From Leptolyngbya sp. (GTDB taxonomy: Bacteria; Cyanobacteriota; Cyanobacteriia; Phormidesmidales; Phormidesmidaceae), in contig QBLT01000016.1 of NCBI GenBank assembly GCA_003249105.1, positions 1 through 35,402 on the forward strand: 35,402 nt of DNA. The letters run 5' to 3'. The notes below the pieces were generated by a model. It was not told the origin of the DNA, made no database searches, and saw only the letters and a program-made list of their open reading frames with translations. Position numbers and translations under genes: made by a program. Positions 1 to 35,402 of this stretch are shown here, one piece after another (positions within the stretch are counted from its first letter, which is position 1; each line of letters starts with the position of its first letter).

Positions 1-280
1 CACCTTCACTTCGCCAGTCAGGACACCCCCCACCCCCCTGCCACCCTTGAGGATGAATCGCGCACACCAGCATGCAGCGCTTGGCGCGGCTGGTACCGTA
101 GGCGATGCCGTGGTAGTTGGCGCAGCCCCGGCAGGGTTGGGGCCGATTGGGTGGCAGGGATTGGAAGCCGACCTGCGATCGCAAAATTTGCTGCTTGCTC
201 TGCCGCCGATGCCACTGCTCGTAGGCGCGGCGGCGGCATAAATCGTTGGCCCGGTGAAAGAGTTCGTCGGTCACACTCAC
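1..280 (-). CDS. Cys-motif cyanobacterial small protein, partial
   Basis: This minus-strand reading frame is open to the left edge, so the C-terminus is missing. The GTG start at 280 follows an in-frame TAG at 284-286 and a GGGAGA ribosome site, so the start is well fixed. The N-terminal half is basic and Gln/Arg-rich (ends near residue 45). It is followed by a motif CRGCANYHGIAYG, then MLVCAIHPQGW and CPDW. Four cysteines in a CxxC...C...C arrangement suggest metal binding. I recall a family of short cyanobacterial proteins of unknown function with this CxxCxxYHG...HPxGW...CPDW pattern; that is memory, not a search. No function is assigned. It stands alone, facing away from the DUF4327 gene. 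Larger frames on both strands over the same bases lack such motifs and look like shadows. Confidence 0.72.
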   Translation of the reverse strand, partial: MSVTDELFHRANDLCRRRAYEQWHRRQSKQQILRSQVGFQSLPPNRPQPCRGCANYHGIAYGTSRAKRCMLVCAIHPQGWQGGGGCPDWRSEG

Positions 281-761
281 GACCTATTCTCCCGGTAGAG
301 GGTGGATGGCGCAGGTTTAACACCGGCAACGACTTGGGTAGAAGCCGAGGGAGCGGGCCAGCCGCTAACCTAGATACCGCCAGTGAAGGCTCTAAATCTA
401 GACTACCTAACCAAGCCAGGCGATTCCGAAAATTTAAAGGGTCGCAATGTCGCGATCGCACTGTGATCTAGGTTAGGGCCAAGGGAAGGCTTTGGGAGTA
501 GACTGGTGCCCTGTCATGCAAAAATCGCATTAACCTAGGCGAAAACCGCATATTACAGAATCGTCACACTTAGGAGTGTGCTAAAGAGCAAAATTACAGC
601 ATTTGTTAATGGCACCGCCGCAAGATTAAGGAGAGAATAAACGAGGGCTGCTAGCCAAATCCTAAAAAGTATCAGTAAACTGGGATACGGAATCTAAAGA
701 TTCTTGTCTGGCTTACTTGACTTTTGCCTTTGCAGCTCCTTCGTCGTTACTGGGTTTAGCT
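281..761. other. Intergenic region with small palindromes
   Basis: About 480 bases without a convincing gene. It contains two short inverted repeats: CACACT-TAGG-AGTGTG at 565-580 and GAATCT-AA-AGATTC at 690-703, the latter about 60 bases before the DUF4327 start. A purine-rich AAGGAGAG near 629 resembles a ribosome site, but no start codon or frame follows it. The stretch after about 500 is AT-richer than the flanking genes and probably carries the promoter of the DUF4327 gene; no clear -35/-10 pair stands out. Confidence 0.5.
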
Positions 762-983
762 ATGCTTCAGTCCCTCCACTATTCTATTGACATCATCCGT
801 GACGAAGCTCGACAGCTGGTTCAAAAGGGTGTGGTTAGCCGTCAGCAACCGATTTACACCCTTTGCCGCCACATCCCCGCCCGTGAATGGGCGCTGGTGG
901 AAGCCGAGCTGGAGTCTTCAGGGTTTTTGCTGCGCGATCGCGTCGGCGATCTCATGGGCCGTGAAGATTGGGAAAATGACTAG
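762..983 (+). CDS. DUF4327 family protein
   Basis: A 73-residue protein starting MLQSLHYSIDIIRDEARQLV and containing RQQPIYTLCRHIPAREW and LLRDRVGDLMGREDW. This matches my memory of the cyanobacterial DUF4327 family, whose members are 70-80 residues long and share the QPIYTLC, IPxREW and RDRIGDLLGxExW segments. The function is unknown; the sequence is soluble and helical with no signal peptide. The ATG at 762 is chosen over an upstream TTG at 717 because the family begins near here and the extra residues are not conserved-looking. There is no strong ribosome site. It converges on the DUF72 gene and appears monocistronic. Confidence 0.85.
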   Translation: MLQSLHYSIDIIRDEARQLVQKGVVSRQQPIYTLCRHIPAREWALVEAELESSGFLLRDRVGDLMGREDWEND

Positions 984-1028
984 CCATAGCTAAGGTTCTC
1001 GCTCAATCAGGGTCATCTATTTATCCAA

Positions 1029-1925
1029 TTATCCAAACAAACTGAGCTGGGCCGAGGAGTTGTCTTCCTTGGCTTTTTGTTGCTTGGCCCCATCCCACAG
1101 CAACTCGGGCAGGTTGACCCCAGCCTGCTGAAGCTGGTGGTAGACCTCGCGGGCCACCGCTGGCGACCTGGCCTCCTGGGGGCAGTGGGCAAAAAAATAG
1201 ACGTCGGTACTGGCCTCAAGCCACTGGTGCAGCCGGGGTACCCATTCATCGAAATAGGTCTGGTTATAGGCCAAGTCGGGATGGCTAATGTAGCGAACGA
1301 TCGTGAACGGAGCCGTCACCATGGGTTGGAGCGGCACCCTGGGTTTCTTGCGCTCGGAGCCAATCTGCGGGTCGTCGTCGGGGGTGTTGATGCAGTCGTA
1401 GATGGGGCGGGTATCGAGCAGCACCCGACCTACGCTCAGGCTGGTGAGCATTTGGTTTAGGTGGGTGGCGTGGGGTTCGGCAAACCAGTCGAGGTGGCGC
1501 ACTTCCACCGCAATGGGATGCGTTTGCCGGGGCCAGCGGGCGAGAAATTCTCTCAAATCACCCATCTGTTCGGGGCTGTAGGTGGGCGGCAGCTGAATGA
1601 ACAGCGGCCCCAGCCGATCGCCCAGGGGCATGAGAGTTTGCAGAAAGCGGTGAGACGATTCTACAAAGGGCATCAGCTTGCCCTGGTGGGAAAAGGCGCG
1701 GGGCAGCTTGGGGCAAAACCGAAAGCCGGGGGGCATAGTGGCGGCCCAGCGATCGATGGTTTTGGCGTCGGGCATCGAGTAAAAGGTGGTGTTGCCCTCT
1801 ACGGCGGTCATGCGATCGCCGTACAGCCGCAAAAAATCCCCCGCCTTGCTGCCCTTGGGGTAAAAGCTGCCCACCCAGTCTTTAAACGCCCACACGGCGC
1901 ACCCCGTAAAGTAAGCCCCTGCCAT
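1029..1925 (-). CDS. DUF72 family protein (YecE-like)
   Basis: A 298-residue protein starting MAGAYFTGCAVWAFKDWVG, a typical DUF72 opening (GCxxWxxxxWxGxFYPxG). Further conserved blocks are EGNTTFYSMP, FRFCPKLPRAFSH, GPLFIQLPP, IAVEVRH.DW, and FAHCPQEARSPAVAREVY near the C-terminus. The family is predicted to form a TIM-barrel-like fold; its biochemical role is not established. The ATG at 1925 fits the family start. The frame stays open to 2006, but the extra 27 residues resemble translated leader. A GGGGGCGG stretch lies before the chosen start. The gene diverges from the PPK2 gene across about 175 bases that presumably hold both promoters. Confidence 0.88.
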   Translation of the reverse strand: MAGAYFTGCAVWAFKDWVGSFYPKGSKAGDFLRLYGDRMTAVEGNTTFYSMPDAKTIDRWAATMPPGFRFCPKLPRAFSHQGKLMPFVESSHRFLQTLMPLGDRLGPLFIQLPPTYSPEQMGDLREFLARWPRQTHPIAVEVRHLDWFAEPHATHLNQMLTSLSVGRVLLDTRPIYDCINTPDDDPQIGSERKKPRVPLQPMVTAPFTIVRYISHPDLAYNQTYFDEWVPRLHQWLEASTDVYFFAHCPQEARSPAVAREVYHQLQQAGVNLPELLWDGAKQQKAKEDNSSAQLSLFG

Positions 1926-2100
1926 TGCTGCCGCCCCCGATCGTCTGTGGTTTTCCAATTCTGACTTAATATCAGCGAGCCAGGTAGGGCCAGCGACGCA
2001 ACGCAAAGCAATAGGTTAAGGGTTGAGACAGACAGAGGGCGGGCCTGGCTCGGGTTCGTTATGCTTTAGACCACATTTCTGGGGAAGATTACCACTAGAC

Positions 2101-2997
2101 ATGGCCATGGACTCTAAATCGTTTCTCGCCGCCCTCAACTCCGACTCGATGGTGGTCAAGCCCAGACACCGAGTCAAGCTCAAAGACTTTGACCCCAGCT
2201 TTACGGGCGACTTTAATAAAAAAGCGGCTAAAGAACTTTTGCAGCAGAGCGTCGAAGAACTGGCCAGTTACCAAGATGTGCTCTACGCCCAAAACACCTA
2301 CGCCCTGCTGCTGATCTTTCAGGCGATGGATGCGGCGGGTAAAGACAGCACCATTAAACACGTGATGTCGGGGGTCAACCCCCAGGGCTGCCAGGTGTTT
2401 AGCTTTAAGCAGCCCTCCAGCGAAGAGCTAGATCACGACTATTTGTGGCGATCGTTTAAAGCCCTGCCCGAGCGCGGTAACATCGGCATTTTTAATCGTT
2501 CTTACTACGAAGAAGTGCTGGTGGTGCGGGTGCGCCCTGAACTGCTAAACCAGCAGCAGCTACCCCAGAGCACGCTCGGCAAACATATCTGGCAGCAGCG
2601 CTTTGAGGAAATCAACAACTTCGAAAAATACTTGGTCAACAACGGCATCGTGGTGATGAAGTTCTTTCTCAACGTTTCAAAAGAAGAGCAGAAGAAACGG
2701 TTTCTAGAACGCATCGATCGCCCCGAAAAAAACTGGAAGTTTGCCATCGCCGATGTGCAAGAGCGGGGCCGCTGGAAGGACTACATGGCCGCCTACGAAG
2801 ATATGTTTAGCCACACCAGCACCGACTGGGCCCCCTGGCACATTATTCCAGCCGACAACAAGTGGTTTACTCGCCTGGCGGTGGCCAGCCTGGTGTGCCA
2901 AAAGCTGAAGTCCCTCAACCTAGCCTTTCCCGTGCTAGAAGACAACCATATGGAGCGGCTGCATGAGGCGAGGGTGATGTTGGAGAGTGAGGAGTAG
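2101..2997 (+). CDS. ppk2: Polyphosphate kinase 2 family protein
   Basis: A 298-residue P-loop kinase of the PPK2 family, which transfers phosphate between polyphosphate and nucleotides (polyP:ADP or polyP:AMP phosphotransfer). Walker A is FQAMDAAGKDST (about residues 73-84). The Walker B region is GIFNRSYYEEVLVVRVRPE (about 128-146), and the mobile lid carries ERIDRPEKNWKF (about 211-222). The length equals that of single-domain PPK2 enzymes. The sub-class, and hence AMP versus ADP preference, cannot be settled by eye. The ATG at 2101 follows a GGGGAAG element; an ATG two codons later is equally possible. An AT-rich dispersed repeat follows the stop. It is probably cytosolic and involved in nucleotide recharging or polyP turnover. 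Confidence 0.92.
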   Translation: MAMDSKSFLAALNSDSMVVKPRHRVKLKDFDPSFTGDFNKKAAKELLQQSVEELASYQDVLYAQNTYALLLIFQAMDAAGKDSTIKHVMSGVNPQGCQVFSFKQPSSEELDHDYLWRSFKALPERGNIGIFNRSYYEEVLVVRVRPELLNQQQLPQSTLGKHIWQQRFEEINNFEKYLVNNGIVVMKFFLNVSKEEQKKRFLERIDRPEKNWKFAIADVQERGRWKDYMAAYEDMFSHTSTDWAPWHIIPADNKWFTRLAVASLVCQKLKSLNLAFPVLEDNHMERLHEARVMLESEE

Positions 2998-3041
2998 AAA
3001 GGATGTAGAGGCAGAGCGGCTTTCTGAAAGCTGGGATGGAT

Positions 3042-3090
3042 GAATTCAAAATTCAAAGTTGAGAATTCAAAATTTTGCATTTTGAACTCC
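3042..3090. repeat. AATTCAAA-rich dispersed repeat, copy 1
   Basis: An AT-rich element made of GAATTCAAAATTCAAAGTT-type units followed by AATTCAAAATTTTGCATTTTGAAC. It is nearly identical to 28391-28440 and related to 18444-18490. It lies between the convergent PPK2 and amidase genes. The internal TTCAAAATTTTG part is self-complementary, so it can form a weak hairpin at the transcript end. Confidence 0.8.
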
Positions 3091-3093
3091 CCC

Positions 3094-4464
3094 TCATCTC
3101 CTCACCATTCCCTTTCCCTCTAACCAGGCTGCTACCCGAAACAACTTCGCCTCCTGATACGGTGCGGCAATCAGCTGAATGCCGACGGGGAGTTGACTCG
3201 GACGATGAATAGGTACCGACAACACCGGCAGGCCAATAAACGAAAGCGGCTGGGTGTAGAAACCCAGGTGGGGGCGTAGGGGATAGCGTTCGCCGTCGAT
3301 CTCTAGCGTGGTTTGGTCGAGGGGTGGGGCGACGCAGGGAGTGGTGGGGGTGATGAGGACGTCGTAATGTTGGAAAATGTCGCGGACGCGATCGCGGTAC
3401 CACCTTCTCAACCGCTGAGCCTGCACATACCAGGCAGCGGGAACCATAGACCCCGCCAAGAAGCGATCGCGGGTTGCTGGGTCAAACTCCATCGGGCTTT
3501 GGCGCAGGCGATCCAAATGCAGCTGGCTGCCCTCACAGGCGGTGATGATATAGGCAGCCGCCCTGGCCCGGTGGGTTTCAGGAAATTCCACCACCTCAGA
3601 AACACTCAATGTCTGGAGCACCTCCGTCAGAATGTCCCGGACTAAAGGTTCCATGCCGCGTTCAAAGTGACCTCCTAATTGAGCAATCCGCAGCCCTTCA
3701 ATTCCTTGGGTAAGAGAAGTTGCCACAAGTTCTGGGGGCCGTTGAGTACAGACGGGGTCGGTTGGGTCTGGCCCCTGCATGATGTCGTAGAGGGTAGCGA
3801 GGTCGGGGAGCGATCGCGCCAGCGGCCCCACGTGGTCTAAACTGCTGGAAAACAAAAATGCTCCGGCCCGCGACAGCCTGCCATAGGTGGGCTTCAGCCC
3901 ATACACCCCACACAGCGAAGCGGGCACCCGAATCGAGCCATTGGTGTCAGACCCCAGGGTGAAGGGGACTAAACCCGCTGCGATCGCCGACGCCGAACCA
4001 CCCGAAGACCCGCCCGCCATACGGGTGGGATCGTGGGGGTTGGGGGTGGTGCCAAAGTGGGCGTTGATGGTGACAAAGCCGTAGGCATACTCATCCATAT
4101 TCAGCGCGCCGACTAGCACCGCTCCAGCCTGTTTCAACCGCGCAACAACAGTGGCATCTTGCACCGCTGGAGGATTCCCCTGATTTAGCTTGGCCCCAGC
4201 GACGGTAGTAATGCCCTCGATGTCGAACAGGTTTTTGACCGCAAAGGGAACCCCAGCCAGGGGGCCAGGGTTTTCGCCTGCGGCGATCGCGCTATCGATG
4301 GCCTGGGCCTGCGATCGCGCCCTAGCCGCCGTCACCGCTGTAAAACAATTGAGCGCTGGATTGCGGGCAATGTCCGCCAGGGTTGCCTCCAGCACGGTCA
4401 CAGCAGATAGGCTCCCGGCTTTGATAGCAGCGGCCAGGTCCAGAGCATCAGGCGGTTGGGTCAT
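3094..4464 (-). CDS. AtzE-family amidase (amidase signature)
   Basis: A 456-residue amidase-signature hydrolase. The Ser-cisSer-Lys triad is readable: Lys77 in AVKNLFD, cis-Ser153 in GGSSGGSASA, and nucleophile Ser177 in GSDTNGSIRVPA, with the spacing usual for the family. It resembles the AtzE branch (1-carboxybiuret/allophanate-type amidases and GatA-like proteins). The immediately upstream AtzG-like gene overlaps it by 4 nt (ATGA), as expected for an AtzEG-type heteromeric amidase. The substrate in this organism is unknown; no other cyanuric-acid or urea genes are in the window. The start at 4464 is set by the overlap. GatA is less likely because of the AtzG partner. Confidence 0.87.
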   Translation of the reverse strand: MTQPPDALDLAAAIKAGSLSAVTVLEATLADIARNPALNCFTAVTAARARSQAQAIDSAIAAGENPGPLAGVPFAVKNLFDIEGITTVAGAKLNQGNPPAVQDATVVARLKQAGAVLVGALNMDEYAYGFVTINAHFGTTPNPHDPTRMAGGSSGGSASAIAAGLVPFTLGSDTNGSIRVPASLCGVYGLKPTYGRLSRAGAFLFSSSLDHVGPLARSLPDLATLYDIMQGPDPTDPVCTQRPPELVATSLTQGIEGLRIAQLGGHFERGMEPLVRDILTEVLQTLSVSEVVEFPETHRARAAAYIITACEGSQLHLDRLRQSPMEFDPATRDRFLAGSMVPAAWYVQAQRLRRWYRDRVRDIFQHYDVLITPTTPCVAPPLDQTTLEIDGERYPLRPHLGFYTQPLSFIGLPVLSVPIHRPSQLPVGIQLIAAPYQEAKLFRVAAWLEGKGMVRR

Positions 4465-4658
4465 GGCTCAAAGGTGGCGGCACTTTCTACGGTGTCGGGC
4501 AGCGGGAAGGTGAGCACGGGCTGAGCGATCGCAAAAATATGTTCCACATTCGCCACCACCCCTGCCTTAATCTCGTCGGGGATAGTTAGCCCTAGGGCTG
4601 GGGCTATTACCTCTACGTAGATTTCAAAGTCAATCGGTTCAAATGCTTCAGCCGCCAT
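4461..4658 (-). CDS. AtzG-like small subunit (DUF4089)
   Basis: A 65-residue acidic helical protein beginning MAAEAFEPIDFEIYVEVIAP, with LGLTIPDEIKAGVVANVEHIFAIAQPVLTFPLP. The pattern (Y-x-Ala-Leu-Gly-Leu-x-Ile ... GVxxNhxxhhxhAxxhxxFPLP) is that of the DUF4089/AtzG family, small proteins that complex with AtzE amidases, analogous to GatC with GatA. The gene lies directly upstream of the amidase with a 4-nt overlap, supporting translational coupling and a stable complex. It diverges from the toxin-antitoxin locus. Confidence 0.85.
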   Translation of the reverse strand: MAAEAFEPIDFEIYVEVIAPALGLTIPDEIKAGVVANVEHIFAIAQPVLTFPLPDTVESAATFEP

Positions 4659-4776
4659 GGCTCCACCAGTAGCCTACTCTCTATAGAATCTCGCCAACTG
4701 GCTAGAAGAGCAAGGGATGATCCCAGCTATCAGCAGGAGTTCTACAATGGGGACTAGCGTTTGCGTTTAACTACCT

Positions 4777-5010
4777 ATGGCCAATACGTCAGAGGCCCAC
4801 GAGCAAATTTATCGCTATGTCGAACAGCTTTCCCAAGAGCGGTTAGCTGTGGTGCTAGATTTTTTGTCCTACCTGGTCGAGCGCGAAAGCAACGACGCTA
4901 CAGCCGAGCTATTAGCTCTTCCCAATCTCTCCGCTGAGCTAGAAATTGCCGAACAACAAGTCGTCATAGAAGAGCTAGTAGATTGGCGAGCCCTACGCAG
5001 CGATGTATAG
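4777..5010 (+). CDS. RelB-like / DUF2281-like antitoxin
   Basis: A 77-residue acidic protein, MANTSEAHEQIYRYVEQLSQ onward, with ERLAVVLDFLSYLVERES and a variable C-terminal tail ending DWRALRSDV. The segment YxxQLSxExLxVVxDFLxYLxExE is typical of short antitoxins in cyanobacterial RelBE/ParDE-like loci. The stop TAG at 5008-5010 overlaps the toxin start ATG at 5003 by 8 nt (ATGTATAG), the classic coupled arrangement. The gene itself looks intact. The C-terminal part would be expected to wrap the toxin and the N-terminal part to dimerise; that is inference. Confidence 0.75.
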   Translation: MANTSEAHEQIYRYVEQLSQERLAVVLDFLSYLVERESNDATAELLALPNLSAELEIAEQQVVIEELVDWRALRSDV

Positions 5011-5262
5011 AGTTAGGCTGGTCAAGGGAGTCGCCAAATTTTTTAAGGCCGCCGATACATCTCTAGCTAAGCGCTTCGCCCGAGCATTTGAGAGCTTAGA
5101 ACAAAATCCTGTCAACACCCCAACATTAAGGCATTGAAAGGTGAACTAGCCGGTCGCTATCGTTATCGTGTTGGAGATTACCGCATCATCTACCGCATTG
5201 ATGATGATGCAGAAGAGGTCGTTGTCTTGCTCATCAAGCATCGCCGAGAAGCCTACGATTAG
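5003..5262 (+). pseudogene. RelE/ParE-type toxin, frameshifted
   Basis: The ATG at 5003 opens a frame MYRVRLVKGVAKFFKAAD ... FESLEQNPVNTP that stops at TGA 5135-5137. The rest of a RelE fold continues in the -1 frame from about 5122: NIKALKGELAGRYRYRVGDY, then RIIYRIDDDAEEVVVLLIKH, and ends at TAG 5260-5262. Joined, the two halves give a normal-length RelE/ParE toxin with the usual LKG...YRYRVGDYRIIY core. One base appears to be missing in or near the ACACCCCAAC run at about 5116-5124. The toxin is therefore inactive unless the shift is a sequencing error or is bypassed by -1 slippage; the local bases are not a canonical slippery heptamer. Confidence 0.82.
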
Positions 5263-5274
5263 GCAGGTCTAGCC

Positions 5275-7029
5275 CTACCCCAATCGCTTCTCTGCCCCTG
5301 CTTCCCCCAGCACCTTGGAGCTAAACAACACCGTCGCCTCCTGCTGAATCGCGGTGTATTGGTCGATCACGGGCTGCACCGCCTCTTCTTCGCGCTCTAC
5401 ATAGTCGTAGAACTGGGTAAAGATGCGCTCCACCTCTTCGTAGATCAGCCCCAGCTTTTCGTTGAGGCGGCTCGACACCTCCTGCTGAAAGCGGTCTTTT
5501 TCGCTGTCTAGCGCCTGCTCAAACTTGGCAACAATGCGGTTGCGCTGCCAGAGAATGCCGATCGCCAGCACCACCACCCCCACCCCAGCAAAGGCAATGC
5601 CAATGGCGCTGAGAATCGCCTCGGCCACCGCAAACTCAATGATGTGCAGAATGGTGCCCGCTACCGCCATAATTGCGCCGCCGACAATTTCGTTGGCCAT
5701 GTCGCCCGCCTGGGTCGACAGCACATCGCCCAGGCCTTGATCGGCCATCAAATTCTTAACCTTGGCCATGACGCTCTCGATCACCTCCTGGCGACGCTCC
5801 AGCACTTTGAGAGAAATGTGGCTGCTCTCAATGCGCTGGGTTTTGACGCTCTCCAGGTCTTGGTTGAGCCCGTCAAACAGCTGGCGAATGCCGTCAACGA
5901 AGTGTTGCGCGCCCTCATTCGAGGCTTCTTCTAGCGACTCGCGCAGGTCGCGAGCGCAGCGCTCCTGAAACTCGTCAATCCAGGCCTGCATTGACTCGTT
6001 CTGGTTAAAGATGCCGACGAAGGATCGCCGCATCACCATCATCACCGATAGGCTCTCGCGAAAGTCGCGCTTAATGCGAGCTGAGATGATTTCGTAACGG
6101 GCCGCCAAGCGATCGGCCAGGGTGTTGATCTCGTAACGCGATCGCCCCCTACCCGCATCGATCTTAGAGCGAATGCTTTGGGAGGTGGCGCGATCGGCGA
6201 CTAGCTGCCGATTCAGCGCCTCCACATCGCCATTCAGCAGGTCAATAATCTGCTGGGTGGTCTGGCTGACCGATCGCAGCTTGATTCTGTAGCTTTCCCC
6301 CGACGACACCATCGCCTGAATGTACTGCCGCACTGGCTCAAACCCGCTGTTCGCTGCATCGCCCTCCTGCTCCAGTGCCGCCGAAGTAGGGAAGATGATG
6401 GGGGCTTTAATCTGCTTCTGGTAGGCGTATTCCTTCACCCGCTCGATGTTGGTTTGCAGATCGGCGGGGCGCAGCAGATCGGCCTGCTGAAGAATGAACA
6501 CCACCTTTTTGCGCCACTCAGCGCTGACAAAATCGAGAAAATCCCAGGCGCTCTTTTGGTAGGGGTTTTTGGCAAACAGCACAAAAAACGTCAGGTCGCT
6601 GTTGGGAATGTAGCGCTCGGTAATGATCTGGTGCTCGGCCACCACCGTGTTAGTGCCCGGCGTATCGACAATCGAAATGTCTTGCAGAATCGGGATCGGT
6701 CGGCCAATCTTGCGCAGGCTCGGCTCTACCTGTTCGACAAACTCTTGCTCGGCGTAGACAATCTGCTGAATCGAGTCGGTGCAGGGCTCAATATCGGTGG
6801 CGCACACCTCAGCGTCGAGCAGGGCGTTGACAAAGCTGCTCTTGCCCGCCTTGACCTCGCCGACTACCACAAACAAAAACGGCTCGTTGATGTTGCGGCG
6901 CAGGTTGTGGGTGGTGCGCTGCAAGTTGGGGTTGTTGATGGTGGTGGCCAGGGCCTGCACCCGCTCTAGCAGGCGATCGAGGTCGTCGCGGTAGGCGTGG
7001 AGCTTTTTGTCAATAATTTGGCTGGCCAC
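5275..7029 (-). CDS. Bacterial dynamin-like GTPase
   Basis: A 584-residue dynamin-family protein. G1 is GEVKAGKSSFVNALL (residues 57-71), G3 is DTPGTNTVV (122-130), and the G4 position reads QQAD (181-184) rather than NKxD. The middle is long and helical. A hydrophobic pair-like segment at about 450-493 (GGAIMAVAGTILHIIEF ... VGVVVLAIGILW) is the expected membrane paddle or anchor. A charged C-terminal coiled coil follows. The architecture matches cyanobacterial BDLPs, which bind and remodel membranes. AAGGAG lies 8 bases before the ATG, a strong ribosome site. It converges with the toxin gene with 12 bases between. The precise role (membrane fusion, stress or phage response) is unknown. Confidence 0.9.
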   Translation of the reverse strand: MASQIIDKKLHAYRDDLDRLLERVQALATTINNPNLQRTTHNLRRNINEPFLFVVVGEVKAGKSSFVNALLDAEVCATDIEPCTDSIQQIVYAEQEFVEQVEPSLRKIGRPIPILQDISIVDTPGTNTVVAEHQIITERYIPNSDLTFFVLFAKNPYQKSAWDFLDFVSAEWRKKVVFILQQADLLRPADLQTNIERVKEYAYQKQIKAPIIFPTSAALEQEGDAANSGFEPVRQYIQAMVSSGESYRIKLRSVSQTTQQIIDLLNGDVEALNRQLVADRATSQSIRSKIDAGRGRSRYEINTLADRLAARYEIISARIKRDFRESLSVMMVMRRSFVGIFNQNESMQAWIDEFQERCARDLRESLEEASNEGAQHFVDGIRQLFDGLNQDLESVKTQRIESSHISLKVLERRQEVIESVMAKVKNLMADQGLGDVLSTQAGDMANEIVGGAIMAVAGTILHIIEFAVAEAILSAIGIAFAGVGVVVLAIGILWQRNRIVAKFEQALDSEKDRFQQEVSSRLNEKLGLIYEEVERIFTQFYDYVEREEEAVQPVIDQYTAIQQEATVLFSSKVLGEAGAEKRLG

Positions 7030-7299
7030 GGCATATCTCCTTAAACCTCACTAGGCCATGCTGGCCTATCTTAAGTATCGCACGGTCGGAATTTTGGGCT
7101 GTCTTCCGTTTGGGTGGCATCTGCCCTCCGAGGCATCGGACGAAGATTTAGCTTGGGACATGGGGAACTTCAGCCCGAAAAGAGATCCACCTTGAGGAAT
7201 CAGAATTTGCCCAACTGCCGAGATAAAGGCTTTGGATGTTAAATATCTCCTGATTCCCTACTATTGGTTTATGACGGCTCGGCTCTGGGAGAACTCCCT

Positions 7300-7908
7300 A
7301 TGACTCAAACTTCATCGTCGCTGATACTTGGCGTTGACGAATTTCTGACCCGCTATGGCGATAACCCTCGCTACGAACTGGCTGATGGAGAACTGATTGA
7401 CATGGAACCTACCGGCTTTCACGAAGCCACTGCCGGAAAAGTTGCCAGCCAGCTCAGTATTGAAATAGACCGCCAGGGCCATCCGTGGATTATTCCTCGT
7501 ACCTGTTTGCTGCGCCCGTTTGCTGACGTTGCCACGGCTCGCCGTCCGGATGTTGTGGTGCTAGATGAACCAGCCCTGATCCATGAGCCACTGTGGGAAC
7601 GAGAACCTGTGATTACTCTGGGTGCTTCGGTAAAGCTGGTGGTGGAGGTGGTGAGCACCAATTGGGAAACGGATTATGCCCGCAAGGTAGAGGAGTATGC
7701 CCTCTTTGGCATTCCAGAATATTGGATTGTGGACTATCGAGGTTTGGGCGGACGGGTGTTTATTGGTAGTCCTAAGCAGCCGACGTTTACGGTGTGTCGG
7801 TTGGCTGGCGAAGACTATCAACAACAGCAGTATCGACTGGGTGAAGCGATTGATTCGCTATTGCTGCCTCAGCTAACGTTACGACTAGATGATGTTATGC
7901 CGCGCTAG
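7300..7908 (+). CDS. Uma2 family nuclease-like protein (DUF820)
   Basis: A 202-residue protein with the Uma2/DUF820 restriction-endonuclease-like fold. It has ADGELIDMEPTGFHEATAGK near the N-terminus, the acidic ARRPDVVVLDE, then KLVVEVVSTNWETDYARKVEEY, and FGIPEYWIVDY. The PD...ExV...K pattern supplies the putative catalytic Asp, Glu and Lys. The family is greatly expanded in cyanobacteria and its substrates are mostly unknown. The ATG at 7300 follows GGGAGA; the TTG at 7264 is less likely. It converges on the AT-rich ATPase-nuclease gene with 9 bases between. Confidence 0.85.
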   Translation: MTQTSSSLILGVDEFLTRYGDNPRYELADGELIDMEPTGFHEATAGKVASQLSIEIDRQGHPWIIPRTCLLRPFADVATARRPDVVVLDEPALIHEPLWEREPVITLGASVKLVVEVVSTNWETDYARKVEEYALFGIPEYWIVDYRGLGGRVFIGSPKQPTFTVCRLAGEDYQQQQYRLGEAIDSLLLPQLTLRLDDVMPR

Positions 7909-7917
7909 GCTGACCGC

Positions 7918-9669
7918 TTATCTAGAAGCTCTAAAGCTTTCGATTTCCGAAAATATTGAGCTTGCTATGAAAAACCAATCTGGGGTTAATGCCTCAATAT
8001 CGTCGAACATTTGCTTGGGGTATTTGTTCACTTGATATTCTACTTTGAGTCTTGTTCGTATACTCCGAAACAACTCTTTCCCTGCAACTAAGCGTCTGCG
8101 TACGCCTGAATCAATTGACCATTCAACAAAAGTTGCATTTGCAAGACCTTCCTTAGTCGAAGCATCATAAGCATCCGGCAATGCATTTCTAATCCTATGT
8201 TTTATTTGATTTTCCCATTCCCTTATAAGAGCCTCGCTTTGAGACTCTTCATCAATGATCTGATCTATGATGTCTTTTGAGATTTTCCCTCCTAAAGCCA
8301 GAAAAAGGAAATCAGAACAACAAAAAAGATTCTCAATTTCTTTGCACGGCAAAGTTAAAAGCTTCCAGTTACCTCCTTCTCTTATTTTTGGTTCTGAATT
8401 AGGCAGATCGGAGTAGTACCAATCCAGATCGCGTATCCCTACAATTCTGGTATTTCTACCTACTCTTTTCTCTACTTGCGCAATGGCTTGCAATGCTTCT
8501 GCATCAAATCGCCCATCTTTATGAGGAACAATAAGGACTTTTGGAAGATTAGCATATTTTTGACGGCACCAACGAATTAGGCTTTCTAGGATCGGTCTAT
8601 CTGTCCTCCCTTCTACATAAACAATGACCTCGGGTGGTGTTCTAACTCCTGCATAAATGTCAGGCGTAACTCCTAATTGTTCCAGATAAAAGTCTAGTTC
8701 ATCAGGTTGATCAATAGTTTTATTTTGCTCTATCCATCGTATGCATTCGCTAGGAGTCCGAATAATAAATTCTGGTGAATGGGAAGCAATAATGACTTGC
8801 TTGTGTTGCTCAACCGCAATATCCAAAAGTAAATTAATCACAATTGCCTGTTGAGAAGCATGTAAATGTGCATCAGGCTCATCAAGCAAAAGGATTCTTG
8901 CAGATGATTGCTCCAGCAGGCGAGCCAGTGTCAAAAAGGTGCGAAGTCCTGCTCCTGACTGCGATATATCTAACCTTGTTTCATTTTTGTCATCATAATT
9001 TATAAGAATTTCTGGTGGATTAGATGAACCTAGAGTTGGTTGCGAGATCTCGACTTCAGGGAAATAGCGCTTAACAAGAGATTTAACAGCTTCAAAAGAC
9101 TCATATCCTCCACTCTGTATCGACCACCAAATAGAATTTCTCCAGAGTTGAGAACCTTTTCCTTGTGACAAGATGGCTTCATAATTTGGCTTTGGAAGCA
9201 TGTCTTCACGAGACGAAATAGTGCCAGGAGGAGTCACAAACTCAGCACCTATTTCAGCCATGTCAACTAAGATATCTTTCCATTCCTCAGCGGAGAAATC
9301 CCCAATACTGGAGAAGCTATAGAGAAAAGTTGTGCCAGAGTATGGTTTAAGTTGAATCGAAATATCATCTGAAAAAGTAGCAACTATCTTCGATTCTGCG
9401 TTTTTCTTCATTTGTGGCAGCAAAGCATTGACATCTTGAAGACCTAAAGATGCTAATGATGACTTTAGGTCTATCCTTTTATCCGCGCCTAGTAGATTTT
9501 TGTCAAAAGGAATATAAGAGAGGGAATCGACTAAAATGTAAGCGGCTTGCAGAAGAGTGGTTTTCCCCGAATTGTTTAAACCAGTAAGAAGAGTAAGATC
9601 TTCCAGCTTACAACTTAAATGGTTAATGCCTTTAAATCCGTCAATCTGAATATTTTTCAAGAAAATCAT
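7918..9669 (-). CDS. ABC/SMC-type ATPase fused to TOPRIM/DUF4435-like nuclease
   Basis: A 583-residue two-part protein. The N-terminal part is an ABC-type ATPase of the OLD/AAA15 kind: Walker A GLNNSGKTT (30-38), signature-like SQSGAGLRTFLTLARLL, Walker B ARILLLDEPDAHLHASQQ (about 255-270), and H-loop IIASHSPEFI. The C-terminal part starts VIVYVEGRTDRPILESLI (Glu near 350), continues to IVGIRDLDWYY (DxD near 411), then CKEIENLF. That reads as a TOPRIM-like metal-dependent nuclease, either OLD-type or the DUF4435 type found in AriB of PARIS. Such proteins are mostly anti-phage or overcoming-lysogenisation nucleases. The ATG at 9669 is preferred to a TTG at 9726 because homologous ATPases begin MxLxxhxIxxFKG; its ribosome site is weak. 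DNA is clearly AT-richer than its neighbours. Confidence 0.83.
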   Translation of the reverse strand: MIFLKNIQIDGFKGINHLSCKLEDLTLLTGLNNSGKTTLLQAAYILVDSLSYIPFDKNLLGADKRIDLKSSLASLGLQDVNALLPQMKKNAESKIVATFSDDISIQLKPYSGTTFLYSFSSIGDFSAEEWKDILVDMAEIGAEFVTPPGTISSREDMLPKPNYEAILSQGKGSQLWRNSIWWSIQSGGYESFEAVKSLVKRYFPEVEISQPTLGSSNPPEILINYDDKNETRLDISQSGAGLRTFLTLARLLEQSSARILLLDEPDAHLHASQQAIVINLLLDIAVEQHKQVIIASHSPEFIIRTPSECIRWIEQNKTIDQPDELDFYLEQLGVTPDIYAGVRTPPEVIVYVEGRTDRPILESLIRWCRQKYANLPKVLIVPHKDGRFDAEALQAIAQVEKRVGRNTRIVGIRDLDWYYSDLPNSEPKIREGGNWKLLTLPCKEIENLFCCSDFLFLALGGKISKDIIDQIIDEESQSEALIREWENQIKHRIRNALPDAYDASTKEGLANATFVEWSIDSGVRRRLVAGKELFRSIRTRLKVEYQVNKYPKQMFDDIEALTPDWFFIASSIFSEIESFRASR

Positions 9670-9747
9670 TTTAATTCGTTCTAATAGAATCCAAGTAAAT
9701 GCTTTGGTATGACTGATAGCTAACAAAATTCGAGGGGAAGTTCACTC

Positions 9748-10392
9748 TTAAGCCGATTCAAGGTATAACCATCCGTCAACTGAAGCATTCGCACTTGCTA
9801 GTTCTACAGACTTCACTCGCCAACGATTATTCTCAACGAGAATAACATCTCCAGTAATGGGGCGAATTCGTGTATGCCAGCGATAATAAGACACTGCGTC
9901 GCTGGCATGTTCCCGCTGAATGTATGAATCATGTCTTAACTCCCAAGCAAAGTACTGAAGATCATTCCCGCGCCTAGCAAAATTCTCCCACTCATGTGTT
10001 GCATTATTTTCTAGGGCTTCTACTGAAAAGTGGGCACTTGACAACTTCGGGACAATATCTTCGCGAATGCTGATTCTTGCTGAGACAAAAGGGTTCTCTT
10101 TTATCCCTGATTGACTATGCCAATCAGTTTCTAGCAAAACTCTTGATACTTGGATTTGCCACCCACTAAATTGTAATGTATCTCCAACTCTAGGAATTAT
10201 GGGAGTCCATATAAACCATGAACCTTCTCCACTTTTATTTCTTTCAACTATTTTTTCTCCCCATAGAAGAGCATGTATTTCATTAATGAAAATATCAGGA
10301 TAGCTTACAGAAAGATTATCAGTTTTCTTTAGCTCATCACCTTCATGTTCAGGATAGTTATCAATCTCGCAAAAATACCACTGGACATCCAT
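9748..10392 (-). CDS. Unrecognised 214-aa protein in nuclease operon
   Basis: A soluble 214-residue protein, MDVQWYFCEIDNYPEHEGDE onward, which I do not recognise. It has no signal peptide, membrane segment or nucleotide-binding motif. Two stretches look alike: PRVGDTLQFSGWQIQVSRVLL (about 67-87) and PITGDVILVENNRWRVKSVEL (about 178-198). Both read P-x-x-GD-hydrophobic-W-x-V-x-V-x-L, suggesting two copies of a small beta-barrel fold. The Trp and Tyr content is high. CAGGAG sits 7 bases before the ATG, a good ribosome site. It is 78 bases upstream of, and on the same strand as, the ATPase-nuclease gene and shares its AT-rich composition, so the two probably form one transferred operon. It could be a sensor, regulator or antitoxin-like partner. 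Confidence 0.75.
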   Translation of the reverse strand: MDVQWYFCEIDNYPEHEGDELKKTDNLSVSYPDIFINEIHALLWGEKIVERNKSGEGSWFIWTPIIPRVGDTLQFSGWQIQVSRVLLETDWHSQSGIKENPFVSARISIREDIVPKLSSAHFSVEALENNATHEWENFARRGNDLQYFAWELRHDSYIQREHASDAVSYYRWHTRIRPITGDVILVENNRWRVKSVELASANASVDGWLYLESA

Positions 10393-10538
10393 AGAGCTAC
10401 TCCTGTTGATTCACATGTTTGTGGGAAGGGCGCTGTCCATGACTTACTGTTTGCGACAGATGTTTCACTTTGAGATAACACAAGAGCAAGCCAAAAACAT
10501 CCACAAACTTGTGCCTGTCCTACTCTACTGACACTTTT

Positions 10539-10709
10539 TCATCTCTGCTTGTCTGATCGCAAAAACTCCCGCACTACAATCTCGCAATTGGGAAATGCCA
10601 GCGATTCCTCAATTAATTTCACCCGCTCATCTGTCGCCAAAATCCCTGCTGCTACCATGCGGTGATAGTCTTGCACGCTTAGCGATCGCAGGTCTGTGGC
10701 AGCCGTCAT
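10539..10709 (-). pseudogene. Uma2 family relic with central deletion
   Basis: The frame opens MTAATDLRSLSVQDYHRMVA and runs to ILATDERVKLIE, the usual Uma2 N-terminus. It then jumps directly to ESLAFPNCEIVVREFLRSD, which is like the last residues of many Uma2 proteins (LAFPDxxIxVxxFL). The catalytic core of some 120-140 residues expected between them is missing, but the frame is kept. At 56 residues it cannot be an active nuclease. A HIP1 octamer falls in it. It lies upstream of the AT-rich island; a separate intact Uma2 gene lies on the other side. Confidence 0.65.
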
Positions 10710-10861
10710 AGAGGTGACCCTTGCTCCTATTGTGGCACAGGGGCTTGTCTTACCTAATTCCACCATTAGGCGTCGTGGCATGCAAAAGGGGACGGGTGCT
10801 TTTGCTCTTTAGCGGAGATCGGTGGTGAGCCCAAAGCATCCGTCCCCTGGACGGGCATCGT

Positions 10862-11149
10862 TTACATCGGTATTTGTCGATCACGCCTCAGCAGACTAAA
10901 CACCTCGCCCTGCTCTGGGGTAATCAAAATTCCCGATCGCGGAATCGTAATCAACTGGCTCCAGGTTGCCTGCTCTGCATAGGTCAACACATGCAGCAGG
11001 TTAATCGTCGCTCGCACTCCCTCCGGCGAGCCAATCACCAAATGGCGCAACCGCTCTCGCCCCGGCTGGGCTTCTGGATTCGCAAGCAGCAGCGGATTGG
11101 TCGCCTCCCAGCTCTGGGCAGACGACACCAAATATGGCAAACACAACAT
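10862..11149 (-). CDS. Conserved hypothetical small protein
   Basis: A 95-residue protein beginning MLCLPYLVSSAQSWEATNPL. Its core reads LVIGSPEGVRATINLLHVLTYAEQATWSQLI, then ITPEQGEVFSLLRRDRQI. I recall short cyanobacterial proteins with the same GsxEGVRxTIxxLHxLxYAExxxWSxLhP...GEVMSILTR pattern, often beside Uma2 or repeat-rich loci, with no known function. Residues before the core vary. The ATG at 11149 has GGAAGGA 9 bases upstream and is preferred to an in-frame start at 11242. No membrane segments or catalytic motifs are visible. Confidence 0.68.
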   Translation of the reverse strand: MLCLPYLVSSAQSWEATNPLLLANPEAQPGRERLRHLVIGSPEGVRATINLLHVLTYAEQATWSQLITIPRSGILITPEQGEVFSLLRRDRQIPM

Positions 11150-11542
11150 AATCGGGTTCCTTCCGAATGTAACGACGGGTAAGAAACTCAAAAACTTGGC
11201 CGCCCCAGACATGTACAGTTCAGGACGGCCAGGTAAAATCACCTTAGCCTCCGAGACAGCTAGACCCTGTCGACGGGGTTAGCCGCTGGTTGGTGTTACT
11301 AGCACCTTCCAGTGGCGTTAGACCAAATTTTTGGGACGTTCAGACTGCACTCACACAGCCTTAGCTCAGTAATTTAATCCAATCGCGTACCAGACGCAAG
11401 TAAGAATTGTTACCGACTTCTAGAAACCCTGAGTTTAGAAACCGGGTTATATTTAACTTCTACACACCCTTGAGAAACCTGGTTTCTGGCCCTATATCCT
11501 TACTTTCGCAGCCCGTAAGGTTGATAGCCAACTCCAAAAGCT
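11150..11542. other. Intergenic region with AGAAACC repeats
   Basis: Nearly 400 bases between the small hypothetical gene and the end of sufS. I see no credible gene. The part nearest sufS carries related AGAAACC units (about 11422, 11438 and 11473), the last being a perfect palindrome. The remainder holds no motif I recognise. Confidence 0.55.
11422..11487. repeat. AGAAACC palindromic repeat cluster
   Basis: Three AGAAACC units in 66 bases: AGAAACCCTGAGTTT, AGAAACCGGGTTA and the perfect inverted repeat AGAAACCTGGTTTCT at 11473-11487. The last lies about 55 bases beyond the sufS stop and could form a 7-bp stem in the suf transcript. Similar AGAAACCsGGTTTCT elements are, to my memory, common in filamentous cyanobacteria. 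Confidence 0.6.
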
Positions 11543-12814
11543 TCAATCGTCGTCTTCAAAAACACCTTTAAAAAACTCGATGGTGTCTTTGAGTGCCGCG
11601 ATAAAGCTGTCGATTTCGGCCTTGGTGTTATAGAAATAGAGGCTGGCCCGCGCGGTAGAATCAACGCCCAAAATTCGGTGCAGTGGCTGGGTGCAGTGGT
11701 GACCCGATCGAATAGCAATCCCCGACTGATCTAGCAGGGTAGACAAGTCCTGGGCGTGAACACCCTCAACGGTGAAAGTCGCCAGGGCTGCCCGTCCGCT
11801 GCCGTCAGCCTGGGGAAGCGGCCCATAGAGGGTGACTTCGGGAATGGTCTGCATTTGCTGGTAAAGGTAGGTCGTCAGCTCGTGCTCGTAGGCAGCGATG
11901 TTGTCCATGCCCAAAGCACTGAGGTAGTCTACGGCGGCCCCCAAGGCGATCGCCTCTGCGATCGCCGGAGTGCCCGCCTCAAACTTGTGGGGCAGTTCCG
12001 CGTAGGTGGAGTGGTCGAGAAACACATCGGCGATCATTTCGCCGCCGCCCATAAAGGGGGGCATGGCCTCCAGCACCTCTAGCTTGCCGTAGAGAAACCC
12101 GATGCCGGTAGGGGCACACATCTTGTGGCCAGAGGCAACAAACCAGTCGCAGCCCAGTGCGGGCAGGTCGAGCGGCAGGTGGGGAGCGCTCTGGCAGCCG
12201 TCAATCAGCACTTTGGCTCCGTTGGCGTGGGCGATCGCAATAATCTCCTCTACCGGGTTAATGCAGCCCAGGGTATTAGAGACGTGGTTGACGGCCACTA
12301 GGCGAGTCTTGTCGCTAATCAACTCCCGATACTGGTCGAGATCAAAGGATTGATCGGTGGTTAGCCCCACAAACTTGAGCACTGCCCCGGTGCGCTGAGC
12401 CACCAGCTGCCAGGGCACGAGGTTGCTGTGGTGCTCCATCACCGAGAGAATGATTTCATCCCCTGCTTTGAGCGTGTTCATGCCCCAGGCGTAGGCCACT
12501 AAGTTGATGGCTTCGCTGGCGTTGCGGGTAAAGACAATCTCGTCGCGGCTGGTGGCTTTCACAAAAGCCGCCACCTTATCCCTCGCGCCCTCGTAGGACT
12601 CAGTAGCCCGAGCGCTGAGGTTGTGCACCCCCCGATGCACGTTGGCGTTATCGTTTTGATAGTAGTGCTGGAGCGCGTCTAGCACCGCCTTGGGCTTCTG
12701 CGAGGTGGCGGCGTTGTCGAGGTACACCAGCGGATGCCCATTCACCTCCTGATGCAGAATCGGGAAGTCGGCACGAACCTTGGCGGCGAGGGTGAGTTCC
12801 TGGGCGACGGTCAT
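11543..12814 (-). CDS. sufS: Cysteine desulfurase SufS
   Basis: A 423-residue PLP-dependent cysteine desulfurase. It takes sulfur from cysteine and supplies it as persulfide to the SUF scaffold. Visible landmarks are [11 protein letters not shown] near the start, [11 protein letters not shown], the PLP lysine Lys231 in [11 protein letters not shown], and the persulfide-carrying Cys374 in [11 protein letters not shown]. The length and the RSGHHCxxPL form fit SufS (group II) rather than IscS/NifS. It is the last gene of ftrC-sufB-sufC-sufD-sufS, 95 bases after sufD. A CCCCTCT/AGAGGGG hairpin lies in that gap. The start at 12814 lacks an obvious ribosome site. Confidence 0.95.
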
Positions 12815-12868
12815 AGGGGTGAGGGGGGAAGGAGAATTTTGGATTGGCGATTTTAGATTGGTTGCTTT

Positions 12869-12899
12869 GGCTCCCCTCTCCCACAGGAAGAGGGGTTAG
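12869..12899 (-). repeat. Hairpin between sufD and sufS
   Basis: CCCCTCT at 12873-12879 pairs with AGAGGGG at 12889-12895 across a 9-base loop. The flanking GGCTCCCCTCTCCC is repeated near 15209 at the sufB-sufC junction, so it looks like a dispersed cyanobacterial repeat. In the suf messenger it could act as a processing or stability element. There is no T-run, so it is not a plain terminator. Confidence 0.5.
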
Positions 12900-12909
12900 G
12901 ACCAGGGGA

Positions 12910-14235
12910 CTATGGCCACTGGGCAATGGTTTGGGCGAGGCGCGATCGCAGCGTCTCAACCGGCACCTTCTCTAAAATCTCCATAGCAAAAGCATAGATC
13001 AGCAATCGTTGGGCCTGGGGAGCGCTAATGCCGCGACTTTGCAGGTAAAAAATCTCGTCCGACTGAAGCTGGCTCACCGTGGCTCCGTGGGCGCATTTGA
13101 CGTTGTCGGCCACAATTTCGAGCTGGGGTTTAGTGTCTACCCGCGCCTGGTCAGACAGCAGCAGGTTGCGGTTGAGCTGGCTAGCACTGGTGAGCTGGGC
13201 TTTTTGGGCCACGGCCACGCGTCCATTAAAAACGCTGTGGGCTTTGCCATCGACAATGGCTTTGTGCTCCTGCTCGACGATGCCGTGGGGATGGCTCAGG
13301 GCCACCAGGCTGTGGGTATCGGCGTGCTGGGTGGCGGAAATGGCCCCCAGCCCGTAAATCTTGGTGGTGGTTTGCTCGCCAGTTTGGTAGATCTCCCAGT
13401 TGTGGCGGGCCAGTTTGGCCCCAAACCCCGCAGCGACACCGACGTACTGACTATCGCGGGCCTGGGTCACCACGGTTTTGCCGATGTGGAAGGTGCCTGC
13501 GCCCTCTCGCTCGATACGGCTATGGGTAATTTGAGCGTTGGCGTCGAGCCACAGCTCAGTGACGGCATTGGTGAAGTGGGTTGCCGTTGAGTTGCCCCAG
13601 TAATCTTCTACCAGGGTGAGGGCGCTACCCGACTCAGCAACCACTAAACAGCGGGGCTGAACGAGCAGGGAATCGCCCTGGGCCTGAGACACATAGATAA
13701 TTTGAATTGGCGTCTCGACCACTAGGTTGCGGGGCAGCCAAACCACCACGGCATCCTGAAATCCGACGGTGTTGAGGGCGGTAAATACCTCGTGGTTGCC
13801 GCTGGCCTGGGCGAGGCGGTCAGCCAGTTGGCTCTGGAGTTCGGGGCGATCGCCCAGCGAACCAATAATCGCCCCCTCCGGCAAACTACCGAGCTGAGAC
13901 AGCTCACGGCTCACCCGTCCGTTGACGACCACCACTTGAGCGCCAGCGGTCTCTGGCAGACGCAGCTCAGCAATGTCGGCCTCAGTGACAGCAGACTCTC
14001 CGGCAGCAGCAAAGTCAATGGCTAACATGGCCGACAGGTCAGTGAAGCGCCAGTCTTCTTGTCGGGTTGAGGGGAAGGTTTGCTCGTTAAGGAAAGAGGC
14101 AGCGCGCGATCGCACTTCCTCCAGCTCCAAACCCTTGGGCACTGCTACCTGCACCGTCTGCACTAGCCCCTTCAGGTAGGCATCCCGCTGGTCAGCCGTC
14201 GCCAACACGCTCACTTCGGATACGGAACTTGTCAT
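12910..14235 (-). CDS. sufD: Fe-S assembly protein SufD
   Basis: A 441-residue SufD, a subunit of the SufBC2D scaffold on which clusters are built. The N-terminal helical region contains FPSTRQEDWRFTDLS, the widely conserved TxxxExWRxT motif. A right-handed beta-helix follows (GSALTLVEDYWGNST, TITKIYGLGA-like and HPHGIVEQEHKAIVDGKAHS). The C-terminal helices include KCAHGATVSQLQSDEIFYLQ and RGISAPQAQRLLIYAF. The ATG at 14235 shares its A with the sufC TAA stop (TAATG), a strong sign of translational coupling that fixes the start. An in-frame alternative at 14274 lies inside sufC. Confidence 0.95.
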   Translation of the reverse strand: MTSSVSEVSVLATADQRDAYLKGLVQTVQVAVPKGLELEEVRSRAASFLNEQTFPSTRQEDWRFTDLSAMLAIDFAAAGESAVTEADIAELRLPETAGAQVVVVNGRVSRELSQLGSLPEGAIIGSLGDRPELQSQLADRLAQASGNHEVFTALNTVGFQDAVVVWLPRNLVVETPIQIIYVSQAQGDSLLVQPRCLVVAESGSALTLVEDYWGNSTATHFTNAVTELWLDANAQITHSRIEREGAGTFHIGKTVVTQARDSQYVGVAAGFGAKLARHNWEIYQTGEQTTTKIYGLGAISATQHADTHSLVALSHPHGIVEQEHKAIVDGKAHSVFNGRVAVAQKAQLTSASQLNRNLLLSDQARVDTKPQLEIVADNVKCAHGATVSQLQSDEIFYLQSRGISAPQAQRLLIYAFAMEILEKVPVETLRSRLAQTIAQWP

Positions 14236-15023
14236 TACGCCGTTACCCCCGCGCGAAATTCCTCCAGCACCCATTCGTAGCCGCGCGACTCTAGCTGCTT
14301 GGCCAGGTCTTTGCCGCCGGTGGTGATGATGCGGCCATCGGCCATCACATGCACAAAGTCGGGCACGATGTAGTCGAGCAGCCGCTGGTAGTGGGTGATC
14401 AGCACCACGGCATTGTCGGCGTTGGCCAGCTGGTTTACCCCACCCGCCACGGTCTTAAGCGCGTCAATATCAAGCCCTGAATCGGTTTCGTCCAGAATAG
14501 ACAGAGCTGGCTCTAACAGCGCCATTTGCAGAATCTCGTTGCGCTTTTTCTCGCCGCCCGAGAAGCCCTCGTTGACGCTGCGGTCTAAGAAAGATGCATC
14601 CATCTTCACCACGTCCAACTTTTCCTCGATCAGGTCGTCGAAGTCAAACACGTCAATTTCGTCTTCGCTCCGCGCCTTGCGGTGGGCGTTAAAGGCCACC
14701 CGCAAAAAGTCGCGGTTGCTCACCCCAGGAATTTCGAGCGGGTACTGGAAGGCGAGAAAAATACCGGCAGTGGCGCGATCGTGAGGATCTAGCTCAAGCA
14801 GATCCTGCCCTTTGAACTGAATCTCCCCAGCGGTAACCTCATAGTCGGGATGACCCGCCAGCACCTTCGAGAATGTGCTCTTGCCCGAGCCGTTGAGCCC
14901 CATAATGGCGTGAATTTCCCCGGCTCTCACTTCCAGGTTGAGGCCCTTGAGAATTTCGGTGCCGTCTACGTTAGCGCGCAGGTCGCGCACTGAGAGAATA
15001 ATGTCGCTGTTGTCGTTAATCAT
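14235..15023 (-). CDS. sufC: Fe-S assembly ATPase SufC
   Basis: A 262-residue ABC-type ATPase that drives conformational change in SufBC2D. Walker A is GLNGSGKST (42-50). The Q-loop region is [13 protein letters not shown], the signature [11 protein letters not shown], Walker [13 protein letters not shown], and the H-loop ITHYQRLL. It lacks membrane segments, as expected. The ATG at 15023 is where the family starts ([15 protein letters not shown]); a longer frame to 15113 reads through a palindromic repeat and should be ignored. The gene is separated from sufB by 230 bases full of repeats, unusual inside an operon, and is coupled to sufD by a 1-base overlap. Confidence 0.96.
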
Positions 15024-15253
15024 GGTTCTTTCGTAGGGTGGGCACCGCCCACCATGCTCCTGCGCGATGAAATTTTGATTTTTTGTCTGCGTAGGGTGGG
15101 CATTGCCCACCATCCACCTCTATCAACGTTCGAGATTTTCGGTTGGGCGAATTTCCCGCTTGTAGAGATTCTCAAGTGGTGGGCAGTGCCCACCCTACCA
15201 GGTTTTCCGGCTCCCCTCTCCCTGGGGGTGAGGGAGGCCACGCATGCCCACCT
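15024..15253. repeat. GGTGGGC palindromic repeats between sufB and sufC
   Basis: Three related palindromes lie in this 230-base gap. GGTGGGC-ACC-GCCCACC is at 15037-15053, GGTGGGCATTGCCCACC at 15095-15111, and GGTGGGCAGTGCCCACC at 15178-15194. The first two are preceded by GTAG and the third is followed by CTAC, so the third is in opposite orientation. Units 2 and 3 therefore also form a longer inverted pair around about 66 bases. A fourth unit is at 25908-25929. The tail (15209-15240) carries GGCTCCCCTCTCCC shared with the sufD-sufS gap. Confidence 0.8.
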
Positions 15254-16693
15254 CTACCCCACCGTGTTCTCCAGCTTCAGGGCCAGCAGCTTGTCCGCCT
15301 CAGCGGCAAACTCCATGGGCAGCTTGTTAAACACATCGCGGCAGAAACCGCTGATGATCATCGACACCGCATCTTCCGGCGAAATGCCGCGCTGGGCAAA
15401 ATAGAAGAGCTGGTCTTCGCCAATCTTGGAGGTTGAGGCCTCGTGCTCCACCTGGGCAGTGCTGTTCTGCACCTGAATGTAGGGGAAGGTATTGGCGCTG
15501 GAGGTGTCGCCAATTAGCATCGAGTCGCACTGGGAGTAGTTGCGGGCCCCGGTAGCCTTTGGCCCAATTTTCACCAGCCCTCGGTAGCTGTTTTTGGATT
15601 TGGCCGCCGAAATGCCCTTAGAGATAATGGTGCTGCGGGTGTTTTTGCCCACGTGCACCATTTTGGTGCCGGTGTCGGCCTGCTGCATATTGTTGGTCAG
15701 CGCCACCGAGTAAAACTCGCCCACGGAGTTATCGCCCACCAGCACGCAGCTGGGGTACTTCCAGGTGATGGCCGAGCCGGTTTCTACCTGGGTCCAGGAG
15801 ATTTTAGAGTTCTTCCCGGCGCAGAGGCCGCGCTTGGTGACGAAGTTGTAGATGCCGCCCTTGCCGTTTTCGTCGCCCGCGTACCAGTTCTGCACGGTGG
15901 AGTAGTTGATGCTGGCGTCATCCATCGCCACCAGTTCGACGATCGCAGCGTGGAGCTGGTTACTGTCGTACATGGGGGCGGTGCAGCCCTCCAAATACGT
16001 CACCGAGCTGCCCGCTTCAGCCACAATCAGCGTGCGCTCAAACTGGCCCGAATCGCCATTGTTGATGCGGAAGTAAGTAGACAAATCCATCGGACACTGG
16101 GTGTCTTTGGGAATGTAGACAAACGACCCATCGCTAAACACCGCCGAGTTCAGCGCCGCAAAGTAGTTGTCGCCAATGGGGATGACGGTGCCCAGGTATT
16201 TCTCTACCAGGTCGGGGTGCTCTTGCAGCGCCTCGGAGATCGAGCAGAAAATCACGCCCGACTCCGCCAGCTTTTCTTTAAAGGTGGTGGCCACCGAAAC
16301 GCTGTCAAAGATGGCATCGACCGCCACATTGGCCAGCCGCTTTTGCTCGGAGAGGGGAATGCCCAGCTTCTCGAAGGTGTCGAGCAGGGTGGGGTCGACT
16401 TCGTCCAGACTGCCGAGCTTTTTGGGCTGGGTCTTGGGGGCCGAGTAGTAGACGATGTTTTGGTAGTCGATGGGCGGATACTTGACGTTGGGCCAAGTTG
16501 GCTCCTTCATCGTCAGCCACTTGCGGTAGGCCTTCAGCCGAAACTCCAGCATGAAGGCGGGCTCATTCTTTTTGGCTGAGATCATGCGCACCACGTCTTC
16601 GCTGAGGCCGCGAGGAATGGCGTCGGCCTCAATGTCGGTGGTGAAGCCGTACTTATAGGGCTGGCTAACAAGGGTTTGAACGGAAGCACTCAT
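15254..16693 (-). CDS. sufB: Fe-S assembly scaffold SufB
   Basis: A 479-residue SufB, the core of the SufBC2D scaffold. It begins [20 protein letters not shown] and has the usual landmarks: [84 protein letters not shown], and the C-terminal [13 protein letters not shown] with [21 protein letters not shown]. Cysteines in the beta-helix that are implicated in sulfur transfer are present (GLCAG, YSQCDS). The length matches SufB exactly from the ATG at 16693; the frame extends to 16897 but overlaps ftrC. It follows ftrC by 65 bases on the same strand. Confidence 0.97.
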
Positions 16694-16758
16694 GACGCGA
16701 CTCTTTGAACGGGCTGCACGATCGGGGTAGACAGGAATTGAGCGGGAGGGGCGATCGC

Positions 16759-17118
16759 CTAGAACTTGTTGGTTTCGGCGCGGATGGTCTCGAAGGTAAT
16801 GTCTTGCTGCTCGCCCGCGAAGGGGTTGTCGGGGGTGAGAAAGAGCATGCAGTGGCACTCTTTGCGCTCCTGCATGGGGATGCAGGGGCAGTTCCAATAG
16901 ATGGTTTTGACCTCGGCCTCTTTGTCTTCATAGTGGCGGCAGGGGCACAGGGGCGACCCCAGGTCATCCTTGTGCTTGGCCAGGCCTTCAAGCACCACCG
17001 CCGTCACCCCAGCGTCGGAGCAGAAGTAGGTGCCGGTGCGCTTGGCGTAGCTCTGGGCAAAGTTGCGCATGAGCTCTAGGTTCTTGTCGGTAGCCTGGTT
17101 AGGTTTGGGGTCAGTCAT
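16759..17118 (-). CDS. ftrC: Ferredoxin-thioredoxin reductase catalytic subunit
   Basis: A 119-residue FTR catalytic (beta) chain, which uses a [4Fe-4S] cluster and a redox-active disulfide to pass electrons from photosynthetic ferredoxin to thioredoxin. The diagnostic CPC-CPC-CHC pattern is present: Cys58/Cys60 (CPCRHYEDK), Cys77/Cys79 (WNCPCIPM) and Cys88/Cys90 (ECHCMLF). An extra Cys33 is also visible. The length is normal. It is the first gene of the minus-strand suf cluster, downstream of the paired SufR operators, so its expression is probably tied to Fe-S status. No strong ribosome site precedes the ATG. Confidence 0.96.
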
Positions 17119-17165
17119 TACGGGATTGGTACGCTACACAGCCCAATAATTTTATACAATTAAAG

Positions 17166-17179
17166 CAACATTTAAGTTG
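17166..17179. promoter_or_regulatory. SufR operator 1 (CAAC-N6-GTTG)
   Basis: CAACATTTAAGTTG is a perfect CAAC-N6-GTTG palindrome in the AT-rich region between ftrC and sufR. This is the consensus I recall for the SufR repressor of Synechocystis. It is flanked by G and TC exactly as in operator 2. Confidence 0.85.
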
Positions 17180-17204
17180 TCTAACTGATCTTAGACTAGT
17201 TTAG

Positions 17205-17218
17205 CAACATAAAGGTTG
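17205..17218. promoter_or_regulatory. SufR operator 2 (CAAC-N6-GTTG)
   Basis: CAACATAAAGGTTG is a second perfect CAAC-N6-GTTG site, 39 bases centre to centre from operator 1, on the sufR side. Two sites in the divergent promoter would allow SufR to repress both ftrC-sufBCDS and itself. Confidence 0.85.
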
Positions 17219-17318
17219 TCAAAGTAGATTATCGTCCAATGGGCTGGGTAACCTCAGTCTGGGTAGGTATAGTCTGCTGTGGCCATGTCTTCTATAAGTC
17301 TTACTGTGGGCCAACGCC

Positions 17319-17981
17319 ATGACCTCTGTGCAGCAACCCTCCACCTCTACAAAAGACGACATTTTGATGTATCTGCTCAGGCAGGGCGAAGCCACAGCCC
17401 ACGACCTGGCGGAGCATTTTGAGGTGAGTGCCCAGGCCATTCGTCGCCACTTAAAAGATTTAGAAGCGGAAGCCCTGATTGAGCACCGGGCGGTGCAGGA
17501 GGGCATGGGGCGGCCCAACCACCTGTATCAGATCAGCGCTAAGGGGCGCGATCGCTACCCCGCTAAGTACGACGAATTTGCCATTTCGCTGCTCGATACC
17601 CTAGCGGCCACCATGGGCCAAGAACAGGTGGGTAATGTGCTGCGCAAGCAGTGGGAGCGCAAGGCGCTGGAGTATCGCCAGCAAGTAGGCACCGGCAGCT
17701 TAGCCGAACGGGTGACCCGGCTGGTGCAGATTCGCCAGGCCGAGGGCTACATGTCTGAGTGGCACGAGGTCAGCGACGGCGACGTGCGCCAAACCGGCCC
17801 CGGATACATCATCACCGAATACAACTGCGCTATTTCCCACATTGCGGAGTCGTTCCCTAGCGTGTGCGGCCACGAGCTAGAGATGTTTCAGGTGGCGCTG
17901 ACCGACTGCTCCGTGCAGCGCACCCACTGGTTGGTAAAAGGTGAACACCGCTGCGGTTACCTGGTGCAAGAACTGAGTTAG
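17319..17981 (+). CDS. sufR: SufR, Fe-S-sensing repressor of suf genes
   Basis: A 220-residue DeoR/ArsR-like winged-helix repressor. The N-terminal HTH is ILMYLLRQGEATAHDLAEHF with VSAQAIRRHLKDLE, followed by a wing (GMGRPNHLYQIS). The C-terminal domain holds four cysteines, Cys170, Cys183, Cys197 and Cys212, spaced C-X12-C-X13-C-X14-C, the spacing known for SufR, which bind a [4Fe-4S] cluster. With cluster bound it represses the suf genes. It is divergent from ftrC-sufBCDS with two matching operators between, and ends at a hairpin plus T-run. The ATG at 17319 gives the family start. Confidence 0.96.
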   Translation: MTSVQQPSTSTKDDILMYLLRQGEATAHDLAEHFEVSAQAIRRHLKDLEAEALIEHRAVQEGMGRPNHLYQISAKGRDRYPAKYDEFAISLLDTLAATMGQEQVGNVLRKQWERKALEYRQQVGTGSLAERVTRLVQIRQAEGYMSEWHEVSDGDVRQTGPGYIITEYNCAISHIAESFPSVCGHELEMFQVALTDCSVQRTHWLVKGEHRCGYLVQELS

Positions 17982-18062
17982 GCTATTGACTTTTTCCCTC
18001 GTCAAGCATCCAAAACTCAGCTTGGGACGTAAATCTATTACAACCCTCTCCAAATTTCAGAG

Positions 18063-18096
18063 GCGGCGGCTAGAAATACCTAGCAGCCGCTTTTTT
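18063..18096 (+). terminator. Rho-independent terminator of sufR
   Basis: GCGGC-TAG pairs with CTA-(GCA)-GCCGC around an AAATAC loop, followed by TTTTTT at 18091-18096. It lies about 80 bases after the sufR stop and separates sufR from the next gene. Confidence 0.8.
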
Positions 18097-18165
18097 GTGG
18101 ACTTTTGCCAACCTCGGCGGCGTCTGACACTATGGATGAAGTTGCTCCCCCGCGTTCGCACTGCC

Positions 18166-18438
18166 ATGCTTGACCAATCACTCCAGTTCCTCACCCCCGA
18201 AGAATCGGCAGAAGTCGATAAGGCGCTGTTGTCATCCCCTGAGAAGTTTCTGGCCCGACTTACCATCTCCACCGCCAAGCTGCTCCAGGTGATTGCCGCT
18301 GATACAGAGACCCCCATTGAAGCTCTGACAGCCGTGCAGATTGTCCAGTGGTTTGAAAAAGACGCCAAGCTCAAGCGCGAGCAAGGGGTGAATGCCTCGG
18401 TGCTGAAGTGGGATGCGGAGGGCTTGGAGGGAGGGTGA
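18166..18438 (+). CDS. Conserved hypothetical helical protein
   Basis: A 90-residue soluble protein, MLDQSLQFLTPEESAEVDKA onward, containing SSPEKFLARLTISTAKLLQVIAADTETPIEALTAVQIVQWFEKDAKLKRE as a helical core. I recall unnamed cyanobacterial proteins of this kind but no function. The frame extends upstream to 17986, but that part runs through the sufR terminator and is not credible; an ATG at 18136 is an alternative start. No ribosome site is obvious for either. An AATTCAAA repeat follows the stop, and vipp1 begins about 140 bases later on the same strand. Confidence 0.65.
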   Translation: MLDQSLQFLTPEESAEVDKALLSSPEKFLARLTISTAKLLQVIAADTETPIEALTAVQIVQWFEKDAKLKREQGVNASVLKWDAEGLEGG

Positions 18439-18443
18439 TCAGT

Positions 18444-18490
18444 AAATTCAAAGTTCAAAATTTTGAATTCAAAATTTTGAACTTTGAACT
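18444..18490. repeat. AATTCAAA-rich dispersed repeat, copy 2
   Basis: A variant of the element at 3042-3090 and 28391-28440: AAATTCAAAGTTCAAAATTT, then TGAATTCAAAATTTTGAAC and TTTGAAC. GTTCAAAATTTTGAA-type pieces are self-complementary. As with the other copies it directly follows a coding region. Confidence 0.78.
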
Positions 18491-18580
18491 CTCCCTGTCC
18501 CGCCCCCCGCCGATCCCTGCTGACTTTCTGTAAACTGGGAAAGACCATCGCAACACCATAGATTAAGGAAGCAGCACGTC

Positions 18581-19354
18581 ATGGGGTTATTTGATCGCGT
18601 TAGCCGAGTGGTTCGCTCTAACCTGAATGCGGCGGTGAGTTCGGCGGAGAATCCAGAGAAGATTCTGGATCAGGCCATCATTGACATGCAGGAAGACCTA
18701 GTGCAGATGCGCCAGGCGGTAGCGGGTGCGATCGCCAGCCAGAAGCGGGTGCAGCAGCAGTACGAAAAGGCTAGCAGCGAGGCCAACACCTGGCAGCAGC
18801 GGGCTCAGCTCGCCCTGCAAAAAGGCGACGAAGAACTGGCCAAACAGGCCCTGCTGCGCAAGAAAACCCAGGCCGAAACCGCCGTTGCCCTCAAGACCCA
18901 GCTAGACGGCCAAAGCACCACCGTAGAGCAGCTCAAGCGCAATTTGATTGGCCTGGAGAGCAAGCTGTCTGAGGCCAAGACTAAAAAAGACATGCTTAAG
19001 GCGCGGGCCAGTGCCGCTAAGGCCAACGAACAGCTGCAAAGCACCACTAGCAGCCTCAACACCAGCAGCGCCATGGCCGCCTTTGAGCGCATGGAAGAAA
19101 AGGTGCTGCAAATGGAGGCCAAATCCCAGGCGGCGGCAGAGCTGGCCGGGGCCGATCTGGAGAGCCAGTTTGCCTCCCTTGAGGCCGGTGGCGATGTCGA
19201 TATGGAGCTGGCGGCGATGAAGGCCCAGCTGGCGGGTGGCACCGTTGACCAGGGGCAGCTGCCTGCCGCTGAGACCGCAATCCCCGCCACCGAGGCGACT
19301 GAGGTGGATGCCGAGCTAGAAGAACTGCGATCGCAGATTGACAAGCTTGACTAG
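18581..19354 (+). CDS. vipp1: Vipp1 (IM30), PspA/ESCRT-III family
   Basis: A 257-residue almost wholly helical coiled-coil protein opening MGLFDRVSRVVRSNLNAAVS, the amphipathic membrane-binding helix of the PspA/Vipp1 family. ENPEKILDQAIIDMQEDLVQMRQAVA follows. The long coiled coil runs to about residue 215. A linker rich in Ala, Glu and Thr and a C-terminal helix (VDAELEELRSQIDKL) form the extension that marks Vipp1 rather than PspA. Vipp1 rings and rods support thylakoid membrane biogenesis and stress repair. AAGGAAG precedes the ATG. A long hairpin follows the stop. Confidence 0.92.
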   Translation: MGLFDRVSRVVRSNLNAAVSSAENPEKILDQAIIDMQEDLVQMRQAVAGAIASQKRVQQQYEKASSEANTWQQRAQLALQKGDEELAKQALLRKKTQAETAVALKTQLDGQSTTVEQLKRNLIGLESKLSEAKTKKDMLKARASAAKANEQLQSTTSSLNTSSAMAAFERMEEKVLQMEAKSQAAAELAGADLESQFASLEAGGDVDMELAAMKAQLAGGTVDQGQLPAAETAIPATEATEVDAELEELRSQIDKLD

Positions 19355-19365
19355 ATGCTGAGACG

Positions 19366-19416
19366 GTTGCAGGGTTTAGGGTTCAATGCAGCCCCTCGAA
19401 CCCCAAACCTTGCAAC
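19366..19416. terminator. Long hairpin after vipp1
   Basis: The 19-base arms 19366-19384 (starting GTTGCAGGG) and 19398-19416 (ending CCTTGCAAC) match at 17 of 19 positions around a 13-base loop. There is no T-run, so it may be an RNA-stabilising or two-way transcription-end structure between vipp1 and the convergent GGDEF gene. Confidence 0.6.
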
Positions 19417-19449
19417 TGCTAATACCTGATGTGATCCAGGGCCAAGGCT

Positions 19450-21000
19450 TTAAGAGCACTCAGCGTTAGAGAGCATATGATCAACGCTGACGGCGCGATC
19501 GCGCCCGTGGTTTTTAGCCCAATACAGGGCCTTATCGGCCAGGGTGACTAGGGTATATGGAGTTTCACCGTGGTGGGGAAAGCTCGCCACGCCTAGGGAA
19601 ATCGTGATTGGTGGCAGTGCCTGACCGTTAAAGGAATTGGTGATATATTTGACGGCTCGACGAATCTTTTCCGCTCGTTTTAGAGCGACTTCCGGGGTGG
19701 TGTCGAGCAGTACCATGCAAAATTCTTCGCCGCCGTAGCGACAGACAATATCCTGAGCGCGCACGTGGCCCCGCAGCAGCATGCCGATATTCTTGAGCAC
19801 GGCATCGCCTGCTTGGTGTCCGTAGGTGTCGTTGATCGCTTTGAAGTGGTCGATGTCGATCAAAATAATGCTGATATTCTGCTGCTTGCTAGCGTGACAC
19901 AGGCTGTTGAGCACAGTTTCGGCATGGCGGCGGTTGAGCAATCCGGTCAGCGGATCCTTTAGCGCCTGATCTTGCAGATCTTCGAGCAGCAGCAGCCGCT
20001 GCATTACAAATAAAATTTGCTCCGACAGTTTTTTCAGCAGTGCCGTCTGCACTGAGGTAAAGGGTTTTGCCTCAATTTGCACCAGCTGCACAATACAGGT
20101 GGTGTCATTGATCATGCCGAGCACGATGCATTTGGTCACCTGCTGAAGGCAATGGGTGACCTGGCACTGGTGGCATTCTTGGCCAACACCAGGTGGCTGA
20201 GCCAACAGCTGTCCCTGGGAATAGCAGCACTGCTGCTCAACCACGGCTAAGGGCTTAGCATCGCCCCACTCCGTGAGTACGGTAAAGCTCTCCAGGGGCG
20301 TTGAAAACAGCACCAGACGCCCCGACTGATGCGGGAAAAAATAGGGCAAATATGTCCCTAATAGCTGGCCCAACTGTTTGTAAGATAGGCATGACTGAAG
20401 CTGAGCCACCAAATCGGCCAAGCGAGGATGACCGTGCTGGACGCGATCGTAGACAGCGCCACTAGGGTTTAGCGCCACCACCCGCGACAAAAAATCGACG
20501 CCATCGGGGGATGCACTCACCGTCGGGCTGGGCGTCACCCCAGGCAGCGGCGCTGGGGTAGCGGGTTGGGTTAAAGCCAGGCACAAAAGCAGCTGCTGGG
20601 TGAGGTATTGAAGGGTTTTAACCTGTACTTCACTCAGCTGATTTACGGCTAACCCAGGCACATAAATTGTAAAGTGATATCGGTAGTCGGTGCTGTGCAA
20701 ACGCCCTACCAGTACTGGTATCGGGCTAGCTTCAGCATGTGGACCCGGTTGGCTATGGGTGCTAAGGGAAAGCTGATCGCATTCTAGAAATGTTGCCCCT
20801 ATCGGCTGACTTGACAGCACCTCTCGCAGCGTGGCAGCGGGCAGTTGACCGTAGTTCATTACCCCACCGTAGCGCCAGTCATCGCCCACCTGAACCGTTA
20901 GCGCTAGCTGAGGGGCAGACAGAGTTAGTGAGGTAAGCCGCAAAAAGTTGCATAGGGCTGGGTAGGCATCTCCTAAAGATGTCGGTCGAACTTGGTTCAT
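19450..21000 (-). CDS. Diguanylate cyclase with GAF-like sensor
   Basis: A 516-residue protein. Its C-terminal GGDEF domain (about 345-505) starts DPLTGLLNRRHAE and carries IDIDHFKAINDTYGHQAGD and the active-site loop RYGGEEF (GGEEF 423-427). A product-inhibition I-site RAQD (414-417) lies the standard five residues before it, so it should make c-di-GMP with feedback control. The N-terminal 150 residues look like a separate alpha/beta sensor. Residues about 185-335 look GAF-like and hold cysteines 258, 259, 276, 279, 284 and 291. No transmembrane segments are visible, so it is cytosolic. It converges with vipp1 and diverges from the aminotransferase. Confidence 0.9.
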   Translation of the reverse strand: MNQVRPTSLGDAYPALCNFLRLTSLTLSAPQLALTVQVGDDWRYGGVMNYGQLPAATLREVLSSQPIGATFLECDQLSLSTHSQPGPHAEASPIPVLVGRLHSTDYRYHFTIYVPGLAVNQLSEVQVKTLQYLTQQLLLCLALTQPATPAPLPGVTPSPTVSASPDGVDFLSRVVALNPSGAVYDRVQHGHPRLADLVAQLQSCLSYKQLGQLLGTYLPYFFPHQSGRLVLFSTPLESFTVLTEWGDAKPLAVVEQQCCYSQGQLLAQPPGVGQECHQCQVTHCLQQVTKCIVLGMINDTTCIVQLVQIEAKPFTSVQTALLKKLSEQILFVMQRLLLLEDLQDQALKDPLTGLLNRRHAETVLNSLCHASKQQNISIILIDIDHFKAINDTYGHQAGDAVLKNIGMLLRGHVRAQDIVCRYGGEEFCMVLLDTTPEVALKRAEKIRRAVKYITNSFNGQALPPITISLGVASFPHHGETPYTLVTLADKALYWAKNHGRDRAVSVDHMLSNAECS

Positions 21001-21261
21001 GGCAGGGGGACCACCAGGCTAAAAGAGTATTAAAAAGGTTGTAGATGGCCCAATCTCTGATGACTGTATTATGCAGACCGATTTGGGCCGCTGCCCTTGG
21101 CGCAATTGTGGATGGCGCTTGACTACGGCTGATTCAATAATCCCTTCAGAAATTCCTAAAAATCGGGGTTGAAACAAAGGTTTTATAATGAGTATTCCCC
21201 GATCAATTCGTTCTGACTAACTCTGCTCACCAGCGGCAACTGACCTAACTTCCCCAGCACC

Positions 21262-22449
21262 ATGCAAATTGCCCAGCGGATGAGGCCTCTACAGGCCAAC
21301 GTGTTTGCCGATATGGATCGGGCTAAGGCAGCGGCCCGCGCGACGGGCCAATCGATTGTCGATCTGTCGCTGGGGTCGTCAGATTTGCCGACGCCGCCCC
21401 ACGTGCTAGAGGCGATCGCCGACGCCCTGCATGACCCTACGACCCACGGCTACTGTTTATTTTCAGGCACCCAAGCATTTCGGGTTGCCGCCGCTCGCTG
21501 GTACACCAATAAGTTTAATGTAGCGGTCGATCCGGAGACCGAGGTGCTGCTGCTGATCGGCTCCCAGGAGGGTACGGCTCACCTGCCCCTGGCGGTGCTC
21601 AACCCCGGCGATTTTGCCCTGCTGATGGATCCTGGCTACCCCTCCCACGCTGGGGGTGTGTACCTGGCCAACGGGCAAATTTACCCTATGCCCCTGCATG
21701 CGGAAGATGGGTTCTTGCCCCGCTTTGCCGACATTCCCTCAGCGGTGCTAGAGCAGTCGCGGCTGATGGTGCTGAGCTACCCCCACAACCCCACTACCGC
21801 TACGGCCTCGATTGAATTTTGGCAAGAGGCGGTGGCCTTTTGCCGACGGCACAACCTGGTGCTGGCCCACGATTTTCCCTACGCTGATCTGACGTTTACA
21901 GGGAAGCCAGCGGTATCGGCCCTCCAGGCCGACCCCAACAAGACCTGCACCATCGAGTTCTTCACCATGTCGAAGTCTTACAACATGGGGGGCTTTCGGG
22001 TGGGGTATGCGATCGGCAACGCCGCGATTATTGCCGCGCTGCGCCAGATCAAAGCCAACGTCGATTTCAACCAGTATCCCGGCATTCAGCGGGGGGCGAT
22101 CGCCGCCCTCACCGGCCCCCAAGACACCGTACACAACATGGTCGCCACCTTTCGCCAGCGGCGCGACACGGCGTTAGCAGCCCTGAATCGCATCGGCTGG
22201 GCGGTGCCCAAGCCTGAGGCCACTATGTATATCTGGGCCAAGCTGCCCGACCCCTGGGGCAATCGCTCCAAGGAGTTTTGCCTTCGCCTAGTCGAGCAAA
22301 CCGGAGTGGCCCTGGCCCCCGGCGTGGGTTTTGGTAAGGCGGGCGAGGGCTATGTGCGCATCGCCCTCGTGCATCCGCCGGATGTGCTGGAGGGGGCGAT
22401 CGCCCGCATCGCTGAGTTCTTGCCCAACGGCGTTAGCAGATCTGCCTAG
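21262..22449 (+). CDS. Class I/II aminotransferase (DapL/AspC-like)
   Basis: A 395-residue fold-type I PLP enzyme. Landmarks are VDLSLGSSDLPTPPHV, IGSQEGTAHLPLAVLNPGD, DPGYPSHAGG, SYPHNPTTA (substrate and PLP contacts), Asp204 in AHDFPYADL, and the PLP lysine Lys238 in TMSKSYNMGGFRVGYAIG. The C-terminus has the substrate carboxylate-binding region GEGYVRIALV. Close relatives in cyanobacteria are usually labelled LL-diaminopimelate or aspartate aminotransferase; which substrate this one uses cannot be told from sequence. The ATG at 21262 is supported by the family start (MRPLQANVFADMDRAK follows). A TATAAT at 21184-21189 may be its -10 element. Confidence 0.85.
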   Translation: MQIAQRMRPLQANVFADMDRAKAAARATGQSIVDLSLGSSDLPTPPHVLEAIADALHDPTTHGYCLFSGTQAFRVAAARWYTNKFNVAVDPETEVLLLIGSQEGTAHLPLAVLNPGDFALLMDPGYPSHAGGVYLANGQIYPMPLHAEDGFLPRFADIPSAVLEQSRLMVLSYPHNPTTATASIEFWQEAVAFCRRHNLVLAHDFPYADLTFTGKPAVSALQADPNKTCTIEFFTMSKSYNMGGFRVGYAIGNAAIIAALRQIKANVDFNQYPGIQRGAIAALTGPQDTVHNMVATFRQRRDTALAALNRIGWAVPKPEATMYIWAKLPDPWGNRSKEFCLRLVEQTGVALAPGVGFGKAGEGYVRIALVHPPDVLEGAIARIAEFLPNGVSRSA

Positions 22450-22724
22450 GGCAAGGCATCCCCAGGGTGAGCCCAGGCAGCCCAGTTGGTGCCTAAGGCT
22501 CAAGCAGTGCTGTAAATAAATCCGTAGAAGTCGTTACAGCAAATAAAGCCGCAATAAAGCACCGATTAAGATGGAGTAACCGAGGTAAGGATTGCATTAA
22601 CTTGCCCAGTTTCGATCGACTGCTGGGCCACGCCATTCATTAGTATCCAGGGTGCAACTCATTGGGTGATCAGAACGACTCGCGGTTCTGGTGGTGCCAG
22701 TTCTCAGGGTAGGATCTAAGGGTA

Positions 22725-23135
22725 ATGGTGACATCTCCATCCAGCACTGCTGATGGTCAGCTTCGCATCGTTGTAGTAGAAGACGACAGGGGCAACCGTC
22801 TATTTTTTGCGGACTATCTCACCTACTCTGGGTTTAAAGTGCTGGCGCTGCCCCACGGCCTAGACCTACAGCAGCATTTAAAAGAGTTTCAGCCCCATCT
22901 GCTGCTGCTCGATCTAGGGTTGCCCGAAATTGACGGCTACACCCTGCTCCAACAGCTGCGCGCATCGGCACTGTGGCGGCACCTGCCCGTCCTTGTTGTG
23001 TCGGGCTACGCCTTTGCCGAAGATCGACAGCGCGCCCTTGATTTTGGGGCACAGCAGTATTTGGTCAAGCCCATTGCTCTGCAACAGCTCTCCCAGGCCA
23101 TTCACACCGTTTTGCGATCGCCCGCGCCAGAGTAG
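22725..23135 (+). CDS. Single-domain response regulator (CheY-like)
   Basis: A 136-residue receiver domain with no output domain. Acidic pocket residues are Glu19/Asp20/Asp21 in VVVEDDRGN, the phospho-acceptor is Asp63 in LLLLDLGLPEIDGY, the switch Ser is Ser93 in VVSGYA, and the conserved Lys is Lys115 in YLVKPI. It could relay phosphate or act on a partner protein; no histidine kinase is adjacent. The roughly 275 bases upstream hold no gene that I can see. The ATG at 22725 follows GGATCTAAGGG, a weak ribosome site. Confidence 0.88.
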   Translation: MVTSPSSTADGQLRIVVVEDDRGNRLFFADYLTYSGFKVLALPHGLDLQQHLKEFQPHLLLLDLGLPEIDGYTLLQQLRASALWRHLPVLVVSGYAFAEDRQRALDFGAQQYLVKPIALQQLSQAIHTVLRSPAPE

Positions 23136-23212
23136 GCGCTCCGCCATGGCTTGAGGCTAGGAGACGTTTGGGGCTGGGCCGCTTAACTGCCTTTTGCCAC
23201 GCTGAACTGCCG

Positions 23213-23413
23213 CTACGACAGACTGCCGTCCCCTGACTCCGATTGCTGGTCGGACAGAAAGCGCTCTACATCTCGGCTTAAAACCTGAACTGCTTCACCT
23301 ATGTCGGTAATGGTGTGCTCAAGCTGAGACGATGTGGCCATGGCTGACTGAAGCCGGTTGAGAATATCTCTAATTTGCTCGCGGTAGCGGGTTTCAAACT
23401 CTTGGGGGGTCAT
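23213..23413 (-). CDS. Small helical hypothetical protein
   Basis: A 66-residue protein, MTPQEFETRYREQIRDILNR onward. It is almost entirely predicted amphipathic helix (LQSAMATSSQLEHTITDIGEAVQVLSRDVERFL) with an acidic Ser-rich tail. The heptad-like hydrophobic spacing suggests a short coiled coil or four-helix assembly. I do not know a function. The start codon ATG at 23413 has only a weak ribosome site. It converges with the response regulator gene and diverges from uvrC. The helical pattern and absence of a better frame support it as real. Confidence 0.6.
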   Translation of the reverse strand: MTPQEFETRYREQIRDILNRLQSAMATSSQLEHTITDIGEAVQVLSRDVERFLSDQQSESGDGSLS

Positions 23414-23731
23414 GTGGGCAAGGCCTCGGGACAGTAACGATCAGAAACAGGAACAAGATGTAATACTAACTACATCAAGGGTGGGAGGTTTCCAGAAGAA
23501 ATTGTTAGAAAAATCAATCTTTACAGTTCTCCGCGCGATCGCAAGCTGAGATAAAGCAGGATACATAAACTACATATTTATCTACGCATAAATACTGAAC
23601 CAGGCAACGTGTCCCAGGCCATTCAACCCTAGCCATCCCTGTTTTGCGGTGGAAAACCGTCTCCTCAGGAGAACTTTGCCGGACAAATTTGCCGCTATCC
23701 TGGTTAGTACAAAGGTTTAGGCGCGCTGCCT
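23414..23731. other. Intergenic region upstream of uvrC
   Basis: About 318 bases, AT-rich in the first half (23450-23600), with one HIP1 octamer and a perfect small palindrome TCTCCT-C-AGGAGA at 23660-23672. TATCCT near 23696 could be a -10 box for uvrC. No gene is visible. Confidence 0.45.
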
Positions 23732-25630
23732 GTGACTTCGGTTCAACCCACCACCCTGGTCAACGACCCCGACCGCCTTGAGGCGCGGCTCAAAGAGATC
23801 CCCAAAGAGCCGGGGGTCTACTTTATGAAAGACGGCCGCGACCAGACCCTCTACATCGGCAAGTCGAAATGTCTGCGCACGCGCGTGCGATCGTACTTTC
23901 GCGACTTTCACGGCCATATGCCGCGCATTACCGTGATGGTGATGCAGATTGTCGATATCGAGTTTATCGTCACCGACACCGAGGCCGAGGCCCTGGCCCT
24001 AGAGGCCAACCTGATCAAGCAGAACCAGCCCCACTTCAACGTGCTGCTGAAGGATGACAAGAAGTACCCCTACCTCTGCGTCACCTGGTCGGAAGACTAC
24101 CCCCGCATTTTTATCACCCGCAAGCGGCGCAAGAGCCTGAAGGATCGCTACTACGGCCCCTACGTGGATGTGGGTCTGCTGCGCAGCACCCTGCATTTGG
24201 TGAAGCGAATCTTTCCGCTGCGCCAGCGGCCTCAGCCGGTACACCGCGATCGCCCCTGCCTCAACTACGACATTGGCCGCTGCCCCGGCGTCTGCCAGCA
24301 GCTCATTTCACCAGAGGATTACCACAAGACCCTCCAGCGCGTCGTCATGGTCTTCCAGGGCCGCACCACCGAGCTGGTAGACATTCTCACCGCGCAGATG
24401 GAGAAGGCGGCGGAAGATCTCAAGTTTGAGCTTGCGGCTCGGCTGCGCGATCAAATTCGGGGCTTAGAGCGGCTTTGTGCCGACCAGAAGGTGGCCCTGC
24501 CCGACGACACGGTGTCGAGGGATGCGATCGCCCTGGCTGCCGACGACAAACACGCCTGTGTGCAGATCTTTCAGGTGCGGGCCGGTCGCCTGGTGGGCCG
24601 CCTGGGCTTCACCGCCGATGCTGAGTCGGGCACGCCGGGCGAGATTCTCCAGCGGGTGCTAGAGGATCACTACCAAACCGTGGAGGCAGTCGAAATTCCG
24701 GCCCTGATTCTCGCCCAGCACGAGCTGCCTGAGGGCGACATGCTGACCCAGTACCTCACCCAGCGGCGGGGCCGCAAAGTCTCGGTCGAGGTACCCCAGC
24801 GTCAGACCAAAGCCGATCTGATCGACATGGTCGAGCGCAACGCCCAGTACGAGCTGGCCCGCACCCAGGCCGCCGCCGATCGCAACATTCAGGCATTGCA
24901 AGACCTGGCGATCGCGATCGATCTGCCCGATCTGCCCAAGCGCATCGAGGGCTACGACATCTCCCACATTCAGGGGTCCGACGCCGTCGCCTCCCAAGTG
25001 GTGTTTGTCGATGGCATGCCCGCCAAGCAGCACTACCGCCACTACAAAATCAAAAACCCCGACGTTAAACCGGGCCACTCCGACGACTTCGCCAGCATGG
25101 CCGAAGTCATTCGCCGCCGCTTTCGCCGCTACGCCACCGACCCTACCCAGCAGCGCCTGGGCAACCCCGACTGGCCCGACCTGGTGATGATCGACGGCGG
25201 CAAAGGCCAGCTTTCGGCAGTGGTCGAAGTACTGAAAGAACTCAACCTGCTCCAGGATCTCAACGTCGTCAGCCTAGCCAAAAAGCGCGAAGAGATCTTC
25301 CTGCCCGGCGAATCGATTCCGCTGCCCACCGAAGCCGATCAGCCCGGCGTGCAGCTATTGCGCCGCCTGCGCGACGAGGCCCACCGCTTTGCGATTAGCT
25401 TTCATAGGAAGAAGAGAACGGACAGGATGCGGCGATCGCGCCTCTCCGAAATTCCTGGCCTCGGCCAACACCGCCAAAAAGAGCTGCTCGCCGCCTTCCG
25501 CTCCATCGACTACATCCGCGAAGCCAGTCCCCAACAGCTCGCCACTGTTCCCGGCATTGGGCCTCAGCTGGCGCAGCAGATCTATGAGTACTTTCATCCC
25601 CAGTCCGAAGAGATTGAGGAGATGGTGTAG
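23732..25630 (+). CDS. uvrC: Excinuclease ABC subunit C
   Basis: A 632-residue UvrC, which makes both incisions around bulky DNA lesions in nucleotide-excision repair with UvrA and UvrB. The N-terminal GIY-YIG nuclease reads [19 protein letters not shown] with RTRVRSYF. The Cys-containing block [13 protein letters not shown], then the UVR domain ([21 protein letters not shown]), follow. The RNase H-like nuclease has [20 protein letters not shown] and [16 protein letters not shown]-terminal tandem HhH motifs are [16 protein letters not shown] and [16 protein letters not shown]. All domains are intact. It uses a GTG start at 23732, which fits the family start; no better ATG lies nearby. Confidence 0.96.
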
Positions 25631-26080
25631 GGGGGTGAGGGAGTGATGGGGTAGGGGAGTAATGGAGTGATAGTGAAGGTGGGGGAGATGGGGAAGAGGG
25701 TGTGGGGCTAAGGACTGCAAATGCAAGGTCAAATGTTGCTCACAGACTCATTTGCAAAACAGAGGTTTAAACCGATGACCGGTCACTCCTTTCCGTTGGG
25801 TCCAGGGCGGCGGCACGGCCCTGGTCGAGCGGGGTCTGGGGACAATCGAAATGTCCCCAGCGGTGGATCTGGCTTGGTGACAGGTTTCTTGCCCTGGGCC
25901 TGAGCTTGGTGGGCAGTGCCCACCCTACCCATAGCTAGGGTCCCCAGTTTTTTGGCTTGAGATTTGTAGCTCAAGTGAATGGTGCGTTGCTGCGCGGTTG
26001 GCGGAGCCGCGCCTGAGCGCTGTGCACCCTACGGGAACTGCTTACACTGGAAGACAGTTCTTTTAAGCCATATCTCCACC
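25631..26080. other. Repeat-rich intergenic region
   Basis: About 450 bases without a credible gene. It begins with a G-rich purine tract (25631-25710). Then come TGACC-GGTCA (25776-25785), a perfect 9-bp stem CTGGGGACA/TGTCCCCAG with a 7-base loop (25836-25860), the GGTGGGCAGTGCCCACC palindrome followed by CTACC (25908-25929), and GCGCGG...CCGCGC (25992-26012) inside an element ending GCACCCTACG at about 26025-26034. Short frames over these repeats translate to low-complexity peptides and are not called. Confidence 0.65.
25908..25929. repeat. GGTGGGC palindrome, fourth copy
   Basis: GGTGGGCAGTGCCCACC followed by CTACC, the same unit and orientation as 15178-15199 in the suf operon. It lies between uvrC and the ABA4-like gene. 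Confidence 0.75.
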
Positions 26081-26560
26081 ATGACCGTCGATGCCAACCT
26101 GCTAGAGCTGCTGTTTAGCGGTGCCAACCTCTTCGTGCTGCCTTTTTGGACCCTAATGGTGCTGGTGCCCAACACCAAACTCACCCGCACCGTCATGGGT
26201 TCCCTCCTCCCCTTCGCAGCCCTGGCTGGGCTATACCTCTTTCTCTTCGTCACCAGCTTTACCAACGTCGAAGGCATCGAAGCCCTCTCCGACCCCAACC
26301 TCAGCCTGAGCGACCTGGCCGCTGTCTTTGCCCAGCCCCACGTCACCGCCACTGGCTGGGTTCACTTTCTCGCCTTTGATCTCTTTGTCGGTCGCTGGAT
26401 CTACTGGCAAGGCCAGGAAAGCGGCGTCTTTACCCGCCATTCCCTCGCCCTGTGTTTCTTTGCTGGTCCCCTGGGGCTGCTGTCACACCTGGTTACAGAC
26501 GCGGTATGGAAGCGGTTTGCAACTGGCAAAGTCAGTGAGGCCGTAGGGAGTGAGGGGTAA
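26081..26560 (+). CDS. ABA4-like membrane protein (DUF4281)
   Basis: A 159-residue integral membrane protein with about four hydrophobic helices: LFSGANLFVLPFWTLMVLVP, LLPFAALAGLYLFLFVTSF, the region TGWVHFLAFDLFVGRWIYWQ, and ALCFFAGPLGLLSHLVTDAV. The blocks FVLPFWxLMxLxP, WxHFLAFDLFVGRWIY and FGPxGLLxHL are typical of ABA4 (plant neoxanthin formation) and its cyanobacterial DUF4281 relatives. The function in cyanobacteria is not established; a pigment or membrane role is a guess. The ATG at 26081 is preferred because upstream residues come from the repeat. A GAGTGAGGGG...CACTCCCCC self-complementary tract follows the stop. Confidence 0.85.
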   Translation: MTVDANLLELLFSGANLFVLPFWTLMVLVPNTKLTRTVMGSLLPFAALAGLYLFLFVTSFTNVEGIEALSDPNLSLSDLAAVFAQPHVTATGWVHFLAFDLFVGRWIYWQGQESGVFTRHSLALCFFAGPLGLLSHLVTDAVWKRFATGKVSEAVGSEG

Positions 26561-26677
26561 GGAGTAAGGAGACCAACCAGCCCATCTACCCCCTACCCAT
26601 TCACTCCTCCACTCCCCCTAGTCCCCAAAGGGTGATACAACTATCCCAGTGTTGGCCAGTTAGTTAGATAAAACCTG

Positions 26678-28345
26678 ATGAGTTCTTTGGTGTCGTGGAT
26701 GGGTAAAGGCAACGGAATTTGGGTACGGCAGCCCTGGCGGCGAGTGGTGCAGTTTGTGGGGCTGTTTGGGCTGGTGTTTGCGATCGCTCTGGGCTGCGCC
26801 GGCAACGACCAGCCCGCCGCCGATGCCCCCGCTGGCGATAGCGATGGCCGCATTACCATTGGCACCACCCTCACCGCCCGCACCCTCGACCCCGCCGACG
26901 CCTACGAGACCTTCCCCGGCATTTTGCTCTACAACCTGGGCGATCGCCTCTACACCTACGAGCCCGGCACCACCAACCTGGTACCCCAGCTCGCCACCGA
27001 GCTGCCCACCGTCAGCGAAGATGGCCTGACCTACACCATTTCCCTGCGGGACGACGTCACCCTCCACGACGGCACCCCCTTCAATGCCGAGGTGATGGCC
27101 TTTTCCGTCCAGCGGTTTATGGAGAATGGCGGTCGCCCCGCCTATCTGCTGTCTGACAAAATTGCCACCGCCGAGGCCACGGGAGACTACGAACTTACCC
27201 TCACCCTCAAGACTCCCTTTGCGGCATTTCCGGCCCTACTGAGCTTTTCGGGCGTCACCCCGGTCTCGCCCGACAGCTACGAGATTGGCACCGGCAGCTT
27301 TAAGCCCGACAGCTTTGTCGGCACCGGCCCCTACAAGCTGTCGGGCTTCACCAGCGACTCGATTAAACTTGACGTCAACCCCGACTACTGGGGCGACGCC
27401 CCCGCCAACCAGGGCATCGACATTCAAATCTTTACCAGCCCCGCCAACCTCTACAACACCTTTAGAACTGGCGGCCTTGACATTGCCTACCAAACCCTTG
27501 ACCCCGAGCAGGTAGCGGCCCTAGAGCGCGAAGAAAGCTCCGGCGGCTGGCAGGTGATCGAGGCGGGCACCAACGTGATCAACTACATGGCGCTCAACCA
27601 AAAGATCGCGCCACTGAACGATGTGCGGGTGCGCCAGGCGATCGCCGCCATGATCGATCGCCCCCTGCTCAACGAGCGCGTCTTCCAGGGCCAGGCCGAA
27701 CCCCTCTACAGTCTGATTCCCGCCAGCTTTGACATTGCTAAGCCAGTGTTCAAAGATGCCTACGGCGACGGCGATTTTGACAAAGCCAAAACCCTGCTCA
27801 CCGAAGCTGGATTCTCAGAGGCTAATCCGCTCACGCTAGAAATCTGGTATCCCTCGGCTTCTACCACCCGCAGCATTGTCGCCAACACCCTCAAAGAATC
27901 GATCGAGGCGGGCCTACCGGGCTTGGTGACGGTGAGCGTTCAGAATACTGAAGGGGCTACCCTCTGGGAAAACGTGGGCAAAGGCATTTACCCCATCGTT
28001 TTGGCCAACTGGTACCCCGATTACTACGACCCCGACACCTTCATCCAGCCCTTTATGAGCTGCGAGAAAGGCAGTAACAATCTCTGCGAAGAAGGGCCTT
28101 CCCAGGCCAACGGCTCGTTTTACTACAGCCCCGAAGCCAATCAGCTCGTGGCTAAACAGCAGGCCGAGCAAGACCCTGACGCTCGCCAGCAGGCGATCGC
28201 CGACCTCCAGCAGATGATGGTCGACGATGTGCCCTACGTGCCCCTGTGGCAAAACAAAGACTACGTCTTCGCCCAAGACGGCATAGAGGGTGTGGCTGTA
28301 GAACCTACGCAGCAGTTTTTGCTCTGGCAGATCAGCCGGGGATAG
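26678..28345 (+). CDS. ABC transporter substrate-binding lipoprotein, family 5
   Basis: A 555-residue periplasmic binding protein of the peptide/nickel family (DppA/OppA/NikA-like). The N-terminus has arginines, a hydrophobic core, and the lipobox IALGC with Cys40, predicting a lipoprotein anchored in the plasma membrane. The mature part shows the family signature ARTLDPADAYETFPGILLYNLGDRLYTY, TYTISLRDDVTLHDGTPFNAEVMAFS, RVRQAIAAMIDRPLLNERVF, and a C-terminal DVPYVPLWQNKDYVF. The ligand is not predictable. It precedes the permease gene by 200 bases containing an AATTCAAA repeat. The ATG at 26678 and an ATG seven codons on are both possible. Confidence 0.92.
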   Translation: MSSLVSWMGKGNGIWVRQPWRRVVQFVGLFGLVFAIALGCAGNDQPAADAPAGDSDGRITIGTTLTARTLDPADAYETFPGILLYNLGDRLYTYEPGTTNLVPQLATELPTVSEDGLTYTISLRDDVTLHDGTPFNAEVMAFSVQRFMENGGRPAYLLSDKIATAEATGDYELTLTLKTPFAAFPALLSFSGVTPVSPDSYEIGTGSFKPDSFVGTGPYKLSGFTSDSIKLDVNPDYWGDAPANQGIDIQIFTSPANLYNTFRTGGLDIAYQTLDPEQVAALEREESSGGWQVIEAGTNVINYMALNQKIAPLNDVRVRQAIAAMIDRPLLNERVFQGQAEPLYSLIPASFDIAKPVFKDAYGDGDFDKAKTLLTEAGFSEANPLTLEIWYPSASTTRSIVANTLKESIEAGLPGLVTVSVQNTEGATLWENVGKGIYPIVLANWYPDYYDPDTFIQPFMSCEKGSNNLCEEGPSQANGSFYYSPEANQLVAKQQAEQDPDARQQAIADLQQMMVDDVPYVPLWQNKDYVFAQDGIEGVAVEPTQQFLLWQISRG

Positions 28346-28390
28346 GGAGAGATGAGGGAGGAGGGACGATGAGGAGATGGGAAGACGGAC

Positions 28391-28440
28391 GAATTCAAAA
28401 TTCAAAGTTAAGAATTCAAAATTTTGAACTTTGAACTTTG
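28391..28440. repeat. AATTCAAA-rich dispersed repeat, copy 3
   Basis: Nearly identical to 3042-3090 over 45 bases (GAATTCAAAATTCAAAGTT, then AAGAATTCAAAATTTTGAAC), with an added TTTGAACTTTG. It sits between the ABC binding-protein and permease genes. Confidence 0.8.
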
Positions 28441-28545
28441 CACTTCCCCTTCCTCCTCGTCACCTTGCAGAAAGCCGTTCCGCGTCTGTATCTCCCTCAC
28501 TTCTCCATTCACCCTAACCCCCTCACCCTCTTTTACTCCCCCTTT

Positions 28546-29574
28546 ATGTCCTCCCGCTCCGCCGCTCTGCGCTACTACATCTTCACTCGGCTGCTGCTGG
28601 CTCCACTGATGATTTTGACCATCACGACGGTGGTGTTTTTGCTGCTGCGGGCGACACCGGGCGACCCGGTCGATGCACTGTTGGGGGCACGGGCTCCGGC
28701 GGCGGCGAAGGAGGCGCTCCGGTCACAGCTCGGCCTGGATCAGCCCTTGTTCATCCAATACTTAAGCTACCTGGGGGATCTGCTGCGGCTAGATCTGGGG
28801 TCTTCGCTGGCCACCCAGGGGCAGACGGTGTGGCAAATTATTCGGGCGCATTTTCCCGCCACGGTAGAGCTGACGGTGTGCGGCATGCTGGTGGCCACAG
28901 CGGTGGGGATTGGCGTTGGTGCCTTGGCGGCCTCGCGCCCCAACTCGCCGCTGGATGCGGGGGGGCGGCTGTTTGGCATCATTACCTACGCCATTCCGAT
29001 GTACTGGTTTGGCATGATTTTGCAGCTTATTTTTGCGGTGCAGCTGCGCTGGTTTCCCATCGGCACCCGCTACCCTCTGCGGGCCGCGCCCCCGGCCGGG
29101 CCAACTGGGCTCTACCTGCTCGATAGCCTGCTGATGCTGGACTTTGGCGCATTTTTGACCACCCTGTATTACCTAGCTTTGCCCAGCCTGACCCTGGGGA
29201 TTTTAATCAGCGGGGTATTTGAGCGCATGGTGCGGGTCAACCTGAAGCAAACCTTGGCCGCAGACTACGTGGAGGCGGCGCGGGCGCGGGGCATTCCTGA
29301 GCGGCGCATTGTGCTGGTACACGCGCTGAAGAATGCGATGATTCCGGTGATTACGATTTTGGGATTGACCTTTGCCTCTATGCTGGGGGGCGCGGTGCTC
29401 ACGGAGGTGACGTTTTCGTGGCCGGGGTTGGCCAACCGCCTCTACGAAGCGATCTCCCAACGCGACTATCCGGTGGTGCAGGGGCTGATGGTATTTTTCG
29501 CCATGATTGTGGCGGTGATCAGCATTGCGATCGATATTTTGAATGCCTACATTGACCCTCGCATTCGCTACTAG
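28546..29574 (+). CDS. ABC transporter permease, DppB-like
   Basis: A 342-residue inner-membrane permease of the dipeptide/oligopeptide/nickel family. TM1 is RLLLAPLMILTITTVVFLLL followed by RATPGDPVDALLG. The family motif LGLDQPLFIQYLSYL, a FPATVELTV segment, and the EAA cytoplasmic loop DYVEAARARGIPERRIVLVHALKNAMIPVI are clear, with about six membrane segments. It ends IDPRIRY, usual for DppB. The ATG at 28546 removes an upstream stretch that reads through non-coding sequence. It presumably works with the preceding binding protein; no DppC-type permease or ATPase gene is in the window, so partners must be encoded elsewhere. Confidence 0.92.
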   Translation: MSSRSAALRYYIFTRLLLAPLMILTITTVVFLLLRATPGDPVDALLGARAPAAAKEALRSQLGLDQPLFIQYLSYLGDLLRLDLGSSLATQGQTVWQIIRAHFPATVELTVCGMLVATAVGIGVGALAASRPNSPLDAGGRLFGIITYAIPMYWFGMILQLIFAVQLRWFPIGTRYPLRAAPPAGPTGLYLLDSLLMLDFGAFLTTLYYLALPSLTLGILISGVFERMVRVNLKQTLAADYVEAARARGIPERRIVLVHALKNAMIPVITILGLTFASMLGGAVLTEVTFSWPGLANRLYEAISQRDYPVVQGLMVFFAMIVAVISIAIDILNAYIDPRIRY

Positions 29575-29957
29575 GCGGAGCTAGTTGGGATAGTTGTCTA
29601 GATGGCTGCGATCGCAACCCTACAAAAGCATCAACCATTAAGAACCATAAAGCGCCAGACTTTGCCCGTGAGCAGTCTGATTTCGTTCTTTTACCTTCGT
29701 TCTTGTGCTGCCCTCGCCATTTTGAGCGTTTTGCCCCGTTCGACAATCCGAGGTGTAGCCTAGGAATGGCGGAGCAGAGCGGGGGGTGAGGCGTATTTTT
29801 TAATACCCTTGATTGCGAAATCGACAACTAATTGTTGAGAAAGTCAACGGTGTCTAACGTCTTCTAAAGACAGGTTTAGAAATTCACGTGTCTTCACTTT
29901 GCCCTTGGGCGATCGGGCACGCTAAACAGATAAGTGGGCTCAGCCCCAAGGTAGGCC
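29575..29957. other. Intergenic region before the RsbQ-like gene
   Basis: About 383 bases between the permease and hydrolase genes. It contains one HIP1-like site and short inverted repeats: CAGACT...AGTCTG (29656-29679) and AAC-TAATT-GTT near 29827. Possible minus-strand frames here lack family-like features and good starts. The promoter of the hydrolase-cyclase pair is expected in the AT-rich part (29790-29890), but no clear -35/-10 pair is seen. Confidence 0.45.
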
Positions 29958-30782
29958 ATGCCAGTGGATGTTTTAAGCCGCAACAATGTCAAGGTGATGG
30001 GCCAGGGGCGGCGACCCCTGGTGATGGCCCACGGCTTTGGCTGCGACCAAAAGATGTGGCGGTTTGTGGCCCCCGCCTTTGCCGCCGACTATCGACTGGT
30101 TTTGTTTGACTATGTGGGGTTTGGTCAGTCAGATGTGACTACCTACGATCCGCAGCGCTACAGCCACCTGCAGGGCTATGCCCAGGATGTTTTGGACATC
30201 TGTGCGGCGCTGGATCTGGAGAAAGCTATCTTTGTCGGCCATTCGGTGAGCAGCATGATTGGTCTGCTGGCGGCGATCGCTGCCCCTGAGCGCTTTGAGC
30301 GGCTGGTGATGATTGGCCCATCCCCCTGCTACATCAACGACGACGACTATGTGGGCGGCTTTGAACGGTTGGATATTGATCAGCTGCTCGACATTATGGA
30401 GAAAAACTACATCGGCTGGGCGCACTTTTTGGCCCCGGTGGTGATGCAGAACGCCGATCGCCCCCAGCTGACCCAGGAGCTAGAGGAAAGCTTTTGCTCC
30501 ACCGACCCCGCCATTGCCACGCGGTTTGCCAGGGCTACTTTCTATGGCGACAACCGCCGCGATTTGGCCAGGGCACCGGTGCCCTCCCTGATTTTGCAGT
30601 GCAAAGACGATGCGATCGCCCCCGCTGAGGTGGGGCAATACCTGCACCAGCACTTGCCCCACAGCACCCTGGCCCTGATGGAAGCCACGGGCCACTGCCC
30701 CCACATGAGCCATCCTGACGAAACCATTCAGCGCATCAAAACCTATTTGGAGGCGGCCAGTCTGAGTCCGGCCTATGGTTAA
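29958..30782 (+). CDS. RsbQ-like alpha/beta hydrolase
   Basis: A 274-residue alpha/beta hydrolase close to RsbQ. The oxyanion region is [13 protein letters not shown], and [10 protein letters not shown] follows. The nucleophile is Ser96 in [10 protein letters not shown], the acid Asp217 in [16 protein letters not shown], and the base His246 in [12 protein letters not shown]. These blocks match my memory of Bacillus RsbQ (GHSVS, KDxxASPEVGQYM, GHCxHM) at almost the same numbering. RsbQ activates its PAS partner RsbP under energy stress, and plant KAI2/D14 receptors belong to the same lineage. Its stop overlaps the start of a PAS-GAF-GGDEF gene by 8 nt, so that protein is the likely partner. 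Its small-molecule ligand is unknown. Confidence 0.93.
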
Positions 30783-32421
30783 CCGGAGTTCTACCCCGAT
30801 GTCTGCGCCCCAGGGTGTAGACCCCCTGCTCGACCAGGCTCCCTGCGGGTTTCTGTCGGTGCGCGACGACGGCGTCATCGAGTACGCCAATGCCACGCTG
30901 CTGACCCTGCTGGGCTGGGAGGCGCTACAGGGTCAAAACATTGTGGCGATTTTGCCTTTGGCCAGCCGCATTTTTTACCAGACCCACGTGTTCCCGATGC
31001 TGCGGGTGCAGGGAGCGGTGAGCGAAATTTACTTTTCCCTGCGATCGCGATCGGGGCAAGACATTCCTATTTTGGCCAACGGGGTGCGGCGGCAGCGCCA
31101 GGGCGACGCCATCAACGACTGCGTGGTGATTCCTATTTGTCAGCGCATGCAGTACGAAGACGAAATTTTGCGGGCCAAAAGGCAGGCCGAGGCCGCGATT
31201 AGCGCCCAAAAGCAGGCCGAGGCCACCCTCAAGCATCAGTACGAGCGGGCCGTAGCCCTGGGGCAAATTACCCAGCACATTCGAGACTCGCTCGATCTGA
31301 CGCAAATTTTTGCGATCGCGGCCCAGGAGGTTCGCCAGTGCCTAGCGGCCGATCGGGTGGGCATCTATCGCTTCACCACCGCCGATGGGGCGGCGGACGG
31401 TAGTTTTGTGTCGGAGGCGGTGGCTCCGGGGGTTGACTCGGTCATGGCGGCCCAGGTGCCACACCAGGGGTTTGGCGATCACTACCGAGGCATTCGCCAC
31501 AACGCTGGTACCCTGGCGATTCGAGACATTCACGAAATGCGGCTGTTGGACGAGCACAGCCAGCTGTTCAGCCAGTTTCAGGTACAGGCCAGCCTGGTGG
31601 TGCCTCTGCAAAAGGGGACTGACCTGTGGGGGCTAATTGTGATTCACCACTGCTCAGGGCCGCGCTACTGGCAGGGGGTTGAGGTCGAACTGGTAGAAGA
31701 CATTGCCGCACAGCTGGCGATCGCCATTCACCAGGCCGACCTAGTGCAACGGCTGCAGAGCGAACTGCAAGAGCGCCAGCGCACCGAAGTGCGCCTGACC
31801 CAGCTCAACGCTGAACTGCAACGGGCTACGGGGTTGCTAGAGCAGATGGCCCACATCGACCCGCTGACCCAGATTGCCAACCGTCGCCGCTTTAGCGATC
31901 GCCTTGGGCAAGAGTGGGCTCGCCTCTGCCGCGATCGCCTGCCGCTCTCCCTGCTGCTGTTTGATGTTGACTACTTCAAGGGCTACAACGACACCTACGG
32001 CCATCAGTCGGGCGATGAATGCCTTTACGCCATTGCCCAGGCCGTCCAGGGAGTGTTGGGTCGCCCCACCGATCTGCTGGCTCGCTACGGCGGCGAAGAG
32101 TTTGCCGTCATCTTGCCCAATACGATTCAATCAGGGGCGATCGCGGTGGCTCGTCACATCCATCAGGCGATCGCGGCCCTGGCCATCTCTCACGCTGACT
32201 CAGCGGTGGGTTCCCAGATTACAATTAGTCTAGGCATCAGTACCCTCATTCCCTCCCAAAAACTCACCTCTGCGGTGCTGATTCGGCAGGCCGACCAGGC
32301 CCTCTACCGAGCCAAACAGCAGGGACGCAATCGGTCGGTGGTGTTTGACCCGACCATGGTTGACCCGGCCACAGTTGAGCCTGAGCTAACGTCTGCCTAC
32401 CACCCCTGGGCTAACCGTTAG
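30775..32421 (+). CDS. PAS-GAF-GGDEF diguanylate cyclase, RsbQ partner
   Basis: A 548-residue cytosolic signalling enzyme. The N-terminal PAS domain (about 15-130) reads [36 protein letters not shown] and [20 protein letters not shown], closely like the RsbP PAS domain as I remember it. A coiled-coil helix (about 135-165), a GAF domain (about 170-325, with [11 protein letters not shown] and [20 protein letters not shown]) and a short second coiled coil follow. The GGDEF domain has [30 protein letters not shown] and GGEEF (439-443), with I-site RPTD (430-433), so it should be an active, feedback-inhibited cyclase. The start ATG at 30775 overlaps the hydrolase stop (ATGGTTAA); an ATG at 30799 is the alternative. 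Confidence 0.92.
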
Positions 32422-32530
32422 CACTCCGAAGGGCTATCCTGGCAGGTTGATCTGGGCAGGTGTGTCAGGGTTAGAGTCAGGAGCCGTGAAGGCTGAACAG
32501 TTTGCGGTGGGCAACCCCTCTATGCTGATC

Positions 32531-32560
32531 CCAGCAGGTGCTGGCCCCAGCAGGTGCTGG
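32531..32560. repeat. Tandem palindrome upstream of clpB
   Basis: CCAGCAGGTGCTGG occurs at 32531-32544 and again at 32547-32560, a 16-base period. Each unit is a perfect inverted repeat (CCAGCA-GG-TGCTGG). They lie about 100 bases before the clpB start and 40 bases before its putative -10, so they may be an operator or an RNA structure in the leader. Confidence 0.65.
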
Positions 32561-32599
32561 CTTCAGGGGGTAGCGCAGCCCGCCCCAGCGCCCAACTGA

Positions 32600-32605
32600 T
32601 ATACT
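32600..32605 (+). promoter_or_regulatory. Putative clpB -10 element
   Basis: TATACT lies 55 bases before the clpB ATG, in a GATATACTGAAC context. No convincing -35 hexamer is visible 17 bases upstream. Called from sequence likeness only. Confidence 0.35.
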
Positions 32606-32659
32606 GAACGTCCAAGCGTTACAAAAAGCAAAGCACAAGCCTGCCCGCCCACGGAGATT

Positions 32660-35344
32660 ATGCAGCCAACCGATCCCGATCAGTTTACCGCCAAAGCCTG
32701 GGACGCCATCGTTGAGGCCCAGGACGTGGCTCGCCGCTGCAAACATCAATATATGGAGGTCGAGCACGTGCTAATCGCGCTGCTCGATCAGGAAGAAGAC
32801 GGGCTGGCTCACAAAATTCTCGCTAAGGCGGGCCTTGACAGCGACCAGATTCTCGACGATCTAGAGACCTTTGCCCAGCGCCAGGCCCGCGTGCGCCCTG
32901 GCGTCGACAGCAACCTCTACCTGGGCCAGAGCCTCGATCGCATGCTCGATGGGGCCGAGGCGGCGCGCCAAACCCTCAAAGATAAATTCATCTCGGTTGA
33001 GCACTTGCTGCTGGGTTTTCAGGAAGACGAGCGCATTGGCCGCAGGCTGCTGCGGGGCTTCAACGTCGAAGGCCCCGAGCTAATGGCCGCCGTGCAGGCG
33101 GTGCGCGGCAGTCAAAAAGTCACCGACCAAAACCCCGAGCAGCAGTACGACGCTCTGGAAAAATATGGCATTGACCTCACTCAGCTAGCCCGCGACGGCA
33201 AGCTCGACCCCGTGATTGGCCGCGACGATGAGATCCGCCGCGTGATTCAGGTGCTGTCGCGGCGCACGAAAAACAACCCCGTGGTGATTGGCGAGCCGGG
33301 GGTGGGCAAGACGGCGATCGCCGAAGCCCTAGCCCAGCGCATCATCAACGGCGAGGTGCCCGAATCGCTCAAGGGTCGCACGCTGATTTCGTTAGACATC
33401 GGCGGGCTGATTGCCGGAGCTAAGTTTCGCGGCGAGTTTGAAGAACGGCTGCGGCTGGTGCTCAAGGAAGTCACCGACTCCGCCGGACAGGTGGTGCTGT
33501 TTATCGACGAGCTGCACACGGTGGTCGGAGCCGGAGCGGGCCAGGGCACCATGGATGCCAGCAACCTGCTCAAACCCATGCTAGCCCGAGGCGAGCTGCG
33601 CTGCATCGGGGCCACTACCCTCGACGAATACCGCAAGCACATTGAAAAAGACGCCGCCCTGGAGCGCCGCTTTCAGCAGGTGTATGTGGGCCAGCCCAGC
33701 GCCGAAGACACCATTTCCATTCTGCGGGGGCTAAAAAAACGCTACGAGTCGTACCACGGCGTCGATATTGCCGACAGCGCCCTGGTGGCGGCGGCGGTGC
33801 TCTCGGATCGCTACATCGCCGATCGCTTTTTGCCCGACAAAGCCATCGACCTGGTGGATGAAGCCGCCGCCAAGCTCAAGATGGAAATCACCTCCAAACC
33901 CGAGGAGCTGGAGGGCATCGAGCGCCGCCTCATGCAGCTCGAAATGGAAAAGCTGTCGCTAGAGGCCGAAAACGGCTCCATGACCAAGGCCTCGCGCCAG
34001 CGCCTCAATCGCATCGAGCAAGAGATTGCCGAACTCCAGGCCAAGCAGCAGTCCTTTAGCGGTCAGTGGCAGAGTGAAAAGCAGGCTCTCGATGCCATTC
34101 ACGCCCTCAAAGACGAAGAAGACCAGATTCGTCTGCAAATTGAGCAGGCCGAGCGGGCCTACGATCTCAATAAGGCCGCCAAACTCAAGTACGACAGTTT
34201 GGAAAAGATTCAGCGCGATCGCGAAACCCTAGAGGCCCAGCTAGTCGAAGTTCAGGCTAAGGGCAACACCCTGCTGCGCGAGCAGGTCACCGAGGCCGAC
34301 ATCGCCGAAATCGTCGCCAAGTGGACGGGCATCCCCGTCAACCGGCTGATGGAGTCGGAGCGGCAAAAGCTGCTCCAGCTCGAAGGCCACCTGCACGAGC
34401 GCGTCATCGGTCAAGACGAAGCCGTAGAAGCCGTGGCGGCCGCCATTCGCCGCGCCCGCGCGGGCATGAACGACCAGGGCCGTCCCCTGGGATCCTTCCT
34501 ATTTATGGGGCCGACGGGGGTGGGCAAGACCGAGCTGGCCCGCGCCTTGGCGGAGTTTCTCTTCGACACCGAAGATGCCCTGATTCGCATCGACATGTCG
34601 GAGTACATGGAGAAAAACGCCGTGTCGCGGCTGGTGGGGGCACCTCCCGGCTATGTCGGTTACGAAGACGGCGGTCAGCTCTCCGAGGCGGTGCGTCGCC
34701 ACCCCTACTCGGTGGTGCTGCTGGATGAAGTAGAAAAAGCCCACCCTGACGTGTTCAACATTCTCTTGCAGGTGCTCGACGACGGTCGCATCACCGACTC
34801 CCAGGGCCACCGGGTCGATTTCCGTAACACCGTGGTGATCATGACCAGCAACCTGGGCAGCGACCACATTCTAGAGCTGGCGGGGGACGACGATCGCTAC
34901 GACGAAATGCGCGTCCAGGTGCTCAAAGCGCTGCAAAAGCAGTTTCGCCCCGAGTTCCTCAACCGGGTGGATGACCTTATCCTCTTCCACTCCCTGCGCA
35001 AGAGCGAGCTGCGCAAGATTGTGGCTTTGCAAATTCGCCGGGTGCAGCGCCGATTAGCTGACCAAACCATTGGCCTAGAGATTGCCGATTCGGCGATCGA
35101 CTTCATTGCCGAGAGCGGCTATGACCCGGTGTACGGTGCTCGTCCCCTGAAGCGAGCCATCCAGCGGCTGCTAGAGAATCCGATCGCCACCAAGATTCTA
35201 GAGACCACCTTTGCCCAGGGCGCGACCATCACCGTGGACTTGCAGGACGGCAAGCTGGCGTTTGACCACCGCGAGCCCGCCGCCTCTGAGGTGCTCGCCA
35301 TCGAGGATGAAACGGCCAAGGTGGAGTCCGTGGTGGGAGGGTAG
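32660..35344 (+). CDS. clpB: ATP-dependent chaperone ClpB
   Basis: An 894-residue AAA+ disaggregase that, with DnaK, pulls polypeptides from aggregates. The N-domain (1-150) has the double Clp-N repeat ([46 protein letters not shown]). NBD1 has Walker [15 protein letters not shown] (about 210-223) and Walker [16 protein letters not shown] (about 277-291). The long middle coiled-coil domain (about 400-530) marks ClpB rather than ClpC/ClpA. NBD2 has Walker [15 protein letters not shown] (about 617-630) and [14 protein letters not shown], the pore loop GYVGYEDGG and the arginine-finger region [11 protein letters not shown]. It lacks an IGF/L loop for ClpP. The ATG at 32660 follows GGAGATT. About 58 bases to the window end hold no called gene. 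Confidence 0.96.
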
Positions 35345-35402
35345 CGCTAAGTAGCTAGGCGGAATTAAATATAAAACGTTCCAGGAGGTAATTTCCGGCT
35401 TT

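Follow-up and report, generated by a model that had tools for sequence, protein, structure and literature searches.

The locus considered here raises the question of which kind of nuclease is encoded by a small AT-rich gene pair in a cyanobacterial genome, and whether the two genes act as one defence system. In the window, i.e., the whole 35,402-nt stretch of Leptolyngbya sp. DNA that was analyzed, the two same-strand ORFs described in the initial annotation are present at 7918-9726 and 9748-10392 on the minus strand, and both reading frames are intact. The first ORF encodes 602 aa when read from the TTG at 9726. The ATG at 9669 is the likelier start and gives a protein of 583 aa (7918-9669, minus strand) in which an ABC/AAA_15 ATPase is fused to a putative DUF4435-type TOPRIM. 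The second ORF encodes a protein of 214 aa that belongs to no known family and has a good ribosome-binding site, AGGAG, upstream. The two genes are spaced by 78 nt with the ATG start and by 21 nt with the TTG start, and no terminator-like site was found between them.

Composition supports a clearly foreign, horizontally acquired insert. The GC content of the insert is 39.4% vs 56.2% for the window, and GC3 is 0.31 and 0.30 in the two ORFs vs 0.76 in the dynamin-like gene and 0.74 in the cysteine desulfurase gene that flank them, so that both genes are indeed AT-richer than their neighbours, as had been remarked by eye. The gap in HIP1 octamers claimed for about 6.15-10.68 kb was borne out as well, with 49 octamers in the window, two of them bordering the gap at 6138 and 10682, and none in between. 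The region at 7.9-10.4 kb also differs from the window in tetranucleotide usage, with a distance of 0.69 between the insert and the rest of the window vs a maximum of 0.25 when 116 further stretches of equal length were examined. Neither a tRNA or Rfam element marking integration at the island nor a long flanking direct repeat marking such an event was found.

The ATPase domain (residues 1-335; 8665..9669, minus strand) carries the Walker A motif GLNNSGKTT at residues 30-38 and DEPDAHLH at residues 263-270. The protein matches AAA_15 of Pfam at 81.6 bits (E 1.1e-22 to 2e-22) and AAA_21 at 56.3 bits, both above the 32 / 27 bits that PMC9122126 gives for AAA_15/AAA_21 in the ATPase of PARIS. A structure model (m2a65cbd55865) from 52 relatives reached a mean pLDDT of 84, falling towards the C-terminal end. 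The fold search was confined to the ATPase half (residues 1-336) and is silent on the TOPRIM. PtuA was the best match with a Z of 21.2, AriA reached a Z of 19.3, and SMC/Rad50 heads were found too. The AriB and OLD TOPRIM folds are absent among the matches listed for this half, which is evidence neither way. As modelled, the ATPase half falls into a broad clade, and the fold matches do not choose among the families in it.

The TOPRIM core follows at residues 340-460 (8290..8652, minus strand) with VEG (E353), DxD (D414, D416), and EIEN (E446), and the model ends in a mostly helical C-terminal part at residues 461-583 (7921..8289, minus strand). VEGRTD, RDLDW, and EIENL, the motifs quoted in the initial annotation, were all found. 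Across the alignment of 52 relatives, E353, D414, D416, and E446 either do not vary or reach at least 90% conservation, and the acidic residues expected of a PARIS TOPRIM (the E of VEG and the D of DxD) are kept in E353, D414, and D416. The AAA_15 match and these conserved acidic residues support the reading that an ATPase and a TOPRIM are fused in one protein.

The type of the TOPRIM was addressed by profile searches, in which AAA_15 was matched, DUF4435 fell below threshold, and PF20469 was not matched. DUF4435 was the only Pfam family matched by the isolated C-terminal domain, with 12.2 bits (E 0.15), short of the cut-off of 27 bits that applies both in Pfam and in the published PARIS criterion. 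The nearest full-length relative is a Nitrospirota protein (L048) that is 28% identical over residues 2-564, and it matches DUF4435 at E 6.4e-5. Two profile sets were built for comparison with hhalign, one from 15 cyanobacterial DUF4435 domains and a small one from 7 OLD-type TOPRIM domains. The window sequence together with L048 aligned to the DUF4435 set with E 1.9e-8 and a score of 59.5, while the best of 100 column shuffles scored 20.5. Against the OLD TOPRIM set, the same pair gave an E of 0.043 and a score of 19.7, which lies within shuffle noise. The window sequence alone scored 30.9 with DUF4435 (best shuffle 20.0) and 18.1 with OLD. With all 52 relatives, the OLD score rose (probability 75% vs 94% for DUF4435), as is expected within one superfamily. 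When PDB sequences were searched with a profile of the C-terminal domain, there were chance hits only, and AriB was not found. On these profile comparisons, the C-terminal domain reads as a remote DUF4435 (AriB-type) TOPRIM and not as an OLD-type one. The DUF4435 features that had been noticed in the TOPRIM thus hold in profile comparison, though not at the Pfam threshold.

The initial annotation had offered either a fused AriA-AriB or an OLD nuclease. The former is the better reading, and OLD is disfavoured for the nuclease domain, because hhalign favours DUF4435, the OLD score is noise, and the catalytic residues are kept. A single-gene OLD nuclease of a class 1-like kind, in which a TOPRIM under the control of the ATPase would degrade DNA, of phage or host, and have no RNA target, consequently appears unlikely. 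OLD, GajA, and the protein studied here do have the same order of an N-terminal ABC ATPase and a C-terminal TOPRIM, the ATPase part is hit by the Old (E 1.6e-20) and GajA (E 4e-16) profiles of PADLOC, and T. scotoductus OLD and GajA are included in the Foldseek list for the ATPase half. However, the Old and GajA matches fall in the ATPase that these families share, and the TOPRIM is of another type, with PF20469, the OLD-type TOPRIM, matched neither by the protein nor by its 51 relatives (0/52) nor anywhere in the window's genome. In contrast to Gabija, no GajB (UvrD-like helicase) is adjacent, the neighbouring ORFs being Uma2 and the 214-aa protein.

Likeness to other systems was weighed in the same manner. 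The ATPase half, and the ATPase half only, resembles PtuA of Septu and of retrons Ec78/Ec83, its best fold match, but neither an HNH partner gene like PtuB nor a reverse transcriptase adjoins, and no TOPRIM match is reported for PtuA while the present protein has a TOPRIM. Fused PARIS, which is known also as a single-gene ATPase-DUF4435 fusion (PMC9122126), is resembled in that an AAA_15-type ATPase precedes a DUF4435-like TOPRIM with VEG, DxD, and IEN motifs on one chain. In contrast, the DUF4435 score stays below the published value, and in direct comparison the protein is only weakly similar to clear cyanobacterial ATPase-DUF4435 fusions, with a best E of 3e-5. Since it misses the DUF4435 threshold but passes both the threshold for the ATPase and the profile-profile comparison, the protein is filed, on sequence grounds, as a divergent relative of fused PARIS rather than as PARIS proper. 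HEC-04 and IbfA, as described in PMC12111858, have the same one-gene ATPase-TOPRIM architecture without a partner, but they come from enterobacteria and the present protein from a cyanobacterium. Our verdict is a divergent member of an already known kind that is accompanied by an orphan 214-aa protein. Whether such fusions make up a separate class and whether a single gene suffices for defence are listed as open in a review of the OLD family (PMC10568477), and the protein provides a far-diverged case of an ATPase joined in a single chain to an apparent AriB-type TOPRIM.

The 214-aa protein found no match in Pfam, NCBIfam, or PADLOC and no significant one in PHROGs. Weak matches in PHROGs, the PDB, or Rfam were looked at, and none was credible. 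A model of the protein alone was useless (pLDDT 36.5). Its gene was present in 2 out of 386 cyanobacterial genomes, namely this one and G129, and no further relative was detected in 59 more genomes of the window's family or in 60 of the family of G129. The G129 relative is 61-62% identical over the first 158 residues, after which a frameshift follows. Because dN was 0.30 and dS 1.40 against this only relative (dN/dS about 0.22), the 214-aa ORF is a genuine coding sequence under purifying selection.

That the two genes form one system, as had been proposed, is not supported by their distribution, as they were seen together in this genome only and G129 and L048 each have one without the other. 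The G129 copy adjoins hisA and has no ATPase beside it, with a small pair of plus-strand genes, itself beside a Uma2 gene, on its other side, and the likeness between G129 and the window is confined to the 214-aa gene itself and a piece of the Uma2 gene. At the L048 locus, which holds no 214-like gene, the ORF upstream of the ATPase-TOPRIM gene lies on the opposite strand and a different gene starts about 200 nt downstream. No 214-like sequence occurred in 80 loci around ATPase relatives. A scan of the phylum with the ATPase at E <= 1e-20 recovered the window itself only, and no close relative turned up when both proteins were compared with plasmids and phages by tblastn or when viral contigs were scanned. 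The two genes are thus not co-conserved, on very few cases, and a pairing observed once argues against an obligate two-gene system, the numbers being small.

A two-component system in which the 214-aa protein serves as phage sensor, trigger deliverer, or antitoxin to the ATPase-TOPRIM protein is accordingly held to be quite improbable. The adjacency of the genes on one strand, the short gap free of a terminator-like site, the low GC shared by both genes, and the purifying selection on the 214-aa gene are what it would predict, but the unpaired copies in G129 and L048 and the 0/80 count speak against it, in a sample that is tiny on both sides. It is similarly doubtful that the protein, with its two known members, is a real partner that adds a sensing or control step to a one-chain PARIS-like nuclease and so makes an undescribed two-gene system. 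A lineage-specific partnership may exist. The distribution is better read as that of a co-acquired cargo gene or an optional accessory, with no obligate partner.

The insert occupies a slot between two anchors. The left anchor is a dynamin-like GTPase gene (5275..7029, minus strand; Pfam Dynamin_N E 2e-19). In most congeners, its DNA is 84-93% identical along the greater part of the gene. The right anchor is a SufS-like cysteine desulfurase gene (11543..12814, minus strand; Pfam Aminotran_5 E 3e-149), which lies near the dynamin-like gene in eight congeners. Among the flanking genes claimed initially, the Uma2-family gene was verified at 7264..7908 on the plus strand (Pfam Uma2 E 5e-32; ATG probably at 7300), while the putative Uma2 relic of 80 aa (10539..10781, minus strand) was recognized by inspection only and had no Pfam match. 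Part of the relic's DNA recurs in G405. The right edge of the slot is formed by a 126-aa ORF (10862..11242, minus strand) of a multi-copy unknown family with no match in Pfam or PADLOC. Most genomes of the genus have several members of this family, often beside variable genes.

Between the anchors, the congeners differ. The two anchors are separated by about 0.1 kb in G415, by about 0.4 kb in G409, and by 0.9 kb in G408. The slot of G416 holds a TIR-GUN4 gene (ThsB-type TIR, E 8.5e-59), that of G428 an HTH gene and a HigBA-like toxin-antitoxin pair, and those of G417 and G414 a single protein of 444 aa that belongs to no known family. G427 and G405 have the Uma2 gene at the same place, and G428 and G416 lack it next to the anchor. 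Beside the dynamin-like and Uma2 genes, G427 carries a DRT UG13a reverse transcriptase (E 1.7e-191) with Sa-NUDIX, and G405 carries LeoBC (E 4e-113) with LeoA (E 4e-122). These two genomes share the left edge only, as the right anchor was not present in the stretch compared, where G427 instead carries a gene resembling alanyl-tRNA synthetase. The site is thus a variable one at which several defence cassettes are exchanged, and its occupants are not all known defence genes, the 444-aa protein, a transposase-broken NTPase gene, and a TPR gene not being established ones. The earlier suggestion of a defence-type island is upheld by the TIR-GUN4, DRT UG13a with Sa-NUDIX, and LeoBC-LeoA genes at the slot or its left edge, and such occupants in congeners make a defence role of the island likely. 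The slot may be the more useful product of this analysis, as it can be mined in the genus for further defence systems.

Several of these occupants merit a description of their own. The TIR protein of G416 (L046 2201-4603) has 800 aa with a C-terminal GUN4 domain and is a candidate defence architecture. The 444-aa protein (L157 1220-2554 and L159 1676-3010) is apparently membrane-spanning and a candidate unknown defence gene. In G406 (L160 9287-13934), a DDE transposase gene apparently interrupts a KAP-type NTPase gene, and a TPR protein is encoded alongside. In G427 (L043 3133-5936), DRT UG13a and its Sa-NUDIX partner, which has two TM segments, lie on opposite strands.

That the pair is transient cargo with no working defence role, decaying or serving another function such as plasmid exclusion, would fit its extreme rarity in the phylum, the gene relics among its neighbours, and the frameshift in the other 214-aa copy, but is very unlikely given two intact frames, kept catalytic residues, and defence genes at the site in sister genomes.

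The island is most probably, though with some reserve, an anti-phage cassette of recent acquisition that sits in a variable defence slot, and its working part would be one PARIS-like chain of an ATPase and a DUF4435/AriB-type TOPRIM. By analogy with PARIS, sensor and effector of the mechanism would be joined in this one chain. The ATPase, of the AAA_15/OLD clade, may assemble and hold the TOPRIM in check until it senses a product of the phage. The released TOPRIM would then cut host nucleic acid, with tRNA or other RNA a more likely substrate than DNA, and growth of the infected cell would stop. AriB itself is a tRNA-cutting TOPRIM (PMC12409363). IbfA and HEC-04 are single-gene ATPase-TOPRIM proteins that are reported to lower phage growth (PMC12111858), and since they act as single genes, a partner is not required in principle.

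On a Nostoc plasmid, a distant relative of the ATPase-TOPRIM protein (L005 6001-7878) is embedded in a BREX operon, where pglX and pglZ flank it, which agrees with the association of OLD-ABC/TOPRIM proteins with BREX given in PMC12839542.

Follow-up and report, generated by a model that had tools for sequence, protein, structure and literature searches.

The gene pair and its hydrolase

Two genes lie in immediate succession on the plus strand of the window, the whole 35,402-nt stretch of Leptolyngbya sp. DNA that was analysed, and the coordinates of the pair and its features refer to that strand. The first gene (29958..30782) encodes an RsbQ-type alpha/beta hydrolase of 274 aa, identified from its open reading frame and its sequence match in the PDB. 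The second (30775..32421) encodes a 548-aa PAS-GAF-GGDEF diguanylate cyclase, identified from its open reading frame, Pfam and an AlphaFold2 model with a mean pLDDT of 82. The two frames overlap by 8 nt (30775..30782). Upstream of the pair are genes for a peptide-type ABC substrate-binding protein and a permease (26678-29574), and downstream is clpB (32660-35344). A second GGDEF domain is present in the window at 19495-19962 (ORF 19450-21000, minus strand), approximately 10 kb from the pair.

In a sequence search of the PDB, the best match to the hydrolase was Bacillus subtilis RsbQ (1wom, E 2.9e-112, 378 bits), followed by Olei00960 (277 bits) and then, at about 200-216 bits, by plant KAI2/D14 proteins and a bacterial hydrolase. 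By bit score, RsbQ is thus a nearer solved relative than KAI2/D14 or the other hydrolases. Identity to the RsbQ homologue of Bacillus inaquosorum is 59.8% over 266 residues. The catalytic triad consists of Ser96 as nucleophile (codon 30243..30245), Asp218 (30609..30611) and His246 (30693..30695), and all three residues are unchanged in an alignment of the 299 paired homologues described below. The initial annotation had recognized both the 8-nt overlap and an RsbQ-type hydrolase, and its Ser96 and His246 are correct; its Asp217, however, has to be replaced by Asp218, since alignment of the "KDD" segment with RsbQ makes the second Asp the invariant one, and position 217 is Asp in only 148 of the 299 homologues.

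An RsbP-class PAS domain

Generic Pfam PAS models reached at best an E value of about 3e-4 on the second protein, under their cut-offs, and an RsbP-class PAS profile was therefore made from proteins encoded next to the hydrolase at the named loci L085-L148, excluding those from cyanobacteria. Against this non-cyanobacterial profile the N-terminal region of the cyclase (residues about 18-120; 30826..31134), modelled mostly at pLDDT 92-97, scores 142 bits. Nadezhdin et al. defined the class by C10, L13, L48, Q53, F55, C56, Y59, E72 and P86 of RsbP, and the nine class positions in the window PAS (C24, L27, L60, R65, F67, Y68, H71, E84 and P98) all carry the consensus residue, as does P74, the counterpart of RsbP P62. 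The F-alpha helix, placed at residues 62-79 (30958..31011) by alignment and the AlphaFold2 model, contains F67, H71 and P74, which align with F55, Y59 and P62 of RsbP. The DIT motif, which is typical of ordinary PAS domains (PMC3183031), was absent when the sequence at the C-terminus of the window PAS was inspected. These results bear out the earlier description of the domain as RsbP-like. Genome-wide, this PAS class occurs once, the window PAS scoring 266 bits and the next match 22 bits, which leaves the hydrolase a single evident partner.

GAF, GGDEF and helical linkers

In the AlphaFold2 model a continuous helix (residues 121-172; 31135..31290) leads from the PAS to a GAF domain (31294..31728; Pfam GAF 174-318, E 1e-19). 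The top PDB sequence matches to the GAF region include the cyanobacteriochrome chains 6oap, 8k9o and 6bhn, and the equivalent GAF at locus L084 matches 6oap with an E value of 2e-38. Judged by these matches, the window GAF is a member of the cyanobacteriochrome family. The cyanobacterial GAFs of loci L048, L049, L050, L051, L052, L071, L082 and L084 have the canonical Cys, with His or Tyr as the next residue. In the GAF alignment, this bilin-attaching Cys (Cys-His or Cys-Tyr in bilin-binding relatives) is missing from the window, where the position is Glu260 (codon 31552..31554), and from the nine loci of the genus that share its gene neighbourhood, which also have Glu. A photosensory input is therefore possible in the relatives and unlikely here, and we have not classed the window GAF as a photoreceptor.

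The GAF could still act as the dominant input of the cyclase, leaving the hydrolase and PAS as a residual or modulatory module. Its family membership and the bilin Cys kept by several cyanobacterial relatives speak for this reading, but the replacement of Cys by Glu in the window and its nine close relatives, together with full retention of the triad and of the PAS class residues, makes it very improbable.

A second helical linker (residues 301-360; 31675..31854, AlphaFold2 model) joins the GAF to the GGDEF domain (31849..32334; Pfam E 9e-53). As first annotated, the GAF is followed by a GGDEF domain with both of its motifs intact, namely the GGEEF active site (residues 439-443; 32089-32103) and the RxxD I-site, here RPTD (residues 430-433; 32062-32073), and on these motifs the protein is predicted to be an active diguanylate cyclase. 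A Foldseek search with the full cyclase model returned the phytochrome-activated cyclase PadC and WspR as best matches, with low multi-domain TM-scores. The 5.08-Mb draft genome contains about 38 GGDEF domains. Its five matches to the PSII reaction-centre family (Photo_RC) mark the host as a cyanobacterium.

Conservation of the pair and exchange of outputs

The hydrolase was found in 10 of 24 sampled genomes of the same genus and is missing from the other 14, and is therefore dispensable. Wherever it occurs in this sample, a PAS-GAF-GGDEF gene lies directly downstream (10/10 loci), in eight cases with the same 8-nt overlap. Nine of the ten pairs sit beside clpB, and in nine same-genus genomes the permease and clpB flank the pair at the same position.

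Beyond the genus, an RsbP-class PAS is encoded near the hydrolase and on the same strand, at a median spacing of 47 nt, in 299 of 328 hydrolase loci, a count in which distant hydrolases, and loci interrupted by the end of a contig, are included. These loci belong to Cyanobacteria, Bacillota, Bacteroidota, Gemmatimonadota, Acidobacteriota, Chloroflexota and others. Conservation of the pair in relatives, to which the initial annotation had tied its reading, is thus observed both within the genus and across phyla. Because the same overlap or near-contact is retained in relatives, the pairing is not due to chance. The view that an unrelated esterase gene happens to stand beside a cyclase gene would have to account for this spacing in 299 loci over several phyla and for a hydrolase and PAS that remain paired across differing outputs; we rejected such fortuitous adjacency on conservation and regard it as extremely improbable.

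The output domains of the 299 pairs are GGDEF (134), histidine kinase (100), PPM phosphatase (24) and class III cyclase (1), with 40 unclear or truncated. On a hydrolase tree of 105 rows, 10 changes of output are needed, and one cyanobacterial hydrolase clade of 26 (support 89) alone contains GGDEF, kinase and class III cyclase outputs. The window hydrolase is placed in a clade with Pseudanabaena, Leptolyngbyaceae, Planktothrix and Geminocystis. Since the output changes across the tree while the pair is kept, hydrolase and PAS travel together. The swap of output relative to Bacillus RsbP that was proposed for the window holds, with GGDEF standing where RsbP has a PPM phosphatase. No natural hydrolase-PAS fusion occurs among the 299 pairs; long open frames at L181 and L187 were considered as fusions and rejected as separate genes. 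A search of viral contigs for relatives of the hydrolase found none.

Related loci with other arrangements

In Planktothrix paucivesiculata PCC 9631 (L080), an RsbP-class PAS (149 bits) is joined to a class III adenylate/guanylate cyclase (PF00211, E 3e-20) at 4880-5941, and an RsbQ homologue (66% identity) lies directly downstream at 5995-6819, the gene order being reversed. This class III nucleotidyl cyclase is a probable output beyond the three described in 2011.

Three cyanobacterial loci (L056, L057 and L059) carry hydrolases of a separate clade, 45-48% identical to that of the window, whose genes overlap or abut others that encode large, Hpt-containing hybrid histidine kinases. The RsbP-PAS profile detected no RsbP-class PAS in these kinases, and the partner interface may therefore differ. 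A further member of this clade (L058) adjoins a 776-aa PAS and class III cyclase protein. Cyanobacterial genomes of about 2.5 Mb (L064, L067 and L068) encode distant hydrolases (35-36% identity) 3-40 nt upstream of a GGDEF protein of 443-446 aa in which a weak PAS-like stretch scores 5-9 bits against the RsbP-PAS profile; these are possibly an independent hydrolase-cyclase pairing.

At Paenibacillales loci (L114, L125 and others, for example L170 and L173), the gene after the RsbQ homologue encodes just a PAS, in a protein of about 160-190 aa whose frame contains no output domain. The pair at L055 (G109) is apparently decayed, with a hydrolase frame truncated to 198 aa and a 160-aa fragment that ends shortly after the PAS. 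The hydrolase at L054 (G379) belongs to the main cyanobacterial clade, has no PAS protein nearby and is missing part of the conserved "ESFCSTDP" segment.

Co-inheritance of hydrolase and PAS

Over the 299 pairs, hydrolase and PAS distances correlate at 0.80. Inter-protein couplings were computed by a mean-field method from 183 effective sequences for 375 columns. The mean of the top 20 couplings was 1.16 for the real pairing, against 0.77-0.84 in eight clade-preserving shuffles and 0.68-0.73 in five full shuffles, where the shuffled sets hold more effective sequences than the real pairing and fine-scale phylogeny is still present. Given the few effective sequences and their larger number in the shuffled sets, the couplings are taken as suggestive only of coevolution between the two proteins. 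Enrichment of couplings at the PAS F-alpha helix was no higher than in the clade-preserving shuffles, and we therefore claim no interface from this analysis.

Proposed mechanism

Taken together, the evidence supports the initial annotation's interpretation of the pair as a bipartite RsbQ-PAS sensing module with a diguanylate cyclase output. This class of system was already known, as cyclase-output pairs were catalogued in 2011, when Nadezhdin, Brody and Price (PLoS One; PMC3183031) described 45 RsbQ/RsbP-PAS pairs whose outputs were PPM, kinase or diguanylate cyclase domains and proposed two sensing models. RsbQ contacts the PAS of RsbP, and the F55A substitution abolishes binding and signalling (PMC3183031). 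An AlphaFold2 model of a 2RsbP/2RsbQ complex puts RsbQ between the PAS and the linker, and the same work counts the module among the parts of an exchangeable toolkit that transmits through coiled coils (eLife 2025; PMC12143880). By analogy with B. subtilis RsbQP, direct hydrolase-PAS contact, a need for the triad and transmission through the linker to the GGDEF dimer would be expected in the window pair.

We infer that the hydrolase controls c-di-GMP synthesis in a manner analogous to KAI2/D14 hormone receptors. A small hydrophobic molecule would be bound, and perhaps slowly hydrolysed, by the hydrolase, which in one of its states would dock on the RsbP-class PAS domains of the cyclase dimer at their F-alpha/linker face. 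The resulting change could be relayed along the helix between PAS and GAF and through the coiled coil between GAF and GGDEF, altering how the two GGDEF domains meet, so that c-di-GMP synthesis would track the state of the ligand, while product inhibition at the RxxD I-site may limit cyclase output. With about 38 GGDEF domains in the genome, total c-di-GMP may change little as a result. Such ligand-dependent regulation of the cyclase by the hydrolase through direct contact is, on the analogy with RsbQP, the probable mode of action.

In Model 1 of Nadezhdin et al., by contrast, the hydrolase produces or alters a ligand or cofactor, and the PAS (or GAF) then senses it. Retention of the triad in 299/299 pairs indicates that catalysis may be essential, and in B. 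subtilis mutating the RsbQ triad gives a null phenotype (PMC3183031), both of which suit a supplying enzyme. The PAS surface residues for RsbQ contact are kept, however, and the KAI2/D14 relatives act as receptors, although neither point separates the two models. We consider a supplying role unlikely, and direct, ligand-dependent control remains the preferred reading.

Butenolide perception by B. subtilis RsbQ has reportedly been described by Melville et al. in Current Biology in 2024. It is conceivable, if rather doubtful, that cyanobacterial proteins combining RsbQ-PAS, a cyanobacteriochrome GAF and a cyclase read a KAI2-like chemical signal together with light ahead of c-di-GMP synthesis, and that the window lineage, having lost the Cys, would have become a chemical sensor, possibly of an endogenous butenolide-like compound or apocarotenoid.

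Significance

The pair is a well-supported further case of the module described in 2011, in a new host group, and not a new system. New here are the exchange of cyclase, kinase and, in one case, a probable class III nucleotidyl cyclase behind a single module within one cyanobacterial clade, and a cyanobacteriochrome-type GAF whose bilin Cys has been lost. The former bears on the exchange of signalling modules. In addition, two genes with soluble products and an enzymatic readout offer a convenient ligand-hunting assay for RsbQ-PAS modules. In the literature searched, which was mostly non-subscription, we found no biochemical test of a cyclase-coupled RsbQ-PAS pair and nothing that combines RsbQ with cyanobacteria, adenylate cyclase or cyanobacteriochrome.

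Comparison with known systems

The window pair resembles the RsbQ/RsbP-PAS cyclase modules of 2011 in having the RsbQ gene immediately upstream, an RsbP-class PAS as the most N-terminal domain, a helical linker (the modelled helix 121-172) and a GGDEF output. It differs from them in its cyanobacterial host and in the extra cyanobacteriochrome-family GAF between PAS and GGDEF; all 45 pairs of 2011 came from organo-heterotrophs, and there is no mention of cyanobacteria or of GAF in the text (PMC3183031). Compared with the B. inaquosorum pair, the hydrolase is 60% and the PAS 39% identical, with the class residues kept. Unlike the RsbQ-RsbP energy-stress pair of B. subtilis, the window pair has a GGDEF output in place of a PPM phosphatase and an added GAF.

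The hydrolase shares its family and triad with the plant KAI2/D14 receptors for karrikins and strigolactones, which signal via an F-box protein and a repressor, whereas its own expected partner is a PAS domain. The RsbT-controlled diguanylate cyclase of Moorella is similar in that a general-stress partner acts on the N-terminal domain of a GAF-bearing GGDEF cyclase, although there the partners are RsbT and an RsbU N-terminal domain, and in the window they are RsbQ and PAS (PMC12143880).
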